Shown piece after piece: positions 1 to 64,000 of a stretch of DNA of 64,000 bases. The translations under genes were made by a program, and so were the position numbers. The stretch's first letter is position 1, and each line of letters begins with the position of its first letter. The notes beneath the pieces were generated by a model. It was not told the DNA's origin. It saw nothing but the letters and a program-made list of their open reading frames with translations, and ran no database searches. Source of the stretch: Aquirufa lenticrescens (GTDB lineage: Bacteria > Bacteroidota > Bacteroidia > Cytophagales > Spirosomataceae); NCBI RefSeq assembly GCF_019916085.1, contig NZ_CP049834.1, positions 2,432,501 through 2,496,500 of the forward strand. Reading direction: 5' to 3'.

Positions 1-1362
1 TTAGCGAAGTTGTTGTTACAAAAACCGGCCTTACTCCTACTGGATGAGCCTACTAACCACTTGGACTTACCGTCCATCGAATGGGTTGAAAAGTACATCC
101 ATGATTATGAAGGCTCCATCGTGGTAGTATCCCACGATCGTTATTTCTTAGATCGTACTATTGATAATATTGCCGAAGTTTCCGGTGCAAAAATCACCCT
201 ATATCCAGGTAACTATTCTTTCTATATGGAAGAAAAGGCACTTCGTAATGAGATTCAAAAAGGAGCATTTGAGAACCAACAATCTCAAATTCGCCAAACT
301 GAACGCTTCATTGAGCGTTTTAAGGCCAAAGCTTCTAAAGCTAGACAAGTACAATCGCGCGTAAAAGCCTTAGATAAAATCGATATCATTGATGATGTGA
401 TTGATGAAAAGGCAAAGGTTAATTTCAAGTTTAACTTTGGAACAGAACCGGGTCGTTTCATCTTGTTTTTAGAACATATTTCCAAAGCTTTTGGAGAGAA
501 AGTCATCTTAAAAAACACCTCAGCGACAATCAATAGAGGGGATAAAATTGCCTTAATCGGCGCAAACGGAAAAGGTAAGTCGACTTTATTGCGTATCATT
601 TCAGGTACTGAACAAATCGAAGGTGAAAGAAGAACTGGTCACAACGTGATCGAATCCTTCTTCGCACAGCACCAATTAGAGAGTTTAACGGTTGAGAATA
701 CCTTAATTGAGGAATTAAAAGGAACAGGGACCACAAAGACCGAAATGGAATTACGATCGGTATTAGGTTGTTTCTTGTTCTCAGGAGAAGAAGTTTTCAA
801 AAAGATCAAGGTCCTTTCTGGCGGAGAGAAATCGCGTGTAGCTTTGGCTAAAGTATTAATCTCCGAAGCGAACTTCCTTTTACTCGATGAGCCTACCAAT
901 CACTTGGATATGCAATCAGTAAATATCTTGATTCAAGCCTTACAACAATACGAAGGGACGTATGTAGTCGTTTCCCACGACCGTTATTTCGTTAGTAATA
1001 TCGCAAACAAGATTTGGTACATAGAGGATCACGAAATCAAAGAATATCCAGGCTCATTTGATGAATATGAAACTTGGATGGCTACGCGAGAAACATCCAA
1101 ACCTGTTTCTGTGAAGGCAGCGGTTAAAGCAAAGCCAGAGTTAGCTCCAGTAGAAGCTAAAACACCTAATCAAGCTAAGCAAATAGAAAAGCTAGAGGCT
1201 GAAATTATGGAAATCGAAAATCGAATTGCAGCTATTGAAGCCCAAATGGTCGATTTAGCGAATCAAGCTGACTACGCAGGCCTAAAGCAATTAGAAGCGT
1301 CACTCGCAGCTGAAAAAGCAAATTTATCTGAAATAACCACAGCGTGGGAAGCATTAATTTAA
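1..1362 (+). CDS. ABC-F family ATPase, 3' part (5' end outside window)
   Basis: Soluble ABC-F protein with two ABC ATPase domains and no membrane segments; members act on ribosomes or translation. The frame is open from base 1 (Leu-Ala-Lys precede the first possible TTG start at 10), so the gene enters from the left and that TTG is not the true start. Visible are the end of domain 1 with Walker B LLLLDEPTNHLD (about residue 11), the charged ABC-F linker (about 30-145), and a complete domain 2 with Walker A GANGKGKST (about 187), signature LSGGEKSR (about 271) and Walker B LLLDEPTNHLD (about 293). An Ala/Glu-rich coiled coil closes the protein (about 390-450), as in the Uup/YdiF branch. It ends 4 nt before the next gene. 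The exact subfamily cannot be set without the N-terminus. Confidence 0.93.
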   Translation, partial: LAKLLLQKPALLLLDEPTNHLDLPSIEWVEKYIHDYEGSIVVVSHDRYFLDRTIDNIAEVSGAKITLYPGNYSFYMEEKALRNEIQKGAFENQQSQIRQTERFIERFKAKASKARQVQSRVKALDKIDIIDDVIDEKAKVNFKFNFGTEPGRFILFLEHISKAFGEKVILKNTSATINRGDKIALIGANGKGKSTLLRIISGTEQIEGERRTGHNVIESFFAQHQLESLTVENTLIEELKGTGTTKTEMELRSVLGCFLFSGEEVFKKIKVLSGGEKSRVALAKVLISEANFLLLDEPTNHLDMQSVNILIQALQQYEGTYVVVSHDRYFVSNIANKIWYIEDHEIKEYPGSFDEYETWMATRETSKPVSVKAAVKAKPELAPVEAKTPNQAKQIEKLEAEIMEIENRIAAIEAQMVDLANQADYAGLKQLEASLAAEKANLSEITTAWEALI

Positions 1363-1366
1363 AAAA

Positions 1367-2593
1367 ATGAAGACCTATATCTCGCTGTTGCTTTTTCTAG
1401 GTCTTCCTTTTTCCATTTTCTCCCAAATTGCTTCTCGCATACATCATTCGAACATTCAAACGGCATTTATTCAATCAGCTAATAAATACCTACATCCAAA
1501 TGTCGTACTGAATTTAGGTTCTTCACCTGAGGCTACCTTACAATTTGATGACTTAGCACTCACCTATCCCTCCTATTATTTCCGAGTAATCCATTGCCAA
1601 GCGGATTGGAAACCATCCCCACTTTCTGACATAGAATATTTAGCAGATTTCAACGACATTCCCCTTCGAAATCCTGAATCTTCAATAGGCACTAAAGTGC
1701 CCTATTTACATTACGCCGTGCCTATTCCAAGCTTAAAAGTCAGTGGGAATTACATAGCAATGGTATATAATAAACGCAATAAGCGGGATACTGTTCTTTG
1801 TGTTCGATTCTCAGTGGCAGAACAATTGGTAAAAGTGCAGACTTCTGTTTCATTTGCCAAAACCAATACCTTACGAGCCAGCCATCAAGTCATTGATTTC
1901 AAACTACACATTCCCCCAAGCTTGAATTTTGCGGGCGACGAACAGCTAAGTATCCAAGTTCGGCAAAATCACCAATCAGATAACTTATTAAAAAAATTAC
2001 CCATTGGGCAGTATAATCTTCAAGAAAATAGCCTAACATTCCCCTTCTTTGGCCAAGAAAACGCCTTTGCTGGCTCTAATGAATTCAGACTTATTGATCT
2101 TCGCAGTTCCCAACAAAAACTTTCTTTCGTAGATCAAATCATCACAGGAGATAAAATCAACGTGCTTAAAGTACAAGTGGAGCAAGCACAAGGATTATTT
2201 CCATACGTTCAAAGAAATGACCTAAATGGCGCTTATGTGGTTGAATCGTATGAAAATAGAGAGAATCCATTACAGGCTGACTATGTGGAATGTACCTTTC
2301 GATTAAAGCCATCAGAGTCAATACAAGATGCCTATGTGGTAGGAGGATTTAATGATTTTAAGTTAAATGCTCCCTTACACTTAAACCCATCAACTGGCTT
2401 TCTTGAAAATACCCAAATGCTAAAACAGGGCGTTTATAACTACCAGTTTAAATGCAAAAATCCCCCTAATGTAACATTAGAGGGAAATTATGCTCAAACC
2501 GAAAACCTCTACGAGTTACTCGTTTATTATCAAAAACCAGGAACACGATATGATTCGCTGGTGGGGTATACTACCGTGGTCAGTGGACAGTAG
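1367..2593 (+). CDS. Type IX secretion system Plug protein (DUF5103)
   Basis: Signal peptide (about 1-19, ending IFSQ) followed by the DUF5103 pattern: an early Leu-Gly-Ser strand, LQFDDL, then YYFRVIHCQADWKPS and a SGNYIAMVYN segment (about residues 45-145). From established work on Flavobacterium SprA, DUF5103 proteins are the periplasmic Plug that closes the SprA channel when no substrate is bound. SprA itself is encoded at 34873. The gene starts 4 nt after the ABC-F stop, so it is probably cotranscribed. Its last codons and TAG stop lie inside a heptamer repeat. It converges on ychF with only 7 bp between stops. The family call is strong; the exact role here is inferred from homology. Confidence 0.85.
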   Translation: MKTYISLLLFLGLPFSIFSQIASRIHHSNIQTAFIQSANKYLHPNVVLNLGSSPEATLQFDDLALTYPSYYFRVIHCQADWKPSPLSDIEYLADFNDIPLRNPESSIGTKVPYLHYAVPIPSLKVSGNYIAMVYNKRNKRDTVLCVRFSVAEQLVKVQTSVSFAKTNTLRASHQVIDFKLHIPPSLNFAGDEQLSIQVRQNHQSDNLLKKLPIGQYNLQENSLTFPFFGQENAFAGSNEFRLIDLRSSQQKLSFVDQIITGDKINVLKVQVEQAQGLFPYVQRNDLNGAYVVESYENRENPLQADYVECTFRLKPSESIQDAYVVGGFNDFKLNAPLHLNPSTGFLENTQMLKQGVYNYQFKCKNPPNVTLEGNYAQTENLYELLVYYQKPGTRYDSLVGYTTVVSGQ

Positions 2594-2599
2594 TCAGTG
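2578..2599 (+). repeat. Heptamer microrepeat, CAGTAGN family, copy 1
   Basis: About three 7-bp units (CAGTGGA, CAGTAGT, CAGTG) in register. The array covers the last codons of the Plug gene (Val-Ser-Gly-Gln) and gives its TAG stop at 2591-2593. It fills almost the whole gap to the convergent ychF. Confidence 0.6.
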
Positions 2600-2600
2600 T

Positions 2601-3704
2601 TTATACGTTAAAGCGGAAGTGCATAATGTCTCCATCTTGCACCACATATTCCTTGCCTTCAACACTTAACTTACCTGCTTCTTTACATCCTGCTTCGGTT
2701 TTATAAGCCACATAGTCTGCTAACTTAATAACTTCAGCACGGATAAATCCACGTTCAAAATCAGTGTGAATTACACCCGCAGCTGCTGGTGCCTTCCATC
2801 CTTTTTGAATAGTCCAGGCGCGTACTTCTTGTACACCCGCAGTGAAATAGGTGATTAAATTTAATAAGTGGTACGAACTACGAATTAATTTATCTAAACC
2901 AGATTCTTTTAAACCATATTCCTCTAAGAACATGGTACGATCGTCTAAGTCTTCCATTTCAGCAATTTGAGCTTCTAATGCAGCACAAACTACCACTACT
3001 TCTGCATTTTCAGGAGCCACATTTGCCTTCAATTGATCTACGTATTGGTTTCCACCCGCTGCAATCGATGCTTCATCCACATTAGCCACGTATATTACGG
3101 GCTTATCAGTCAATAAATATAAATCACCTATAGCCGTTTGACGAAGCTCATCATCCATTACAACCGTACGAGCGGATTTACCTTCTTCTAAGGTTGCTTT
3201 GAACTGTTGCAACGCAGCCAATTCTGCTTTTGCCTTAGCATCACCTGCCTTAGCAGCGCGTTCTGTCTTAGAAATCTTCTTATCTACTGAATCCAAATCT
3301 TTAATTTGCAATTCTAAATCGATAATCTCTTTATCACTTACTGGATTTACACGGCCCTCTACGTGAACGATATTTTCATCTTCAAAACAACGAACGACGT
3401 GAATAATCGCATCTACTTCCCGGATATTAGCTAAGAATTTGTTTCCCAAACCAGCCCCAGTTGAAGCCCCCTTCACTAAACCCGCAATGTCAGTAAATTC
3501 GATTACAGTAGGCAAAATGCGGTTTGGATTAACTAATTCAGCTAAAACGTTCAAACGATTATCTGGCACAGTTACAATTCCCACATTCGGCTCAATTGTA
3601 CAAAATGGATAATTCGCTGCTTCCGCCTTATTAGAAGAAATAGCACTAAACAAAGTTGATTTACCCACATTAGGCAATCCGACAATTCCACAAGTTAATC
3701 CCAT
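2601..3704 (-). CDS. ychF: Redox-regulated ATPase YchF (Obg family)
   Basis: Universal TRAFAC-class P-loop ATPase that associates with ribosomes and is linked to stress responses. Walker A GLPNVGKST lies at residues 8-16 and the switch region DIAGLVKGAS near 72. The base-specificity motif is NVDE (about 206) rather than NKxD, which is the known basis of ATP preference in YchF. A coiled-coil insert lies around 130-170 and a C-terminal TGS domain around 280-363. Length 367 is normal. A promoter-like TACTTTTG lies about 23 nt upstream, and a terminator separates it from DUF3276. Confidence 0.97.
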   Translation of the reverse strand: MGLTCGIVGLPNVGKSTLFSAISSNKAEAANYPFCTIEPNVGIVTVPDNRLNVLAELVNPNRILPTVIEFTDIAGLVKGASTGAGLGNKFLANIREVDAIIHVVRCFEDENIVHVEGRVNPVSDKEIIDLELQIKDLDSVDKKISKTERAAKAGDAKAKAELAALQQFKATLEEGKSARTVVMDDELRQTAIGDLYLLTDKPVIYVANVDEASIAAGGNQYVDQLKANVAPENAEVVVVCAALEAQIAEMEDLDDRTMFLEEYGLKESGLDKLIRSSYHLLNLITYFTAGVQEVRAWTIQKGWKAPAAAGVIHTDFERGFIRAEVIKLADYVAYKTEAGCKEAGKLSVEGKEYVVQDGDIMHFRFNV

Positions 3705-3726
3705 AGTAATTTTAAAAATGAAAGCA

Positions 3727-3734
3727 CAAAAGTA
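3727..3734 (-). promoter_or_regulatory. Candidate -7 promoter element for ychF
   Basis: On the minus strand this reads TACTTTTG, a full match to the Bacteroidota -7 consensus TAnnTTTG, placed about 23 nt before the ychF start. No convincing -33 TTTG lies at the usual distance because the upstream terminator occupies it. Confidence 0.4.
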
Positions 3735-3746
3735 CGGTTAAAAATC

Positions 3747-3776
3747 AAAAAGCCTCTGATTTCTCAGAGGCTTTTT
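3747..3776 (-). terminator. Rho-independent terminator after DUF3276 gene
   Basis: Perfect 13-bp stem (AAAAAGCCTCTGA pairing with its complement) around a 4-nt loop, with runs of A and T on the two flanks. It sits between the DUF3276 stop and the ychF start, both leftward, and so separates the two transcripts. Confidence 0.85.
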
Positions 3777-3794
3777 CGAATATTTTAAGGATAA

Positions 3795-4112
3795 TTACTC
3801 CCATTTCAACTCACTGTTCCCAAATTCATCTTCATCGCGATTAAATGAAGAGAAATCTACATCAGGCATTAATTCTGTCTTCACGTGATTAACCGCCTCA
3901 TTTAATCCTTCTACAAATTTATCGAAATCTTCTTTGTACAAAAACATCTTATGTTTCTCATAAACGAAGCCATCCTCTTTCTGGTGACGGCGACTTTCTG
4001 TGATTGTAATGTAATAATCTTGAGAGCGGGTTGACTTCACATCAAAAAAATACGTTCTCTTTCCTGCCCGAATACGTTTAGAAAATAATTCTTCTCTATC
4101 TCTTTCTTCCAC
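3795..4112 (-). CDS. DUF3276 / PUR-alpha-like nucleic-acid-binding protein
   Basis: Small basic and acidic mixed protein (105 aa) of the DUF3276 family, which adopts the PUR fold and is found in Bacteroidota and spirochaetes. Matching features are ELFSKRIRAGKRTYFFDVKSTRSQDYYITITESRR (aligned with the family's first PUR strand region, about 8-42) and the second half with FLYKEDFDKFVEGLNEAV. Family members bind RNA or DNA; the cellular role is not settled. It is monocistronic, closed by its own terminator. Confidence 0.85.
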   Translation of the reverse strand: MEERDREELFSKRIRAGKRTYFFDVKSTRSQDYYITITESRRHQKEDGFVYEKHKMFLYKEDFDKFVEGLNEAVNHVKTELMPDVDFSSFNRDEDEFGNSELKWE

Positions 4113-4265
4113 TGGTATTTAAATTATGGTTTCACAATGTGTAAATCTACTATTTATTCTCATTCACTCAAAAAAAATCAATAGAATTAAGAAGCGCCTA
4201 TAAACCTATAGATTTTTAATTCCCAATTTAAACCTACATCTTTACAATCATCATATAACTTTTTA

Positions 4266-4799
4266 ATGATAAAAATACCATCAATAATACTATTGATTTG
4301 CACATTTTTATCTCTAAATGCTTACTCACAGGATTTAGGATATGAAAAAGTAGGAATTGCCTCATTCTATGCCAACTCGTTTTATGGCAAAAAAACGGCT
4401 AGTGGAGAGAAACTGAAAAAGACCTTATTAACGGCTGCTCATAAACGTTTTCCATTCAATACGTTAGTGGAAGTGACTAACCTCGCTAATCGCAAAAGCG
4501 TCATTGTTCGTATTAATGATCGTGGGCCGTACAAAAAAGGACGCGTCATAGATTTATCTGAAGCAGCTGCTAAAAAATTAAACCTAAAGAAAATTGGTTT
4601 AGTTAAGGTAAAGATTAAAATCGTAGGATTCGAGAATGAATTAATGCTCATCCCCTATCAAAAATTATCCTTAGTTAGCACACCAAAATTCAGCCGAAAC
4701 TTCTACCAAAAATCACGTCTAAAATACAAGACGCATTATAAAATGAAGAAGAACGTCAAACATAAAAAGTACATCAATAAGAAGTACTTAAAACGATAA
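4266..4799 (+). CDS. RlpA-like double-psi beta-barrel protein with polybasic tail
   Basis: Signal peptide (about 1-21, ending NAYSQ) then a single RlpA-like double-psi beta-barrel (about 27-120). Diagnostic stretches are GIASFYANSFYGKKTASGE, TAAHKRFPFNTLVEVTNL and VIVRINDRGPY. RlpA proteins act on peptidoglycan, some as lytic transglycosylases for denuded glycan strands. There is no SPOR domain; instead the last 45 or so residues are rich in Lys, Arg and Tyr, a tail that could contact the envelope or nucleic acid (inference). The gene converges on the thioredoxin-fold gene with a 2-bp gap. Upstream 4113-4265 is AT-rich promoter DNA without a clear box. Confidence 0.85.
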   Translation: MIKIPSIILLICTFLSLNAYSQDLGYEKVGIASFYANSFYGKKTASGEKLKKTLLTAAHKRFPFNTLVEVTNLANRKSVIVRINDRGPYKKGRVIDLSEAAAKKLNLKKIGLVKVKIKIVGFENELMLIPYQKLSLVSTPKFSRNFYQKSRLKYKTHYKMKKNVKHKKYINKKYLKR

Positions 4800-4801
4800 A
4801 C

Positions 4802-6190
4802 TTATTTACGTCTTGTCTCTAAGTACTGAATAAAGTCCTTTAAATTTTCCACCGGTATTCGTTTACCCACAATCTTCTTTTGCTGATCAAGCACATAAAC
4901 CACGGGTGTGGAGTAGACATCAAATGTATTTCTAAAATCAGTGTAGTATTCTTCTTTACCGGTTTGTGGATTTAAGTGAATATCAATTCCATTGATCCAA
5001 GAACCTATTTTAAATTCCGATATGAACTTTTTCCAAGCAGCTTTATCGCGTACGATAGAACTTGCCACAACTCCAATATTTTTACTTTTAAAATAATCAT
5101 TCAAAGCAGCTAATTTAGGTGCTTCTTGTTTGCAATGACTACACTCGGGATCATAAATAAAGACAACTGTATATTTAAAAGGTAATGAAGCCATATTAAT
5201 TTCCTTTCCTGCAATATCAGTTAAATGCATCTTAGGAAATGATTTACCCACCAGCAATGGTTTAATAATCGCTAATCGTTCTTTCATTCTCCTTACCGTA
5301 CTCGTATCCCACAAAGCAGGTTCACCTATGTAGTATTTCTCTGCTAAATGAACAAATGCTCCTTCCGTTCCTAAAATAGGATTGTTCTCGTATGTACTCG
5401 CAATTTTATAGATGATGTAGCGACGCACCTCGGTATCCTTGGCTTTCTGTAGAATTAAATCTGATTCCCTTGAAATGGAATCTGGATCCTGAACGACTAA
5501 ATCTTTAAAGAAACGTTCTAATTTACGTTGTAAAAAAGGAGTGCGAACCATGCGCTCATCTCCTAAATCCATCCCATCAAAATAATGCTTTTTATAGTAT
5601 TGGTACTGGTACATCTGCATTTTAGTCGTATCCGATTTAGAACGTAATTCTCCTCTATAGGCAGGTATTTCTGGATCAAAGGAAGATTCAATGAGTTTAG
5701 AAACGAACAAAGTGGCATTAGCCTTTTTCCATTGCTGTTGAAATTGCTGCACTTCTAATTGTGCATTTTTTCTTGCAACTGGTGAAAGTGAAGGTTGATT
5801 TAACTGGGTATATAGCTCATTCATCTTACGCTGAAAGGCATAAAAAGCAGTATTTTCTGAAGAATTCGAGAACGTAATAGTCTTTATTATATCGGTCGTG
5901 TCTAAGGAGAAAGAGAAATTTGGATCCTCTATCACCACATCAATGTATTTGGATTTAAGAAAGGATATCAGGTATAATCCCTTTGGCAGTACTTCAGCAC
6001 CTTTAAATTCAAACTCTCCATCCTCATTCGCCAGCACCGTATCTTTGATGACTTGTTGATTATAGCCAAAGTAGTGCGCTAAATACACCTCAGATTTAGA
6101 GAGACCTTTTATTTTACCCTTAATTTCATATTGCGCATTAGAAATAAAGACAAACAGAAAAATAAAAAGAAGAGTACCGACTACTTTCAT
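4802..6190 (-). CDS. Thioredoxin-fold protein with DUF4369 and DUF5106-type regions
   Basis: Exported TlpA/ResA-like protein. I place the start at the ATG at 6190, giving MKVVGTLLFIFLFVFISNAQ as signal peptide; the frame stays open to 6241 but that would overlap the divergent gene. After the signal comes a DUF4369-like beta domain (about 22-100), a helical middle of the DUF5106 type, and a C-terminal redoxin domain with the active site CSHC in DPECSHCKQEAPKL (about 350). Probably a periplasmic disulfide reductase or an anchored redox protein; substrate unknown. The gap to the divergent gene at 6231 is 40 bp and must hold both promoters. Confidence 0.83.
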   Translation of the reverse strand: MKVVGTLLFIFLFVFISNAQYEIKGKIKGLSKSEVYLAHYFGYNQQVIKDTVLANEDGEFEFKGAEVLPKGLYLISFLKSKYIDVVIEDPNFSFSLDTTDIIKTITFSNSSENTAFYAFQRKMNELYTQLNQPSLSPVARKNAQLEVQQFQQQWKKANATLFVSKLIESSFDPEIPAYRGELRSKSDTTKMQMYQYQYYKKHYFDGMDLGDERMVRTPFLQRKLERFFKDLVVQDPDSISRESDLILQKAKDTEVRRYIIYKIASTYENNPILGTEGAFVHLAEKYYIGEPALWDTSTVRRMKERLAIIKPLLVGKSFPKMHLTDIAGKEINMASLPFKYTVVFIYDPECSHCKQEAPKLAALNDYFKSKNIGVVASSIVRDKAAWKKFISEFKIGSWINGIDIHLNPQTGKEEYYTDFRNTFDVYSTPVVYVLDQQKKIVGKRIPVENLKDFIQYLETRRK

Positions 6191-6230
6191 AAGATTAGAA
6201 TAAATTTGTGTCTCAATCCTCAAATTTACA

Positions 6231-6977
6231 ATGTTTTTCATCCTATCTAAAATTATCGACTTTTTCCTTCAACCACTTTGTTGGATATTTATCCTGCTAG
6301 GGGTCGCCTATTTTAGCAAGTACACGAAACGCTACATTTTAATCATTATAGGCACCCTTATTCTCTGTAGTAATGGCTGGTTTGTCAACCAGTGTTATTT
6401 GGCCTATGAAAGTCCTCAAGTCAAATTGTCCCGAAGCTACCAATGGTGCATCATCTTAGGTGGTGGTATGATGCGTGCAGGAGAAGGCTATCGAACAGGC
6501 GAAACGGCCGATCGATTTGTTCAACCTCTTTTATTGTATAAAAAAGGCATCGTAAAAAAGCTCCTTATTACAGGTGGAAATGTCAATATTAAAGGTCTAA
6601 AAATCGACGAAACGCAAGAAGGCAAGAAAGTGGAGGAAGTACTCATTGCTATGGGTGTAAAACCAGAAGATATCGTTTTAGAAGAAAGTGCTCGAAATAC
6701 ACACGAAAATGCAGTCTATACCAAACAGATGCTTAAACCGTATTTAAGAGAAAGAATGGTATTAGTTACTTCTGCCATGCATATGCCAAGAGCCAAAGCG
6801 TGCTATATAAAGGAAGGATTTATCGTGGATGACTTCCCTGCTGACATAAAGAAAAAGGATACCCCTTCAGGTATCCTCGATCTCGTTATTCCTCATGAAC
6901 GCAACCTCAGTAAATTCGCTGAATTAATCAGGGAAATGGCCGGTTACGTCATTTACAAAATTGTAGGTTTTGCCTAG
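6231..6977 (+). CDS. YdcF/SanA family protein (DUF218)
   Basis: Two hydrophobic N-terminal helices (about 5-48) followed by a DUF218 domain with CIILGGGMMRAGEGYRTGETADR, LLITGGNV, EESARNTHENAVYT and LVTSAMHMPRA, the usual conserved blocks. ElyC, SanA and YdcF of Escherichia coli share this fold and are linked to envelope integrity; the reaction is not established. Length 248 is typical. Its 3' end overlaps that of the convergent pfkA by 4 bp, so any terminator for either gene must lie inside the other. Confidence 0.88.
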   Translation: MFFILSKIIDFFLQPLCWIFILLGVAYFSKYTKRYILIIIGTLILCSNGWFVNQCYLAYESPQVKLSRSYQWCIILGGGMMRAGEGYRTGETADRFVQPLLLYKKGIVKKLLITGGNVNIKGLKIDETQEGKKVEEVLIAMGVKPEDIVLEESARNTHENAVYTKQMLKPYLRERMVLVTSAMHMPRAKACYIKEGFIVDDFPADIKKKDTPSGILDLVIPHERNLSKFAELIREMAGYVIYKIVGFA

Positions 6978-7948
6978 GTAGACAAAATCTCAACCATACG
7001 GATCAAATCCTCTGAAACTGGTTTCTTCTTTGTAATCGTATCGTGGAATGGCGTATAAATCAACTGATTATTAACTACACCTGCCATCACGTTTTTCTCT
7101 CCGCGCAATAAACCTTCTAAAGCTCCAAGCCCAAGTCTACTCGCTAATATACGGTCATAAGCGGTTGGAATACCACCCCGTTGAATGTGACCCAATGTAG
7201 TAACGCGAATATCTAAATTCTCGCCCATTTTGTCCTTGATTTTCTTAGCCACAATCTGTGCATTCCCTTCTTCATCACCCTCTGCAACAATGACAATTGA
7301 AGAAGATTTCTTCTTGTCAAATCCTTTTTGAAGAATAGTTGATATTTCATCAACTGACGTCAAATTCTCTGGAATCATCACTGACTCAGCTCCACCTGCA
7401 ATAGCACATTGAATAGCTATATAACCTGAATCACGACCCATCACTTCAATAAAGAATACGCGGTCGTGTGAATCAGCCGTATCACGAATTTTATCCACTG
7501 CATCTAAGGCAGTATTTACAGCTGTATCAAAACCAATCGTGTAATCAGTTCCATAAAGATCATTATCAATCGTTCCTGGGGCACCTACCGTTGGAATCTT
7601 AAACTCATTATAAAAGATCTCAGCACCTGTAAAGGTACCATTTCCACCTATCGCCACTAAACCTTCAATGCCTAATTCTTGTAATTTATCGTAAGCCTTT
7701 TGACGACCTTCTGCTGTCATAAACTCCTTCGAACGGGCTGACTTTAAAATGGTACCACCCCGCTGTATAATATTACTAACAGATTGAGAATTTAAAGGAA
7801 TAATATCTCCTTTAATCATTCCATTATAACCTCTTACAATCCCAAACACTTCCACTCCATGGTATGCAGCACCACGAACAATTGCTCTAATACAAGCATT
7901 CATTCCTGGGGCATCTCCACCTGACGTAAATACAGCTATTTTCTTCAT
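6974..7948 (-). CDS. pfkA: 6-phosphofructokinase
   Basis: Converts fructose 6-phosphate to the 1,6-bisphosphate. I start at the ATG at 7948 (MKKIAVFTSGGDAPG, 324 aa). The frame is open to 8068, but the extra 40 residues match nothing in the family and a promoter -7 box lies within them. Signature blocks are GGDAPGMN (10-17), GTIDNDLYGTDYTIGFDTA (about 125-143, catalytic Asp in TIDND) and EVMGRDSGY. The usual GGDGS Mg-ATP loop reads GGNGT, with Asn103 in place of the metal-contacting Asp, while Gly104, associated with ATP rather than pyrophosphate use, is kept. The effect on activity is not known from sequence. Confidence 0.93.
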   Translation of the reverse strand: MKKIAVFTSGGDAPGMNACIRAIVRGAAYHGVEVFGIVRGYNGMIKGDIIPLNSQSVSNIIQRGGTILKSARSKEFMTAEGRQKAYDKLQELGIEGLVAIGGNGTFTGAEIFYNEFKIPTVGAPGTIDNDLYGTDYTIGFDTAVNTALDAVDKIRDTADSHDRVFFIEVMGRDSGYIAIQCAIAGGAESVMIPENLTSVDEISTILQKGFDKKKSSSIVIVAEGDEEGNAQIVAKKIKDKMGENLDIRVTTLGHIQRGGIPTAYDRILASRLGLGALEGLLRGEKNVMAGVVNNQLIYTPFHDTITKKKPVSEDLIRMVEILST

Positions 7949-7986
7949 CTCTTGTATCGTATAAATTCTTAGACTCTTTATTCTTT

Positions 7987-7994
7987 CAAAAATA
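7987..7994 (-). promoter_or_regulatory. Candidate -7 promoter element for pfkA
   Basis: Minus strand reads TATTTTTG, a full match to TAnnTTTG, about 38 nt before the chosen pfkA ATG. Its position inside the longer open frame argues against the upstream start. No clear -33 TTTG is seen. Confidence 0.4.
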
Positions 7995-8021
7995 CAATGT
8001 TTCTCTGTTTTTACCTCGAAT

Positions 8022-8056
8022 TTTGGTATTAAAAATGCAATAAAAACGTAAATTTG
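8022..8056 (+). promoter_or_regulatory. Candidate Bacteroidota promoter for the M42 peptidase
   Basis: TTTG at 8022-8025 and TAAATTTG at 8049-8056, separated by 23 nt, match the Bacteroidota -33/-7 pattern. The predicted transcript start lies about 25 nt before the ATG at 8086. Confidence 0.45.
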
Positions 8057-8085
8057 AGACCTATTCATATTAAATCAAAGCACCT

Positions 8086-9150
8086 ATGAACGCAAACGAA
8101 TTTTTGTACTCCTATTTAAATAATGCCTCACCCACTGGATTTGAGGCGAGTGGACAAAAAATTTGGTTAGATTATATTCAACCTTTCATCGACGAAAAGA
8201 TCATTGATACGTATGGAACTGCTGTGGGCGTAATCAATCCTGGTCAACCTTACAAAGTGGTAATCGAAGCCCATGCCGATGAAATTTCTTGGTTTGTGAA
8301 CTATATCGATGATAATGGATATCTGTTTTTACGTCGCAATGGCGGATCAGATGCCTTAATTGCTCCCTCTATGCGGGCGAATATTCACACAAAAGATAAA
8401 GTGGTAAAAGGAATTTTTGGGTGGCCAGCGATTCACGTAAGAGATATTGCCAAAGACAAAGCTCCAGGCATTTCTGACATATTCATTGATTGTGGTGCTT
8501 CGAATAAAAAGGAAGTGGAAGAAATGGGTATCCACGTGGGTACGGTAGTTACTTTCGAAGATGGATTAATGGAGTTGAACGGCAAATATTTAGTAGGCCG
8601 TGCCTTAGATAACAGAATCGGTGGTTATATGATTGCCGAAGTGGCTAGAAGACTGAAAGAAAATAACATTACCCTACCCTACACGCTATATGTCGTCAAC
8701 TCTGTTCAAGAGGAGATTGGCTTACGTGGGGCGGAAATGATTGTTCGTCGTTTGAAGCCAGATTTAGCATTCATAACTGATGTAACACACGATACGCAAT
8801 CGCCTATGTACAATAAAAAAACACAGGGCGATATGGCTTGTGGAAAAGGTCCCGTTATCTGTTATGGACCTGCGGTTCAGAATAATGTGCGCGATTTCAT
8901 TATAGACGTTGCAGAAGAAAATAAGATTGATTTTCAAAGACAGGCCGTGTCACGCTCTACTGGAACCGATACTGATTCATTTGCGTATGCTACAGAAGGC
9001 GTCGCATCTTCCTTAATTAGTCTACCGTTAAAGTATATGCACACCACGGTAGAAACGATTGCAAAAGACGATATGAATGCAGTGATCGACCTTATTTACC
9101 AATGCTTGTTGAAGGTGAAGGGTGGAGAGGATTGGAGATATTTTAATTAA
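8086..9150 (+). CDS. M42 family metallopeptidase
   Basis: Cytosolic dinuclear metal aminopeptidase of the M42 (glutamyl aminopeptidase/endoglucanase-like) family, tetrahedral-type enzyme in studied members. The metal and catalytic residues are visible: His in IEAHADEIS (about 64), Asp in GRALDNRIGG (about 175), Glu-Glu in VQEEIGLRG (about 207), Asp in FITDVTHDT (about 230) and His in YMHTT (about 318). Length 354 is standard. It follows its own promoter and ends in a heptamer-repeat region with a hairpin. Confidence 0.92.
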   Translation: MNANEFLYSYLNNASPTGFEASGQKIWLDYIQPFIDEKIIDTYGTAVGVINPGQPYKVVIEAHADEISWFVNYIDDNGYLFLRRNGGSDALIAPSMRANIHTKDKVVKGIFGWPAIHVRDIAKDKAPGISDIFIDCGASNKKEVEEMGIHVGTVVTFEDGLMELNGKYLVGRALDNRIGGYMIAEVARRLKENNITLPYTLYVVNSVQEEIGLRGAEMIVRRLKPDLAFITDVTHDTQSPMYNKKTQGDMACGKGPVICYGPAVQNNVRDFIIDVAEENKIDFQRQAVSRSTGTDTDSFAYATEGVASSLISLPLKYMHTTVETIAKDDMNAVIDLIYQCLLKVKGGEDWRYFN

Positions 9151-9154
9151 CATA

Positions 9155-9217
9155 CAGTATCTAGTAGTCAGTAGCCAGTATAAAGTAGATAATAGATTAG
9201 AGAATAGAGAGTAGAGA
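9155..9217 (+). repeat. Heptamer microrepeat, CAGTAGN family, copy 2
   Basis: Nine consecutive 7-bp units in register starting 4 nt after the M42 stop: CAGTATC, TAGTAGT, CAGTAGC, CAGTATA, AAGTAGA, TAATAGA, TTAGAGA, ATAGAGA, GTAGAGA. Units drift gradually in sequence but keep the 7-bp period. The last ones form the left arm of a hairpin. Confidence 0.6.
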
Positions 9218-9242
9218 ATGTGAATTTTTTCTACTCTTTTTT
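9208..9242 (+). terminator. Possible terminator for the M42 gene
   Basis: AGAGTAGA (9208-9215) pairs with TCTACTCT (9230-9237) around a 14-nt loop and is followed by six T. It is modest in strength but correctly placed in the middle of the convergent gap. Confidence 0.45.
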
Positions 9243-9248
9243 GTGAAA

Positions 9249-9321
9249 CTGATTACTGTCTACTGTCTACTGATTACTGATTACTGATTACTGATTACTG
9301 TCAACTACCTACTGCCTACTG
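9249..9321 (-). repeat. Heptamer microrepeat, CAGTAGN family, copy 3
   Basis: Read on the minus strand, ten and a half 7-bp units (CAGTAGG twice, TAGTTGA, CAGTAAT four times, CAGTAGA twice, CAGTAAT, CAG). The first unit supplies the Gln codon and the TAG stop of the S9 peptidase. This array and copy 2 face each other across the terminator-like hairpin, each reading CAGTAG in the sense of its own upstream gene. Confidence 0.65.
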
Positions 9322-11412
9322 TATTTTCAAATACCTCGCAAAAAACTCATACGTCCTCAACATCTGATCAATACGTTGGCGGTTATTACCTGAACGCGTT
9401 AATTCGTGAGTTCCACCAGGATGACGAACATATTCCACGTCACGACCTAATACTTTTAGACTTTTGTATAACATTTCACTTTGAATCACTCCTGTTCTTA
9501 GATCATTCTCTCCGTGAAATATCAATAAAGGTGTTTTAATGTTTTGCACATACGAATAAGGTGATTCGCGTTCTAAGATAGTCTTAGTTGCTTTTTCCCA
9601 AGGATAACCACCAAAATAATTAGGCACTAAACGCCAAGCATTTCCTTCGCCCATAAAGGTAGAAAGTTCATAAACTCCGCGTTGTGCACAAGCTACTTTA
9701 AAGCGATTTGTATGGCCTACAATCCAAGAAACTAAGTATCCCGCATATGAACCACCAGTAACTGCCTGCTGAGTGGTATCTGCCCAACCTTCGGCAATCG
9801 CTAAATCCAAAGCCTTCAGAACATCTGACGTGGGGCCTGCACCCCAATCTTTCACATTAGCCGCTAAAAATTCTGAGCCATAACCACCAGATCCGCGAGG
9901 ATTTGCATAGACTACGCCCATTCCTTTGGCAGCATAATATTGAAATTCGTGCCACATACTTGCTTCACCTGTTCCCCACATCGCTGAAGGTCCACCGTGA
10001 ATATTTAATACGACTGGATATTTCTTCCCAGCTTCAAAATCTGTAGGTTTCATTACCCAATAATCCACTTTTTGACCTTTGCTATTTGTGAAGGAATGCT
10101 TATCAGGACGAACGATACTTTTAGAAGCTAACCAACCAGTATTTATAGAAGTAAAGGTTTTCTCTGTTTCTGCGGATTGTAGGTAAATTTCAGATGGGTT
10201 TTCGATTCCTGTTTTGGCATACACAAAACCTGAATTAGTTACATCGAAACCCAAAATACCTGTAGTGTTATCCGTTAATTGCTTTACCTGTTTACTAGAA
10301 AGATCAAATACATAAAGAGGCGCTCCACCCTGATTTTGAGCAGTAAAATAAAGCTTGGTCTCATCAGAAGACCATTTCACCTGTGTAATCACGCGATCGA
10401 TGGGTACCTTCGTGATTTGAGAAGGATTTGCCACAGATATAATTTGTAGCACCGCATTTTGTACACCAGTTGATTTAGCTTCTTGGAAGGCTAACCATTT
10501 TTCAGCAGGTGATAAGGTCAAATTGGACATTTTATATCCCGCTTTTTGGTAAATCAATTTTGACCCAAAACCAATATACGAATCCAACACCTTATCAGGA
10601 TGGGCCAATGAATCAGCCGGAACTACTGCGTAGATACCATTTGAGGCAAATTCGACATCAGACCAACGCTGGAATGGGTTGTTCAATAAAACAGGCTTTC
10701 CGGTCAGACTCGTCTTAAAATAAGCTGGTAAAGAGATTTCTGAAGTGGTTGTACTTTCTTCTTGGAAATTCAAGCGATTGATGACTTTGGCCTTCTTATC
10801 TACTTCATTCTGAAATAGATAAGCTCTTACTTCGTCTAAATTTCCGTTTGGATTAGCCTTAGATTTCTTGGCTATACCAGAAAGCATGGGTTTTTCCAAA
10901 GTCCAAGAGGGCAACAATCCTTTCTTATTATAGACCGAATCCACCAGGAATTCCTTCAGGGTAAATGAAGATTGGAAATAGATTTCCAGACCCGAAGCAG
11001 ACCAAACCGGATTGGAAACGGCGAAAGGTAAATTGGTAATCGCTTGTGGTTCCCCTCCTGCTAAATCCAACACATAGACTTGAGATTTAGCACCCATATC
11101 GCGAGTGAAAGCAATTTTGCTCCCATCTGGACTCCACGTGGGTGAAGAAATAGAATTCTTTCCGGAGGTTAATGCGCGTGATTCACCCGATTGCAGATTA
11201 CCAAGATACAAATGAGTCTGGTAGACAAAATCATTCTTTTTATCCGCATCATCAACAATCGAGGTCACGGTGTAGATAAATTGATTTCCTTTAGGTGAAA
11301 CTAGGGGTTTTCCAGCTATCTTAATTTTCAACAAATCAGTGACATGGATTTTTTCCTTAGGGTTTTGGGCTACTAAAGAAAATGAAAGTAGTACGAATAA
11401 TAGGTGTTTCAT
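9316..11412 (-). CDS. S9 family (prolyl oligopeptidase-type) serine peptidase
   Basis: Exported peptidase of the dipeptidyl/acylaminoacyl peptidase type. The ATG at 11412 gives a clean signal peptide (MKHLLFVLLSFSLVAQ); the 15 residues open upstream do not. An N-terminal beta-propeller (about 30-440, WD40-like repeats such as SPTWSPDGSKIAFTRD) precedes an alpha/beta-hydrolase domain (about 450-698). The triad is visible: Ser in GGSYAGY (about 565), Asp in FHGENDLRTG and His in PGGTHELTR. The stop codon lies inside a heptamer repeat. Substrate unknown; probably peptide scavenging in the periplasm. Confidence 0.92.
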   Translation of the reverse strand: MKHLLFVLLSFSLVAQNPKEKIHVTDLLKIKIAGKPLVSPKGNQFIYTVTSIVDDADKKNDFVYQTHLYLGNLQSGESRALTSGKNSISSPTWSPDGSKIAFTRDMGAKSQVYVLDLAGGEPQAITNLPFAVSNPVWSASGLEIYFQSSFTLKEFLVDSVYNKKGLLPSWTLEKPMLSGIAKKSKANPNGNLDEVRAYLFQNEVDKKAKVINRLNFQEESTTTSEISLPAYFKTSLTGKPVLLNNPFQRWSDVEFASNGIYAVVPADSLAHPDKVLDSYIGFGSKLIYQKAGYKMSNLTLSPAEKWLAFQEAKSTGVQNAVLQIISVANPSQITKVPIDRVITQVKWSSDETKLYFTAQNQGGAPLYVFDLSSKQVKQLTDNTTGILGFDVTNSGFVYAKTGIENPSEIYLQSAETEKTFTSINTGWLASKSIVRPDKHSFTNSKGQKVDYWVMKPTDFEAGKKYPVVLNIHGGPSAMWGTGEASMWHEFQYYAAKGMGVVYANPRGSGGYGSEFLAANVKDWGAGPTSDVLKALDLAIAEGWADTTQQAVTGGSYAGYLVSWIVGHTNRFKVACAQRGVYELSTFMGEGNAWRLVPNYFGGYPWEKATKTILERESPYSYVQNIKTPLLIFHGENDLRTGVIQSEMLYKSLKVLGRDVEYVRHPGGTHELTRSGNNRQRIDQMLRTYEFFARYLKIQ

Positions 11413-11431
11413 AGATGAAATGTCTAGGTAT

Positions 11432-11464
11432 AAAAAATGCTCAGCATCCGAAGACACTGAGCAT
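11432..11464 (-). terminator. Leucine operon terminator (UUCG loop)
   Basis: ATGCTCAG (11437-11444) pairs with CTGAGCAT (11457-11464); on the minus strand an inner TC-UUCG-GA forms a stable tetraloop and six T follow. It lies 20 nt past the leuB stop and just before the S9 start, ending the leuCD-synthase-leuB transcript. Confidence 0.85.
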
Positions 11465-11484
11465 AAAAATACGAGTTAATTCGA

Positions 11485-12558
11485 TTAAATCAATTTCAAG
11501 ATTTCCTCTCCGATCGCTTCCGTTCCTAAAATCATCGATTTATCTGTCGTCGCATCAGCGATATCGCCTGTACGGAAACCTTTCTTTAATACTTGGTCTA
11601 CCGCGTTGATAACTACTTCTGACTCCGCTTTCATTCCGAAAGAAATGTCTAATAAAAGAGCAGCAGATAAAACGGACGCCATTGGATTTGCTAAGCCTTT
11701 ACCCGTGATATCGTGTGCAGAACCGTGAATTGGCTCGTAAACACCTGTTCCATCTCCAATAGATGCAGAAGCTAACATACCCATCGAACCAGCGATTTGA
11801 GATGCTTCATCTGTTAAAATATCACCGAATAAGTTTGCAGTTACCACTACGTCAAAACGCTTCGGATCTTTGATCAACAACATCGCTGTCGCATCTACGA
11901 ATTGGTATTCAACCGTCACATCTGGATATTCCAAAGCTAATTTTTGGATCTCTTCACGCCATAAACGTGACGACTCTAACACGTTTGCCTTATCGACAGA
12001 AACTAAATGCTTCTTACGTGTACGTGCTGCTTCAAATGCCTTGCGACCAATGCGTTCAACTTCGTAACGACTATACTCTGCCACGTCATAGGCTGTATCG
12101 CCATTGTTTTTGCGACCTTTTTCACCAAAATAGATATCACCAGTTAATTCACGGAAGAACAAAATGTCCGCTCCTTTTAAAATCTCAGGCTTAATGCTAG
12201 ACGCACTTAATAACTCATCAAATAACTTGATCGGACGAAGATTCGCGTATAGACCTAATTCCTTACGCATTTTTAACAATCCTTGCTCTGGACGAACTTT
12301 TGCAGATGGATCGTTATCGTATTTCGGGTGACCTACCGCTCCAAAAAGTACTGCATCAGACACTTTCATCTTATCCAACGTTTCAGCTGGCAACGGATCG
12401 CCTGTCGCTTCAATCGCTACGTGACCAATTAATGCTTCGTCATAGGTGAAATCGTGACCAAACTTAGCCGCAATTTTCTCTAATACTTTCTTTCCTACTT
12501 CGGTTACTTCTTGACCGATTCCATCACCTGGAACAATTAAAATATGCTTCTTCGCCAT
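11485..12558 (-). CDS. leuB: 3-isopropylmalate dehydrogenase
   Basis: NAD-dependent oxidation and decarboxylation of 3-isopropylmalate in leucine synthesis. Family blocks are GDGIGQEV (about 9), the substrate loop GLYANLRPIKLF (about 103), the dimer-interface FRELTGDIYFG, and the metal/NAD region NLFGDILTDEASQIAGSMGMLASASIG (about 243) with PIHGSAHDITGKGLANP. Length 357 matches. It is last of four leftward genes, 11 nt after the synthase stop. Confidence 0.97.
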   Translation of the reverse strand: MAKKHILIVPGDGIGQEVTEVGKKVLEKIAAKFGHDFTYDEALIGHVAIEATGDPLPAETLDKMKVSDAVLFGAVGHPKYDNDPSAKVRPEQGLLKMRKELGLYANLRPIKLFDELLSASSIKPEILKGADILFFRELTGDIYFGEKGRKNNGDTAYDVAEYSRYEVERIGRKAFEAARTRKKHLVSVDKANVLESSRLWREEIQKLALEYPDVTVEYQFVDATAMLLIKDPKRFDVVVTANLFGDILTDEASQIAGSMGMLASASIGDGTGVYEPIHGSAHDITGKGLANPMASVLSAALLLDISFGMKAESEVVINAVDQVLKKGFRTGDIADATTDKSMILGTEAIGEEILKLI

Positions 12559-12569
12559 TATTATTTTTA

Positions 12570-14105
12570 TTATATCAAATTCAACATTTTCTGAGTGGCC
12601 TTGATCGCTGAAACCGTTTGGTCAGAATCCAAACCTCTCGTAATTAACTCCTTACCTCCATCAGACCACGTAATAATCGTCTCACAAAGCGCATCAGAAT
12701 CACCTCCAGGTGGAATGCGTACCGCATAATCCTTCAATACCGGAAGAATCTTGCCGTGCTTTTCAAAGATGATTCCTAGCGCTTTCATAAAGGCATCATA
12801 TTGACCATCCCCTTGTGCGTGTTCTTCAAATACGTCACCATCGATCGAAATCTTTAAGGTAACAGAAGGGCGTAAATCCTTAGAATGAGTCAAGACATAG
12901 TTCAAAACTTGAACTCGCTCTTCAATCGTATTACTATCTAATACATCGGAAATGATGTAAGGAAGATCATTTTGAGTGACAACCTCTTTGCGATCGCCTA
13001 ATTCAATAATTCGCTGCGTAACAATCTTTAGATCTTGATCAGACAATTGAATGCCTAAAGCAGCTAAATTATTCTCGATATTAGCTTTACCTGATGTCTT
13101 TCCCAGAGCGTATTTACGCTCACGGCCAAAACGCTCTGGCATCAAATCATTATGATAAAGATTATTCTTTTTGTCTCCATCCGCGTGGATACCTGCCGTT
13201 TGTGTAAAGACATTCTCTCCTACCACTGGCTTATTAACTGGAATACGAAAACCAGAAAAAGTTTCAACTAGTTTACTAACACGGTATAAAGACTTTTCAC
13301 ACACAGACGTTTTAACATCGGTTTGGTAATCATTCAACACCGCAATAACACTAGCTAAAGGAGCATTTCCGGCCCGTTCACCCATACCATTAACGGTTAA
13401 GTGTAAACCATGAACGCCACAACGAACTGCTTCCAAGGCATTCGCAGTTCCTAAGTCATAATCATTGTGGGCGTGAAAATCAAAATGCGTGTTCGGATAC
13501 TTTAAGATTAACTGTTTAATGAAATCCGATACTTCGTAAGGAGTTAAAATCCCTAAGGTATCTGGTAATAAAACACGATCCACGGGTTGTGTAGACAGAA
13601 AATCTAAGTATTGAAACACATAGTTTGCGCTATTACGCATCCCATTGCTCCAATCTTCTAAATATACGTTCACCGATAAGCCGTTCGACTTAGCTAAGGT
13701 GATGGTCTCTGAAATTTCCTTGAAATGTTGTTCTGGCGTCTTCTTAAGCTGATGTTGCAAATGATTTAAAGATCCTTTGGTCAATAAATTCATCACTTTA
13801 GCACCTGCATCTAGCATCCATTGAACAGAGGTTCCGCCATCGACAAAGGTTAATACCTCCACTTTATCAAGAAATCCATTCGCAGCAGCCCAAGAGGTAA
13901 TCTTCTTCACCGCTTGAAATTCACCCTCAGAAACACGCGCTGACGCAATCTCAATACGATCGACCTTTAATTCGGTCAAAAGTAATTGAGCTATGGTTAA
14001 CTTCTCTGAGGCTGAAAACGATACTCCGCTGGTTTGTTCCCCATCGCGAAGGGTCGTATCCATTATTTCTATGTGGCGTTTCAAAAGACTAGCGGTTTTC
14101 TGCAA
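12570..14105 (-). CDS. 2-isopropylmalate/citramalate-type synthase with regulatory domain
   Basis: Claisen-type acyltransferase with a TIM barrel (about 10-280; [13 protein letters not shown] at 15, HxH metal pair in [22 protein letters not shown]) and a C-terminal LeuA allosteric dimer domain (about 385-511). Position between leuD and leuB favours 2-isopropylmalate synthase. However, the barrel sequence is of the divergent Bacteroidota type that also resembles (R)-citramalate synthase, and the acyl-acceptor pocket cannot be read by eye, so I give no symbol. The start overlaps the leuD end by 17 nt, suggesting translational coupling; the next Met (residue 15) would delete the first strand. 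Confidence 0.87.
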
Positions 14106-14679
14106 ACGTACTGATCTCCGACTTCATCGCTTGTAAATAATCGATGTCATCGAATCCATTCAATAAATTATTTTTCTTGTATCCGTTAATGGCGAACTTT
14201 TCAGACGCGCCAGTCGCTACAATCGTAATCGTTTGCTCAGGTAAACTAACCTCTAATTCCGCTTTCGGATCAGCCTCTATTGCGGTGAATATTTGATGTA
14301 AAAATTCCGGGCTAACTTGAACCGGTAACACCCCTACGTTAATTGCATTTCCACGGAAGATATCCGCAAAGAAAGAAGAAACCACACAACGGAAGCCATA
14401 ATCGTAAATCGCCCAAGCAGCGTGCTCACGTGAAGAACCAGAACCAAAGTTCTTTCCTCCTACTAAAATCTTACCAGAATAAGTCGGGTTATTTAAAACG
14501 AAATCTGCCTTAGGAGCATCGTTTTTATCATAACGCCAATCTCTAAATAAATTATCACCAAAACCCGTACGTTCCGTCGCTTTCAAGAAACGAGCTGGGA
14601 TGATTTGGTCTGTATCCACATTCTCAATCGGAAGAGGTACTGCAGAACTTTTTAATATGTTAAAACTATCGTAAGCCAT
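14089..14679 (-). CDS. leuD: 3-isopropylmalate dehydratase small subunit
   Basis: Small swivelling subunit of isopropylmalate isomerase, partner of LeuC. Typical blocks are [12 protein letters not shown] (about 20), [32 protein letters not shown] (about 77) and [10 protein letters not shown]. Length 196 is normal. It follows leuC by 21 nt and overlaps the next gene by 17 nt. Confidence 0.97.
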
Positions 14680-14700
14680 ATTGCTTTTATTTAATCGATC

Positions 14701-16104
14701 TTATAAAAATTCTCTAGGGTCTGTTACCACACCCGTGATTGCAGCCGCCGCAGCGACTAAAGGACTCGCTAATAAGGTACGAGAACCCGGTCCTTGACGA
14801 CCTTCGAAGTTACGATTAGACGTACTCACAGCATATTTACCAGCTGGAATCTTGTCGTCATTCATCGCTAAACAAGCAGAACATCCTGGTTGACGAAGGG
14901 CAAAACCTGCTTCTGTCAAAATATCATAAATACCTTCTTCTCTAATTTGCGCTTCCACTATGTGAGAACCTGGTACTACCCAAGCCGTCACGTGATCCGC
15001 CTTCTTCCGTCCTTTGACAATAGATGCAAAAGCACGGAAATCTTCAATACGACCATTCGTACAAGAACCAATGAATACGTAATCCACTTTCTTTCCAATC
15101 ATCGAATCGTTTTGAGCAAAGCCCATATATTCCAAAGACTTCTCATACGTCGCTACTCCTCCCTCTACGTCATCCGCATTCGGAATTTGCTTAGAGATAC
15201 CCATTCCCATTCCAGGGTTTGTGCCGTAAGTGATCATCGGTTCAATATCTGAAGCTAAGAAAGTGATTTCTTCATCAAACGTAGCGCCCGAATCTGTCTT
15301 CAACGTTTTCCAATAAGCTAATTGTTTATCCCAATCTGCGCCTTTAGGTGCTAATTCACGACCTTCGATATAGTCAAATGTTGTTTGATCTGGAGCAATC
15401 ATTCCTCCACGCGCACCCATCTCAATAGATAAATTACAAACTGTCATGCGGCCCTCCATTGACATTTTTTCGAACACATCTCCTGCATACTCTACGAAAT
15501 AACCCGTAGCACCAGAGGTTGTTAATTTAGAAATAATGTATAAAGCAACATCCTTAGGCGTCACTCCTTTTCCTAAAGCTCCATTTACGTTAATACGCAT
15601 TTTCTTAGGCTTAGGCTGCATAATGCACTGAGATGAAAGCACCATCTCTACTTCAGAAGTACCGATACCAAAAGCAATCGCTCCAAAAGCGCCGTGAGTA
15701 GACGTATGAGAATCTCCACATACAATTGTCATTCCTGGCAATGTAATCCCATTTTCTGGTCCAACCACGTGAACAATACCATTCTTAGGATTACCTAAAC
15801 CCCAGTGAGAAATACCATATTTTGCTGTATTCTTCTCTAATTGTAATAATTGATTCGCAGAAAGAGGGTCTTCAACAGGTAGGTGTTGGTTAATCGTAGG
15901 CGTGTTATGATCCGCAGTAGCAAACGTACGCTCTGGGAATAATACACCAATACCACGTGTTTCAAGACCTAAGAAGGCTACAGGAGACGTCACTTCGTGA
16001 ATAAAGTGACGGTCAATGAAAAATACATCTGGACCATCAGCAATTTTACGAACGACATGTGAGTCCCATACTTTATCAAATAAGGTTGTTGGGGAATTGC
16101 TCAT
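14701..16104 (-). CDS. leuC: 3-isopropylmalate dehydratase large subunit
   Basis: Aconitase-family subunit carrying the 4Fe-4S cluster for isomerising 2- to 3-isopropylmalate. The three cluster cysteines are visible in [14 protein letters not shown] and [11 protein letters not shown] (about 345, 408, 411), with [19 protein letters not shown] near 130. Length 467 is standard. It is first in the operon, with a promoter-like pair 43-74 nt upstream. Confidence 0.97.
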
Positions 16105-16146
16105 TATATCAATTAGTTTTAAGGCGCTTTTATTATAATTAAGCTA

Positions 16147-16178
16147 CAAAAATGGCGTTTTTTTTGCAAAAATGCAAA
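16147..16178 (-). promoter_or_regulatory. Candidate promoter of the leucine operon
   Basis: On the minus strand TTTG (16178-16175) and CATTTTTG (16154-16147) are spaced by 20 nt, fitting the Bacteroidota -33/-7 layout except that the -7 box starts with C rather than T. It lies between the regulator stop and leuC, in a 118-bp gap. Confidence 0.4.
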
Positions 16179-16222
16179 GCAAATAGGCTGTTAAAGTAGA
16201 ATTTTGCCAAATATTATGCAAG

Positions 16223-17239
16223 TCAAAGGGATGCGCGGGAAATAAAAACGAAGGGGTTTTGCCATTTAGCCCGCTCATTAGAAAGCACCAATTCGGCTGC
16301 TTTTCGACCTAATGTTTCAAAATCCGTGGAAATCGTAGAAATACCGTCAAATAACAAACGCTTGATGGGAGTTTCATTGTACGAGATAATTCCTATTTCT
16401 TTCCCTAATTGTAACGATTCGTTGCGAATCCGCTCTAGCAAAATCAGCAAATCGTCTTCCATTACGGTAATATAAACTTGTCCTATACTTAATGTCACAT
16501 CACCTACCGATTCTACCACCTCATATTCAAAAGCATAATCCCGGCAAAAATTAATAAATCCTTGAACGATTTCTTTAGGATAATAACTCTGCGCAGGAAA
16601 AACAAGTCGAATTTGCTGGTAGGCTGTTAAGGATTCCTTAGCCTGTTGTAGACTTTGGTAAATATCATGTTCAAAATCTTCATACACCGCCCCAAACTTC
16701 CCTTGAATCCCGGGCAACAACTTATCCAATAATATCAACTTCTCTTTAGGCAATGAATTAATCAAATCCACCGCCATCTCCTCTCCTTCCATAAAATGAG
16801 GAATCAAGACCATGTGCGTATAATCCCGATCACGACTATCTACGATTTTCTTGAAGAGATTAAAATCATTGTTATAAATGTAAAAATCGATAGCACCTTG
16901 GTCGCCTATCGCTTTAACAAAGGCATCGTAAATGATCTTCTTGTGAACACTTAATTTATTGAAAAGAAGAAATATGCGAAGGTTTCGAGGGACTTCCTCT
17001 ACTTTAATGTAGAATCCCTTTCCGCGAACGGAATCTATGATACCCTGTTGCTTGAGGTAATTATACCCCTTTTCAACGGTTATTCGAGCCATATAATGCT
17101 CAAAACTCACTTCGTTAATTGAGGGCAATAATTCTCCCTTTTTTATTTTCCCTTGCTGAATTCCTTCAATAATCGCATTCGCTAATTGTCGGTATTTGGG
17201 CGTGGAAGAAAATTCATCTATTTGAATCAGACAGAACAT
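16223..17239 (-). CDS. GntR-type regulator with LacI-like sensor domain
   Basis: N-terminal GntR winged helix (about 8-75: PKYRQLANAIIEGIQQGKIKKGELLPS, RITVEKGYNYLKQQGI, RGKGFYI) joined to a periplasmic-binding-protein-like effector domain (about 88-338: LRIFLLFNKLSVHKKIIYDAF, IGIISYNETPIKRLL, TISTDFETLGRKAAELV). This combination is a known Bacteroidota sugar regulator type. Its ATG overlaps the stop of the upstream rhaT-like gene in a TAATG, so it is translated with the transporter; rhamnose or a derivative is the likely effector (inference from context). Confidence 0.88.
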   Translation of the reverse strand: MFCLIQIDEFSSTPKYRQLANAIIEGIQQGKIKKGELLPSINEVSFEHYMARITVEKGYNYLKQQGIIDSVRGKGFYIKVEEVPRNLRIFLLFNKLSVHKKIIYDAFVKAIGDQGAIDFYIYNNDFNLFKKIVDSRDRDYTHMVLIPHFMEGEEMAVDLINSLPKEKLILLDKLLPGIQGKFGAVYEDFEHDIYQSLQQAKESLTAYQQIRLVFPAQSYYPKEIVQGFINFCRDYAFEYEVVESVGDVTLSIGQVYITVMEDDLLILLERIRNESLQLGKEIGIISYNETPIKRLLFDGISTISTDFETLGRKAAELVLSNERAKWQNPFVFISRASL

Positions 17240-18291
17240 TAATGAATAGAATTACCAATACCTACGATAATAACTGAGATCAGAATAACTATAATACCAC
17301 CGATAACGGTACGCATTGTTTTAGATGAAACTCCTTTCCATTCTTTGAAGTAAAGTCCCCAGAAATTAGACGTAATAATAATAGTGGCCATGTGCAATAT
17401 CCATGAACTAGCTCCATTCCCTAATTTACTTTCTCCCATACCATAGAAAAAAAATTGCAGGAACCAAGTAGTACCGGCTATAGCAGCAAATAGGTAATTC
17501 ATTCTTAAAGGCGCAGCAGCATTCAAATAATCTCCAAATGTCTTATTCGAGAAGTTTAAATACATGCAATACACAAAATTTGTTAGAAAGCCGCCCCATA
17601 ATACCACAATAAAGATGACATTGTTTTGAAACAAGGGATCACACCCTTTCGCTACCGCCACATCTGCCATATCTTTCCCCGCTTCAATCCCGAAATTAAA
17701 ACAAGCGGAACATAAACCGGAGATTGTCGCAACAATTAAACCTTTAGTTAAACTAAACTCTTTGATGGTCTCTTGCTTTTGCTCTTGAGATAACTCTCCC
17801 TCCTTCATCATCCCCGCTTTTCCACAAAGAAAAATTCCAAATACACAGACCAAAATCCCCAATAAAACCACTTGGCCTCCCGTACTTCCTACAATATGTG
17901 ATATAGTGTCGCCATTTACTCCAGCGATTTCTCTATAAATAGGTGGTACTAAAGCACCAAAAATACTGCACAAACTTAAGGCAATCGACATTCCTAAGGA
18001 CATCCCTAAATAGCGCATGGCTAAACCAAACGTCAATCCACCAATTCCCCACAATACACCAAAAACAAAAGTCCAGAAAAAGGTGTCTGAGTCAATCGTT
18101 TGAATGATGCCCATAAAATCAGGAATAGTTAACCATGCTGCCAAAACAGGCACAATTAACCAAGAAAAGACACCTCCTACAATCCAAGCGCTTTCCCAAG
18201 ACCACACTTGAATCTTGCGATAAGGGATATAAAAACTACCCGAGGCGAAACCGCCTAATGAATGAAAGAAAAGACCTAAAATTGAACCCAT
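17239..18291 (-). CDS. rhaT: L-rhamnose/proton symporter RhaT
   Basis: Inner-membrane transporter of the drug/metabolite superfamily. Ten hydrophobic helices span the 350 residues; matching blocks are GLFFHSLGGFASGSFYIPYRKIQVWSWESAW-type N-terminus (residues 7 on), GIGGLTFGLAMRYLGMSLGMS and the C-terminal GNGASSWILHMATIIITSNFWG. It lies 6 nt after the rhamnosidase stop and shares a TAATG with the regulator gene, so the three form one operon for rhamnose release, uptake and sensing. Confidence 0.92.
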   Translation of the reverse strand: MGSILGLFFHSLGGFASGSFYIPYRKIQVWSWESAWIVGGVFSWLIVPVLAAWLTIPDFMGIIQTIDSDTFFWTFVFGVLWGIGGLTFGLAMRYLGMSLGMSIALSLCSIFGALVPPIYREIAGVNGDTISHIVGSTGGQVVLLGILVCVFGIFLCGKAGMMKEGELSQEQKQETIKEFSLTKGLIVATISGLCSACFNFGIEAGKDMADVAVAKGCDPLFQNNVIFIVVLWGGFLTNFVYCMYLNFSNKTFGDYLNAAAPLRMNYLFAAIAGTTWFLQFFFYGMGESKLGNGASSWILHMATIIITSNFWGLYFKEWKGVSSKTMRTVIGGIIVILISVIIVGIGNSIH

Positions 18292-18297
18292 TATCGA

Positions 18298-20943
18298 TTA
18301 ATTAATTGTAAATGTATAAGAACCACTACCTATACGAACGCGATCTCCTGTTAGTTCTACTCCATCATAGAATCGCTTGTTGGTTCCAAAAGCAGGCAAA
18401 AGTACCGTCGCAGTTGTATTAACTGGCACATCTACTTTAAGTGTAAAACCTGTTGAATTTACTGTCCAATCAGTAGAAACTTTTCCATAGGGGGTGTCAA
18501 GCGAGGTTTTGGCATACGTTAATTTTCCTCCAAGTTCAGGCTTAATCACCATTTGCTTATAACCTGCCCCATCAAATTCCTCCGTGTCAATTCCTCCAAT
18601 CGTTCGGTACATCCAATCTCCTATTGCACCGTAGGCATAGTGATTAAATGACGTCATACCTGGATCCTGAAACGTACTATCAGGCTTCATCGAATCCCAA
18701 CGTTCCCAAATAGTCGTGGCGCCGTGGGCCTTCACCGGATATAACCACGAAGGGTACGTATCCTGTAATAACAAGGAATAAGCCACATCATTACGACCAA
18801 AACGACTTAATACCGGATTCAAGAATGGCGTACCCAAAAAACCAGTCGTTAAGTGGTACTTATAACTTTTAATATTATTCACCAAACGCTCTAAAGCAGC
18901 TGCTCTTAGATTTCCCGGAATCATATCAAACTGCAAGGCTAAAATATAGGCCGTCTGTGTATCTGAAATTAAGCGTCCATTGGCCGTCATAAATTCCTTT
19001 TGAAACTGTAGTTTGATACGATCCTGCAACTTTTCAAACTCTCTGTAATCCTCCGTTTTCCCTAAAATACGAGCGGTCTTTACCATCAATTCGGCGTTAT
19101 AAGCAAAGAAACATTGCGCCACTAAATAATTATCTGTCACAGCAGATTTTTGCCCAATCATCCCTTTTGAATCGTCTACTCGATAAGATAACCAATCTGC
19201 AAATTGAAAACCGGTATTCCATAGATCATTTTTAGCCACACCGCGTACGTAATTCAAATACGCTTTCATACTCTCGTATTGATTCTCTAAAACCTGTTTA
19301 TCACCATAAGTTGTGTAAATATTATATGGTATAATAATGCTCGCATCAGACCATCCTGCCGCTCCATTTTGAGCCTCCGGTCCAGCATTAGGCTTATTTA
19401 AAATGTCAGGAATGACAAATGGAACTGCCCCATTTGGGAATTGATCCGCTTTGACATCTTTCAACCATTTAGCAAAAAACTGATTTACATTAAAATTAAA
19501 TGAAGCTGTTCTAGAGAAAACCTCGGCATCTCCGGTCCATCCTAAACGCTCATCGCGTTGCGGACAATCCGTAGGTACATCTAAGAAATTCCCTTTTTGA
19601 CCCCAGCGAATATTCGATTGCAATTGATTTAAGAGTGGGTTGCTCGTCTCAAATGAACCAGTAGAAGCCATATCGGAATGCAAAGCAATCGCCTGGTAAT
19701 CCCCTGGATTCACCTCAATACCTTCCACTTGAACATAGCGAAACCCAAAGAAGGTAAAATGAGGCTCTATCGCTTGCTGCTCTCCATTCAATACGTAAGA
19801 AGCTAATGCCTTAGCCGAACGCAGATTTTCAAAATAGGGCTCTCCCTTTTTATCCAACATTTCTACGTGCCTTAACACCAATAGTTGACCTGAATTTCCT
19901 TTGACATTTACTTTTACCCAGCCTACTATATTTTGGCCAAAATCTAAGATCTTATATCCCTTTGGACTTGTCAGAACACGCTTTACCCCTAAAACCTCTT
20001 GCTTCTTTATCGGTTCATTGATCTGTGCTTCTAATACAGCATAATTTCCAGCTACTTCAATCGCATGACCGATTATTTTAGACTGAATTCGTGAATCGAT
20101 ATGTTCCCCATCATAAATCTCCGAGGAAACGATAGAGCTATATCCCGTTTGCCACTTATCATCTGAGATAACGGTTTCCTTTGAACCATCTTGATAGGTT
20201 ATTTCTAATTGCCAAAGCAATGCCGTCTGAGATCCATAGTAATTCTGGTTATTCTGCCAGCCTAAACGTGTACGATACCAACCGCTACCTAATTGTACTT
20301 GAATTTCATTCGTACCTTGCTTAACCTGCTTCGTCAAATCATACATCTGGTATTGTAAATGCTTATTATAACTCGTCCAACCTGGATTTAAATAGGAATC
20401 CCCTACTCGAGAACCATTGATTTGGGCTTCATATGATCCTTTAGCTGTCACAAAAGCACTTACAGAACTCACCGGTTTTTTAATAAGAAATTGATTCGCA
20501 AAAAAAGGAACTCGTCCATTTACCGTATCAGCTGGCAAACCTGAACTAATCCATTTCGCCTTCCAATCCTTTTGATTTAATAAAGCAGTGGTAAAGGAAG
20601 TCGTCGCCTCTTTGCTCGCCTTTCCATTTGCATTCCAAACCTGTAATCTAACTTGGTATTTTGTATTAGACTTTAATGGTTCTCCAGCGTAAGGAATAAA
20701 CAACGAAGCAGATGAAATTACTTTTCCTGAATTCCACACCGGCTTCTTACCTTCCAACACTTGAATAGTATAAGCAGATTGTGATTCATTGCGATTCACC
20801 GAACTCATCTTCCAAGAAAAGCGAGGATTCGATACACCAATGGCAATTGGATTTTGTTGGTTTTCAACAGAAATAGACTGAATGGAGACTTGAGATAGCA
20901 AGCTAAAAGGCAACAATAGTCCTATGAAAGCAAATAATTTCAT
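18298..20943 (-). CDS. Alpha-L-rhamnosidase, GH78
   Basis: Exported glycoside hydrolase that removes terminal L-rhamnose by inversion. The ATG at 20943 gives the signal peptide MKLFAFIGLLLPFSLLSQ; the nine residues open before it do not fit. Domain order follows GH78: N-terminal Ig-like domain (about 25-125), Bac_rhamnosid_N (about 145-310), a beta domain, the (alpha/alpha)6 catalytic barrel (about 425-770) and a C-terminal beta-sandwich. The acidic catalytic region reads DCPQRDERLGWTGDAE (about 460) and the barrel wall has TTIWERWDS. Length 881 is normal. It heads the rhamnose operon. Confidence 0.93.
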   Translation of the reverse strand: MKLFAFIGLLLPFSLLSQVSIQSISVENQQNPIAIGVSNPRFSWKMSSVNRNESQSAYTIQVLEGKKPVWNSGKVISSASLFIPYAGEPLKSNTKYQVRLQVWNANGKASKEATTSFTTALLNQKDWKAKWISSGLPADTVNGRVPFFANQFLIKKPVSSVSAFVTAKGSYEAQINGSRVGDSYLNPGWTSYNKHLQYQMYDLTKQVKQGTNEIQVQLGSGWYRTRLGWQNNQNYYGSQTALLWQLEITYQDGSKETVISDDKWQTGYSSIVSSEIYDGEHIDSRIQSKIIGHAIEVAGNYAVLEAQINEPIKKQEVLGVKRVLTSPKGYKILDFGQNIVGWVKVNVKGNSGQLLVLRHVEMLDKKGEPYFENLRSAKALASYVLNGEQQAIEPHFTFFGFRYVQVEGIEVNPGDYQAIALHSDMASTGSFETSNPLLNQLQSNIRWGQKGNFLDVPTDCPQRDERLGWTGDAEVFSRTASFNFNVNQFFAKWLKDVKADQFPNGAVPFVIPDILNKPNAGPEAQNGAAGWSDASIIIPYNIYTTYGDKQVLENQYESMKAYLNYVRGVAKNDLWNTGFQFADWLSYRVDDSKGMIGQKSAVTDNYLVAQCFFAYNAELMVKTARILGKTEDYREFEKLQDRIKLQFQKEFMTANGRLISDTQTAYILALQFDMIPGNLRAAALERLVNNIKSYKYHLTTGFLGTPFLNPVLSRFGRNDVAYSLLLQDTYPSWLYPVKAHGATTIWERWDSMKPDSTFQDPGMTSFNHYAYGAIGDWMYRTIGGIDTEEFDGAGYKQMVIKPELGGKLTYAKTSLDTPYGKVSTDWTVNSTGFTLKVDVPVNTTATVLLPAFGTNKRFYDGVELTGDRVRIGSGSYTFTIN

Positions 20944-20953
20944 TTTGATAAGG

Positions 20954-20976
20954 TTTAGAGCTAAAATCACACTAAA
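20954..20976. promoter_or_regulatory. Possible operator upstream of the rhamnosidase
   Basis: TTTAG, CTAAA and a second CTAAA (20954-20958, 20961-20965, 20972-20976) form an inverted repeat with 2-nt spacing plus an extra half site, within the 55-bp divergent gap. A site for the operon's GntR-type regulator is a guess. Confidence 0.25.
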
Positions 20977-20998
20977 CTAGTATTATATTTTGAAAATT

Positions 20999-23056
20999 AT
21001 GTATAAAAAGCTATTCCTGTTTTCAATCGTTGCCTTTGCATTCGCTTCTTCAGATGATTGGGCGGAATACTTAGGTGGTTCTGACCGCAACCACTATTCC
21101 ACTCTGACGCAAATTAATGCGACTAATATCGATCAGCTCAAAGTGGCTTGGGAATACAATCTTCCAGATTCGGGCCAAATGCAGGTCAATCCACTGATCA
21201 TAAAGGGAGTACTGTATGGGGTTAGTTCTACTGTTCAAGCCTTTGCCTTGGATGCAGCTACGGGTAAAGAAATTTGGCGCTTCGGTGATCCATTAAAAAA
21301 CTGGGCAAGTACTTCCAGAGGGGTGAGCTATTGGACTAATGGAATAGAGAAACGCATTTTATATACAGCAGGGCCTAATCTTTGGGCTTTAGACGCCGCG
21401 ACGGGAAAACCGATTCCTAGTTTTGGCAATCAGGGAAAAATCGATTTACACTTGGGATTACCCCCTATTGCTGCCAATAAATTCATCATTTCAAATACTC
21501 CCGGCACCATATACCACAACCTTATTATTATGCCAATTCGCCTATCTGAGGGTGCTGATGCCGCTCCTGGCGATATCCGTGCATTCGATGTGATTACAGG
21601 CAAATTAGTTTGGACCTTTCATACGATTCCATATCCAGGGGAATTTGGATACACTACCTGGCCCCATGACGCCCATTTAAATACCCACACAGGAGCAGCA
21701 AATAATTGGGCCGGAATGGCGGTGGACAACGAAAGAGGAATACTTTTTGTTCCTACTGGTTCCGCCGGATATGATTTCTATGGAGGGAACCGAAAAGGAT
21801 CTAATCTTTTTGCGAATTGCTTGATCGCCTTGGATGCGAAAACAGGGAAGCGTCTTTGGCATTTTCAAACGACACATCACGACCTTTGGGACCGTGATTT
21901 ACCTGCCCCACCTAATTTAGTCAACGTTACCCATCGCGGAAAAAAGATTCCTGCAGTGGCTCAAATCACAAAACAGGGCTTCGTATTTCTATTTGATCGT
22001 GTCAGCGGAAAACCCTTATTCCCCATCATCGAAAAGAAAGTACAAGGTTCTTTATTGAAAGGGGAAAAAGCCTGGTTAACACAACCCTATCCGACCATTC
22101 CCAAACCATACGCTCGATTATCATCTGAAATTAAAAACAATGATGTCAATCCCTATGCCGAAAACAAAGAAGAGCTCATTCAAACCTTAACCTCTTTAAA
22201 CAAGGGCTGGCACGATGCACCAAGTGAAAAAGGGAATCTCATTTTGCCTGGATTTGATGGAGGTGGAGAATGGGGTGGCGCCGCAGCAGACCCTGATGGT
22301 ATTCTCTACGTGAATAGCAACGAGATGGGCTGGATACAAAAGATGAATCCATCCAAAACCAGTAGTCTAAATCCAGGCGAAAAAGCCTACCAAACCCATT
22401 GCCAATCATGTCACGGTGCAGACAGAAAAGGGAATCCATTGAGTGGATATCCATCCCTATCAGCTATTTCAACCAAAAGATCAAAAGCCTATATCCAACA
22501 ATTCATCAACAATGGAAAAGGTAAGATGCCGGGGTTCAACCATCTTTCTAAACAGGAAAAAGATAATATTCTATCTTTTATAAACGATGAATTACCTAAA
22601 GAAGTAGCTTCATCAAATGCTGCTAGCTACGTATCCCCTTTCCAAATGACAGGATACAACAAATTCTTAGATTCAAAGGGCCTACCAGCTCTTAGCCCTC
22701 CTTGGGGAACCCTAAATGCAATCGATTTAAATACCGGAAAATACCTTTGGAAAATACCCTTTGGTGATGAGCCATCCTTGGCCCTAAAAGGAATAACTGG
22801 AACAGGTGCTGAAAATTATGGCGGTCCTATTGTAACTGCCAGTGGCTTATTGATTATAGGAGCTGCAAAAGACGGCAAATTACGCATCTATGCTAGTAAA
22901 ACAGGAAAGCTGCTACGGACAATTACCTTGCCAGCAGTAGCTTTCGCGACACCATCCACGTATGCAGTGAATGGCAAACAATATATCGTCATCGCTTGTG
23001 GAGGAACGAAATTAGGCACTCCTAAAGGCAATAAATACATCGCCTTCAGCCTCTAA
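20999..23056 (+). CDS. PQQ-dependent dehydrogenase-like protein with inserted cytochrome c domain
   Basis: Exported quinoprotein. Start taken at ATG 20999; an in-frame TTG at 20990 is less likely. Signal peptide about 1-18, then an eight-bladed propeller of the alcohol/glucose dehydrogenase type with typical blade ends such as ALDAATGKEIWRF and ALDAKTGKRLWHFQTTHHDLWDRD. A c-type haem site CQSCH (about 468-472) and a likely Met ligand in GKMPGF lie in a cytochrome c domain inserted between blades; propeller sequence resumes (GTLNAIDLNTGKYLW) to the end. Probably a periplasmic sugar or alcohol oxidase passing electrons to its own haem. It is divergent from the rhamnose operon. Substrate unknown. 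Confidence 0.88.
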   Translation: MYKKLFLFSIVAFAFASSDDWAEYLGGSDRNHYSTLTQINATNIDQLKVAWEYNLPDSGQMQVNPLIIKGVLYGVSSTVQAFALDAATGKEIWRFGDPLKNWASTSRGVSYWTNGIEKRILYTAGPNLWALDAATGKPIPSFGNQGKIDLHLGLPPIAANKFIISNTPGTIYHNLIIMPIRLSEGADAAPGDIRAFDVITGKLVWTFHTIPYPGEFGYTTWPHDAHLNTHTGAANNWAGMAVDNERGILFVPTGSAGYDFYGGNRKGSNLFANCLIALDAKTGKRLWHFQTTHHDLWDRDLPAPPNLVNVTHRGKKIPAVAQITKQGFVFLFDRVSGKPLFPIIEKKVQGSLLKGEKAWLTQPYPTIPKPYARLSSEIKNNDVNPYAENKEELIQTLTSLNKGWHDAPSEKGNLILPGFDGGGEWGGAAADPDGILYVNSNEMGWIQKMNPSKTSSLNPGEKAYQTHCQSCHGADRKGNPLSGYPSLSAISTKRSKAYIQQFINNGKGKMPGFNHLSKQEKDNILSFINDELPKEVASSNAASYVSPFQMTGYNKFLDSKGLPALSPPWGTLNAIDLNTGKYLWKIPFGDEPSLALKGITGTGAENYGGPIVTASGLLIIGAAKDGKLRIYASKTGKLLRTITLPAVAFATPSTYAVNGKQYIVIACGGTKLGTPKGNKYIAFSL

Positions 23057-23572
23057 TTATTCTTTTACAATCGTAGTTGCAAAAGGCTTTCCAGATGAGA
23101 TTACGTGCAAAACGTATTTTCCCACTCTGATACCCGAGAAGTCGGTAAACACAATCTCCTTAATAGGAGCCTCATAGGTATGCTGGTAAATAACCGATCC
23201 TAATTGATCATAAATAGCAACAAAGGTAGGTTTTGTGCTTGGAACAGAGAATCCAATCGTTAATTTATCTACAAATGGATTAGGATACGTTGTGTAAGTA
23301 ATGGGATTTTCTTCCTGAACATTTAACTTAATTCCAGAAGCCGCAATACTTCTTTCTAATAAAGAAGGCTGCTTAAAACCTTGTCGAACTACAACACCAC
23401 CATTAGTAGACGTTCCAGTCACGGCACTTTGTTGGCCAATAATTTGAGAATAATACTTTCCATCTACCGTTGTGGTTGTCCCCCCAGAACCAATAGCTGA
23501 ACTAATTACTTTCTGTGCTAAAACCAGATGAGCCGTCAACACCAAAGTCAGACTTAATAATAGCTTCTTCAT
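23057..23572 (-). CDS. Small T9SS type A sorting-domain protein
   Basis: Secreted protein of 171 aa. Start at ATG 23572 gives signal peptide MKKLLLSLTLVLTAHLVLAQ. The middle has the Bacteroidota pattern of a Gly/Ser/Thr-rich strand, YSQIIGQQSAV and VVRQGFKQP. The last 75 residues form a type A sorting domain (TYPNPFVDKLTIGF, VAIYDQLGSVIY, GKYVLHVISSGKPFATTIVKE), which directs export through SprA and surface attachment. It lies 4 nt after the regulator-like gene. Function of the mature part unknown. Confidence 0.87.
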   Translation of the reverse strand: MKKLLLSLTLVLTAHLVLAQKVISSAIGSGGTTTTVDGKYYSQIIGQQSAVTGTSTNGGVVVRQGFKQPSLLERSIAASGIKLNVQEENPITYTTYPNPFVDKLTIGFSVPSTKPTFVAIYDQLGSVIYQHTYEAPIKEIVFTDFSGIRVGKYVLHVISSGKPFATTIVKE

Positions 23573-23576
23573 TACC

Positions 23577-24719
23577 CTATATTTTAATTTTATCAATAAA
23601 CTCTTTAATACTCATCCCTTCAAAATCATAAAATAAATGTTCTAAATCCGCTTCACAATTAAATCCTGACTCCACATATAACGTAGATAAACACGATTTT
23701 TGTAAACATCCTTGCCTTATTAATTGCTTCGCAAATTGAACCCTAAGGCGATTCATTTCATTTGTAAAGCTAGTGAAAAGATAAAGGTCAAAAAAATCAC
23801 GCAATTCTTTCCTATCCTTTTGGACTAATTCCCCGAATTGATCCAAAGTCAAATTTGGATTCAAAAATGGCTTTTTAAATATGTAACAATCATTCACCGC
23901 TTGATCCATCTTCCACCAATAGGCCTCTTGTGGATTCAATGTACGCTTAAAGCGATCAGCATTTAAATAAATAATCTCCGGAAAAAAATAAAGTGTACAA
24001 ACCATTATCATGTAAGCCACTAATGACAAATACTTTATTTCACTGGGATGATTTAAAAAAGTCAAGCCCAACGAATTCTCTAGCCAAACACCAAAAAAGA
24101 CCGAACTCATACCTACAAACACCATCCATTGGAAAAACAAAAATAATTTTAACCACTTACCTAAGTGTGTAGCCTTAAAAAAATAAACCTGATTATTCCT
24201 CAAATAATTAAATCCCCATAATGTATACATGGTTAGTAATAAAGGACGTAATACATACAAATGGGCCGCATTAAACACATAACCTAAGCGTATGTTAAAC
24301 ATGGAGGTCCAATCACTAAATACCTGCCTAACCACTTCCACTTTGTAAGAATAAGGTGCTAGATAATAGGGGATCGTATCAATAAAAACCAGAAAAAAGG
24401 GGATAAAATGCCAATAATCTTTTTTAGTCAAATTGGTAGATCCCGTTCTCAAACTTCTTAAATAAAAGTAGAGAAGTGGGCCAATCAAAAAATAGATAGA
24501 AGAAAAGTTACCATATAATAAAACTGTAAATAATAAACTATGACCCAATGACATAGAATAAACAGTCAAACAGTATATACCTGAGATGAAAAACAAAAGA
24601 GCTAAATAAATATTAGGATTCGCAAATAAGGATCCTCGCGATTTCAAGAAAATGATCGAAGGCGTCATAAAACTTGTAAATAGTGTCATGACAAAAATCG
24701 ATTGAAATAGAAACTGCAT
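23577..24719 (-). CDS. Membrane-anchored AraC-like regulator
   Basis: Start at ATG 24719 (380 aa). Seven or so hydrophobic helices fill residues 1-250, followed by a cytoplasmic helical domain whose end resembles AraC/XylS paired helix-turn-helix: LTLDQFGELVQKDRKELRDFF then FTNEMNRLRVQFAKQLI and STLYVESGFNCEADLEHLF (about 295-380). Such multi-helix AraC proteins are frequent in Bacteroidota. The second helix-turn-helix is diverged, lacking the usual GF.S.S.F.R.FK signature in full, so DNA binding is likely but not certain. It may share a transcript with the secreted protein downstream. Confidence 0.75.
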   Translation of the reverse strand: MQFLFQSIFVMTLFTSFMTPSIIFLKSRGSLFANPNIYLALLFFISGIYCLTVYSMSLGHSLLFTVLLYGNFSSIYFLIGPLLYFYLRSLRTGSTNLTKKDYWHFIPFFLVFIDTIPYYLAPYSYKVEVVRQVFSDWTSMFNIRLGYVFNAAHLYVLRPLLLTMYTLWGFNYLRNNQVYFFKATHLGKWLKLFLFFQWMVFVGMSSVFFGVWLENSLGLTFLNHPSEIKYLSLVAYMIMVCTLYFFPEIIYLNADRFKRTLNPQEAYWWKMDQAVNDCYIFKKPFLNPNLTLDQFGELVQKDRKELRDFFDLYLFTSFTNEMNRLRVQFAKQLIRQGCLQKSCLSTLYVESGFNCEADLEHLFYDFEGMSIKEFIDKIKI

Positions 24720-24808
24720 TATAAAGTGGTTAGATATAATTGTAATATACAAAAATATAATGAATGAAAATCAATACTTCGTAAATTACCACTCTATTGA
24801 TAAATACG

Positions 24809-26062
24809 ATGAAATTCAAAAATAGGTTAACTCGCTTTTGGAAACTCCTAGGCCCTGGACTAGTTACTGGTGCTAGTGATGATGATCCATCCGGAATAGC
24901 TACCTACTCTCAAGCGGGAGCAGGACTTGGCCTTTCCACCTTATGGACGGCTTTAATTGCCTTTCCATTAATGGCGGCCATTCAACAAATGTGTGCTAGA
25001 ATAGGATTAGTGACAAAGCAAGGATTAACGGGCACGTTAAAAAAACATTATCCGAAACCTGTTTTATACCTCATGCTCATTTTTAGTTTTCCAGCGATTG
25101 TCATGAATATAGGAGCTGATATCGCAGGTATGGGAGCTGTAGGGAACCTATTATTTCCTGCCATCGACCAAAGTTATTTTAGTGTATTTTTCACCCTCGC
25201 ATTAATCGGATTGATTATCTATTTACCGTATGCAAAAATTGCGGCCGTCTTAAAATACATGTGTATAGTTATGTTGGTCTATTTCATCGTACCATTTTTA
25301 TACAAACAAGATTTCAAAGAAATACTCATAGCTACACTTATACCTGATATCCAGTTTAACAAAGAATACATTGCCATATTAGTGGGTATTTTAGGCACTA
25401 CTATTTCACCTTATTTATTCTTTTGGCAGGCATCTGTGGAGGTAGAAGAAATGAATGTTCATAAAAGAGTAATGGTGAATAAAAGAATTATTCAGGAGAT
25501 GGAACAGGATGTCGATTTTGGGATGGGATTTTCAGGATTTGTGATGTATTTCATCATTTTAACCACAGGTACTGTATTATACAAGAGTGGAATTCATCAA
25601 ATTGATACTGTTGAACAGGCAGCTTTAGCGCTAAAACCCTTGGCTGGTGATATGGCGTATATTTTATTTGCTACTGGTATCATAGGTACAGGGCTGATAG
25701 CGATACCCGTTTTAAGTGGTTCTTTGTCTTATATATTTACCGAAACCTTTGGTTGGGAACAGGGATTAAATAAGAAGTTTCATGAGGCCAAAGGTTTCTA
25801 CTCCATTATTGCTTTCTCCCTATTAGTAGGCCTTTCGTTAAACTATATCGGAATTTCCCCTATTGACGCCTTAATTTATACGGCCATTTTGTATGGCATG
25901 ACGGCACCCGTTCTAATTGCCATCATCTTACATATTTCTAACAATAAAGAAATTATGGGGGAAAACATCAATTCACGATTATCCAACCTATTAGGTTTAG
26001 CTGCATTGGTCATTATGACAGCAGCAGCCGGAGCTCTTCTTTATTTGGAATTTATTGTATAA
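24809..26062 (+). CDS. Nramp-related divalent metal transporter
   Basis: Eleven predicted membrane helices in 417 aa with the LeuT-like Nramp layout. Start taken at ATG 24809; an in-frame TTG lies 12 nt earlier. Helix 1 reads GLVTGASDDDPSGIATYSQA, so the canonical DPGN becomes DPSG, losing the metal-binding Asn. Helix 6 reads GTTISPYLFFWQ where canonical members have a MPH motif, losing the Met. These changes match divergent branches of the family, some of which carry Mg or other ions. A hydrophilic loop (about 205-235) separates helices 6 and 7. Ion specificity is therefore open. Confidence 0.85.
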   Translation: MKFKNRLTRFWKLLGPGLVTGASDDDPSGIATYSQAGAGLGLSTLWTALIAFPLMAAIQQMCARIGLVTKQGLTGTLKKHYPKPVLYLMLIFSFPAIVMNIGADIAGMGAVGNLLFPAIDQSYFSVFFTLALIGLIIYLPYAKIAAVLKYMCIVMLVYFIVPFLYKQDFKEILIATLIPDIQFNKEYIAILVGILGTTISPYLFFWQASVEVEEMNVHKRVMVNKRIIQEMEQDVDFGMGFSGFVMYFIILTTGTVLYKSGIHQIDTVEQAALALKPLAGDMAYILFATGIIGTGLIAIPVLSGSLSYIFTETFGWEQGLNKKFHEAKGFYSIIAFSLLVGLSLNYIGISPIDALIYTAILYGMTAPVLIAIILHISNNKEIMGENINSRLSNLLGLAALVIMTAAAGALLYLEFIV

Positions 26063-26067
26063 AAAAA

Positions 26068-26101
26068 ACCATACTCCCTTATCAAGAGTATGGTAAAAAA
26101 A
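26068..26101 (-). terminator. Terminator of the CAU tRNA gene
   Basis: ACCATACTC (26068-26076) pairs with GAGTATGGT (26086-26094). Both flanks are A-rich on the plus strand, so a U tract follows only on the minus strand, which assigns it to the tRNA rather than to the transporter. Confidence 0.75.
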
Positions 26102-26105
26102 AGAG

Positions 26106-26179
26106 TGGACCAGCATGGGCTCGAACCATGGACCCCCTGATTATGAGTCAGATGCTCTAACCAACTGAGCTACAAGTCC
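26106..26179 (-). tRNA. tRNA with CAU anticodon (Met, or lysidine-modified Ile2)
   Basis: A 74-nt cloverleaf on the minus strand: acceptor GGACTTG pairing with CTGGTCC (one T-T mismatch, one wobble), D arm GCTCAGTTGGTTAGAGC, anticodon loop CTCATAA, T arm with GGTTCGAGCC. No CCA is encoded. The first acceptor pair G-C rules out initiator type. Elongator Met and Ile2 tRNAs share this loop, so identity stays open. Confidence 0.93.
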
Positions 26180-26214
26180 GCATTGTACATCCATTAAAGG
26201 AATTCAATGTGACA

Positions 26215-26222
26215 CAAAATTA
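26215..26222 (-). promoter_or_regulatory. Candidate -7 promoter element for the tRNA
   Basis: Minus strand reads TAATTTTG, a match to TAnnTTTG, 36 nt before the tRNA 5' end, leaving about 30 nt of precursor leader. The -33 region has only TTTAG. Confidence 0.4.
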
Positions 26223-26266
26223 AGGAATACTAACCTTTTTAGCTAAATTTCGGAAAAGAATCTCCC

Positions 26267-27511
26267 ATGTACCCGACTAAAATTATTAATGATCCGATTT
26301 ATGGTTTTATTAAAATCAATAATCCATTAATTCTTGAACTAATTGATCATCCTTATTTTCAACGACTTAAGCGTATTAAACAATTAGGATTAGCTGAATT
26401 TGTTTATCCGGGTGCACATCATACGCGTTTTCATCACGCTTTAGGGGCCATGCATTTGATGGATCAAGTTTTAGATAACTTGAAAGCAAAAGGTTATTCC
26501 ATATCCCCAGAGGAACGCGAAGCGGCAGAAATTGCCATACTATTGCATGATATAGGCCATGGGCCCTTTTCTCATGTGTTAGAATACACCCTATTGAATG
26601 AGGTTAAACACGAAGATGTCTCCACTCTTTTGATGGGCAAATTAAATCAACACTTCAACGGGAAATTAAACTTAGCCATTGAAATATTTGAAAATAAATA
26701 CCATCGTAAATTCTTCCATCAATTAGTCTCCTCTCAATTAGATGTGGATCGATTAGATTATTTAAGCAGAGATTCATTCTACACAGGTGTGCGGGAAGGA
26801 TTTATCGGCTCTGAGCGTCTTTTAAGTATGATGGATTTGAATAATGAACAATTAGTCATTGAGGAAAAAGGAATTTATTCCACCGAAAACTTCTTGATGG
26901 CGCGTCGTTTAATGTATTGGCAAGTGTATTTACACAAAACCGCCATCGCAGCTGAGACGATGTTAATTCAAATATTGCGTCGTGCTAAATTCTTAATTTC
27001 AGAGGGGCAAAAATTACCTTGTTCAACTCCATTAAAAACATTCCTAAAAAGTACCTATACGTGGGAGGAATTTTCTACCAAAGACAGTCTATTAATAGCC
27101 TTTACCGAATTAGATGACCACGATGTGTGGGCAGCCATTAAAGAATGGAAAAATGCGAGTGATAAAATTCTAAAGCATTTGTGTACACACTTTTTGGCCA
27201 GAAAATTATTCACTTGTAAATTAGGCTCTCAGCCAATCCCAAAGGCGAAAAGAGTTGAAATAGAGGAGAATATCAAACGAGAATATGGCATTACGGATGA
27301 AGAATTGTCCTACTTTGTCGTAGAAGGTTCCACCTCGAATGCTGCCTACGTACAGGGAGACAATACCATCAAGATGGTCGACAAACAAGGTCAAGTGGTC
27401 GAGTTACTCGAAGCTTCCGATTTACCGACCATACAAGCTTTAAGTAAGATTGTAAAAAAATACTATTTTTGTTGTCCAAAGAGCGTATATTTGCAAGGAG
27501 AATTGAGCTAA
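26267..27511 (+). CDS. HD domain phosphohydrolase (dNTPase-like)
   Basis: Protein of 414 aa resembling the SAMHD1/dGTPase side of the HD superfamily. Metal ligands are in RFHHALGAMHLMD (about 50), LLHDIGHGPFSH (about 92-103) and DVDRLDYLSRDSFYTGV (about 160). N-terminal PTKIINDPIYGFIKI is typical of these single-domain members. Probably hydrolyses nucleotides; substrate not established for this branch. It is 40 nt before lpxD and could share its transcript. Confidence 0.88.
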   Translation: MYPTKIINDPIYGFIKINNPLILELIDHPYFQRLKRIKQLGLAEFVYPGAHHTRFHHALGAMHLMDQVLDNLKAKGYSISPEEREAAEIAILLHDIGHGPFSHVLEYTLLNEVKHEDVSTLLMGKLNQHFNGKLNLAIEIFENKYHRKFFHQLVSSQLDVDRLDYLSRDSFYTGVREGFIGSERLLSMMDLNNEQLVIEEKGIYSTENFLMARRLMYWQVYLHKTAIAAETMLIQILRRAKFLISEGQKLPCSTPLKTFLKSTYTWEEFSTKDSLLIAFTELDDHDVWAAIKEWKNASDKILKHLCTHFLARKLFTCKLGSQPIPKAKRVEIEENIKREYGITDEELSYFVVEGSTSNAAYVQGDNTIKMVDKQGQVVELLEASDLPTIQALSKIVKKYYFCCPKSVYLQGELS

Positions 27512-27551
27512 TGGAAATTCTCTTTGCCTTTATTAAACAACGTGTGACCGA

Positions 27552-28559
27552 ATGAAATTTACTGTTGACCAAATAGCCCAATTAATACAAGGTACAGTAG
27601 ATGGCGATGGATCAGCAAGTATAACGGCGTTTAATAAAATAGAAGAAGGAAAAGCAGGAAGTATTTCTTTTTTAGCAAACCCTAAATACGAATCCTATTT
27701 GTATCAATCTAAGGCAACAGCCATCATTGTAGCAAACGATTTAGTCTTAAAAGAAAAGCCTCTAGCGACTTTAATCAAAGTTAAAGACCCCTACTCTGCT
27801 TTCACAATATTACTTCAAAAATACCAAGAGTTTACAAGTGTTAAGGAAACAGGCATACAGCAACCTAGTTTTATTGCAGAAGATGCAAAAACAGGCATAA
27901 ATCTCTATCTAGGCCAATTTTCAAGTATAGGAAAAAGTTCAACGATTGGGAATGACACCTATATTTCAGCACATGTAACCATCGGAAACAAAGTTTCCAT
28001 TGGCGATAATTGTGTGATTTATCCAGGCGTAGTCATCTATAATGATACAATCATTGGCAATAATTGTACTATACACGCAAATGCAGTCATTGGTTCGGAT
28101 GGATTTGGTTTCGCTCCTCAAGCAGATGGAACTTTCACCACAATTCCTCAATTAGGAAATGTGGTATTAGAAGATGGTGTAAGCGTTGGTGCCAATACCA
28201 CGATTGATAGAGCCACCATGGGTTCTACTTTAATAAAAAAAGGGGTAAAAATTGATAATTTAGTCCAAATTGCCCACAATGTAGAGGTGGGAGCTAATAC
28301 CGCTATCGCAGCACAAACTGGAGTTTCTGGTTCTACTAAAATTGGCCAAAACTGTTTAATTGGAGGTCAAGTGGGCGTAGCAGGACACATAACTATTGCA
28401 GATAAAACGATTGTAACCGCTCAATCTGGGGTTACCAAAACCGTCCGAAAAGAAGGACAAATTTTAGGTGGAACACCGGCCTCCCCTAACAGTGAATATT
28501 TAAAACGTAATGCGTTATTACGTCAATTACCGGACTTATTAAAACGATTAGAATCTTAG
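27552..28559 (+). CDS. lpxD: UDP-3-O-acylglucosamine N-acyltransferase
   Basis: Adds the second acyl chain in lipid A synthesis, using acyl-ACP. N-terminal uridine-binding domain (about 1-100, FTVDQIAQLIQG, SISFLANPKY) then a left-handed beta-helix of hexapeptide repeats (about 105-300); the catalytic His lies in IAHNVEVG (about 238). C-terminal helix at 305-335. Length 335 is standard. First of a run lpxD, lpxC-fabZ, lpxA, with a 7-nt gap to the next gene. Confidence 0.96.
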   Translation: MKFTVDQIAQLIQGTVDGDGSASITAFNKIEEGKAGSISFLANPKYESYLYQSKATAIIVANDLVLKEKPLATLIKVKDPYSAFTILLQKYQEFTSVKETGIQQPSFIAEDAKTGINLYLGQFSSIGKSSTIGNDTYISAHVTIGNKVSIGDNCVIYPGVVIYNDTIIGNNCTIHANAVIGSDGFGFAPQADGTFTTIPQLGNVVLEDGVSVGANTTIDRATMGSTLIKKGVKIDNLVQIAHNVEVGANTAIAAQTGVSGSTKIGQNCLIGGQVGVAGHITIADKTIVTAQSGVTKTVRKEGQILGGTPASPNSEYLKRNALLRQLPDLLKRLES

Positions 28560-28566
28560 AACGCGT

Positions 28567-29961
28567 ATGAACAATAAGCAACATACTATTACCAATGCTG
28601 TAACCCTATCTGGTGTAGGATTACATACTGGCGTAGTTGCCAACCTCACTTTTTTACCTGCTCCTGCAAACCACGGGATCAAATTCCAACGTGTTGATTT
28701 GCCAGGTCAGCCTATCGCTGATGCAGATGTAGACTATGTAGTAGATACCTCACGCGGAACTACCATTGAGCATAACGGAGCAAGAATTAATACAGTAGAA
28801 CACGTATTAGCAGCTCTTGTAGGTCTAGAAGTAGATAATATTTTAATTCAATTAGATGGTCCAGAACCTCCTATTATGGATGGTAGTTCTATCAAATTTG
28901 TAGAAGCTTTAAAAGACGCAGTTCTTGTAGAACAGGATGCACACCGTAAATTCTTCGAACTAACGGAAGAAGTACGCTATAAAGATCTCGAAAATGGGAT
29001 TGAATTAGCGGCATTACCTCTGAATGACTACCGTATGGCCGTGATGGTGGATTATAATTCAAAATTCTTATCCAGCCAACACGCTAACTTAAGCCACGTT
29101 TCTCAGTTTGAAAAAGACTTCTCTATGTGCAGAACCTTCTGTTTTGTTCATGAATTAGAAGTGCTTTATAAAGCAGGATTAATCAAAGGAGGTGACTTAA
29201 ATAATGCGATTGTCATCGCAGACAAAGATTATTCCGAGACTGAATTAGCCCATTTAGCGGAAGTATTAGGTAAACCCAAAATCTCTGTTTCGAAAGAAGC
29301 TGGCATTTTAAATAACACAAACCTTCATTATAATAACGAGATGGCTCGCCACAAGTTATTAGATTTAATGGGAGATTTAGCTTTAGTGGGAAGACCTATA
29401 AAAGCTCAAATTTTAGCATCACGTCCAGGACATGCCTCTAACGTAGAATTAGCTCGTAAGATCAAGAAATTGATGTTAGACGCGGAAAAGAATAAAGTTC
29501 CTACGTACGAACCAAAGCAACCTCCTATTTTCACGCACGAACGCGTTTATGAGCTTTTACCTCACCGGTATCCATTCCAAATGATTGATAAAATCATTTA
29601 CTTGGATGATACGAGTGTTGTAGGAGTAAAAAATGTGACGATGAATGAGAATTATTTTATGGGTCACTTCCCGAACAATCCGGTTATGCCAGGTGTTATG
29701 CAAGTGGAAGCTATGGCACAAACAGGAGGAATTCTTGTATTGAGTTCAGTAGAAGATCCTGAAAACTATTGGCCTTACTTAGTAGGAATTGAAAATTGTC
29801 GTTTTAGAAAAAGTGTTATCCCGGGTGATACCATTATCTTTAAATGTGAACTTCAAGCCCCTATACGTAGAGGAATTGCTAAAATGACTGGAAAGGCTTA
29901 TGTAGCTGGCCAGGTTGTTTGTGAAGCAGAAATGACTGCTAGTTTAGTACGCAAATCGTAA
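28567..29961 (+). CDS. LpxC-FabZ fusion: UDP-acyl-GlcNAc deacetylase / 3-hydroxyacyl-ACP dehydratase
   Basis: Two enzymes in one chain. Residues 1-305 are LpxC, the zinc deacetylase committing step of lipid A, with zinc ligands in VEHVLAALVG (about 79) and MARHKLLDLMGDL (about 258, 262). Residues 320-464 are FabZ, with LPHRYPFQMIDKI and the active-site His/Glu in GHFPNNPVMPGVMQVEAMAQ. The fusion is a recognised Bacteroidota feature that links competing uses of hydroxyacyl-ACP. It lies in the lpx operon between lpxD and lpxA. Confidence 0.97.
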   Translation: MNNKQHTITNAVTLSGVGLHTGVVANLTFLPAPANHGIKFQRVDLPGQPIADADVDYVVDTSRGTTIEHNGARINTVEHVLAALVGLEVDNILIQLDGPEPPIMDGSSIKFVEALKDAVLVEQDAHRKFFELTEEVRYKDLENGIELAALPLNDYRMAVMVDYNSKFLSSQHANLSHVSQFEKDFSMCRTFCFVHELEVLYKAGLIKGGDLNNAIVIADKDYSETELAHLAEVLGKPKISVSKEAGILNNTNLHYNNEMARHKLLDLMGDLALVGRPIKAQILASRPGHASNVELARKIKKLMLDAEKNKVPTYEPKQPPIFTHERVYELLPHRYPFQMIDKIIYLDDTSVVGVKNVTMNENYFMGHFPNNPVMPGVMQVEAMAQTGGILVLSSVEDPENYWPYLVGIENCRFRKSVIPGDTIIFKCELQAPIRRGIAKMTGKAYVAGQVVCEAEMTASLVRKS

Positions 29962-29971
29962 GATTTAACCT

Positions 29972-30742
29972 ATGATTCATCAATTAACACATATTGACCC
30001 TCAAGCTAAAATCGGCGCTAATGTTAGTATCGATGCATTTTCGTCTATTCATTCAGATGTAGAAATTGGTGAAGGAACTTGGATAGGATCAAACGTAACT
30101 ATTTACCCAGGGGCACGCATTGGTAAAAATGTGCGCATATTTCCGGGTGCTGTTATTTCAGCTATTCCTCAAGATTTAAAATTTGGAGGAGAAACAACAA
30201 CAGCAGAAATTGGCGATAATTCCACCATTCGAGAATGTGTTACCATTAATCGTGGAACATCTGATAAAATGAAAACTGTAATCGGTAGGAACTGTTTAAT
30301 CATGGCCTATGTGCACGTAGCCCACGATTGTTTCATTGGGGACAATTGTATATTAGCGAATGCCGTTCAAATGGCTGGACACGTAACAGTGGGTGATTTT
30401 GCCATCATTGGCGGTTCCTCTGCTATTCACCAATTCGCTACCATCGGGCAACACGTTATGATTTCAGGTGGATCACTTGTAAGAAAAGATGTCCCTCCTT
30501 TCACAAAATCAGGACGTGAACCTTTAAGTTATGCCGGAATAAATTCTGTAGGCTTACGCCGCCGTAATTACACAGATGAACAAATTAATGTCATACAAGA
30601 AGCGTATCGGTATTTATATTTGAAAGGGTTGAATACAAATGCTGCTTTGGCAGAAATAGAAGCGCAATTGCCTAATACTCCTGAACGAAACGAAATTCTT
30701 GATTTCGTTAAAAATTCAGAGCGCGGTATCATGAAAGGCTAA
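29972..30742 (+). CDS. lpxA: Acyl-ACP--UDP-N-acetylglucosamine O-acyltransferase
   Basis: First acylation step of lipid A. Left-handed beta-helix of hexapeptides through residue 190 with catalytic His in VAHDCFIGDNC (about 120) and QMAGHVTVGD, then a C-terminal helical part (GLRRRNYTDEQINVIQEAYRYLY). Length 256 is normal. The order lpxD, lpxC-fabZ, lpxA is conserved in Bacteroidota. Confidence 0.97.
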   Translation: MIHQLTHIDPQAKIGANVSIDAFSSIHSDVEIGEGTWIGSNVTIYPGARIGKNVRIFPGAVISAIPQDLKFGGETTTAEIGDNSTIRECVTINRGTSDKMKTVIGRNCLIMAYVHVAHDCFIGDNCILANAVQMAGHVTVGDFAIIGGSSAIHQFATIGQHVMISGGSLVRKDVPPFTKSGREPLSYAGINSVGLRRRNYTDEQINVIQEAYRYLYLKGLNTNAALAEIEAQLPNTPERNEILDFVKNSERGIMKG

Positions 30743-30748
30743 TCAACG

Positions 30749-31351
30749 ATGGAAATTCTTGTTCAAAATCTTTCCAAAAAATTCAGACAAGAATTTGTCC
30801 TCAAATCCTTCTCCCATTCCTTCAAATCAGGACGGTCCTATGCGATAACGGGTCCTAACGGCTCAGGTAAATCTACTTTACTTCAGTTAATTGCACAATT
30901 CACCTTACCTAATTCAGGGACAGTTGAAATGACAGGCATTGACCCAGAGTTAGCTTATAGTCATATTACGTATGCAGCTCCCTACGTCGAATTAATCGAA
31001 GAATATACATTACCGGAACATTTAGATATTTTGGTTAAAAACAAGTACTTGCCTTCCTCTGTCACCTTAGAATTACTGGAGGATTTCATTGACTTACAGC
31101 CAGGTAGATTTAAATTAATCAAGAACTATTCTTCTGGTATGCGTCAAAAAATCAAACTCGGATTTGCACTACTTTCAGACAGACCAGTCCTTTTGCTAGA
31201 TGAACCGACAACAAATTTTGATGATCAAGCTAAAAATTGGTTCTTTAATCGACTTGAACAACAGCGACATAAATTAATCATTGTTGCTTCCAACGAGACG
31301 CGAGAGATTGATTTTTGCGAAGAGAAAATAGCCATTCAAGATTTCAAATAA
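30749..31351 (+). CDS. Small ABC transporter ATP-binding protein
   Basis: Single nucleotide-binding domain of 200 aa, among the shorter ABC ATPases. Walker A GPNGSGKST (about 35), signature SSGMRQK (about 127) and Walker B VLLLDEPT (about 147). The switch His after Walker B is replaced by Asn (VASNETREI), as seen in some CcmA-like ATPases. It is 6 nt after lpxA and its end overlaps that of the convergent gldF-like gene by 8 bp. The partner permease is not evident; the GldF-like protein is one candidate. Confidence 0.85.
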   Translation: MEILVQNLSKKFRQEFVLKSFSHSFKSGRSYAITGPNGSGKSTLLQLIAQFTLPNSGTVEMTGIDPELAYSHITYAAPYVELIEEYTLPEHLDILVKNKYLPSSVTLELLEDFIDLQPGRFKLIKNYSSGMRQKIKLGFALLSDRPVLLLDEPTTNFDDQAKNWFFNRLEQQRHKLIIVASNETREIDFCEEKIAIQDFK

Positions 31352-32033
31352 GAAATCTGAGTCTTAGGCGAATCGCACCTACTAGTAATGTAATAAATCC
31401 TACAAAGAAAAATAAATCGCTAAAGCTTATAACTCCCATGCTCATTCGGTTATAATGAGAGGACAGATCTATAAAGTCCAAGCCTACTTCCTTAGCTCCT
31501 TGCCACCAAACAAAATTCATTCCAAGTCCTATTATAAAAGCCACAGGCTGCTTTTTACTTAGACTTGAGGCAAATAATCCCATTGCCACAAAACAAAGAA
31601 CCAGTAAAAACAAGGCTACAAAACCTCCTATAATCAAGGAAGAATCATAATTATTTTCAGGCAAACCCAAAAAGGAAATTGATTGTATAAAAAGGATACT
31701 CGGTAATAAAGTACAAACAATAATAAAAGCCAAGGCACCAAACTTTGCTAGAAGAATCTGATGGTTAGTTATAGGCAAAGAACGTAATAACTGAAAAGTC
31801 CCTCGATCCATTTCTTCTGAGAAACTATTCATAGAAAGTGCAGGAACAAAGAATAGGAAAAACCAAGGACTTAAATCAAAGAAGACCGTTAATTCTGCAA
31901 ATCCGTAATCTAGCAGATTTCCATCTATCACCCAAACGTAGACTCCCATTAAAATAAAAAAAGACGAGATGGTTCCCCAGCCCATCCAAGAGCTAAAAAA
32001 AGCCAACACGTCTTTCTTTAAAAGAGTGAACAT
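31344..32033 (-). CDS. GldF-like ABC permease
   Basis: Six-helix ABC-2 type permease of 229 aa resembling GldF: FTLLKKDVLAFFSSWMGW, LDYGFAELTVFFDLSPWFFLFFVPALSMNSFSEE and FASSLSKKQPVAFI. The ATG at 32033 avoids the overlap produced by an upstream in-frame ATG at 32057. In gliding Flavobacterium, GldF works with GldG and the ATPase GldA, but no gldG follows here. It ends a leftward run that begins with the DHOase-like gene. Whether it serves gliding is unknown. Confidence 0.78.
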   Translation of the reverse strand: MFTLLKKDVLAFFSSWMGWGTISSFFILMGVYVWVIDGNLLDYGFAELTVFFDLSPWFFLFFVPALSMNSFSEEMDRGTFQLLRSLPITNHQILLAKFGALAFIIVCTLLPSILFIQSISFLGLPENNYDSSLIIGGFVALFLLVLCFVAMGLFASSLSKKQPVAFIIGLGMNFVWWQGAKEVGLDFIDLSSHYNRMSMGVISFSDLFFFVGFITLLVGAIRLRLRFLI

Positions 32034-32034
32034 C

Positions 32035-32580
32035 TTATTCAAAAATAGGTTTTTCACGCTTCACAACAGCGGATACGATTAGGCCTAATAAGAAATTGAA
32101 AATTACACTCATGATAACTACAATAACAAACTGCATTCCTGGATTCATAAACATAGCTGTCATTTCCTCTGCACTTTGAATTTGACTTGCACTCATTCCT
32201 TGATCCTCCATACGCTCTCTGGCGATATCCATTTGGCGCTGAATGACTGTATTATCAATAAACTGAATATAAATGTAATTAAATCCACCCGCTACTAAAC
32301 CGCTAATCGCACCCAGTAAGGTAGCTAAACCTAAACCTTGGCCATAACTGATATAGCCTTCATTTTGCTCTCTATATTCACGTAAGCAGAGATAAGAGAT
32401 TGTAACCGATAACACCAATGACCAAACCGTAGAAATCCAGCTTATGGATTCTTGAAATTGTTCAGCCCAGCCCATTACGTTAACAAGTGTTGAAAATAGG
32501 AAACTTAATAATCCATTAATAAAGCCGTATTTTAAGGCGATAATAGATGATGAGGCAGTTGATTCAGATGTGTTTTCCAT
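32035..32580 (-). CDS. DUF4199 membrane protein
   Basis: Four hydrophobic helices (about 13-35, 42-65, 82-105, 147-170) with a hydrophilic segment between helices 3 and 4 (RERMEDQGMSASQIQSAEEMTAMF), the usual DUF4199 plan. Function is unknown. It lies 1 nt before the gldF-like start and 2 nt after the next upstream gene, so it is surely cotranscribed with both. Confidence 0.82.
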   Translation of the reverse strand: MENTSESTASSSIIALKYGFINGLLSFLFSTLVNVMGWAEQFQESISWISTVWSLVLSVTISYLCLREYREQNEGYISYGQGLGLATLLGAISGLVAGGFNYIYIQFIDNTVIQRQMDIARERMEDQGMSASQIQSAEEMTAMFMNPGMQFVIVVIMSVIFNFLLGLIVSAVVKREKPIFE

Positions 32581-32582
32581 AC

Positions 32583-33104
32583 TTATTTTTTATAGTACAA
32601 TGAAATTAATAAATTAGGCAGGAATCCTAAAGCAATCTTTTGGGAAAAATCATCTTTAGCGATACTGTAGGCATCGATCGACTTTATCCCCGCGTGCAAA
32701 CTATTGTAATATTCCCCTCCTTCTTGACTGACAATAACTTCTTTATAAGAATTCAATTCTAAAAGACTTTGCTGAATATAGGCATCTAATAGGTGAATTC
32801 CAGCAGGAGACTGAAAGAAGAAATACAAGAAATAGGCACTAAATAGAGCTGTAACGAAAATCAACATATATTGAAGTGCGAAATAGACTAAAAAATGCTT
32901 CTTTTGATCGCCATTACGTTTTGGGAAACGTGTGACATACCACCATTGAAAAAATAATAGGAAAACATAGGTGGGCGCTTTTTTACCTCCAATAGGAATT
33001 ATCCCAAACTGCTGTAAAATTAGACCATAAAAGACCATAAAGATTATAAACAGAAAGGCATATAAGACAAATCGTCCTATTTCGGCAAACCAATTATTGA
33101 CCAT
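32583..33104 (-). CDS. Uncharacterised four-helix membrane protein, DUF4199-like layout
   Basis: Not recognised with certainty. It has helices at about 12-33, 45-60, 70-97 and near the C-terminus, and a long loop before the last helix, the same plan as the DUF4199 gene beside it, so it may be a diverged paralogue (inference). It overlaps the DHOase-like gene by 11 nt. Confidence 0.6.
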   Translation of the reverse strand: MVNNWFAEIGRFVLYAFLFIIFMVFYGLILQQFGIIPIGGKKAPTYVFLLFFQWWYVTRFPKRNGDQKKHFLVYFALQYMLIFVTALFSAYFLYFFFQSPAGIHLLDAYIQQSLLELNSYKEVIVSQEGGEYYNSLHAGIKSIDAYSIAKDDFSQKIALGFLPNLLISLYYKK

Positions 33105-34386
33105 AAGTATAAGTTAAACCGTTAAATACACCCACTAATCTATGCTGCAAGGTCGATCCAATAAAGATGGAGTTCTTTGATTTAGAGACGATATCTTTGC
33201 TTGTGTAAACATGTGAATCTGGTGCCAAAATGAAACCTTTCATCGTTTCACCTACCTTCAACTCAGGCAGCTGAATTCCTAAGAAAGCGGCAGCACCATG
33301 AGATAAATACTTATCAATATTCGCTAAACCTTGTCTCTTCGCTTCGTCAATAAAGGTTAATGCTAACGTTTCTAATCCAATCGTACCGAAAGCGGCTTGA
33401 TCGAACTCTAACTCTTTACTTTCCACCTCCACAGGATGATGATCTGAAACAACAGCCATAATTGTCCCCTCTTTCAAACCTTGCCATAAAGCGGAGCGAT
33501 CAGCTTCTGTTCTAAGTGGAGGGTTCACCTTTTTCATGGTATCAAAATCAGATACCGCATCTTCTGTAAAAATAAGAGAGTAGATAGCCACGTCAGCGGT
33601 CACAGGTAATCCCGCTTTCTGAGCATCGCTAATCAACCGGACTGATTCAGCAGTAGAGATACAAGAAAAATGGAGGGAGAAATCCGGATTTGCTAGGCCA
33701 AATGAATGTTGCATCACATAGGCCAATAAATCCAAATCACGCTTTACGTGCATCGTTTCAGCGAGCACAGGGATTCCTTTTAAACCTAAGAGCGTACTTT
33801 GAAGTCCTTCATGTATTTGGCCAAATAAGGACAAACCTTTTACATCTGGACGTGAAATAACTTTCGCGGCTAAAGGCTGCAAATATTGCAGGCACTTTAA
33901 CATTAAGTCTGTGTCTTGCAATGAGCCTGCTCCATGACTAAACCAGGATGCTCCTGCCTGATGTAAATCCATCAAATCACTAAAGTTTTCCGCTTTATTC
34001 CCAATTGTTAGTGGCGCCACGGGATAACATTTTACTCCTGATCCTGCTAATTTCTCAACAATATATTCAATAGCCTCAGGTTGTTGAGGCACCGGATCAC
34101 CCGTAGGAAGAAGCAAAAAGTCTAAAACCCCACCCTTCCAAGCTGCCGATTGTAAACTAGTCCAATCTTCCTTGTGTTCCCCACCCGGTAAAGTGTTGTG
34201 AACACGAAGATCGACTACAGAAGGGAACCATTGGAGATCGCTGTTAGATATAACTAAATCAGCCTCAGCTTTAATCTGTGGAGCAATTTCTACCCACTGA
34301 CCATTAGAAGCTAATAAATCCACTTTCTTTCCGTAAAAAGAAGACCGGCTATCTTGAATTAAAATCTGTTTGAATAAGATCCGCAT
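33094..34386 (-). CDS. Dihydroorotase-like protein, probably non-catalytic
   Basis: Amidohydrolase-fold protein of 430 aa clearly related to type I dihydroorotase: LPGGEHKEDWTS, LGLKGIPVLAETMHVKRDLDLL, KVNPPLRTEADRSAL and EFDQAAFGTIGLETLAL. However, most metal ligands are lost. The HxH pair reads RVH, the FTDDG aspartate site reads FSHGAG, the His of the DHCE region reads ISRPDV, and the HVST His is Cys (SCIST). Only the second His and the TDHAP-site Asp (SDHHP) remain. Known inactive homologues (PyrC') assemble with aspartate transcarbamoylase; a similar structural role is possible. It is often annotated simply as dihydroorotase. Confidence 0.85.
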   Translation of the reverse strand: MRILFKQILIQDSRSSFYGKKVDLLASNGQWVEIAPQIKAEADLVISNSDLQWFPSVVDLRVHNTLPGGEHKEDWTSLQSAAWKGGVLDFLLLPTGDPVPQQPEAIEYIVEKLAGSGVKCYPVAPLTIGNKAENFSDLMDLHQAGASWFSHGAGSLQDTDLMLKCLQYLQPLAAKVISRPDVKGLSLFGQIHEGLQSTLLGLKGIPVLAETMHVKRDLDLLAYVMQHSFGLANPDFSLHFSCISTAESVRLISDAQKAGLPVTADVAIYSLIFTEDAVSDFDTMKKVNPPLRTEADRSALWQGLKEGTIMAVVSDHHPVEVESKELEFDQAAFGTIGLETLALTFIDEAKRQGLANIDKYLSHGAAAFLGIQLPELKVGETMKGFILAPDSHVYTSKDIVSKSKNSIFIGSTLQHRLVGVFNGLTYTYGQ

Positions 34387-34404
34387 TTGTTTTTGGCTTA
34401 TAAA

Positions 34405-34427
34405 AAAACCCTGATTAACAGGGTTTT
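34405..34427 (-). terminator. Terminator after gcvH
   Basis: AAAACCCTG (34405-34413) pairs with CAGGGTTTT (34419-34427) around a 5-nt loop, followed by a seven-T run on the minus strand. It is 5 nt past the gcvH stop and upstream of the DHOase-like start. Confidence 0.82.
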
Positions 34428-34431
34428 AAAA

Positions 34432-34812
34432 TCAATGTCCGATAAAGGATTTGTATGTTTCAACATCCATCAATTGGGATAAATCACCAGCGTCAGCCGC
34501 TTTGATTTTCACAACCCAACCATCACCGTAAGGATCCGAGTTAATTAATTCTGGACTGTTGTTTAAGGCTGTGTTGAATTCTACAATTTCACCAGCGACT
34601 GGCAAGAACAAATCTGAAACCGTCTTAACCGCCTCTACTGTTCCAAAAACACCGTCTTTCGCAATCGTCTGACCTACCGTCTCTACTTCTACGAAAACGA
34701 TATCTCCTAACTCACTTTGAGCGAAGTCTGTGATACCTACGATAGCTACATCGCCATCTACTTTAATCCACTCGTGTTCTTGAGTATATTTTAATTCGCT
34801 TGGAAAATTCAT
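34432..34812 (-). CDS. gcvH: Glycine cleavage system H protein
   Basis: Lipoyl-carrying shuttle protein of the glycine cleavage complex. [34 protein letters not shown] is the family N-terminus; the lipoylation Lys is in [13 protein letters not shown] (about 64). Length 126 is normal. Located directly after sprA, an arrangement (ruvA, sprA, gcvH) known in other Bacteroidota, but with its own promoter and terminator. No other gcv gene is present here. Confidence 0.97.
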
Positions 34813-34830
34813 ATGATTATTATTTGCTTA

Positions 34831-34862
34831 CAAAGGTCACTAAAATCTCGATTTTTTGCAAA
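34831..34862 (-). promoter_or_regulatory. Candidate promoter of gcvH
   Basis: On the minus strand TTTG (34862-34859) and GACCTTTG (34838-34831) are separated by 20 nt, close to the Bacteroidota pattern. The predicted transcript begins just before the gcvH ATG. Confidence 0.38.
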
Positions 34863-34871
34863 CGATTTTAG
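34840..34871 (-). terminator. Possible AT-rich terminator of sprA
   Basis: CTAAAATC (34840-34847) pairs with GATTTTAG (34864-34871), starting 1 nt past the sprA stop. It is weak, without a clear T tract, and overlaps the gcvH promoter. Confidence 0.3.
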
Positions 34872-34872
34872 A

Positions 34873-37800
34873 TTATTCACTTAAACTATACCGGATCTGG
34901 AAACCACCTGCCACGGTTGAACGGTAGAAGGAATTAGAAACCAAGGGGTTATTCATCATCTTGTCAAAATAAGCTGTAACCGTTAACTTATTATTCACAT
35001 TATAACTCAGTTGTGGACGGAATTGGAAATTTACAAAACCTTGTGTCACGATGGTCTCTGCATCTAATTTACGCTGCAACGTTCGCGTATCTCGAATCGT
35101 TAAATTCATATTGAAGCGTAAGTCATTAGGTAATCGAACGGCGCGGCCATTAATTTTGAATGGAATCAACATATTGGATTTAGTAAATCCTACTGCGACC
35201 GTAAAATCCTTATTGGCTAACTCGGCCACTTGCGAATTTGCTAAATTCAACCCTACATTACGATCTTGGTTATACTCTAAACGTAAGGATATTTTACTCT
35301 TTGTCACGGCATTCACCCCAATCAAAGGAGAAAAACGTTCTACAAATGAAATCGTACTCATCACATATACCGGTATTAAGGTATTGGTGACAGGATCAAA
35401 TCGAGACGAAAGTGGGTACAATAGACTATTTAACGTTAAATTCATGTAGTCCGTTGTAAATTGTCCGTATTCTAATGATGAGACAAAATTTCCAACATTA
35501 TACGTACTGGAATACATATGGGAGATCGTAAATGATGCAAACTTATTCTTAATTCCAGGTAATAAATTCAATCCATTATAATCCACTTTCCAGTTTGGTA
35601 ATGGGATATCGTAGAAAGGCGAATATTTAACCGTGTTTGCCGAAACACCAGAATATGCCGCAAAAAAGGCGGGGATTAATACATCTTGAGAGTTCTGGTT
35701 GTAGGTTCCTATTTCGGTTGATTTAGTGCGATTAAGACGCGACAATAAGATGGAGCGATTAGATCTAAACTCTTCGAAAACCGTTTCAGGATTTGAAAAA
35801 GCTGTCATAAAGGACAGGAATGACATCGAGTAGTTTCCTGAACGAATTGGACTTTGGGATTTGAAAGGACCATTCGCAACCTCTGGTCGGTAGAATTCCT
35901 GGTAATTATCTCCTTTGTTATAATTCCCATCTACTTGAATCCGTAAATCTTTCGTAGGTTCTAATTGAGTTGAATACGTTAATTTTTGCGTACGCAATTG
36001 AGTGAAAGGGGTATTCTGAACCGAACTTCGAGTTAACCAGCCATTTTCAGCTGCCTTGAAACGAATCCCATCATCCTGTCCCCCACTGATAAAATCAAAT
36101 CCTGGAGCCTGATTCAAGGCATTCATTCCAAGCATACCTGGATTAGGCATAAAACCAGGTAGTGTGGTTGATTCATTGATGGCGTAATTCACTTGAATAC
36201 CCCGAAGCGTTAACAATAAACGGGTGATAGATTTAAGCGCACCTTTGGCAGGAATCACAATATCCTCTTCGTCACCAGGATTTCGGGCCACATTTTTACC
36301 AAAGGAACGAGGACTATTTGCCCAACGTAAAGCCTTAACCCGATTATATAAGGCCACAAAATCTACCTTTCCATTAATGGCTTGTTCTCTCGTATTTTTA
36401 ATAATATTTCCAAATGGTAAGCCTAATGAATCTCGGATATCAAACGAATTGGCAAAATAATTATACCCAACCCGATGCGTATAATCCGCATTCATCCAAT
36501 CCGTTAGCACCGATTTCTGTAGTGGCAATCGCCAAACCATTCCTGCCTGTTGATCAAAACTTTTTGCTCTACCTAAAGCGCGTAAACTAATCATCACCGA
36601 ATCACGCTTTTCTTGTGTATCCAAGTCACCAATCGGTTCATCAATGATCGAATTCACCTGCGCATTATAATTCAGTACCATGCTCTTGGTTAAATTCCAA
36701 TTCAGCGCATATTGGCGATTAAAGAACCAATACTTCTCAAATTGTGGAGCCACACCAAGCGTGGTAAATTCCGCATTTCGCATTTGTGTCTTGATAAAAC
36801 TGCGATCCATATCTAATCGAACCATCAACGAAGAAGGAACTAGATTCAGATTGAAATCTTTAATTAAATCAAAATTGGCTTTCTTAAACGGCTCTAGGAA
36901 ACGTGATGAACTAGTAAAGGCATAAAGAACACTACCTTTATGGCTTAATTGACTGTATTCAGCAATTAATGGACTCGTTCGCAACATTTCAGCATACGCG
37001 TAGCTAAAAGTGAAATTAGAGAAATCCCAAGGATAGCTGTTCTTAGCCTGGACATTTCTGCTCTTCTTCACATTAGAAAAATTAAACCCTTTACGTTCCG
37101 TATTATCTTCTACTAAAGTAAGATAGGATTGTTTTTTTGCCTCGGAACTAAATTTCTGAATCGAGTTTCGTAAAAAAATATCCGGGTCAAAAGGATCAAA
37201 TTCAGGTGAAATATTACGGCGATCGTAGGTAATAAAGAACGGAATTTTAAAGCCCCACTTTTTAGGCAAGAGTTTGTCCAAATTCAAATTCGCAGTAATA
37301 CCATATTCCAGATTATTTTCGCGACTACGCTCAGAGATTTTGGCCTGAACTCCTCCAAAACCATAATTCTTAAAACTACCATTCATCTGAATCGTTCCCA
37401 AGTCGGCTAATTTGATTCCTAATTTACCAATAGCCGCCTCTCCAGAGGTCTGATCGAATCCCGAAGCACGCAATTCATTCACCCAAATACAAAAGGATTT
37501 ATTCGTGTTACTCGTATTACGAACACCAATCATCGTTACCATCGTAGCACTTTGATCCGGACGACCCATGACCGTAATCTTATACGTCTTACCTGTAGAA
37601 CTCGTCACAATCATCGTAAAACGGTCATTTAGACTTTTACCCTGCTTATCCCGTTCCGTCTTCACTTGCTTCACTAAATCAAACTCGATGTTAAACTCAT
37701 TCTCCATCGGCCAAATTTCCGTATCTAAACTTTGCCCCTTCAGCGTCTGCGTTAATCCTGTATTCTCTATTTCATAGTAATTATCTGTCAAATCTGTACC

Positions 37801-40800
37801 TATTCTTAAGAATGCACTCACCTGACCATTAATCGCATCTGGGCTTTGCATCGAAACGAACATCTTTAAACGCTTATAGTTGATGAAGTCAAATAAGGTA
37901 TTTTTAAATACCGCTCGCGCGTCATTGGGTCTTAAATTATCGACACAAAGACTCATCGACTGCTCGTTCAGACGTGCATTATTAATAGTCGTTATATCTT
38001 GATCACGAACAAATCCTGGTGGAACCACATAAGGAATAGCGCTCTCCCCTTTATTAGCTGGACCATTCTCTTCAATATTCACACTCGACACACGGAATTT
38101 GGCATCATAAGGTTCCGGCAAATCCTGACCACTGCGTTTATCTAATTCCCCTACAAACTTGCGGTAACTATATCCAGAAAGTTGTAATTGAGCAAAACGC
38201 AACACGACAGGTTCCTGGAATTCCTTCAAAACCATGCGCATAAAGCGAATCGATTTAAACGAGTTAATCTCGCCCGCAGGCGTTTTATAGTTGCGTTTAT
38301 CTTTAATCGGGATGCGGAACAAATACCAATTTACGCCACCCTCTGTAATTTTATCCACCACAAATCCACTCCCAATTTGTAAGCTACTAGGTTTCAAATC
38401 CACCTCGTATTCAAAATAAGCCTCATTTTCATTGACCGTATTGTCATTGTTCAAATCTTCTCGGTCTGGAAGCATACTATTGGCTTCCGTGAAATTCGTA
38501 TTAGATGGATTAGCCGTTGTTGGGCTATTATTTTCCATCCCTAGATAATTTTTATACCGTTGAATCAACGATTCCGTTCCATTGAATTTTTGATTCAAAT
38601 AATAATCGAAGTCATCAGCGGCCGGGTCATTTTGGATTTTGGCCAAAGCTGAGGCATCCGTCACTCTCCCTTTAATTTGATCCAAATACGCTTTGAAATG
38701 TGTGGTCTCTGTCACAGCTGTAGCATCATCAGACTTGTTAGGTAAACCATCAAGGCCGATATCTTGCTTTTCTCTTCCCGCCGAATTATCAAAAGCATTA
38801 ATCACAAACTGACGAGAAGGCGCTAAACCCCAATCAGTCGTCTCCACATTCTTTCCTGTCCCTGAGGTGATTTTCTCCCCTGCTGGAATACCATTCTCAA
38901 AATTAGAATAGCCATCTGGAATAAAATCCTCAGACACATCGCCAAGATGGAAAACTAATTTACCCCCCGTCTCATTGTTTTTATTAAAAACTCCATCCCG
39001 AATTTTACCGGCTTCCCCGCCAATAAATGGATCCATCAACCAAAACTCAATCTGCTCCACGTTCGCATTATCAAAATCCGTATCGGAGCTAATCGCTCGC
39101 GTTATGGCTCCGAAATTAGAAACTGGAGTTGGTAATAAACCATTCGAAGATAAATTCGGATTAAAGTTGTACAAACCGCGCTCTGAAGGGAAATAAGCTA
39201 CATCTAAGACTCCAATGGGTAGATTGGTAATGTTATTGGCGAAGTCTTTATTGGGGAATAATCCTTTCGGAGTTACAACACGTTCGTAAGCGTATGCATT
39301 GACTTTAGCTGGATCTAAACCAGGCACATCTAAGGCAAAACCTCCTTGACCATAGATACTCGCATCGACCGTATAGGCGGCAATTTTAGCGCGGTTAAAA
39401 CCGGCTGCAAATTTATTTCCTGTCAACACATAGGACTTAGGAGTCGCTGCAGACTTCCACAGGTTTGCCTGAGAACTCAAGTTGTATATAACCCTAGCGG
39501 CTTCGAAATCATCAATAAAGGCATTTCCTTGCACTCGATCGTTTACATTCGGAATAAGTTTCGCGAACTCTCCTTGGAAATCAATTACCGAAGTTTCCTT
39601 GGTAGAAATCAAAGGTAATTTGTCCAAGAAACGTGTAATACCTTGTGAATTCTGAAGTAAGGTGGCGTCAAAACCTAACAAAGTATTGTTCACCGGCTCA
39701 TTGCCCATCGCGACACGACGGAAAAAGGCAGGCGGACTTTCAGACATATTTTGGATGGTGGCTCCTAAATGAACGTTCTTGCCTAAATTATAATCTAAAC
39801 GAGTTCCTAAAAGTGTGCGTATTTGATTAGAGAAAAGATCAGGCTTCTCATAACATACTTTAATCTCCCTACCTGAAGAAAATACACCTTCATTAATTAT
39901 TTTAACACGCCCTGATTGTGGCTCCACGATATAATCTGTTCCAGCAGATAAGGATTGCCCTCCTGCCGTTACCGTCACAGATTTTGCTTCCACTCCAAAA
40001 GGCAAAGAGATATCACCACCTGCACCCGACTGAAAAGTTCCTTTTATAAAAAACTTATTCTTGGTGGATATTTGGGCTGCATCGGTTTGAGTTCCGGTAT
40101 ACAATTTATCGTAGACGTATTTATCGACTAAATTGGATTCAGCAGACGTAAACTTCGCGCGCAAATTGGTTCCAAAGGGTTCCAGTACAGGGAAAATAAT
40201 CTTTCCTGCTTTGGAGTCTACCGTAATATCCTCGATGTAATCAAAATTTCCATCTGGCTGAGGATCGCCTGCAAAATTCAATTTATCTAGGCCTAAGACC
40301 TTAACGAGTGGAATGTCTTTAAAATTCGTCCCCTCAATCAAGTTACTATTATCGATTCCCGTCGCATCATCCTTATATACAATACGTAGTTGAAAATTCT
40401 GCTTTGTGAGTGCTGATGTATTTAAAGAATAGATATTCTTCATCATCAAGTCCCACATCGGATGTGGTTTACCAGTACTGTTAGAATTCAAATTATTCCG
40501 TATCGTACTCGACTTCAACATTTTAAGGATCAAAACCTCATCATCTTGACGTGCCTGATAATCCTCCGTTAACTCTCCAACTTTGTATTTACGACCATTT
40601 AAGGTGTATTCATAGGAAACCGCCAAGACCTCATCGTTGCGCAAAGGAGCCACTAAGGAAATGTAACCGAGTTGTGGATTGAACTTGAATTCACGATCTG
40701 TTAACCGTTTAGCACCTTTCAGCACATCAAAATCCGTTCCCCGTTTTAAATTATACGTCGTCTCTAATCGATCTGTCGCTTCATTCGATTTACGCAGATT

Positions 40801-41970
40801 AGGATCTGCCAAAAGCTTCGCATACATTCCATTTGCCTTGTTATCTACAGGGCTCGTGGGATTGATCGGCTGAAAAACCGGATTCGTGTTATTATAAGGA
40901 CTCGCTTCACCTAAATCATACAAGGATACAAGATTCCGAAGCGTTTCCGTGCTTTGGGTCCGATTCGTGACATATACTTCAACACGTGTTACCGTAATTC
41001 CACTGGAGATAACAGGCAGATTTTTTAAAGCTCGCTCGTAATTATTTCGGAAATAAGAAGATAAGAAAAAATGCCTATTCTCATCGTACTGATCCACGCG
41101 AACTTCAAAATTCTTCCCTTGTGAACCTCCTTTCAGTGTGATACAATCTTGCTTCGAACGTTGCTGCGCAGCCACGACTGTCATATCCAAGGCTCCAAAA
41201 CGCAATAAGGTTTTCACCCCGAACAAATTCTGAATACCGGGAATTAATTGAGAATTCAATGTCCAGGAAGTATTTCCTACTTCGATGTTTTGGAGAATAT
41301 CCTCTTCCTGCGTCTTCCAATTTAACTTTAGTTGATTTTGGAAGTTAAAACTCGCTTTTGTATCAAAATTGACATTCAAGTTTAACTTATCCCCTATCTT
41401 TCCTTGAAAGTTAATCTGTGCCTGTTCATTAAAAAAAAGATTTCCTACATAGCGTAATTGCACAGGGATAGCCGGATTATCGACAAATTGCCCCATGTAA
41501 CCCACATCAAGCAAAAGACTACCATTGGGCTTAAAGGAAACTTCGGTCCCTCCAAAAATCCGATCAATCGCTGGCGGCAATTCGATTTTAGGGAAAAGTC
41601 CGCGGGATTTTAAGTTACTCGAGCCATCCAAACTTTTGGAATAGGATCTCCAAAAACTCCGATTGACTTCCTGATTTTGCTTTTGATTAAACGTATTAAA
41701 ATCGTTGATTTCCGCAGTACCCGTCGCATCTTTCTGAATGACTAATTTAGGATCCGTTTCATAGGAATAGTTGAGCTTAGACTTAGAAGAATAAATTGAA
41801 AAGGGAGACTTTCCTGAAATTCGATTCAGTTTTTTTAGACTTAAACGAGGTTTTTTACCTGATTTGGCTACCGAATCTACTTGTGCAAAACTCGAAAAAG
41901 ACAACACTATTCCAAGCCCAAGAATGAAGGGAAACCAAATGGAATAACTATGTTTATCGGTCGAATACAA
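34873..41970 (-). CDS. sprA: T9SS outer-membrane translocon SprA/Sov
   Basis: Giant single-chain 36-strand barrel of the type IX secretion system through which C-terminal-domain cargo leaves the periplasm. 2365 aa fits the family (about 2300-2500). Signal peptide about 12-30 (FILGLGIVLSFSSFAQ). Typical stretches are NLFFNEQAQINFQGKIGDKL, LNVNFDTKASFNFQNQLKLNWK, NQFRFRMGs-like barrel strands and IDDFEAARVIYNLS. The only available start is TTG at 41970, directly after the ruvA TAA and in the same frame as ruvA; no Met occurs before the signal peptide. The Plug partner lies at 1367. Several short opposite-strand open frames here are shadows. Confidence 0.95.
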   Translation of the reverse strand: MYSTDKHSYSIWFPFILGLGIVLSFSSFAQVDSVAKSGKKPRLSLKKLNRISGKSPFSIYSSKSKLNYSYETDPKLVIQKDATGTAEINDFNTFNQKQNQEVNRSFWRSYSKSLDGSSNLKSRGLFPKIELPPAIDRIFGGTEVSFKPNGSLLLDVGYMGQFVDNPAIPVQLRYVGNLFFNEQAQINFQGKIGDKLNLNVNFDTKASFNFQNQLKLNWKTQEEDILQNIEVGNTSWTLNSQLIPGIQNLFGVKTLLRFGALDMTVVAAQQRSKQDCITLKGGSQGKNFEVRVDQYDENRHFFLSSYFRNNYERALKNLPVISSGITVTRVEVYVTNRTQSTETLRNLVSLYDLGEASPYNNTNPVFQPINPTSPVDNKANGMYAKLLADPNLRKSNEATDRLETTYNLKRGTDFDVLKGAKRLTDREFKFNPQLGYISLVAPLRNDEVLAVSYEYTLNGRKYKVGELTEDYQARQDDEVLILKMLKSSTIRNNLNSNSTGKPHPMWDLMMKNIYSLNTSALTKQNFQLRIVYKDDATGIDNSNLIEGTNFKDIPLVKVLGLDKLNFAGDPQPDGNFDYIEDITVDSKAGKIIFPVLEPFGTNLRAKFTSAESNLVDKYVYDKLYTGTQTDAAQISTKNKFFIKGTFQSGAGGDISLPFGVEAKSVTVTAGGQSLSAGTDYIVEPQSGRVKIINEGVFSSGREIKVCYEKPDLFSNQIRTLLGTRLDYNLGKNVHLGATIQNMSESPPAFFRRVAMGNEPVNNTLLGFDATLLQNSQGITRFLDKLPLISTKETSVIDFQGEFAKLIPNVNDRVQGNAFIDDFEAARVIYNLSSQANLWKSAATPKSYVLTGNKFAAGFNRAKIAAYTVDASIYGQGGFALDVPGLDPAKVNAYAYERVVTPKGLFPNKDFANNITNLPIGVLDVAYFPSERGLYNFNPNLSSNGLLPTPVSNFGAITRAISSDTDFDNANVEQIEFWLMDPFIGGEAGKIRDGVFNKNNETGGKLVFHLGDVSEDFIPDGYSNFENGIPAGEKITSGTGKNVETTDWGLAPSRQFVINAFDNSAGREKQDIGLDGLPNKSDDATAVTETTHFKAYLDQIKGRVTDASALAKIQNDPAADDFDYYLNQKFNGTESLIQRYKNYLGMENNSPTTANPSNTNFTEANSMLPDREDLNNDNTVNENEAYFEYEVDLKPSSLQIGSGFVVDKITEGGVNWYLFRIPIKDKRNYKTPAGEINSFKSIRFMRMVLKEFQEPVVLRFAQLQLSGYSYRKFVGELDKRSGQDLPEPYDAKFRVSSVNIEENGPANKGESAIPYVVPPGFVRDQDITTINNARLNEQSMSLCVDNLRPNDARAVFKNTLFDFINYKRLKMFVSMQSPDAINGQVSAFLRIGTDLTDNYYEIENTGLTQTLKGQSLDTEIWPMENEFNIEFDLVKQVKTERDKQGKSLNDRFTMIVTSSTGKTYKITVMGRPDQSATMVTMIGVRNTSNTNKSFCIWVNELRASGFDQTSGEAAIGKLGIKLADLGTIQMNGSFKNYGFGGVQAKISERSRENNLEYGITANLNLDKLLPKKWGFKIPFFITYDRRNISPEFDPFDPDIFLRNSIQKFSSEAKKQSYLTLVEDNTERKGFNFSNVKKSRNVQAKNSYPWDFSNFTFSYAYAEMLRTSPLIAEYSQLSHKGSVLYAFTSSSRFLEPFKKANFDLIKDFNLNLVPSSLMVRLDMDRSFIKTQMRNAEFTTLGVAPQFEKYWFFNRQYALNWNLTKSMVLNYNAQVNSIIDEPIGDLDTQEKRDSVMISLRALGRAKSFDQQAGMVWRLPLQKSVLTDWMNADYTHRVGYNYFANSFDIRDSLGLPFGNIIKNTREQAINGKVDFVALYNRVKALRWANSPRSFGKNVARNPGDEEDIVIPAKGALKSITRLLLTLRGIQVNYAINESTTLPGFMPNPGMLGMNALNQAPGFDFISGGQDDGIRFKAAENGWLTRSSVQNTPFTQLRTQKLTYSTQLEPTKDLRIQVDGNYNKGDNYQEFYRPEVANGPFKSQSPIRSGNYSMSFLSFMTAFSNPETVFEEFRSNRSILLSRLNRTKSTEIGTYNQNSQDVLIPAFFAAYSGVSANTVKYSPFYDIPLPNWKVDYNGLNLLPGIKNKFASFTISHMYSSTYNVGNFVSSLEYGQFTTDYMNLTLNSLLYPLSSRFDPVTNTLIPVYVMSTISFVERFSPLIGVNAVTKSKISLRLEYNQDRNVGLNLANSQVAELANKDFTVAVGFTKSNMLIPFKINGRAVRLPNDLRFNMNLTIRDTRTLQRKLDAETIVTQGFVNFQFRPQLSYNVNNKLTVTAYFDKMMNNPLVSNSFYRSTVAGGFQIRYSLSE

Positions 41971-42558
41971 TTATCGCAAGGCTAACTTGATTAAATTTTC
42001 AACAGTTGCATCAGGATTAGACTTCAGAATAGTATCTAAACTCTTTTCTGCCGCCGTGCGAGGAATACCCAAAGTAACTAAAGCAGATAAGGCTTCCTGT
42101 TTGTGGCCATAATTCGCATCGTGTGAAGCCATACCTGCTTCCACAAATAGCGTATCTTTCTTGCACTTATCTTTCAATTCTAAGATAACCCGCTGAGCTG
42201 ATTTAGATCCAATTCCCTTAATGGACTGAATCAAGGCAATATTTTCATTCATAATCGCTGAGCGAATTTCATTAGAAGAAAAAGACGACAACATCACCAA
42301 AGCCGTACTTAAACCAATCCCTGAAACAGAAATCAAATCCAAAAACAACAGCTTTTCATCCATGGAATGAAAACCCACCAAGGTATGCGAATCTTCCTTT
42401 ACTTGTAAATGCGTAAAAAGCTTACAACTCTCTTCTCCATCAGCTAAAGACGCGTATGTCTGCAAAGAGATCTTTACCTCATAGCCCACCCCATTCACAT
42501 CAATAATCACGTGCGCACGATCTTTGTGGGCTAATTTACCTTTTAAATAAGCTATCAT
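41971..42558 (-). CDS. ruvA: Holliday junction branch migration protein RuvA
   Basis: Tetrameric DNA-binding subunit that loads RuvB on Holliday junctions. OB-fold domain I (MIAYLKGKLAHKDRAHVIIDVNGVGYEV), helix-hairpin-helix domain II (FLDLISVSGIGLSTALVMLS, LIQSIKGIGSKSAQRVILELKDK, about 75-130) and a short RuvB-contact domain III (about 148-195). Length 195 is normal. It lies 2 nt from the transglycosylase gene and abuts sprA. Confidence 0.97.
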   Translation of the reverse strand: MIAYLKGKLAHKDRAHVIIDVNGVGYEVKISLQTYASLADGEESCKLFTHLQVKEDSHTLVGFHSMDEKLLFLDLISVSGIGLSTALVMLSSFSSNEIRSAIMNENIALIQSIKGIGSKSAQRVILELKDKCKKDTLFVEAGMASHDANYGHKQEALSALVTLGIPRTAAEKSLDTILKSNPDATVENLIKLALR

Positions 42559-42560
42559 AA

Positions 42561-43859
42561 TTATCTGCGTTTACGGCGTTTTTTAGATTTAGTCTTTTTC
42601 TTTTTACGAGAAGTCTTTTTGCGCTTCTTGAAGGAGCTTCGCTTGCTATATTTCTTAGATGCTTTGGCTAATTTAAAATAAACTAGCGTTTGCCCTTTCT
42701 GTAACTTGGTCCCCTTGATACGATTCAGTCGCTTCAATTCGGATACACTTAAACCTAATTTGCGTGCAACACGTGACAAGGTTTCCCCTCGTTTAACACG
42801 ATACGTATGACGCTGAGCTACAGGAGTAGGTTCCTCCGTTTCATTTGTATCAATCTCTGCAGAATCAGGGGCTGATAAATCTACCCTTGCAGAATCCAAA
42901 ATACGAGATCTATTTTGCTCAAAATAAGCAAAATGGCTCTTGGGGATATGAACCTTTACTTTATTAGCATTCTTCGGTAAAAAATGTGAAATGAGGTGGG
43001 GATTGATTCGCTTTAAGGTATCTAAAGAGAATCCTGTCAATCTAGTAAGTGTGTTTAAATTCAAATACCCAGAAACTAAAATACTATCCTTTGGAATATC
43101 AATCACCCAGTTTTCTGGCTGAATCGAATGATCCCAATGGAAATTCATCATGTATGTAATCGCAATGAACTGAGGAACATAAGCCCGCGTTTGGGCAGGT
43201 AAACACGCATAAATACCCCAAAAATCATTTGCACCACCACAGCGACGCATGGCTCTTTTTACATTCGATGGCCCCGTATTATAAGCGGCAAGTGCTAAGT
43301 GCCAATCACCAAACGTTTTGTGAAGTCGCTTTAAATATTGGCAAGCCGCATCTGTCGCTCTCTCCGCATCGAAACGCTCATCGATGTATTGATCCACCCG
43401 CATCCCAAAATCGCCTCGTGCCGTATATGGCATAAATTGCCATAATCCACCAGCTCCTTTATTCGAAATGGCTTTATTTTCTAAACCTGACTCAATTAAT
43501 GACAAGTATTTTAATTCATCTGGAAGGCCATATTTCTTTAAATACTTCTCATAAAGAGGGAAATAAATATCCTTTCTTTCTAGCATTCGTTGTGTGAAGC
43601 TCGCTTTTCTAAAGGCGAAAATCTCCACAAATTGGTGCGTAATGATGTTGTAATTAAGTGGAATTTCATTCTCCAGCTTTTTCAATCGTTCTTGAATTAA
43701 ACCGGGATCAATGCTGAAGACAGGTGGGCCACCTTGCTCTACTTTGGCCAATGAATCAATTTGAACTAAATCATAGGCAGGTTGATATGCCCCTGTGACT
43801 TGGCCAAAGGAGAAAGAGGAAATAAACAAACAGAAAAGAAGTATAATTCTATTCCACAT
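42561..43859 (-). CDS. LysM lytic transglycosylase (MltD-like) with polybasic tail
   Basis: Exported peptidoglycan transglycosylase. Signal peptide about 1-19, SLT domain about 95-245 with catalytic Glu in LSLIESGLENKAISNKGAGGLWQFMP-type block (LIESG, about 115) and ALAAYNTGPSNVKRAM. One LysM domain (about 347-390, YRVKRGETLSRVARKLGLS) binds glycan. The last 30 residues are almost all Lys, Arg and Ser, an unusual tail shared in style with the RlpA-like protein at 4266. Starts within gatA by an 11-nt overlap. Confidence 0.92.
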   Translation of the reverse strand: MWNRIILLFCLFISSFSFGQVTGAYQPAYDLVQIDSLAKVEQGGPPVFSIDPGLIQERLKKLENEIPLNYNIITHQFVEIFAFRKASFTQRMLERKDIYFPLYEKYLKKYGLPDELKYLSLIESGLENKAISNKGAGGLWQFMPYTARGDFGMRVDQYIDERFDAERATDAACQYLKRLHKTFGDWHLALAAYNTGPSNVKRAMRRCGGANDFWGIYACLPAQTRAYVPQFIAITYMMNFHWDHSIQPENWVIDIPKDSILVSGYLNLNTLTRLTGFSLDTLKRINPHLISHFLPKNANKVKVHIPKSHFAYFEQNRSRILDSARVDLSAPDSAEIDTNETEEPTPVAQRHTYRVKRGETLSRVARKLGLSVSELKRLNRIKGTKLQKGQTLVYFKLAKASKKYSKRSSFKKRKKTSRKKKKTKSKKRRKRR

Positions 43860-45264
43860 CTTTGCTTAATAATTCACCTATATCTAACATTTTAGCCTCT
43901 TGGAAAGGACTAGTCATTAATTGGAAACCCATGGGTAATCCAACAGAATCGGATCCCATCGGAATCGACAAACCTGGAATTCCTGCCACATTCGCCTGTA
44001 CAGTAAACAAATCACCTAAATACATTTGGATAGGGTCCAACGTTTTCTCCCCTAAACGATAGGCAGTAGACGAAGTCGTAGGAGAAATGATAAAATCATA
44101 ATCCGTTAAAATCGAAAGTGTTTTATCCTGAATTAATCGACGTACTTTCTGCGCTTTAGTATAATACGCATCATAATAATCCGCACTTAATACAAAGGTG
44201 CCTAACATGATACGACGTTGCACCTCAGCCCCAAAACCCTCTTGACGCGTTCGCTTGTACAGCTGCATCAAATCACCCGGATTAGCCGTCCGATGACCAA
44301 ACTTAACTCCATCAAAACGAGATAAATTCGAACTCGACTCTGCTGTAGTTAAAACGTAATAGGTAGGTAACAATTGATCGATATAAGGAAAATCCACACC
44401 TTCAACTGTATAACCTAAACTTCTTAATTTCTCCACTTGTACTTCAAACGCTGCTTTAATCTCTGGCTGAAGACTAGGATGCTCCACAACTTCTTTAATG
44501 AAAGTGATTCGCTTATTATCTGGTGTAGCTGCTGGAACATTGGAACTCAACGTACTATCTTGGCCATCCTCCCCTTTAATGATATCTAATACTAATCTTG
44601 CATCCGAAATATAGTTTGCAATCGGCCCTATCGAATCAAAAGAAGACGCGTAAGCAATTAATCCCCAACGAGAAACTAATCCATAGGTAGGCTTCAAACC
44701 GAATACGCCACAGAAAGCGGCAGGCATTCTAATCGAACCTCCTGTATCCGTCCCTAAGGAAACTTGGCACATTCCTGCCTGAACGGCAACTGCCGAACCT
44801 CCAGAACTTCCTCCAGCTACGTAAGCTGGATTAGCGAAATTCAAAACTGGACCATAGGCAGAATTTTCATTCGTACTACCCATCCCAAACTCATCACAGT
44901 TTTGACGACCAATGATAATCGCATCTTCATCCAGTAAACGCTGAACAGCAGTAGCTGAAAAAGTAGATTTAAATGAATCCAAAATCTTACTTCCTGCATA
45001 GGAATGATGCCCTTCATAACAAAGTAAGTCTTTAATCCCCACGACCATTCCTGCTAACTTACCGGCAGTACCTGCCTTTAATTTAGCATCAATTAGAGCA
45101 GCCTTCGCCATCGCTTCCTCTTCATATACCTCCAAAAAAGCATTTAAAGCCTTGTTGTATTTATGAATTTGATCTAAATGGCCAGCGACAATAGTAGAAA
45201 CCGAAAGCTCACCCGCTAACAATTTCTCCCTGATTTTCGCATAGGGTTGATTGGAATTACTCAT
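43849..45264 (-). CDS. gatA: Glutamyl-tRNA(Gln) amidotransferase subunit A
   Basis: Amidase-signature subunit that frees ammonia from glutamine for Gln-tRNA (or Asn-tRNA) formation. Triad: Lys in VVGIKDLLC (about 68), Ser in GGSSGGSAVAVQ (about 143) and Ser in GTDTGGSIRMPAA (about 167). Start at ATG 45264 (MSNSNQPYAKIRE, 471 aa); the 11 residues open upstream read like non-coding leader. No gatB or gatC nearby, as is usual in Bacteroidota. Confidence 0.95.
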   Translation of the reverse strand: MSNSNQPYAKIREKLLAGELSVSTIVAGHLDQIHKYNKALNAFLEVYEEEAMAKAALIDAKLKAGTAGKLAGMVVGIKDLLCYEGHHSYAGSKILDSFKSTFSATAVQRLLDEDAIIIGRQNCDEFGMGSTNENSAYGPVLNFANPAYVAGGSSGGSAVAVQAGMCQVSLGTDTGGSIRMPAAFCGVFGLKPTYGLVSRWGLIAYASSFDSIGPIANYISDARLVLDIIKGEDGQDSTLSSNVPAATPDNKRITFIKEVVEHPSLQPEIKAAFEVQVEKLRSLGYTVEGVDFPYIDQLLPTYYVLTTAESSSNLSRFDGVKFGHRTANPGDLMQLYKRTRQEGFGAEVQRRIMLGTFVLSADYYDAYYTKAQKVRRLIQDKTLSILTDYDFIISPTTSSTAYRLGEKTLDPIQMYLGDLFTVQANVAGIPGLSIPMGSDSVGLPMGFQLMTSPFQEAKMLDIGELLSKDVE

Positions 45265-45293
45265 TAAAAAAGGGAATCTGTATAAACACAAAA

Positions 45294-45319
45294 GCATAGT
45301 TGAATTTCTTCAACTATGC
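45294..45319 (-). terminator. Terminator after tatA
   Basis: GCATAGTTGAA (45294-45304) pairs perfectly over 11 bp with 45309-45319 around a TTTC loop, followed on the minus strand by TTTTG. It separates tatA from gatA. Confidence 0.7.
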
Positions 45320-45342
45320 AGATATAGGGTAAAGGGATAGAC

Positions 45343-45549
45343 TTATTCTTTCGTATCGTCTAACTCTTTGTTGATTTGATCTTTTACATCATTCTTCGCA
45401 TTTTGAAACTCGCGAATACCTTTTCCAAGGCCTTTCATTAATTCTGGAAGTTTCTTCCCTCCAAAAAACAATAAAATCAATAAGCCAATCAATAGCATTT
45501 CGCCACCACCAAGGCTATTTAAAAATAATAATATGCTTGCATTCATCAT
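45343..45549 (-). CDS. tatA: Twin-arginine translocase subunit TatA/TatB
   Basis: Short protein (68 aa) with one N-terminal helix ([31 protein letters not shown], about 14-43) followed by an amphipathic helix and a charged tail. The FGGKKLPEL hinge is diagnostic of TatA. Forms the Tat pore for folded proteins. Two adjacent ATG codons make the start uncertain by one residue. tatC is not in the window. Confidence 0.93.
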
Positions 45550-45607
45550 ATCGTGTTTTGTCTAAATTTCCGTAAATATATTTAAAAAAGGTTAATTATT
45601 CGTGTAT

Positions 45608-46027
45608 TTAAAGATGTTTTTCAAACTCATCTAACTCCTCTTTGATCGCTTTTCCTACCCAAACTACGATCGCTAAATCATCCGCAAAACCTACAAAGGG
45701 TAGAAAGTCAGGAATAAAGTCAAAAGGCATCACAAAGTAGAGTAAAGCAGCCGTAATTTTAACTAACGTTATTAAAGGTAACTTAGTATAAGATCCTTGC
45801 ACATAAGCTTTAATTAATTCGCTAAAGAGGATAATATAGCGATTCAATAATTTCACTACTGTCAAATTACTCGAAGAGGCCGTTTCTTGTACTTTTTTTA
45901 AAGCTCCTCGCAATAAACTAAGTAATCCTACTTTGTTCTGAGAAAAAAGCTCTTCACTCTTTTCCATTGCCTCCTTAAAAAAACGGGAGTCCACAATTCG
46001 CTTCACCCAAGTCCCTGATTGTGACAT
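45608..46027 (-). CDS. DUF1232 (YkvA-like) membrane protein
   Basis: The C-terminal 45 residues carry the DUF1232 signature ALLYFVMPFDFIPDFLPFVGFADDLAIVVWV (about 93-123), a hydrophobic hairpin found in many bacteria without a defined role. The N-terminal 85 residues are helical and basic. Appears monocistronic, divergent from mdh. Confidence 0.85.
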   Translation of the reverse strand: MSQSGTWVKRIVDSRFFKEAMEKSEELFSQNKVGLLSLLRGALKKVQETASSSNLTVVKLLNRYIILFSELIKAYVQGSYTKLPLITLVKITAALLYFVMPFDFIPDFLPFVGFADDLAIVVWVGKAIKEELDEFEKHL

Positions 46028-46078
46028 AATAATTTCGATTAATGCTTAAATATAATGAAATCATTTAAGGATTTGTCG

Positions 46079-46086
46079 TATTTTTG
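46079..46086 (+). promoter_or_regulatory. Candidate -7 promoter element for mdh
   Basis: TATTTTTG matches TAnnTTTG, 38 nt before the mdh ATG. No clear -33 TTTG at the normal distance. Confidence 0.42.
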
Positions 46087-46124
46087 TATCGTTTTTTGAA
46101 TCATTCTTACCAAAAATTATAACA

Positions 46125-47060
46125 ATGAAAATCACAGTAGTAGGAGCAGGTGCTGTAGGAGCAACTTGTGCTGACAACATTGCCAGAAAAGAATTGGCAG
46201 ATGAATTAGTTTTATTAGATATCAAAGAAGGTATCGCTGAAGGTAAAACATTAGATATGTATCAAACAGCTAGCTTGTTAGGTTTTGATACAACCTTAAT
46301 CGGTTCTACGAATGATTACACAAAGACAGCTAACTCAGATGTAGTGGTAATTACTTCAGGACTTCCTCGTAAGCCAGGTATGACTCGTGAGGAGTTAATC
46401 GGGGTGAATGCTGGAATCGTGAAAAGTGTGGTAGAAAACATCTTAAAATATTCGAAAAACCCAATTATCGTGATCATCTCTAACCCGATGGATACGATGA
46501 CGTATTTAGCTAAATCTGTAGCAGGATTAGACAAGCACCGCATCATTGGTATGGGTGGTACTTTAGACTCAGCACGTTTTAAATGCTATTTAGCGAAAGC
46601 AATGGATGTATCTATCAATGATATCTCAGGTACTGTTATCGGTGGCCACGGAGATACAACGATGATTCCATTGAAGCGCTTAGCGACTTACAATGGTGTT
46701 CCAGTTTCTCAATTCTTAGATGATACTACTTTAGATAAAGTGGTGGCTGATACGATGGTAGGTGGAGCTACTTTGACAGGCTTATTAGGTACGTCTGCTT
46801 GGTATGCGCCGGGTGCTGCTGGAGCGGCATTAGTAGAAGCTATCGTTCGTGATGAAAAGAAAATTATGGCTTGTTGCGTATCTCTTGATGGAGAATATGG
46901 CCAAAAAGATATCTGCTTAGGCGTTCCTGTCGTATTAGGCAAGAATGGTTGGGAGAAAATCGTTGATTATAAATTAACTGCTGATGAACAAGCTGCTTTC
47001 AACAAATCAGCTGATGCAGTTCGCAATATGAACTCGGTATTGGATACCTTGTCTCTATAA
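46125..47060 (+). CDS. mdh: Malate dehydrogenase
   Basis: NAD-dependent malate/oxaloacetate interconversion in the TCA cycle, of the LDH-like MDH type. Dinucleotide motif VGAGAVGAT (5-13), substrate Arg in SGLPRKPGMTREEL (about 80-86), and catalytic His in IGGHGDTTMIPL (about 174). Length 311 is normal. Codon use is highly regular, consistent with strong expression. Own promoter and a strong terminator. Confidence 0.97.
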   Translation: MKITVVGAGAVGATCADNIARKELADELVLLDIKEGIAEGKTLDMYQTASLLGFDTTLIGSTNDYTKTANSDVVVITSGLPRKPGMTREELIGVNAGIVKSVVENILKYSKNPIIVIISNPMDTMTYLAKSVAGLDKHRIIGMGGTLDSARFKCYLAKAMDVSINDISGTVIGGHGDTTMIPLKRLATYNGVPVSQFLDDTTLDKVVADTMVGGATLTGLLGTSAWYAPGAAGAALVEAIVRDEKKIMACCVSLDGEYGQKDICLGVPVVLGKNGWEKIVDYKLTADEQAAFNKSADAVRNMNSVLDTLSL

Positions 47061-47074
47061 GTACCTAGTAATTT

Positions 47075-47110
47075 AAAAGCCTCTCCTATTTATATAGGAG
47101 AGGCTTTTTT
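47075..47110. terminator. Bidirectional terminator, mdh / ABC permease
   Basis: A 15-bp perfect stem (47075-47089 with 47094-47108) around a TTAT loop, with A and T runs on opposite flanks, 15 nt past the mdh stop and 22 nt from the convergent permease stop. It can serve both genes. Confidence 0.9.
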
Positions 47111-47131
47111 ATTTCCTTGAATTAATAGCGA

Positions 47132-48367
47132 TTATTTCGAGCGAATGGCGATCACTGGATCCATCTTAGCCGCTACCCAAGCTGGGATAATTCCCGATAG
47201 AATTCCGATAAAGCTAGAGATAAATAATCCAGTCACAATATTCTTCATTGAAAGCACCAGCGGCAAAGCATCCTGCGGAATTAAGGTGAGTAAGACCACC
47301 AGTCCAATTCCCACTAATCCTCCAATCAAACTCAAGAATACCGCTTCAAAAAGAAACTGAAAAAGGATGAAGTAATTTTTAGCTCCTAAAGACTTTTGAA
47401 TACCAATAATATTAGTGCGTTCCTTAACTGAAACGAACATAATATTAGCAATTCCGAAACCACCCACGAGTAAAGAGAATCCAGCGATTAAGGCACCCGC
47501 CACATTCAATGCTGCGAAGATTCCATCAAAAAATTGATTCAACCCATCTAAACGATTTACGGCAAAATTACTCTCTTGTTTAGGCTTAATGGAACGTAAA
47601 GAACGCATAAGACCTGTTACTTCTCCCTCTAAATTCTCTTGACCTAAATCATCGTCCATCGCTTTAATAGCGATATCTGGCGCTGGTTTATCCTTTTGGA
47701 ATACGGCTGAAAAAGTAGAATAAGGAATAAATGCTTTTTCATCCGGTGTACCTCCAAAACTTAATATATCATTTCCCTTTTTCTCAATAATACCTATCAC
47801 TTGAAATTTGATTCCATTTAACTTGATTTGATCTCCTACGGTGGCTTGTAGATTTTCTGAGACTTTGGCACCTATAATCACCACATTCAACGCATTCTCT
47901 GATTCAATCGGCAAGAAATAACGGCCAAACTGAACAGGAACGCTGGTAATTTGGTTATAATCATAACTAGCACCAGTCATATTCACATCCATACTAGAAC
48001 TTCCCTTCGTCGCTGAAGCTGAACGGCCATTATCAATAATCGCAATAGCTTTCGCTGATTTCAAATTGTCTTTCAGGAATTGAAACTCAGTATATTTCAT
48101 CTCTGGACGATTCAAGTATTTCCACCAAGGGTAGTTATTCTGCATAATCCAAGGCCATTTACCTACGTACAATACCCCAGAACCGGCAAATGAATCAATT
48201 TCAGAACGAATATTCTTATTCAAGGAATCGACTGCGGTGAAAACGGCAACAATGGCAAAAATCCCCACGCTAACGCCTAAAAGCGACAAAGTGGTGCGCA
48301 TTAAATTCGAACGTAATGCCTGGTAGGCAAAGATCAAACTCTCGTAAACTTGGATTAAAAACTTCAT
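47132..48367 (-). CDS. MacB-like ABC transporter permease
   Basis: FtsX/MacB-type membrane protein of 411 aa: an N-terminal helix (about 20-45, RTTLSLLGVSVGIFAIVAVFTAVDSL), a large periplasmic MacB_PCD domain (about 50-280) and three C-terminal helices (about 290-400) with GGFGIANIMFVSVKERTNIIGIQKSLGA and GIIPAWVAAKMDP. Such permeases couple an ATPase to periplasmic work on lipids, peptides or macrolides; no ATPase is adjacent, so the partner and substrate are unknown. Confidence 0.9.
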   Translation of the reverse strand: MKFLIQVYESLIFAYQALRSNLMRTTLSLLGVSVGIFAIVAVFTAVDSLNKNIRSEIDSFAGSGVLYVGKWPWIMQNNYPWWKYLNRPEMKYTEFQFLKDNLKSAKAIAIIDNGRSASATKGSSSMDVNMTGASYDYNQITSVPVQFGRYFLPIESENALNVVIIGAKVSENLQATVGDQIKLNGIKFQVIGIIEKKGNDILSFGGTPDEKAFIPYSTFSAVFQKDKPAPDIAIKAMDDDLGQENLEGEVTGLMRSLRSIKPKQESNFAVNRLDGLNQFFDGIFAALNVAGALIAGFSLLVGGFGIANIMFVSVKERTNIIGIQKSLGAKNYFILFQFLFEAVFLSLIGGLVGIGLVVLLTLIPQDALPLVLSMKNIVTGLFISSFIGILSGIIPAWVAAKMDPVIAIRSK

Positions 48368-48504
48368 AGGATTTTGCTAGAATTCAAATTTAGAAAATTA
48401 ATCCCTAGAAATACGCTTCCTTTTTATGAACAGAGCGTATAAACTTTGAATGGCAATATGAAGGTAAGATTGGATTTTGTAATTTCACTTTTCCTTTTGG
48501 AATT

Positions 48505-51447
48505 ATGAGCTGGAGCAATTACGAAGTACGTTTATTGAAAGACCATTTTGAGGGTCAGCTGTTTTTTGACGAGAGCCAAAACTCGCAAATAGCTAAGCGT
48601 ATTTATGCGACTGACGCCTCCGTTTACCAAGTTAAACCAGCAGCGGTCGCTATTCCTGCTTCCATAAAAGACATCAAACGCCTGATTCAATTTGCCTCTC
48701 AAGCAAAGACAGGATTAATTCCAAGAGGAGCTGGGACCTCATTAGCAGGCCAGGTGGTGGGCGATGGTATCGTCATGGAAATCTCTTCTGCTTTAGGAAA
48801 AGTCATTTCACTAAATAGAAAAGAGAAATCAGTTTGGATCGAACCAGGAATCGTTAGAGATGATTTGAACAAACATTTAGCGACTGCTGATTTGTTTTTT
48901 GGCCCTGAAACCTCTACGGCAAATCGTGCCCTTCTAGGTGGAATGCTGGGCAATAATAGCTGTGGATTGCATAGTATTGTTTGGGGTTCCGTGCGGGATC
49001 ATATTTTGGAAACACGTGCCTTTTTATCCGACGGTACTGAGATTCATACGCATCCATTGACTCGTGAGGAATTCTATCACAAGACTACCCTTCAAAATTT
49101 AGAAGGGAAGATTTATCGCGAGATTCATCGGATGTTAAATAACCCTGAAATTCAAACTTTAATTCGGGAGAAGTTTCCAAAAAAATCCATCAAACGTAGA
49201 AATACGGGCTATGCATTAGATGCCTTATTGGATATGCAACCCTTTAATCCGGAAGGTGAGCCCTTCAATCTTTCCAAGTTAATTGCGGGATCAGAGGGGA
49301 CATTGGCGGTTGTGCATGCCATGAAATTGAATCTATTGGATCTACCTGAGCCAGAAGTGGCTCTTGTTTGTATTCATTGCCAAAGCCTACAAGAAGCATT
49401 ACAGGTGAATATTGAGGCACTAAAGCACCCGATTCTGGCCTCTGAATTAGTGGATGATTACATCCTTTCGTTTACGGAAGGCCATCCAAATTTCGAAAAA
49501 GACCGCGATTTTATTGAAGGTAAGCCGGCTGCGATTTTAATGGTGGAGTTCCGATCAAGTGATCGCTCTAACTTAGAAAATCAAGTTAATCAACTCATTG
49601 ATCAATTAAAGTCGAATAAACTGGGCTATGCCTACCCTACCTTATTTGGTCAGGATATTGCCAAAGGTTGGGATATCCGAAAAGCCGGTCTGGGATTAAT
49701 ACGTAACCTTGAGGGAGATACCCAACCCGTCAATTTGATCGAAGATTGTGCAGTAGATCCAAAGGATTTACCGGCTTATGTGGCAGAAATACAAGCGTTA
49801 CTCGCCAAGAATGATACAAATGCGGCCTATTATGCGCACGCAGGAGCAGGAGAATTACATATAGAGCCATTTATTAACCTAAAGAGCCCTGAAGGTGTTT
49901 CTATTTTCCGTCAATTATTGACCGAAACGGTGGAAATACTAAAAAAATACAAAGGATCCTTAAGTGGCGAACACGGAGATGGTCGTTTGCGCGGCGAATT
50001 CATTCCCGCTTTAATGGGCAAAGAAGTTTATGACCTTTTCAAAGAGATTAAGCACGTATTTGACCCCCAAAATCTCTTTAATCCAGGTAAAATTACGGAT
50101 AGTCCGCCGATGGACACGGCCTTCCGTTTTACCGATAAAAAAGCAGCTGAGCCAACCTATTTCTTTGATTATGGGGTTTGGAGAAACCCCTTAGGTCTTG
50201 CTGAAAAATGCTCTGGTTCCGGAGATTGCAAAAAGACAGCTTTAAGCGGTGGCACCATGTGCCCAAGTTATATGGCCACTTTGCAAGAAAAAGATTCTAC
50301 CCGAGCAAGAGCTAATATGCTCAGACAACTCCTAAGTTCACCTAAAGAGGAAACATTCAGCAATCCAGATTTGCATGAAATTTTAGACTTATGTTTATCT
50401 TGCAAAGGTTGCCAAACGGAATGCCCTTCCGGCGTGGACATGGGTAAATTAAAGGCGGAAACGCTGCAACAGTCCTATTTAAAAAATGGAGTGCCCTTAC
50501 GCACTAAATTAATCGGACACTTCCCTACCCTGCAGCGCTACGCAAGCTATGTGGCACCATTGTATAATTTTATTGTTGAATTCCCGCTGACGTCTAGCAT
50601 AGTAAAACTAGCGATGGGATTCTCTATCGAACGAAGTCTACCTACGGTACAATTTACCAGCTTGGAAAAATGGTTTGAGCGTTATGCTCAGAAAAACCCA
50701 CAGGATGCCTTTGAAAAAGGATTTGTTTATCTTTTAGCTGATGAATTCACGAATCACAATGAGGTTCCTTTAGGTCAAAAGACCGTTAAATTATTAAATC
50801 AATTAGGTTACGGGGTTCAAATTCCGAAAGGAATTGTCACTGGCAGAAGTTTTATTTCCAAAGGAATGTTAATTGAGGCTAAAGCGTTAGCCAATGCTAA
50901 TGTAGACCAATTAGCAGATCTCATTTCGATTGACCGACCTTTGATTGGAATTGAACCAAGCGCCCTATTAACCTTCAGAGATGAAATCCCTTCTCTTGTT
51001 GATGCTGATAAACGCGAAAAAGCGGAACAATTAAAACCGAATTGCCTCTTAATCGACGAGTTCATCGCACGTGAATTCAAAGCAGGAAGAATAACTTCCG
51101 ATTCTTTCCACGGCAAACAGCAAAAAATCCTTTTACACGGCCATTGCCACCAAAAATCAATCGCCGGATTGACATCTACCCGAATCGCATTAACGATTCC
51201 CACTCAGTATGAAGTAGAATTATTACCCACGGGTTGTTGCGGAATGGCGGGATCTTTTGGCTATGAAAAAAAACACTATAAAATTTCTCAACAAATCGCG
51301 AACCTTGTCCTTTTCCCTCGCTTGTTAAATAAACCCATCAAAAGCATCATCGCCAGCAATGGAACATCCTGTAGACACCAAATCAAAGATGGTATCGAAC
51401 AAACAGGTTTCCACACGGCAGAAATTTTATTCAACGCACTCAAATGA
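48505..51447 (+). CDS. FAD-linked oxidase fused to Fe-S and CCG domains (D-lactate/glycolate dehydrogenase-like)
   Basis: 980-aa oxidoreductase combining the usual GlcD- and GlcF-type parts. PCMH FAD-binding domain (about 45-215, IPRGAGTSLAGQVVGDG), FAD-oxidase C domain (about 260-530, YYAHAGAGELHIEPF, SGEHGDGRLRG), 4Fe-4S ferredoxin region (about 570-640, CLSCKGCQTECPSG) and C-terminal cysteine-rich domain with HGHCHQKS and TGCCGMAGSFGYE. Close in layout to D-lactate or D-2-hydroxyglutarate dehydrogenases feeding the quinone pool; the exact 2-hydroxyacid is not readable. Its TGA stop overlaps the next gene's start (ATGA). Confidence 0.9.
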   Translation: MSWSNYEVRLLKDHFEGQLFFDESQNSQIAKRIYATDASVYQVKPAAVAIPASIKDIKRLIQFASQAKTGLIPRGAGTSLAGQVVGDGIVMEISSALGKVISLNRKEKSVWIEPGIVRDDLNKHLATADLFFGPETSTANRALLGGMLGNNSCGLHSIVWGSVRDHILETRAFLSDGTEIHTHPLTREEFYHKTTLQNLEGKIYREIHRMLNNPEIQTLIREKFPKKSIKRRNTGYALDALLDMQPFNPEGEPFNLSKLIAGSEGTLAVVHAMKLNLLDLPEPEVALVCIHCQSLQEALQVNIEALKHPILASELVDDYILSFTEGHPNFEKDRDFIEGKPAAILMVEFRSSDRSNLENQVNQLIDQLKSNKLGYAYPTLFGQDIAKGWDIRKAGLGLIRNLEGDTQPVNLIEDCAVDPKDLPAYVAEIQALLAKNDTNAAYYAHAGAGELHIEPFINLKSPEGVSIFRQLLTETVEILKKYKGSLSGEHGDGRLRGEFIPALMGKEVYDLFKEIKHVFDPQNLFNPGKITDSPPMDTAFRFTDKKAAEPTYFFDYGVWRNPLGLAEKCSGSGDCKKTALSGGTMCPSYMATLQEKDSTRARANMLRQLLSSPKEETFSNPDLHEILDLCLSCKGCQTECPSGVDMGKLKAETLQQSYLKNGVPLRTKLIGHFPTLQRYASYVAPLYNFIVEFPLTSSIVKLAMGFSIERSLPTVQFTSLEKWFERYAQKNPQDAFEKGFVYLLADEFTNHNEVPLGQKTVKLLNQLGYGVQIPKGIVTGRSFISKGMLIEAKALANANVDQLADLISIDRPLIGIEPSALLTFRDEIPSLVDADKREKAEQLKPNCLLIDEFIAREFKAGRITSDSFHGKQQKILLHGHCHQKSIAGLTSTRIALTIPTQYEVELLPTGCCGMAGSFGYEKKHYKISQQIANLVLFPRLLNKPIKSIIASNGTSCRHQIKDGIEQTGFHTAEILFNALK

Positions 51448-51740
51448 TCCAATACAACATATCGCTCTTTATTGAGCCCAGCATTACAGAAACTGCATTA
51501 AGAGCATTAAAAACCATAATAATGCCAGAAATCGAGAAGCAAGACTTCATCGATCAAATTCATTTATTCGAAATAAGTTCACACCAAGAGCCTGATTCAA
51601 ACGGATACTCCTTACAATGCTGGTTGCCCGAATTCGAAGAAGGACACAAAGAGTTTATCGAAGGAGTTGTTTCTGGATTTTTCCAAAAGGAATTCGCGAA
51701 CCAGTATGTGTACTTTCCGAGCCAGTTGAAGAGAGTATAA
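51444..51740 (+). CDS. DUF4286 protein
   Basis: 98-aa protein with the DUF4286 pattern MIQYNISLFIEPSITETAL then HLFEISSHQEPDSNGYSLQCW and YVYFPSQLKRV. The ferredoxin-like fold is expected; function unknown. Overlaps the oxidoreductase stop by 4 nt and is followed 1 nt later by a heptamer repeat. Confidence 0.8.
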   Translation: MIQYNISLFIEPSITETALRALKTIIMPEIEKQDFIDQIHLFEISSHQEPDSNGYSLQCWLPEFEEGHKEFIEGVVSGFFQKEFANQYVYFPSQLKRV

Positions 51741-51741
51741 A

Positions 51742-51770
51742 CAGTAGCCAGTGGACAGTGGACAGTAGTC
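51742..51770 (+). repeat. Heptamer microrepeat, CAGTAGN family, copy 4
   Basis: Four 7-bp units in register (CAGTAGC, CAGTGGA twice, CAGTAGT) starting 1 nt after the DUF4286 stop. Its last TAGTC is also the first joiner of the mini-hairpin array that follows. Confidence 0.62.
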
Positions 51771-51857
51771 ATCGCTGCGCGATTTAGTCGTCTGCAGCTT
51801 AGTCACGACGTTGTCGTTTAGTCATCGCTTCACGATTTAGTCGTCTGCGGCTTAGTT
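51766..51857. repeat. Tiled mini-hairpin array with TTAGTC joiners
   Basis: Five small inverted repeats with 3-nt loops are tiled without gaps, each followed by TTAGTC or TTAGTT: ATCGCTGCGCGAT (51771-51783), GTCTGCAGC (51790-51798), ACGACGTTGTCGT (51805-51817), ATCGCTTCACGAT (51824-51836) and GTCTGCGGC (51843-51851). Modules are 19 or 15 nt in the order 19, 15, 19, 19, 15. A further hairpin ATCGCCGAAGGCGAT lies at 51879-51893. As a direct repeat, 51766-51803 and 51819-51856 differ at 3 of 38 positions. No coding potential fits. Confidence 0.7.
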
Positions 51858-51898
51858 AAATAAATATTTCCTAAACTCATCGCCGAAGGCGATTCCAA

Positions 51899-51930
51899 CT
51901 TTGTGCTTTTTGCTTTGTTCTTTGTGCTTT
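51899..51930 (-). repeat. Heptamer microrepeat, AAAGCAC family
   Basis: On the minus strand four and a half 7-bp units (AAAGCAC, AAAGAAC, AAAGCAA, AAAGCAC, AAAG) begin within the TAA stop of ung. It has the same period and placement as the CAGTAGN arrays but different sequence. Confidence 0.55.
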
Positions 51931-52618
51931 ATAAAGCCCAATCAATCGATTCTTGACCACTACCCACCAAGTATTCATTGATCTTCGAAAAAGGCTTCGT
52001 CTTAAAAAATCCACCTCTATTAGCTGATAAAGGTGATGGATGAGCCGCATGAATGATGAAGTGGCGTTTAGGATCAATGAATTTTGACAGCTTTTGGGCG
52101 TATGCTCCCCATAAAACAAAAATGACGTTTTGTTTCTCTTTATTTAAAATCTGGATGACTTCTTGAGTGAATTCCTCCCATCCTTGTTTCGCGTGTGAAT
52201 TAGGCTCTCCTGAACGAACCGTTAAAACAGCATTCAGTAACAACACACCTTGATCAGCCCAGCTTCTTAAATCCCCATTATTTCGAATAACTTTCAAATC
52301 GTCATATAGTTCTTTGTAGATGTTACGAAGCGAAGGTGGCAAAGGGAAAGCAGAGGGAACAGAAAAAGATAAACCTTGCGCTTGTCCTAGGCCATGGTAA
52401 GGATCTTGACCAATGATCACAACTTTAGTTTTTGTAAAACTACACCGTTGGAAAGCGGTGAAAATCTGATCTAACGGTGGAAATACGTCATAAGAGATAT
52501 ACTCCTTTTCTAGAAACAACCCTATGTCTTGAAAATAAGAGGAAGAAATAGTGGAATTCAGCACCGTTTTCCAATCATTATTCAAAGTTTCGGCTAATTT
52601 TACAACAAGATTATTCAT
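51929..52618 (-). CDS. ung: Uracil-DNA glycosylase, family 1
   Basis: Removes uracil from DNA. Catalytic Asp and water-activating block VVIIGQDPYHGLGQAQGLSFSVP (about 64-86), LLLNAVLTVR and the minor-groove loop HPSPLSANRGGF (about 191-202). Length 229 is standard. Convergent with DUF4286; the intervening 188 bp are entirely repeats and hairpins. Divergent from apaG with 16 bp between starts. Confidence 0.97.
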   Translation of the reverse strand: MNNLVVKLAETLNNDWKTVLNSTISSSYFQDIGLFLEKEYISYDVFPPLDQIFTAFQRCSFTKTKVVIIGQDPYHGLGQAQGLSFSVPSAFPLPPSLRNIYKELYDDLKVIRNNGDLRSWADQGVLLLNAVLTVRSGEPNSHAKQGWEEFTQEVIQILNKEKQNVIFVLWGAYAQKLSKFIDPKRHFIIHAAHPSPLSANRGGFFKTKPFSKINEYLVGSGQESIDWAL

Positions 52619-52634
52619 TATTCCAATTCACAGG

Positions 52635-53021
52635 ATGACAGAAGCATATTCAAACGGATTCTTAGTTTCAGTAGACACAACTCATCTACCTGAATTTGAG
52701 CTAAATCCGCCTTACAAGCATTTTTTCTCCTACCAAATTACAATCAAAAATCTAAGTAATCAACCGGGACAATTAGTTAGTCGATTTTGGGAAATTGTGG
52801 ATGGAATTGGATCAAAAGAAACAGTAAATGGATTAGGCGTTGTGGGCCAACAACCCATTATTGAACCCGGTAATTCTTTTACATATACATCTGGTTGCCC
52901 TTTAATCTCATCAATCGGTAAAATGAGTGGACATTATGTATTTCTTAATCTAGAAAACCAAGCTACCTTTAAAGTAGACATACCTGCCTTCGAACTGATT
53001 CCCGCTTACCACTTAAATTAA
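52635..53021 (+). CDS. apaG: ApaG-domain protein (Co2+/Mg2+ efflux protein ApaG)
   Basis: Fibronectin-like single-domain protein, 128 aa. Start at ATG 52635, because the frame open to 52551 runs through the ung promoter and start. Family blocks are HFFSYQITIKNLS, LVSRFWEIVDGIG, VNGLGVVGQQPIIEPGNSFTYTSGCPL and MSGHYVF. Role in bacteria linked to metal tolerance and Ap4A, not firmly settled. Its TAA overlaps the next ATG (TAATG). Confidence 0.92.
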   Translation: MTEAYSNGFLVSVDTTHLPEFELNPPYKHFFSYQITIKNLSNQPGQLVSRFWEIVDGIGSKETVNGLGVVGQQPIIEPGNSFTYTSGCPLISSIGKMSGHYVFLNLENQATFKVDIPAFELIPAYHLN

Positions 53022-53392
53022 TGAATCGTTTACAATTCTACTTTAAGGCGCAAACGGCTCACGGATTACACTCTCCATCCATCTATTCCTTGTATTGCGA
53101 AGTGCTAAATCCTTATTTAAAAGGGCAATTAAGCTATTCTCAATTAAAAGAAGCCATGGCTAATCATTATTCAGATTGTACTATTATGGAGATTCAATCT
53201 TATGTAGATCTTGCCAAAATACCTCAAAATACCATCCTTCTTTTTGAGAAACCGCACAGCCAAGAGAAAATTTGGAATGGATTAAATTCAAACCCAGCCG
53301 TTATACAGACTGTCGACTTATTTGACCTTGGGCTTCTCTTTTTAAAACCCATTTGCCCTAAACAGCATTTCTATTTACGCAAAATGGCCTAA
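53021..53392 (+). CDS. Remnant of a class I SAM methyltransferase family (core deleted)
   Basis: 123-aa protein made of two pieces that match the ends of a Bacteroidota methyltransferase family of roughly 230-260 residues: the N-terminus (FYFKAQTAHGLHSPSIYSLYCEV, like the family's HG.HSPF block) and the C-terminus (about 70-121: QTVDLFDLGLLFLKPICPKQHFYLRKM, like the DLF.GLVF...QHF.LR end). The central Rossmann fold with the SAM-binding glycine loop is missing. It has an intact frame and good coupling to apaG, so it is either a retained miniature with another role or a decaying gene. Confidence 0.6.
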   Translation: MNRLQFYFKAQTAHGLHSPSIYSLYCEVLNPYLKGQLSYSQLKEAMANHYSDCTIMEIQSYVDLAKIPQNTILLFEKPHSQEKIWNGLNSNPAVIQTVDLFDLGLLFLKPICPKQHFYLRKMA

Positions 53393-53393
53393 A

Positions 53394-53420
53394 AAAAGGG
53401 GCTCAATTTGAGCCCCTTTT
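53394..53420. terminator. Bidirectional terminator, methyltransferase remnant / helicase
   Basis: GGGGCTC (53398-53404) pairs with GAGCCCC (53410-53416), flanked by A4 and T4, in the 30-bp gap between convergent genes. Confidence 0.88.
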
Positions 53421-53422
53421 AA

Positions 53423-55243
53423 TTATTTGTCTGCTTTCGCAATATCGACATTCACTCGCTTACCCTTGATTTGGGCGCCGCTCATTTTGTCTAATACGAC
53501 ATTCGCATATTCTTTCGGTACATCCACAAACGTGTGTTTGTTCTCAATTTGAATTTGACCTAATACGTTTCCTGGAATACCTGATTCTCCGGCAAAAGCT
53601 CCCACGATGTTCGATGGAGAGATTTTTTCGTTAAATCCGATGTTAACCACTAGACGTACCATATTCTCATCTGATTTGTAAGGCTTACCATCGCGATCTA
53701 CACGAGGTCCACGAGGAGCTGAATTACGATCACCGCCTCTTTCGAAACGACCACCGCGGTCTCCGCCACGATCACCACCTCTTTCGAAACGGCCAGCACC
53801 ACGGCGATCTCCGCCACGGTCTCCTCCACCCCAACGATCACCGCCACCGCCTCTTTCGAAACGACCGCCACCACCGCGTTCATCGCGACCGTACTTACGT
53901 GAGCTACGTTCCATATCGCCTTCGAGATTTTCATCACCAAATTCGTTCTTCACGACACCCATGTTCATTTTCACTAACGCAGCCACTACTTGCTCCACAG
54001 TGAAACCAGCATGTTGGAAATTAGGTAATGCATCATCGAATAACTCTAAACCGCCTTCAGCGATTGTAGCACCTACCCGATCAATAAACATACCCTTTTT
54101 CACACCTACAACGTCAGAGAACGTAGGAATCACTCCTTTATCAATCTTTACTTTCGTATAGTTCATGATATCACGCAAACGATTGCGTTCAGCTCCTACG
54201 ACTAACGTAAATGCCTTACCAGACTTTCCGGCACGACCTGTACGACCGATACGGTGTACGTAATATTCTTCATCTAATGGAATATCGTAATTGATTACGG
54301 CATCCACGTTATCTACGTCCAAACCACGTGCCGCCACATCAGTAGCCACTAAGAAACTGACATTTCCACCACGGAAACGATTCATTACTTGGGTACGTTG
54401 TGATTGACGTAAGTCACCGTGAAGACCTTCAGCCGCATATCCACGCAACATCAATTCTTCCACCACTTCGTCTACACGTTTCTTTTGGTTACAGAAAATC
54501 AAGACCAATTTCAAGGAATAGAAGTCGATCAAACGAGTCGTCACTTCCATTTTCGCACGGCCCTTCACATCGTAGTATAATTGCTCGATGTTTACGTTCG
54601 TAATCTCATTCTTAACCACCTTCACTAACTTAGGGTTAGTTAAATAACGGTTTGTCAAGGCCATAATTGGCTTAGACATGGTTGCAGAGAACAAGACTGT
54701 TTGACGCTCATTCGGAATTTCTTCCAAAATACTTTCGATATCCTCGCGGAAACCCATATCTAACATCTCATCCGCCTCATCTAGAACGATCATCGATGTT
54801 TGATTTAATTTCAACGCACGACGTTCGATTAAGTCGATGACACGACCTGGTGTTCCCACCACGATGTTAGCCCCTGCTTTCAAGGACTTAATTTGACGAT
54901 CGATGGAATCACCACCATATACCGTCGTCACCCAAACACCCTTCGTAAACTTAGACAACTTCTTCATTTCCTCAGAAACTTGAACCGCTAATTCACGCGT
55001 AGGACATAAGATGATTGCTTGAACATACTTCTCAAAAGGAACAATATGCTCAATCATCGGAATACCGAACGCGGCTGTTTTACCAGTACCTGTCTGTGCT
55101 TGACCGATGACATCACGACCTTCCATGACGAAAGGAATTGCTTCTGATTGGATGGGAGAAGCAAACTCAAAGCCCATTTCTTTTACTGCTTCTTGGATTC
55201 CTTCCGACAATGGAAGCGAATCGAAGCGAATTTTTTCACTCAT
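53423..55243 (-). CDS. DEAD-box RNA helicase with RGG region and DbpA-type RNA-binding domain
   Basis: ATP-dependent RNA helicase, 606 aa, CsdA/DeaD-like, for ribosome assembly or cold-stress RNA unfolding. Motif I AQTGTGKTAA (about 46), DEAD (about 154), SAT (about 185) and HRIGRTGRAGK (about 330). A Gly/Arg-rich stretch with repeated RFERGG and DRGG (about 450-515) is followed by a DbpA RNA-binding domain (about 528-603, VRLVVNIGFNEKISPSNIVGAFAGE). The 5' leader of about 105 nt contains paired ACATCCG/CGGATGT arms. Confidence 0.95.
   Translation of the reverse strand: MSEKIRFDSLPLSEGIQEAVKEMGFEFASPIQSEAIPFVMEGRDVIGQAQTGTGKTAAFGIPMIEHIVPFEKYVQAIILCPTRELAVQVSEEMKKLSKFTKGVWVTTVYGGDSIDRQIKSLKAGANIVVGTPGRVIDLIERRALKLNQTSMIVLDEADEMLDMGFREDIESILEEIPNERQTVLFSATMSKPIMALTNRYLTNPKLVKVVKNEITNVNIEQLYYDVKGRAKMEVTTRLIDFYSLKLVLIFCNQKKRVDEVVEELMLRGYAAEGLHGDLRQSQRTQVMNRFRGGNVSFLVATDVAARGLDVDNVDAVINYDIPLDEEYYVHRIGRTGRAGKSGKAFTLVVGAERNRLRDIMNYTKVKIDKGVIPTFSDVVGVKKGMFIDRVGATIAEGGLELFDDALPNFQHAGFTVEQVVAALVKMNMGVVKNEFGDENLEGDMERSSRKYGRDERGGGGRFERGGGGDRWGGGDRGGDRRGAGRFERGGDRGGDRGGRFERGGDRNSAPRGPRVDRDGKPYKSDENMVRLVVNIGFNEKISPSNIVGAFAGESGIPGNVLGQIQIENKHTFVDVPKEYANVVLDKMSGAQIKGKRVNVDIAKADK
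53731..53888 (-). repeat. Coding repeat: RGG-type Gly/Arg/Asp-rich region
   Basis: Several near-identical segments of about 20-30 nt (around CCTCTTTCGAAACG on the plus strand) encode RFERGG followed by GDRGG variants in the helicase. It is within the frame and keeps it, so it is a protein repeat rather than a DNA element; length probably varies between strains. Confidence 0.8.
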
Positions 55244-55271
55244 TTGATATATTTAATTACGATGCCCGAAC

Positions 55272-55337
55272 ACATCCGTAATTTAACTCCTGCCGATAGC
55301 CTTTGAAAAAAGGAAAAAAGAGAGTTCCTGCGGATGT
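55272..55337 (-). promoter_or_regulatory. Structured 5' leader of the DEAD-box helicase
   Basis: ACATCCG (55272-55278) and CGGATGT (55331-55337) can pair across the leader, and GCAGGA occurs near each arm, one copy close to the coding side. Placement inside the predicted untranslated region, 29 nt before the ATG, suggests a control element such as a cold-responsive fold. This is inference. Confidence 0.35.
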
Positions 55338-55354
55338 ATTTAATAAACAAAGTA

Positions 55355-55387
55355 CAAAAGTACTGCTTAATAAAGTAGCATCCAATA
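55355..55387 (-). promoter_or_regulatory. Candidate promoter of the DEAD-box helicase
   Basis: Minus strand TATTG (55387-55383) and TACTTTTG (55362-55355) with a 20-nt spacer, close to the Bacteroidota consensus. Transcript start about 105 nt before the ATG. Confidence 0.5.
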
Positions 55388-55395
55388 AAATTGTA

Positions 55396-56613
55396 CTATT
55401 TTAATGAAGAACGCTTCTTAAAGCTGAAAATGATTTGATTATTCGAGGAATTAGGCAAAGTAGCGACTGTAATGCGCTTCTGATTTAAGCCCTCACCTAC
55501 TAAGCGATTCTTTAACACGTAAGCGTGTTCTTTAGCCACAATAGCCCCTTTTTCAGAGGCAACTTGTATCTGTACATCTACCTCTTTGAATTTATTCATT
55601 CCAGAGGCAATTTGCTTAAATAAATAGGTTTTAGGAGAAGCCAGCAATTCAGTTTTATCACTAAAATCAAGCTCAGTACAGGTGAGATCCAATGGCGTAA
55701 CCACTGTTGAATCAGTTACATACGCATGAAAATCAACCACCATCGACTCTTTAGGTACTTGAAATGCCTTACCTTCTGGCCAAGTCAACGAAACTAAAGA
55801 ATCGTTAGTTCCTTTAGCTGAATCAACCACCGCCTTCGTTAAACTATCATTTAATTTAGTTAAACTATCGATTGGAATAATTTGATCTGCATCCTCTTTT
55901 TCTACCACCTCATCTGTTCCACCGCCTCTTAAGGCAAAAAACAAACCAATTGCCAGCACTAAGATTCCAGCAATCACTCCGGCAATCAACTTATAATTAG
56001 GTGCAGGGCGATCATCCGCTGCGACAAACGGCTCGTCAAATACAAATGAATCCCCTTTTAACACATCGTTTAAAACCAAGATATCAATCAAAGCCACCTG
56101 TATTTTGGCAGGCGTTAAGGCATAAAAATCGGATGTAGCCGGCTGATAATACTCTCCAAAAGACTTATAGTCACGAAGTGCATCATAGTCAAATTCTTTC
56201 AATCGATAACCGTATAGAGCGTAACTCAAGGTCAAACCTTTAATGATGGTTGAGCTTTTGGCCCCTAATTGACCTCCCAATAAAGTCGCAATAGCACTTT
56301 TCTTATCAGGTAACAGAATACCCATCATTCCTTCACCAAAACGATACATCGCCTCATAATCTGGCATCCCCTTACCCGAACTCAATAACTTAGCTACCTC
56401 TTCCGCAGGAGCGGACTTCGCTAACATAAAATTATAGAGCGCATTGAAACGAATCCGATTTCGAAATAACTTTATCACACTACCTAAAACAACCGCTTCG
56501 AAGGCAGGAATCAATTCCAGCACCTTCTCCTGCTTCTCTGTACAAAGATCTGCGAGACGCTTAGCAAAAAATGCTTTTTCTTCGGGTGTGATTAATGTAA
56601 AAACCTGGCTCAT
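55396..56613 (-). CDS. Membrane protein with DUF937-like and degenerate OmpA-like regions
   Basis: 405 aa from ATG 56613 (MSQVFTLITPEEKAFF); the six residues open before it are unlikely. Residues 1-165 are helical and resemble DUF937 (MGILLPDKKSAIATLLGGQLGAKSSTIIKGL). A single membrane helix follows (about 210-232, LIAGVIAGILVLAIGLFFAL), then a Ser/Thr/Asp-rich linker and a C-terminal domain (about 290-395) whose pattern VDVQIQVASEKG...AYVLKNRLVGEGLNQKRITVA recalls OmpA-like domains but lacks the Asp/Arg pair that grips peptidoglycan. The family is known in Bacteroidota without a defined job. Confidence 0.6.
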   Translation of the reverse strand: MSQVFTLITPEEKAFFAKRLADLCTEKQEKVLELIPAFEAVVLGSVIKLFRNRIRFNALYNFMLAKSAPAEEVAKLLSSGKGMPDYEAMYRFGEGMMGILLPDKKSAIATLLGGQLGAKSSTIIKGLTLSYALYGYRLKEFDYDALRDYKSFGEYYQPATSDFYALTPAKIQVALIDILVLNDVLKGDSFVFDEPFVAADDRPAPNYKLIAGVIAGILVLAIGLFFALRGGGTDEVVEKEDADQIIPIDSLTKLNDSLTKAVVDSAKGTNDSLVSLTWPEGKAFQVPKESMVVDFHAYVTDSTVVTPLDLTCTELDFSDKTELLASPKTYLFKQIASGMNKFKEVDVQIQVASEKGAIVAKEHAYVLKNRLVGEGLNQKRITVATLPNSSNNQIIFSFKKRSSLK

Positions 56614-56658
56614 ATGGATTATTTCTAACACAAAATTACCTTATTTTTTTTATTTGCT

Positions 56659-56666
56659 TACCTTTG
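56659..56666 (+). promoter_or_regulatory. Candidate -7 promoter element for hisB, leaderless
   Basis: TACCTTTG matches TAnnTTTG and ends 4 nt before the hisB ATG, so a transcript would begin at or next to the start codon. No ribosome-binding site could then precede it. Confidence 0.4.
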
Positions 56667-56670
56667 TAAG

Positions 56671-57783
56671 ATGAAAAAGGTGTTATTTATTGATAGAGAT
56701 GGGACTTTAATTGAAGAACCTAAAATTGACCAACAAGTGGATAGCTTTGAAAAGCTTGCCTTCTTGCCAGGGGTTATCTCTAATCTAAAGAAAATAGACA
56801 CGATTACTGACTACGAATTAGTGATGGTGACTAATCAGGATGGTTTAGGAACGGATTCTTTTCCGGAAGAAACGTTTTGGCCAGCGCACCAAAAGATGTT
56901 AGATATCTTCGCATCAGAAGGTCTCATCTTTCAACAAATTCACATTGACCGTAGTTTTGCTCACGAGAATAAGCCCACGCGCAAACCAGGAATTGGTTTA
57001 CTAGGCGAATATTTTTCTAATGAATACGATTTAGCGAATTCAATCGTCATCGGGGATCGTTTGACCGATATTGAATTAGCGAAGAATTTAGGGGCCAAAG
57101 GTATTTTCATCGGTGATTTAGAAATCCCATCTGAATTACAGCCTTATACTGCCTTGCAATGTGCGAATTGGAACGACATTCACGAGTTTTTCCTTTTGCC
57201 AGCAAGACGTGTCCTGCATGAGCGCAATACACACGAGACAAAAATTTCCATTGATTTAAATTTAGATGGAAAAGGTGTTGCAAAGAACGAAACAGGCTTA
57301 GGCTTTTTCGATCATATGCTAGACCAAATAGCGAAACACGGAAATCTCGATTTAGCCATAAAAGTAAATGGAGATCTTCATATTGATGAACACCACACCA
57401 TTGAAGACACTGGCATTGCTTTAGGTGAGGCATTTGCATTAGCACTAGGCAACAAGAAAGGAATAGAACGATACGGCTTCTTATTACCCATGGATGATTG
57501 TTTGGCACAGGTGGCTATTGACTTCTCGGGACGTAATTGGTTAGTTTGGGAGGCTACATTCAAAAGGGAGATGATCGGTGAAATGCCTACTGAGATGTTT
57601 TACCACTTCTTCAAATCCTTTTCGGATGGATCTAGATGTAATTTAAACATCCAGGCTTCTGGAGAAAACGAGCACCACAAGATAGAGGCGATCTTCAAAG
57701 GCTTTGCAAAAGCCATTAAAATGGCAGTGAATCGCGATCGAAAAAATTTAGATTCTTTGCCAAGTACCAAAGGACTTCTTTAA
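56671..57783 (+). CDS. hisB: Bifunctional histidinol-phosphatase / imidazoleglycerol-phosphate dehydratase
   Basis: Two steps of histidine synthesis in one chain. Residues 1-165 are a HAD phosphatase (nucleophile in [11 protein letters not shown], 6-16; metal-binding tail RKPGIGLL and [10 protein letters not shown]). Residues 170-370 are the dehydratase, with metal His clusters [16 protein letters not shown] (about 235) and [13 protein letters not shown] (about 335). Length 370 is normal. No other his gene is in the window, so hisB is separate from the rest of the pathway here. Confidence 0.96.
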
Positions 57784-57792
57784 AATAATTTG

Positions 57793-57800
57793 TAAATTTG
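57793..57800 (+). promoter_or_regulatory. Candidate -7 promoter element for the 32-aa peptide gene
   Basis: TAAATTTG matches TAnnTTTG, 21 nt before the ATG at 57821. The nearest TTTG is 33 nt further up, too far for a standard -33. Confidence 0.38.
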
Positions 57801-57820
57801 CATTATTAAACAACAATACA

Positions 57821-57919
57821 ATGGGATATTCAGGAGCAGCGTTTTTTATCATCTTATTTGCAATTTCAATTGTAGTAGGTGCTAAACTTCAAAAGATCTA
57901 TAAAGAGAGAGGAAAATAA
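57821..57919 (+). CDS. Small single-pass membrane peptide, 32 aa
   Basis: Short open frame MGYSGAAFFIILFAISIVVG then a basic end (AKLQKIYKERGK). One hydrophobic helix (about 6-20) and a positive cytosolic tail fit a small membrane protein. It has a promoter-like box, sits in its own slot after hisB and ends in a terminator whose left arm encodes its last residues with the stop in the loop. Function unknown; not recognised. Confidence 0.6.
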   Translation: MGYSGAAFFIILFAISIVVGAKLQKIYKERGK

Positions 57920-57932
57920 TCCTCTCTCTTTT
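57902..57932 (+). terminator. Terminator overlapping the small peptide stop
   Basis: AAAGAGAGAGGA (57902-57913) pairs with TCCTCTCTCTTT (57920-57931); the TAA stop is inside the 6-nt loop. The right arm also runs up to the convergent radC stop. Confidence 0.8.
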
Positions 57933-58605
57933 AGTTTAATTTCCCATCGTCTGCAAAACTATAAAAAGTAGACGACCCTATGATGAGGTGATCTACCACA
58001 TCAATATCAAATATCTTACCTGCCGCAACGACTTGTTTTGTTAAATCCACGTCTGACTTACTTGGTCGCATTTGATCGCTTGGGTGATTATGCGCGAGTA
58101 TAATAGAAGAGGTTAATCGTTCTAAGGCAGACTTATACAATAACCTAAGGTCTACCGTAGTTCCAGAGACACCACCCATACTTAATTTCTCTGCCAATAC
58201 GACGGTAGAGGCTCGATTAAGGTGAAATACCCAGAACTCTTCTCGGATCAAATCAGCTAAATAAGGCTTTATTAAACTATACGCATCAATGGAATTCCGA
58301 ATCACTAGCTTAGAACTAGATTCATAAATCTGACGCCTTCTTCCTAATTCCAAAGCCGCCACTAATAAAGCCGCTTTAGCAGGACCTATTCCCTTTAATT
58401 TTTTAAAATCAAACGAATTATAACGGGCTAATAAACACAAATCGCCATCAATGGCATCTACTAAAAGTTGTGCTAAATCACCGGCTGAATGATCTGCGAA
58501 CCCAGAACCAATCAAAATGGTCAAGATTTCGACCAACGACATATCACTCGCTCCTAGGCGAGCTAATTTTTCTCGAGGCATCTCCTCTTTCTGGGTGATT
58601 TTCAT
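57931..58605 (-). CDS. radC: RadC family protein (JAMM/MPN domain)
   Basis: 224 aa: N-terminal helix-hairpin-helix region (about 20-85, FKKLKGIGPAKAALLVAALELGRR) and a JAB/MPN domain (about 102-224) with the metal motif HNHPSDQMRPSKSD, fitting H-x-H-x7-S-x2-D. Once thought a repair protein, its true role is unsettled. It closes the leftward run that starts at rpsT. Confidence 0.93.
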   Translation of the reverse strand: MKITQKEEMPREKLARLGASDMSLVEILTILIGSGFADHSAGDLAQLLVDAIDGDLCLLARYNSFDFKKLKGIGPAKAALLVAALELGRRRQIYESSSKLVIRNSIDAYSLIKPYLADLIREEFWVFHLNRASTVVLAEKLSMGGVSGTTVDLRLLYKSALERLTSSIILAHNHPSDQMRPSKSDVDLTKQVVAAGKIFDIDVVDHLIIGSSTFYSFADDGKLN

Positions 58606-58631
58606 TCAAGAAAGGTAACCCATATAAACGA

Positions 58632-58658
58632 ATAAACCCCTCTTATGGAGGGGTTTAT
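58632..58658 (-). terminator. Terminator after rpsT
   Basis: ATAAACCCCTC (58632-58642) pairs with GAGGGGTTTAT (58648-58658) around a 5-nt loop between the rpsT stop and the radC start. T tract is short, so partial read-through is possible. Confidence 0.7.
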
Positions 58659-58679
58659 CACTATCTTGGTAATCTAAAA

Positions 58680-58937
58680 TTAAGCAGCTACTTTATTCAC
58701 TAACTTAGCTAATTTAGATTTTTGATTTGCAGCTTTATTCTTGTGGATGATGTTTTTCTTAGCCAATTTATCCAAAGAAGAAGAAACTTGTTTGAAAAGC
58801 TCTACCACAACCGATTTATCAGTCGTCAATCTCAATTTCTTGATTAATGTACGAGTTGATTTGTGTTGGTAACGATTACGTAAACGCTTTGCTTCGTTAG
58901 AACGGATACGCTTTAGTGCTGATTTATGATTTGCCAT
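58680..58937 (-). CDS. rpsT: 30S ribosomal protein S20
   Basis: 85-aa basic protein binding 16S rRNA. MANHKSALKRIRSNEAKRLRNRYQHKSTRTLIKKL and a C-terminal helix rich in Lys and Ala (HKNKAANQKSKLAKLVNKV) are typical. Length fits. Terminator follows. Confidence 0.96.
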   Translation of the reverse strand: MANHKSALKRIRSNEAKRLRNRYQHKSTRTLIKKLRLTTDKSVVVELFKQVSSSLDKLAKKNIIHKNKAANQKSKLAKLVNKVAA

Positions 58938-58988
58938 CTGTTAAATAAAATTCTCTTTTTACAAAATTGAAATGCAAAAGTAACCAAT

Positions 58989-59873
58989 ATGAAATTAAAT
59001 AACAAGTGCTGTCTTAAAATTTATGTGTTTATTCTTTGTGTATTAACGGCACACGCTGAAACTAGAGGCACTTGGGGATTCTTTGGTCATCGCAAAATCA
59101 ATTTGCTGGCCACCTATACCTTACCTCCTAGCCTCTATTCCTTTTATCGTAGACATCATAAAGAACTACAAGAGCTTGCCGTTCTACCGGATTCCAGACG
59201 GTATATCCTTGATGCAGAGGCGGCTAGACATTACATTGACCTCGACCAATATGACCTTAATCAAGTCAGTTTTAGTACTTGGGAACAAATGTTACGCAAA
59301 AGACCAGACGATTCACTTCAGAAGCATGGGATTGTTCCATGGCATATTCCCATTGTCTATCAAAGACTAGTGCAAGCGTTCCTTAAAAAGGATACGCTAC
59401 AAATAATTAAACTATCGGCAGAATTAGGACATTACGTGGCAGATTCTCACGTTCCATTACACACGAGTTCGAATTACGATGGTCAAAAAACGGGACAAAG
59501 TGGCCTGCACAGTTTTTGGGAATCGCGTATTCCAGAAATTCTAGGGAATCAATTAGATCAATTTAGTGGACCTGCCACCTTCGTTCCAGATGTACAACAT
59601 AGCGCATGGACCTGGGTGCTTGCTTCCCACAAACAATTGCCCCTATTGTTTTCAATGGCTACTAAAGTGGGTGCTCAATTAAAAGATGGTGAAAAATATA
59701 GCTTTGAGCAAAAAGGACAGGCTTTAGTTAAAATACAGAGCCTGAAATACAGTCTAGCGTATCACAAGTCACTAAATCGCCAAATTGAAACGAGGTTTTT
59801 GGCCGCCATTCAGCATGTAGGTGATTTGTGGTATTCCGCTTGGTTAACTGCAGGACAACCATCTTTCGAATAA
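58989..59873 (+). CDS. Zinc-dependent phospholipase C / S1-P1 nuclease-like exported protein
   Basis: Signal peptide (about 1-20), then WGFFGHRKINLLA, whose Trp and His correspond to the N-terminal zinc ligands of this trinuclear zinc superfamily. Other ligands fit HYIDLDQY (about 78), LGHYVADSHVPLHTSSN (about 143-159) and LHSFWESRIP (about 172). Mature enzymes act on phosphodiesters in phospholipids or nucleic acids; which one is unclear. Family length near 300. It is divergent from rpsT by 51 bp. Confidence 0.82.
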   Translation: MKLNNKCCLKIYVFILCVLTAHAETRGTWGFFGHRKINLLATYTLPPSLYSFYRRHHKELQELAVLPDSRRYILDAEAARHYIDLDQYDLNQVSFSTWEQMLRKRPDDSLQKHGIVPWHIPIVYQRLVQAFLKKDTLQIIKLSAELGHYVADSHVPLHTSSNYDGQKTGQSGLHSFWESRIPEILGNQLDQFSGPATFVPDVQHSAWTWVLASHKQLPLLFSMATKVGAQLKDGEKYSFEQKGQALVKIQSLKYSLAYHKSLNRQIETRFLAAIQHVGDLWYSAWLTAGQPSFE

Positions 59874-59891
59874 TTTTTGCAATTTTGCAGG

Positions 59892-61073
59892 ATGAAATCC
59901 ACTCTTTTTATTCAATTGAAGCCGGGGAAAGACGCACCGGTCAAACGTTTTCACCCTTGGGTATTTTCTGGAGCCATTGCGAAGCAAAGCCCTAATCTTC
60001 AAGATGGAGACTGGGTTACCGTCCTTAGTTCGAGAGATGAATTCTTAGGAACAGGCCACTATCACAATGGAAGTATCGCGGTTAAAATCATCTCGTTCCA
60101 AGAAATTGAATCGAAGAGCGCGTTTTGGGAAAAACGTATACAAAATGCTTGGGATTTACGGGCACTATTGCCTTTGGAAAAAACCAATGCCTTTCGTCTG
60201 ATTCACGGGGAAGGCGATGGCTGCCCAGGCTTGATTATGGATTTATACAAAGACGTGCTTGTTTTTCAAGCTCATACCATCGGAATGCACCGCGATCGCG
60301 ATGAAATTGTAGAAGCCATTAAAAAAGTATTAGGTAAGAAAATCAAGGCTATTTATGATAAAAGCAGGGAGACATTGCCTACAGAATATGCACAAAATTG
60401 CACAAATGGATACGTATTTGGCGAAGTAGCTGTTCCTTACACAGTCAAAGAAAATGGAATCTCCTTCTCTATCAACTGGATTACCGGCCAAAAAACTGGA
60501 TTCTTCATCGATCAACGCGAAAACAGAGCTCTTCTAGCGAAATATGCGAAAGGCAAATCGGTACTTAATACCTTCTGTTATTCTGGCGGGTTCTCACTTT
60601 ATGCCATAGAGGCTGGAGCTGCCTCTGTGATCTCTTTAGATGCCTCTGCTAAAGCCATCGATTTAGTCAACGCTAATATCGAGTTGAACAAGATGCAAAG
60701 TTTACAGCACGAAGCTATTGTAGGAGAAACCCTACCCTATTTAAAGGCCAATGAAGATGAATTTGATATTATCGTATTAGATCCACCTGCCTTTGCTAAA
60801 TCATTGAATGCGAAACACAAAGCACTTCAAGGGTATCAAAAAATCAATGAATTAGCGTTAAAAAAGATCAAGAAAAACGGGTTACTCTTCACCTATTCTT
60901 GCTCTCAAGTCATCACGCGCGATTTGTTTTACAATATGCTAGTGGCTGCCGGGATTTCAGTAGGCCGTGAAATTCAAGTGATTCACCAGATGACACAATC
61001 GCCTGATCACCCGATCAACCTCTTTCACCCAGAAAGTAATTACTTGAAGGGATTTGTACTAAAAGTATTATAA
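59892..61073 (+). CDS. RlmI-type 23S rRNA cytosine-C5 methyltransferase
   Basis: 393 aa from ATG 59892 (a TTG 15 nt upstream is less likely). N-terminal PUA domain (about 5-75, HPWVFSGAIAK), an EEHEE-type middle and a class I SAM methyltransferase (about 185-390) with FIDQRENRALLA, VLNTFCYSGGFSLYAI and LDPPAFAKS. The catalytic Cys lies in YSCSQVITRDLF. In E. coli, RlmI methylates C1962 of 23S rRNA. It begins 18 nt after the phospholipase-like gene. Confidence 0.9.
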   Translation: MKSTLFIQLKPGKDAPVKRFHPWVFSGAIAKQSPNLQDGDWVTVLSSRDEFLGTGHYHNGSIAVKIISFQEIESKSAFWEKRIQNAWDLRALLPLEKTNAFRLIHGEGDGCPGLIMDLYKDVLVFQAHTIGMHRDRDEIVEAIKKVLGKKIKAIYDKSRETLPTEYAQNCTNGYVFGEVAVPYTVKENGISFSINWITGQKTGFFIDQRENRALLAKYAKGKSVLNTFCYSGGFSLYAIEAGAASVISLDASAKAIDLVNANIELNKMQSLQHEAIVGETLPYLKANEDEFDIIVLDPPAFAKSLNAKHKALQGYQKINELALKKIKKNGLLFTYSCSQVITRDLFYNMLVAAGISVGREIQVIHQMTQSPDHPINLFHPESNYLKGFVLKVL

Positions 61074-61075
61074 AC

Positions 61076-61105
61076 AAAAAAGGCAGCTCGGGAGCTGCCT
61101 TTTTT
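61076..61105. terminator. Bidirectional terminator, methyltransferase / lepB
   Basis: AAAAAAGGCAGCTC (61076-61089) pairs with GAGCTGCCTTTTTT (61092-61105), with a tight CGGG-type loop. It fills the gap between the convergent genes. Confidence 0.88.
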
Positions 61106-61106
61106 A

Positions 61107-62270
61107 TTAGTTAACAAATCTGAAAAGTCGATTCCAGCGGATAACCTCCCAGAACTTCCAAGAGAATAAAGACTTATTCGCATCAATTGACATCCAAACA
61201 AAGAACGCTTTTCCGACAATATGGTCTGAAGGAACAAAACCCCAGAAGCGCGAATCAGCTGAATTATGGCGATTATCACCCATCATAAAATAGTAATCTT
61301 GTTTGAAAGTGTATGAGGTAATTGCTTTACCGTCAATAGAAATTTGATAGCCATTCACGACCACATTCTTATTTCCTTCGTATTTCTGAATCGCCTCGCT
61401 ATACAAAGCCACATTACCTGGTGTCAAAGGCACTGTCAAACCTTTTGCAGGTACTTTTAACGGGCCATAGAAATCACGGTTCCATTTATATAAAGTGGTA
61501 TCGTGCGGGAAAATATCCACAAAGGTTACCCCCTTAGGATCTTTGAATAAATTTGTATCAAACGTTTTGTTGAAAGGTAAAGCATTCATTTCATCCATCA
61601 TTGCTTTGGACGTATTCAATTTATAACCCCAAAGCACATTTTGCGAATCTGGTTCTGCTAAAGGCAACCAATCAGCTGAGTCATAGCTCGCGTCAGGTGC
61701 ATTGCGAATACCATATGCTTCGAAGAATTTATCATCTAAATTCTCCTTCGTCTTCATGAAAATAGGATGCTGCATCCGTTCTGGATTTTCCATCGCTTTT
61801 CCATTGACGATTACTTGTTGGTCACGAACCTCCAAAACATCACCAGGAGTCGCCACGCAGCGTTTCACATAAAACGTACGCAAATCCACAGGCGCATCTC
61901 CATCTTCCTCGAAATTAGGCACATTAAAGACCACCGCATCACCTTGCTTCACAGAGGAGAATCCGGGAAGTCGGTAAATAGGTAAATCTAGCCAACGTAA
62001 ATAGGAGGGAATGTTCGTAAACCAAATCTTTTGATGAGTTAAAGGTAATTGCAAAGGTGTCTTAGGCGTGCGCACCCCGTAGTGAAGCTTACTCACAAAT
62101 AAGAAGTCCCCTACCATCAAAGAACTCTCCATGGAAGGAGTTGGAATTGTATAGGCTTCGAATACAAAAAAGCGAATTAAGGTGGCTGCCACTACAGCAA
62201 ATGCTACCGAATCTAACCACTCTCTGAATGCCGATTTTTGTTTTTTAGGTGTTTCTTTCGTTTCCTTCAT
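61107..62270 (-). CDS. lepB: Signal peptidase I
   Basis: Inner-membrane protease removing signal peptides. One N-terminal helix (about 18-40), catalytic Ser in PTPSMESSLMVGDF (about 50) and Lys in TFYVKRCVATPGD (about 135); late box GDNRHNSADSRFWGFVP. At 387 aa it is longer than E. coli LepB because of an insert between about 145 and 310, usual in Bacteroidota. Second-last in the leftward parB-DUF5683-dapB-lepB operon, 1 nt after dapB. Confidence 0.96.
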   Translation of the reverse strand: MKETKETPKKQKSAFREWLDSVAFAVVAATLIRFFVFEAYTIPTPSMESSLMVGDFLFVSKLHYGVRTPKTPLQLPLTHQKIWFTNIPSYLRWLDLPIYRLPGFSSVKQGDAVVFNVPNFEEDGDAPVDLRTFYVKRCVATPGDVLEVRDQQVIVNGKAMENPERMQHPIFMKTKENLDDKFFEAYGIRNAPDASYDSADWLPLAEPDSQNVLWGYKLNTSKAMMDEMNALPFNKTFDTNLFKDPKGVTFVDIFPHDTTLYKWNRDFYGPLKVPAKGLTVPLTPGNVALYSEAIQKYEGNKNVVVNGYQISIDGKAITSYTFKQDYYFMMGDNRHNSADSRFWGFVPSDHIVGKAFFVWMSIDANKSLFSWKFWEVIRWNRLFRFVN

Positions 62271-62271
62271 C

Positions 62272-62985
62272 TTATTTTAACATATCGTCCATACCAAGGA
62301 CTCCTTTTTTATCTTGAACCCATTCTGCTGCAATCACAGCGCCTAAGGCAAATCCCTCCCGGCTAAATGCCTCGTGGGTAATCTCGATCTGATCTACTTT
62401 GGAAATATACTTTACCGTATGCGTGCCCGGGATAATTGACTCGCGCTGTGACCAAATCGCTACCTCATTAGCCGCCGGAATCTCATTATTCACCCACTTA
62501 TCTTTGGTCGCATAGGCATCTATGATCCCTTCAGCGATCGTAATTGCCGTGCCACTCGGAGAATCTTTCTTCTCTAAATGATGAATCTCATTTGTATAAA
62601 TATCGTATTCTTTCTGCGGAGCCATCAATTGAGCTAGCATTTTATTCAAACGAAAAAACAAGTTCACACCAATTGAATAATTAGACGCATAGAAGAAAGT
62701 CGAATTCTTTTCTTTCGTCAAACTCTCTACTTCTGACTTCTTTTCTAACCAACCTGTCGTACCACAAACCACCGGAATTTGCTTATTTATGCAAGTTAAT
62801 ATATTCGCGTAAGCAGACGCTGGATTCGAAAATTCAATCGCCACATCAGCGTCAGCAGACGTTAAGGCCTGCAAATCGGCTTGATTATCAACATCTATTT
62901 TAGCTACAATAGAATGGCCACGACCTAACGCGATGCGTTCGATTTCTTTGCCCATTTTACCATAACCGATTAATACTATCTTCAT
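62272..62985 (-). CDS. dapB: 4-hydroxy-tetrahydrodipicolinate reductase
   Basis: NAD(P)H-dependent step of lysine and diaminopimelate synthesis. Cofactor motif IGYGKMGKEI (6-15), CGTTGWL and substrate region EIHHLEKKDSPSGTAITIAE (about 138-157) with catalytic His and Lys. 237 aa is short but normal for the Bacteroidota form. It sits 2 nt after the DUF5683 gene. Confidence 0.96.
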   Translation of the reverse strand: MKIVLIGYGKMGKEIERIALGRGHSIVAKIDVDNQADLQALTSADADVAIEFSNPASAYANILTCINKQIPVVCGTTGWLEKKSEVESLTKEKNSTFFYASNYSIGVNLFFRLNKMLAQLMAPQKEYDIYTNEIHHLEKKDSPSGTAITIAEGIIDAYATKDKWVNNEIPAANEVAIWSQRESIIPGTHTVKYISKVDQIEITHEAFSREGFALGAVIAAEWVQDKKGVLGMDDMLK

Positions 62986-62987
62986 CT

Positions 62988-63593
62988 TTATTTAAAATTA
63001 AACGTTAAGGTGAGTCCGGATACCAAACTTTGGGAAAAAGGCTGGTAATCTACTGTCGGTTTCACCTTTAAACTGATATCATCCGACACATCAAATGTTT
63101 TCAAATGTGCACTCACATTCGCATCCACCACATTCAAAGTCCAGGCTAAAACCATACCAATATAGGTATAATCCCTATTTCTTCTATATCCGTCGGTTAA
63201 ACGCTTTAACTGATTGACATCTAAATCCCGAATCGTTCCATCCTCATAAGGAACCGCCACTGTCGTAGGTGGTTTATACGTAGGATCATCCGGGTGGTTA
63301 GAAACTTCGTAATAATAGGCTCTATACTTTGAATAGCGGACATCATTCCAATTCGCAATCATACCTAAGGATACAAATGCCCCAGCGACAAGAGGTAATT
63401 TCCAATATTGCCTGTTATACAATTGCCCCCAACCAGGAATCATTAAGGACTTAAGCGTGGCTTGTCGCGGAATGATTTTATAAGGTTTGGTTACGGCTTT
63501 CACCACCGGTTTCAATTGAATCGAATCCTTCACATCCTTCGCGTGCAGGCCTAACGGTATCAACAAAACTAGCAGGAAGTACCGAAAGTACAT
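62988..63593 (-). CDS. DUF5683 membrane protein
   Basis: 201 aa with signal-like N-terminus (about 1-18) and the DUF5683 core RQATLKSLMIPGWGQLYNRQYWKLPLVAGAFVSLGM (about 43-78), DVRYSKYRAYYYEVSN and a second hydrophobic segment (YTIGMVLAWTLNVVDANVSAHL-like, about 143-165). Function unknown; the gene is stably placed between parB and dapB in Bacteroidota. Its ATG overlaps the parB stop (TAATG). Confidence 0.87.
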   Translation of the reverse strand: MYFRYFLLVLLIPLGLHAKDVKDSIQLKPVVKAVTKPYKIIPRQATLKSLMIPGWGQLYNRQYWKLPLVAGAFVSLGMIANWNDVRYSKYRAYYYEVSNHPDDPTYKPPTTVAVPYEDGTIRDLDVNQLKRLTDGYRRNRDYTYIGMVLAWTLNVVDANVSAHLKTFDVSDDISLKVKPTVDYQPFSQSLVSGLTLTFNFK

Positions 63594-64000
63594 TATTGAA
63601 CTTTGTTAAGAATGGTTAAAAGCTCTTCTTTCGTTTTAAAACTTAACTTGATCTCTCCCTCTCCTTTTTCATTGATTTTCAAAGCTACGGGTGCTTTGAA
63701 AAAAGATTTCAAAGTAGATTGCCATGCTTGAAGTTCCTGTGCGGAAACTTTTACAGCAGTTGAGCCAGAGATGGGAGTATCTATGTTTCCAGATTGGCGT
63801 ACGGCATCCTCTAAACGTCGAACAGACCAATCCTCAGCTATAGCTTTTTGGAATAAGGCATTCTGCAATACGGTATCTTCCAAGGAAACCAAACAACGGG
63901 CATGACCCATCGATAATTTATTATCTCGAATCGCCACTTGAATATGCGGTGGCAATTTCAGCAAACGCATGTAATTCGTCACCGTCGAACGATTTTTCCC
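63593..64000 (-). CDS. parB: Chromosome partitioning protein ParB, C-terminal part (5' end outside window)
   Basis: Centromere-binding CTPase. The frame is open to the window edge (reading GKNRSTVTNYMRLLKLP, the ParB helix-turn-helix), so the GTG at 63982 is not the real start. Present are the end of the DNA-binding domain (SMGHARCLVSLED, IAEDWSVRRLEDAVR) and a C-terminal segment that dimerises (about last 45 residues). The N-terminal CTP-binding part lies to the right of the window. Confidence 0.93.
   Translation of the reverse strand, partial: GKNRSTVTNYMRLLKLPPHIQVAIRDNKLSMGHARCLVSLEDTVLQNALFQKAIAEDWSVRRLEDAVRQSGNIDTPISGSTAVKVSAQELQAWQSTLKSFFKAPVALKINEKGEGEIKLSFKTKEELLTILNKVQ

Follow-up and report, generated by a model that had tools for sequence, protein, structure and literature searches.

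What sort of repeat holds its shape while its letters change is the question raised by one short spacer in the genome of Aquirufa lenticrescens. In the window (the whole 64,000-nucleotide stretch that was analysed, positions 2,432,501 to 2,496,500 of contig NZ_CP049834.1), a gene of the DUF4286 family and ung converge on this spacer, and a preliminary description had placed in it five tiny inverted repeats laid end to end between TTAGTC or TTAGTT joiners. On re-reading of the sequence, the coordinates, the joiners and the module lengths of 13, 9, 13, 13 and 9 nt are exactly as claimed, and the module spacing of 19, 15, 19, 19 and 15 holds (Table 1). The inverted repeats themselves hold in part: modules 1 and 3 are perfect, and modules 2 (arms and loop GTC-TGC-AGC), 4 and 5 are imperfect. 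That all loops are of 3 nt is wrong for this copy; the inner C/A mismatch of module 4 leaves 4 bp with a 5-nt loop. With two of five modules perfect, one carrying a mismatch and both 9-nt modules imperfect, the window copy represents the pairing of its family poorly, and what was first described is only partly confirmed. The accompanying interpretation, that structure and joiner are the repeated thing, is supported by what follows. The answer favored here, with a probability of roughly 0.4, is that the arrays are end modules of clade-specific, REPIN-like, RAYT-free gene-gap elements that act at the DNA level.

Table 1. Features of the spacer between the DUF4286-family gene and ung (positions in the window)
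Feature	Position	Strand	Basis
Flanking gene, DUF4286 family, convergent with ung	51444..51740	+	
Heptamer array CAGTAGC-CAGTGGA-CAGTGGA-CAGTAG, runs into first joiner	51742..51768	+	by eye
TAGTC, first joiner, (T)TAGTC variant; array head, common to heptamer array	51766..51770	+	sequence read
Module 1, ATCGC-TGC-GCGAT, perfect 5-bp mini-hairpin	51771..51783	+	sequence, stem class
Joiner TTAGTC (modules 1/2)	51784..51789	+	sequence and pattern match
Module 2, GTCTGCAGC, decayed 9-nt: 1 Watson-Crick pair, 1 G-T, 1 mismatch	51790..51798	+	sequence, stem class
Joiner TTAGTC (modules 2/3)	51799..51804	+	sequence and pattern match
Module 3, ACGAC-GTT-GTCGT, perfect 5-bp mini-hairpin	51805..51817	+	sequence, stem class
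Joiner TTAGTC (modules 3/4)	51818..51823	+	sequence and pattern match
Module 4, ATCGC-TTC-ACGAT, closing pair mismatched	51824..51836	+	sequence, stem class
Joiner TTAGTC (modules 4/5)	51837..51842	+	sequence and pattern match
Module 5, GTC-TGC-GGC, 9-nt, pairs with one G-T	51843..51851	+	sequence
Tail joiner TTAGTT	51852..51857	+	sequence
Lone hairpin ATCGCCGAAGGCGAT = ATCGCC-GAA-GGCGAT, ung side of spacer	51879..51893	.	
CTTTGTG heptamer array, other end module of spacer cassette; ends at ung stop codon	51899..51930	+	
Flanking gene, uracil-DNA glycosylase (ung), used for orthologous-site comparison	51929..52618	-	

Head-to-tail 7-nt units are found in the flanking parts of the spacer only (51742-51768 and 51899-51930). 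The first of these arrays, of the CAGTAGC type, begins 1 nt past the TAA of the DUF4286 gene (gene end 51740), and its reported merger with the hairpin array, into 51766-51770, is real at this locus. Several relatives have the lone hairpin of the ung side, in the same or nearly the same form, in their own ung spacers. Tandem Repeats Finder reported no row over 51766-51857, and a 7-periodicity script, for which both flanking heptamer arrays are too short or degenerate, likewise left the hairpin array unflagged. With the gathering score of Rfam 15, the sole match in the window is a tRNA, and six array loci gave zero. Folding models predict that the window copy folds modestly better than shuffled sequences, both as RNA from the + strand (z -1.9) and as DNA from the - strand (z -2.5); the models do not return five mini-hairpins in a row, and in DNA one module would form as drawn. 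Elsewhere in the window, at 9247-9309, about 10 copies of an ACTGATT/ACTGTCT heptamer form an array outside called genes.

The plan of the arrays is clear from copies elsewhere. The pattern TTAGTC-N9..13-TTAGTC has 76 matches in the 2.5-Mb genome (39 on the + strand, 37 on the - strand), compared to 3 for the backward pattern used as control, and the copies fall in about two dozen loci. Modules measure 13, 9 or 11 nt, that is 5, 3 or 4 bp each with a 3-nt loop, and the 13-mers mostly read RYNRC-TNY-GYNRY with a C-G closing pair. Pairing is perfect in 47 of the 54 13-nt modules of this genome, where arms re-dealt at the 3' side give a mean of 7.2 and a maximum of 16 in 500 deals; at loci L039-L103 it is perfect in 235 of 259, against 39.6 (maximum 54) for re-dealt arms. 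Among 620 modules chosen for joiners at most one letter from TTAGTC, a lenient selection, TTAGTC precedes 495 and GTAGTC 16, and the common variants keep GTC; a flank table was also made for 436 hairpins found with no joiner condition.

The stems are drawn from a small lexicon; their letters vary but pairing is kept. Where orthologous arrays could be aligned by module, 370 changed pairs keep Watson-Crick pairing in the two copies, compared to 81 that do not, and differences fall on 530 of 1920 loop sites and 831 of 5872 stem sites, counts that come from 294 non-independent pairwise comparisons with an alignment that favors similar stems. The preliminary description was to be abandoned if no further copy existed, or if the arms of such copies changed without keeping their pairing. 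Copies do exist and their arms change with pairing kept, so it survives both, and repetition of structure and joiner while the stem letters vary holds genome-wide and in 10 species. At one locus (L035), an array at about 11602-11691 lies within a long open frame, 8416-12825 (about 1,469 codons by the gene script made for this work), and does not close it, making an array-encoded stretch of protein possible.

Beyond what had been described, the arrays show polarity with respect to gene edges, joiners that serve as stop codons, exclusion of identical neighbors and restriction to one subclade. Placement was examined on 152 runs of at least two joiners, of which 128 had both neighboring genes called, after exclusion of 23 that lie at the edge of a locus and 1 within a gene; genes were called by a simple codon-usage script made for this analysis, rather than a published caller. 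In 95 of the 128 runs a gene edge is at most 60 nt from the array start, and in 10 it is that close to the array end. Neighboring runs at most 400 nt apart are ordered +/- in 40 cases, -/+ in 1 and in the same orientation in 11. In gaps of at least 100 nt, at loci that were themselves chosen for arrays, arrays occupy 44 of 63 gaps between convergent genes, 34 of 79 between tandem genes and 5 of 44 between divergent genes. A gene in sense is ahead of 97 of the 128 runs.

These placements bring forward a serious rival, which is nonetheless judged somewhat unlikely, in which the arrays are structures of mRNA 3' ends: a hairpin row transcribed in the 3' UTR would block 3'-5' exonucleases and separate converging transcripts, and the TAG of a joiner would end translation. 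The sense-gene majority and the distribution among convergent and divergent gaps are as this role predicts, and the former counts correspondingly against an element acting on DNA. So does the polarity of lone runs where genes converge, which is weaker, the start being the end closer to a gene in 19 of 28. Stop codons fit as well. TAG ends 45 of the 59 genes that finish no more than 40 nt ahead of the first joiner, compared to 176 of 526 overall (TAA 304, TAG 176, TGA 46 in all called genes), and in 37 of the 59 the stop is the TAG of TAGTC itself (P about 1e-12), an excess that is partly built in, because any frame entering an array meets the stops of the array. What speaks against the mRNA role is orientation in tandem gaps, where 19 lone runs lie sense-downstream of a gene and 16 face a gene start; with numbers so nearly even, the direction of transcription hardly matters there. 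The start is the end nearer the gene edge in 16 of the 19 and in 13 of the 16, and polarity is thus read as following the edge of the gap more than transcription.

Terminators also count against the mRNA role. In convergent gaps, intrinsic terminators are about as frequent with arrays (11 of 45) as without (7 of 25), and no terminator-like site was found in 51400-52000, around the window copy. A terminator role for the arrays themselves was rejected on the same lack of excess and on the lack of a T run, the joiner giving only TT; a GC-rich stem followed by a run of T, as intrinsic terminators have, is not what the modules present. A shared function of the adjoining genes was also considered and dropped: nine array-neighbor proteins are mostly enzymes of varied pathways with no common theme, and a tenth protein, encoded in a cassette that two palindromes enclose, has no Pfam match.

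The strand and molecule in which the modules fold bear on the same choice. Over 87 arrays, the mean predicted probability of the module hairpin in DNA is 0.56 for the GACTAA strand and 0.49 for the TTAGTC strand; in RNA it is 0.39 and 0.24, respectively, the RNA and DNA energy sets being not directly comparable. Sense mRNA, at 0.24, is the worst predicted folder of the four cases, which argues against an mRNA function. Single mismatches read on the TTAGTC strand are A/C in 23 cases and G/T in 10 (P 0.035), a weak bias from which 20 other mismatches are left out, and those tolerated are not mainly G-U in the sense strand. Loops of the form TNC occur in 197 of 281 perfect C-closed 13-mers and are GNA on the opposite strand, whereas GNA stands on the joiner strand in 14 of 281. 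GNA loops, as in d(GCGAAGC) mini-hairpins, are unusually stable in DNA. The energy tables assign nearly equal values to all loops and contain no GNA bonus, and an explanation of loop choice by hairpin energies was dropped for that reason. Loops, mismatch bias and folding, each modest alone, agree in pointing to the GACTAA strand of DNA and not to mRNA.

A rule that can be measured in the arrays is that neighboring modules differ. Across 189 arrays, adjacent modules have identical stems in 2 of 402 pairs, both in a single array, where 32.3 would be expected from global shuffling and 19.8 from shuffling within arrays; for unique module pairs the count is 2 of 197, with 17.1 expected. Adjacent stems one letter apart are also scarce (4, compared to 21 expected). 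At lag 2, identical stems number 13 of 232 with 15.7-18.6 expected, so that depletion is not clear, and at lag 3 they are too many, 24 of 123 where about 10 would be expected, which fits duplication of three-module blocks. Simulated arrays built of one module form the intended hairpins with a predicted mean probability of 0.11-0.26, compared to 0.24-0.56 for real arrays over all four folding models; the poorer predicted folding of one-module arrays offers a reason for the rule of neighbor exclusion. Real arrays, however, are predicted to fold marginally better than random mixtures of modules in DNA (0.561 versus 0.521, sd 0.022) and no better in RNA, which counts against the DNA-level reading.

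These patterns are where the other serious rival, that the arrays are passive DNA devoid of function, is best judged. Template-switch correction would keep stems paired, block duplication or gene conversion would spread modules, and selection would only purge harmful copies. The three-module block duplication and the small stem lexicon are as expected, and so are the avoidance of divergent gaps, the decay of the window copy and the replaceability of cassettes described below. Slippage should, however, give identical neighbors, which are almost absent; avoidance extends to neighbors one letter apart and does not clearly reach lag 2, and the strong preference for certain loops and for the closing pair also sits poorly with passivity. 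This account is considered unlikely.

Comparison of orthologous sites shows the arrays as parts of larger cassettes. At the ung site, the two genes abut or overlap, leaving no room for a spacer, in 14 readable array-free loci (by eye; 6 of 30 loci were unreadable with the motif used), and a cassette is present in 10 of 10 clade members; TTAGTC hairpins are part of it in 7, and the other 3 have heptamers alone. The second site follows a glutamate-5-kinase-like gene (AA_kinase plus PUA), for which 24 of 37 matches were fetched, 14 of them array-free loci. In these 14, six have abutting genes, one (L179) has the same partner about 15 nt off, and seven have another neighbor or gap. In the clade, the cassette supplies the stop codon of the kinase gene (ATT-TAGTC, ATA-TAGTC or ATC-TAA). 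Hairpin arrays surround a terminator in the kinase gap of 4 of 10 members (one with an N gap), CAAAG heptamers surround another terminator in 4, and other repeats occupy the gap in 2. The terminator between two arrays in the hairpin type implies that these arrays would be transcribed, a point in favor of the mRNA role.

The alternative kinase cassettes have an anatomy of their own. In L165, L167, L168 and L171 the kinase gene is followed by CAAAGNN heptamers, the hairpin GTATCCGCTTCGCGGAT or one near it, a terminator TGGGAC../..GTCCCA and inverted heptamers, with the first part duplicated in L168 and L171. L170 has a third type of spacer, in which TCCTCCGGACT repeats surround the terminator. 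The sequence TTAGTCCGGAG also marks several array ends, and at L032, L047 and L101 the short array centers have a cap such as TTAGTCAAAGAGTC or TTAGTCAATGGGTC opposite a similar cap in reverse complement.

Sister species can differ in whole cassettes. The well-supported sister pair G007 and G023 carries different cassettes at both the ung and the kinase sites, and the near pair G000 (the present genome) and G030 differs at the kinase site, with kinase proteins that are 100% identical by search. Such exchange could also come about by ordinary homologous recombination via the flanking genes. Orthologous arrays are recognizable across species, and much vertical inheritance follows from this.

Inward of the arrays lies another repeat, TTGACA-N6-TGTCAATACCTGAAAA, whose right arm (GCCCTCTGAGTACCTCGA..TTTATTTCAC) is conserved and whose other half is variable. 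Of 129 runs, 40 have this central palindrome at most 350 nt away on their inner side and 2 on their outer side. Examples occur at many loci (L031 at 2869 and 3640, L029 at 3762, L063 at 3007 and 3116), and a small cassette, which in L031 contains a 168-aa frame with no Pfam match, lies between inverted copies spaced about 620-880 bp. The strict form is present in 11 of 38 congeners, namely all 10 array genomes and G001. In appearance it resembles a site for a tyrosine recombinase, or a dif-like site.

The family is restricted to one subclade of Aquirufa, a genus of freshwater bacteria. When 149 genomes, the present one included, were searched for TTAGTC-N9..13-TTAGTC, at least 25 matches were found in 10 of 38 genomes of the genus, with 0 to 3 in each of the other 28. 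Genomes outside the genus gave 0 to 8 matches to this joiner-module-joiner pattern, and among the 36 inserts listed from them none is fully paired. The 10 array genomes are the 10 nearest by ung (71-100%), the next relative being at 54% or less; arrays of such related species are non-independent data. A stricter TTC-loop pattern, the only one used in the species-wide and viral scans, found 65 loci in the genomes of 84,980 species (one each), all in records named Aquirufa antheringensis, Cytophagaceae bacterium or, in one case, a MAG labelled Spirosoma fluviale, which therefore places the family in Aquirufa (Cytophagales). The same pattern had zero matches in 2.9 million viral contigs, and a phage origin was rejected on this basis. 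In a scan for any hexamer-hairpin-hexamer, TTAGTC was the sole repeated joiner in the array loci of the present genome, which were picked for their arrays. No version of the plan with another joiner was repeated in 240 kb of two array-free congeners (about 4% of both genomes), where some 7 matches would be expected at the average density of the present genome, so that this absence is weak evidence.

Among known repeats, the REP/BIME/REPIN families come closest. They too are short extragenic palindromes in dozens of copies that prefer gene ends and convergent gaps, with inverted pairs able to fold in ssDNA or mRNA. REPs are described as gene-gap palindromes that form inverted pairs and are predominantly downstream of genes (PMC3733652, PMC3116915), and the Aquirufa arrays do form inverted doublets in extragenic space (the 40, 1 and 11 counts above). 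They differ in having head-to-tail stems of 3-5 bp and variable sequence, a fixed unpaired joiner and neighbors that differ, and no unpaired GTAG tag stands at the foot of the palindromes, where TTAGTC prevails over GTAGTC. G000 gave no match to the RAYT transposase (Y1_Tnp, PF01797), and the 10 array genomes, of which some are incomplete, gave none either, as opposed to 12 of 28 array-free congeners at E at most 0.001, 10 of these above the family cut-off (Fisher P 0.016). With neither the defining tag nor the transposase found, the arrays are not filed as REP, and movement of a REP/REPIN family by RAYT, for all the likeness in placement, is very improbable.

Other known repeats are more distant. 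CGTC-tagged REPs (including Rickettsia RPE and Neisseria dRS3) resemble the arrays as small palindromes with no known transposase; they are reported from Bacteroidetes too, and inside genes, and have stems of 8-9 bp, loops of 4-5 nt, a CCA tail in most, rare clusters and negligible head-tail dimers (PMC3733652). The Aquirufa arrays are tandem, with 3-5-bp stems, 3-nt loops and the TTAGTC joiner, and show no CCA tail and no CGTC tag, the lack of this tag also telling against transposition by RAYT. Heptamer direct repeats (TAACTGA and others; MacGregor 2015, PMC4679880) are intergenic 7-nt arrays, Bacteroidetes included, and some near relatives lack them in the corresponding gap. Similar arrays flank or replace the hairpin arrays of Aquirufa, but heptamers are not hairpins, and the relevant portion of that account makes no mention of hairpin rows (PMC4679880). 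A CRISPR has a fixed repeat and unrelated spacers of constant size; the "spacers" here are self-complementary hairpins from a small lexicon. Repetitive hairpin and double-hairpin elements of mitochondria, such as the sponge RHE, reportedly form hairpins, are intergenic and multiply in compact genomes; they are organellar, and the descriptions at hand do not indicate fixed-joiner arrays for them. In the titles and abstract openings surveyed among open-licence PMC papers, no description of such arrays was found, and hairpin arrays of this plan are a kind of repeat that we could not find described.

The preferred reading, an RAYT-free gene-gap element acting on DNA, would combine these features as follows. 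The element is probably non-coding and would occupy the gap between two genes, which most often converge. Either end would start at a gene edge with an array, of TTAGTC-joined mini-hairpins or, in other types, of 7-nt repeats, and this end array would often supply the gene's own stop codon. The ends would face inward to a variable center: a few bases in some cases, elsewhere the TTGACA-N6-TGTCAA palindrome or an intrinsic terminator. The repeated property would be a foldable shape, with the module hairpin cleanest on the GACTAA strand of DNA, where loops are GNA and the closing pair is C-G. Stem letters would drift through paired changes, and neighbors would be kept different so that each module folds alone and not with its neighbor. 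A row of single-stranded or extruded hairpins would then probably be recognized or processed by a DNA-acting enzyme, and the element, or whole spacer alleles, may thereby be copied or exchanged, by analogy with what has been proposed for REPIN and BIME.

It is important to emphasize that anatomy, pairing, polarity, exclusion of like neighbors, stop codons taken from the array, restriction to the clade and the differing cassettes at the ung and kinase sites are observed, and that we infer action at the DNA level, mobility and an enzyme. The search for a candidate enzyme, which gave no Y1 in the 10 array genomes and only 1 or 2 genes of the phage-integrase family, of sizes fitting XerC/D, in several of them, stands against the element; a clade-specific tyrosine recombinase is not evident from these counts. 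With no Y1 and few XerC/D-like genes, mobility of the arrays is inferred rather than demonstrated. A bolder form of the DNA-level reading holds that the heritable unit is the shape itself: DNA-acting machinery of this subclade would keep rows of GNA-loop single-strand mini-hairpins, rewrite their stems pairwise and make neighbors differ, the rows being the ends of exchangeable gene-gap cassettes. This extension is doubtful.

Bacterial interspersed palindromes are normally recognized by conserved sequence, whereas here the stem letters are free and the shape is conserved, with neighbors that differ by a measurable rule, and repeat finders based on sequence can miss such elements. The 10 array genomes and 28 array-free congeners provide a clean comparison for tracing the enzyme behind them. 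Whether selection or template-switch mutation keeps genomic hairpins perfect is a question for which the arrays offer a natural test. For Aquirufa itself, intergenic spacers differ as units between sister species, and the element gives the abutting gene its stop codon.
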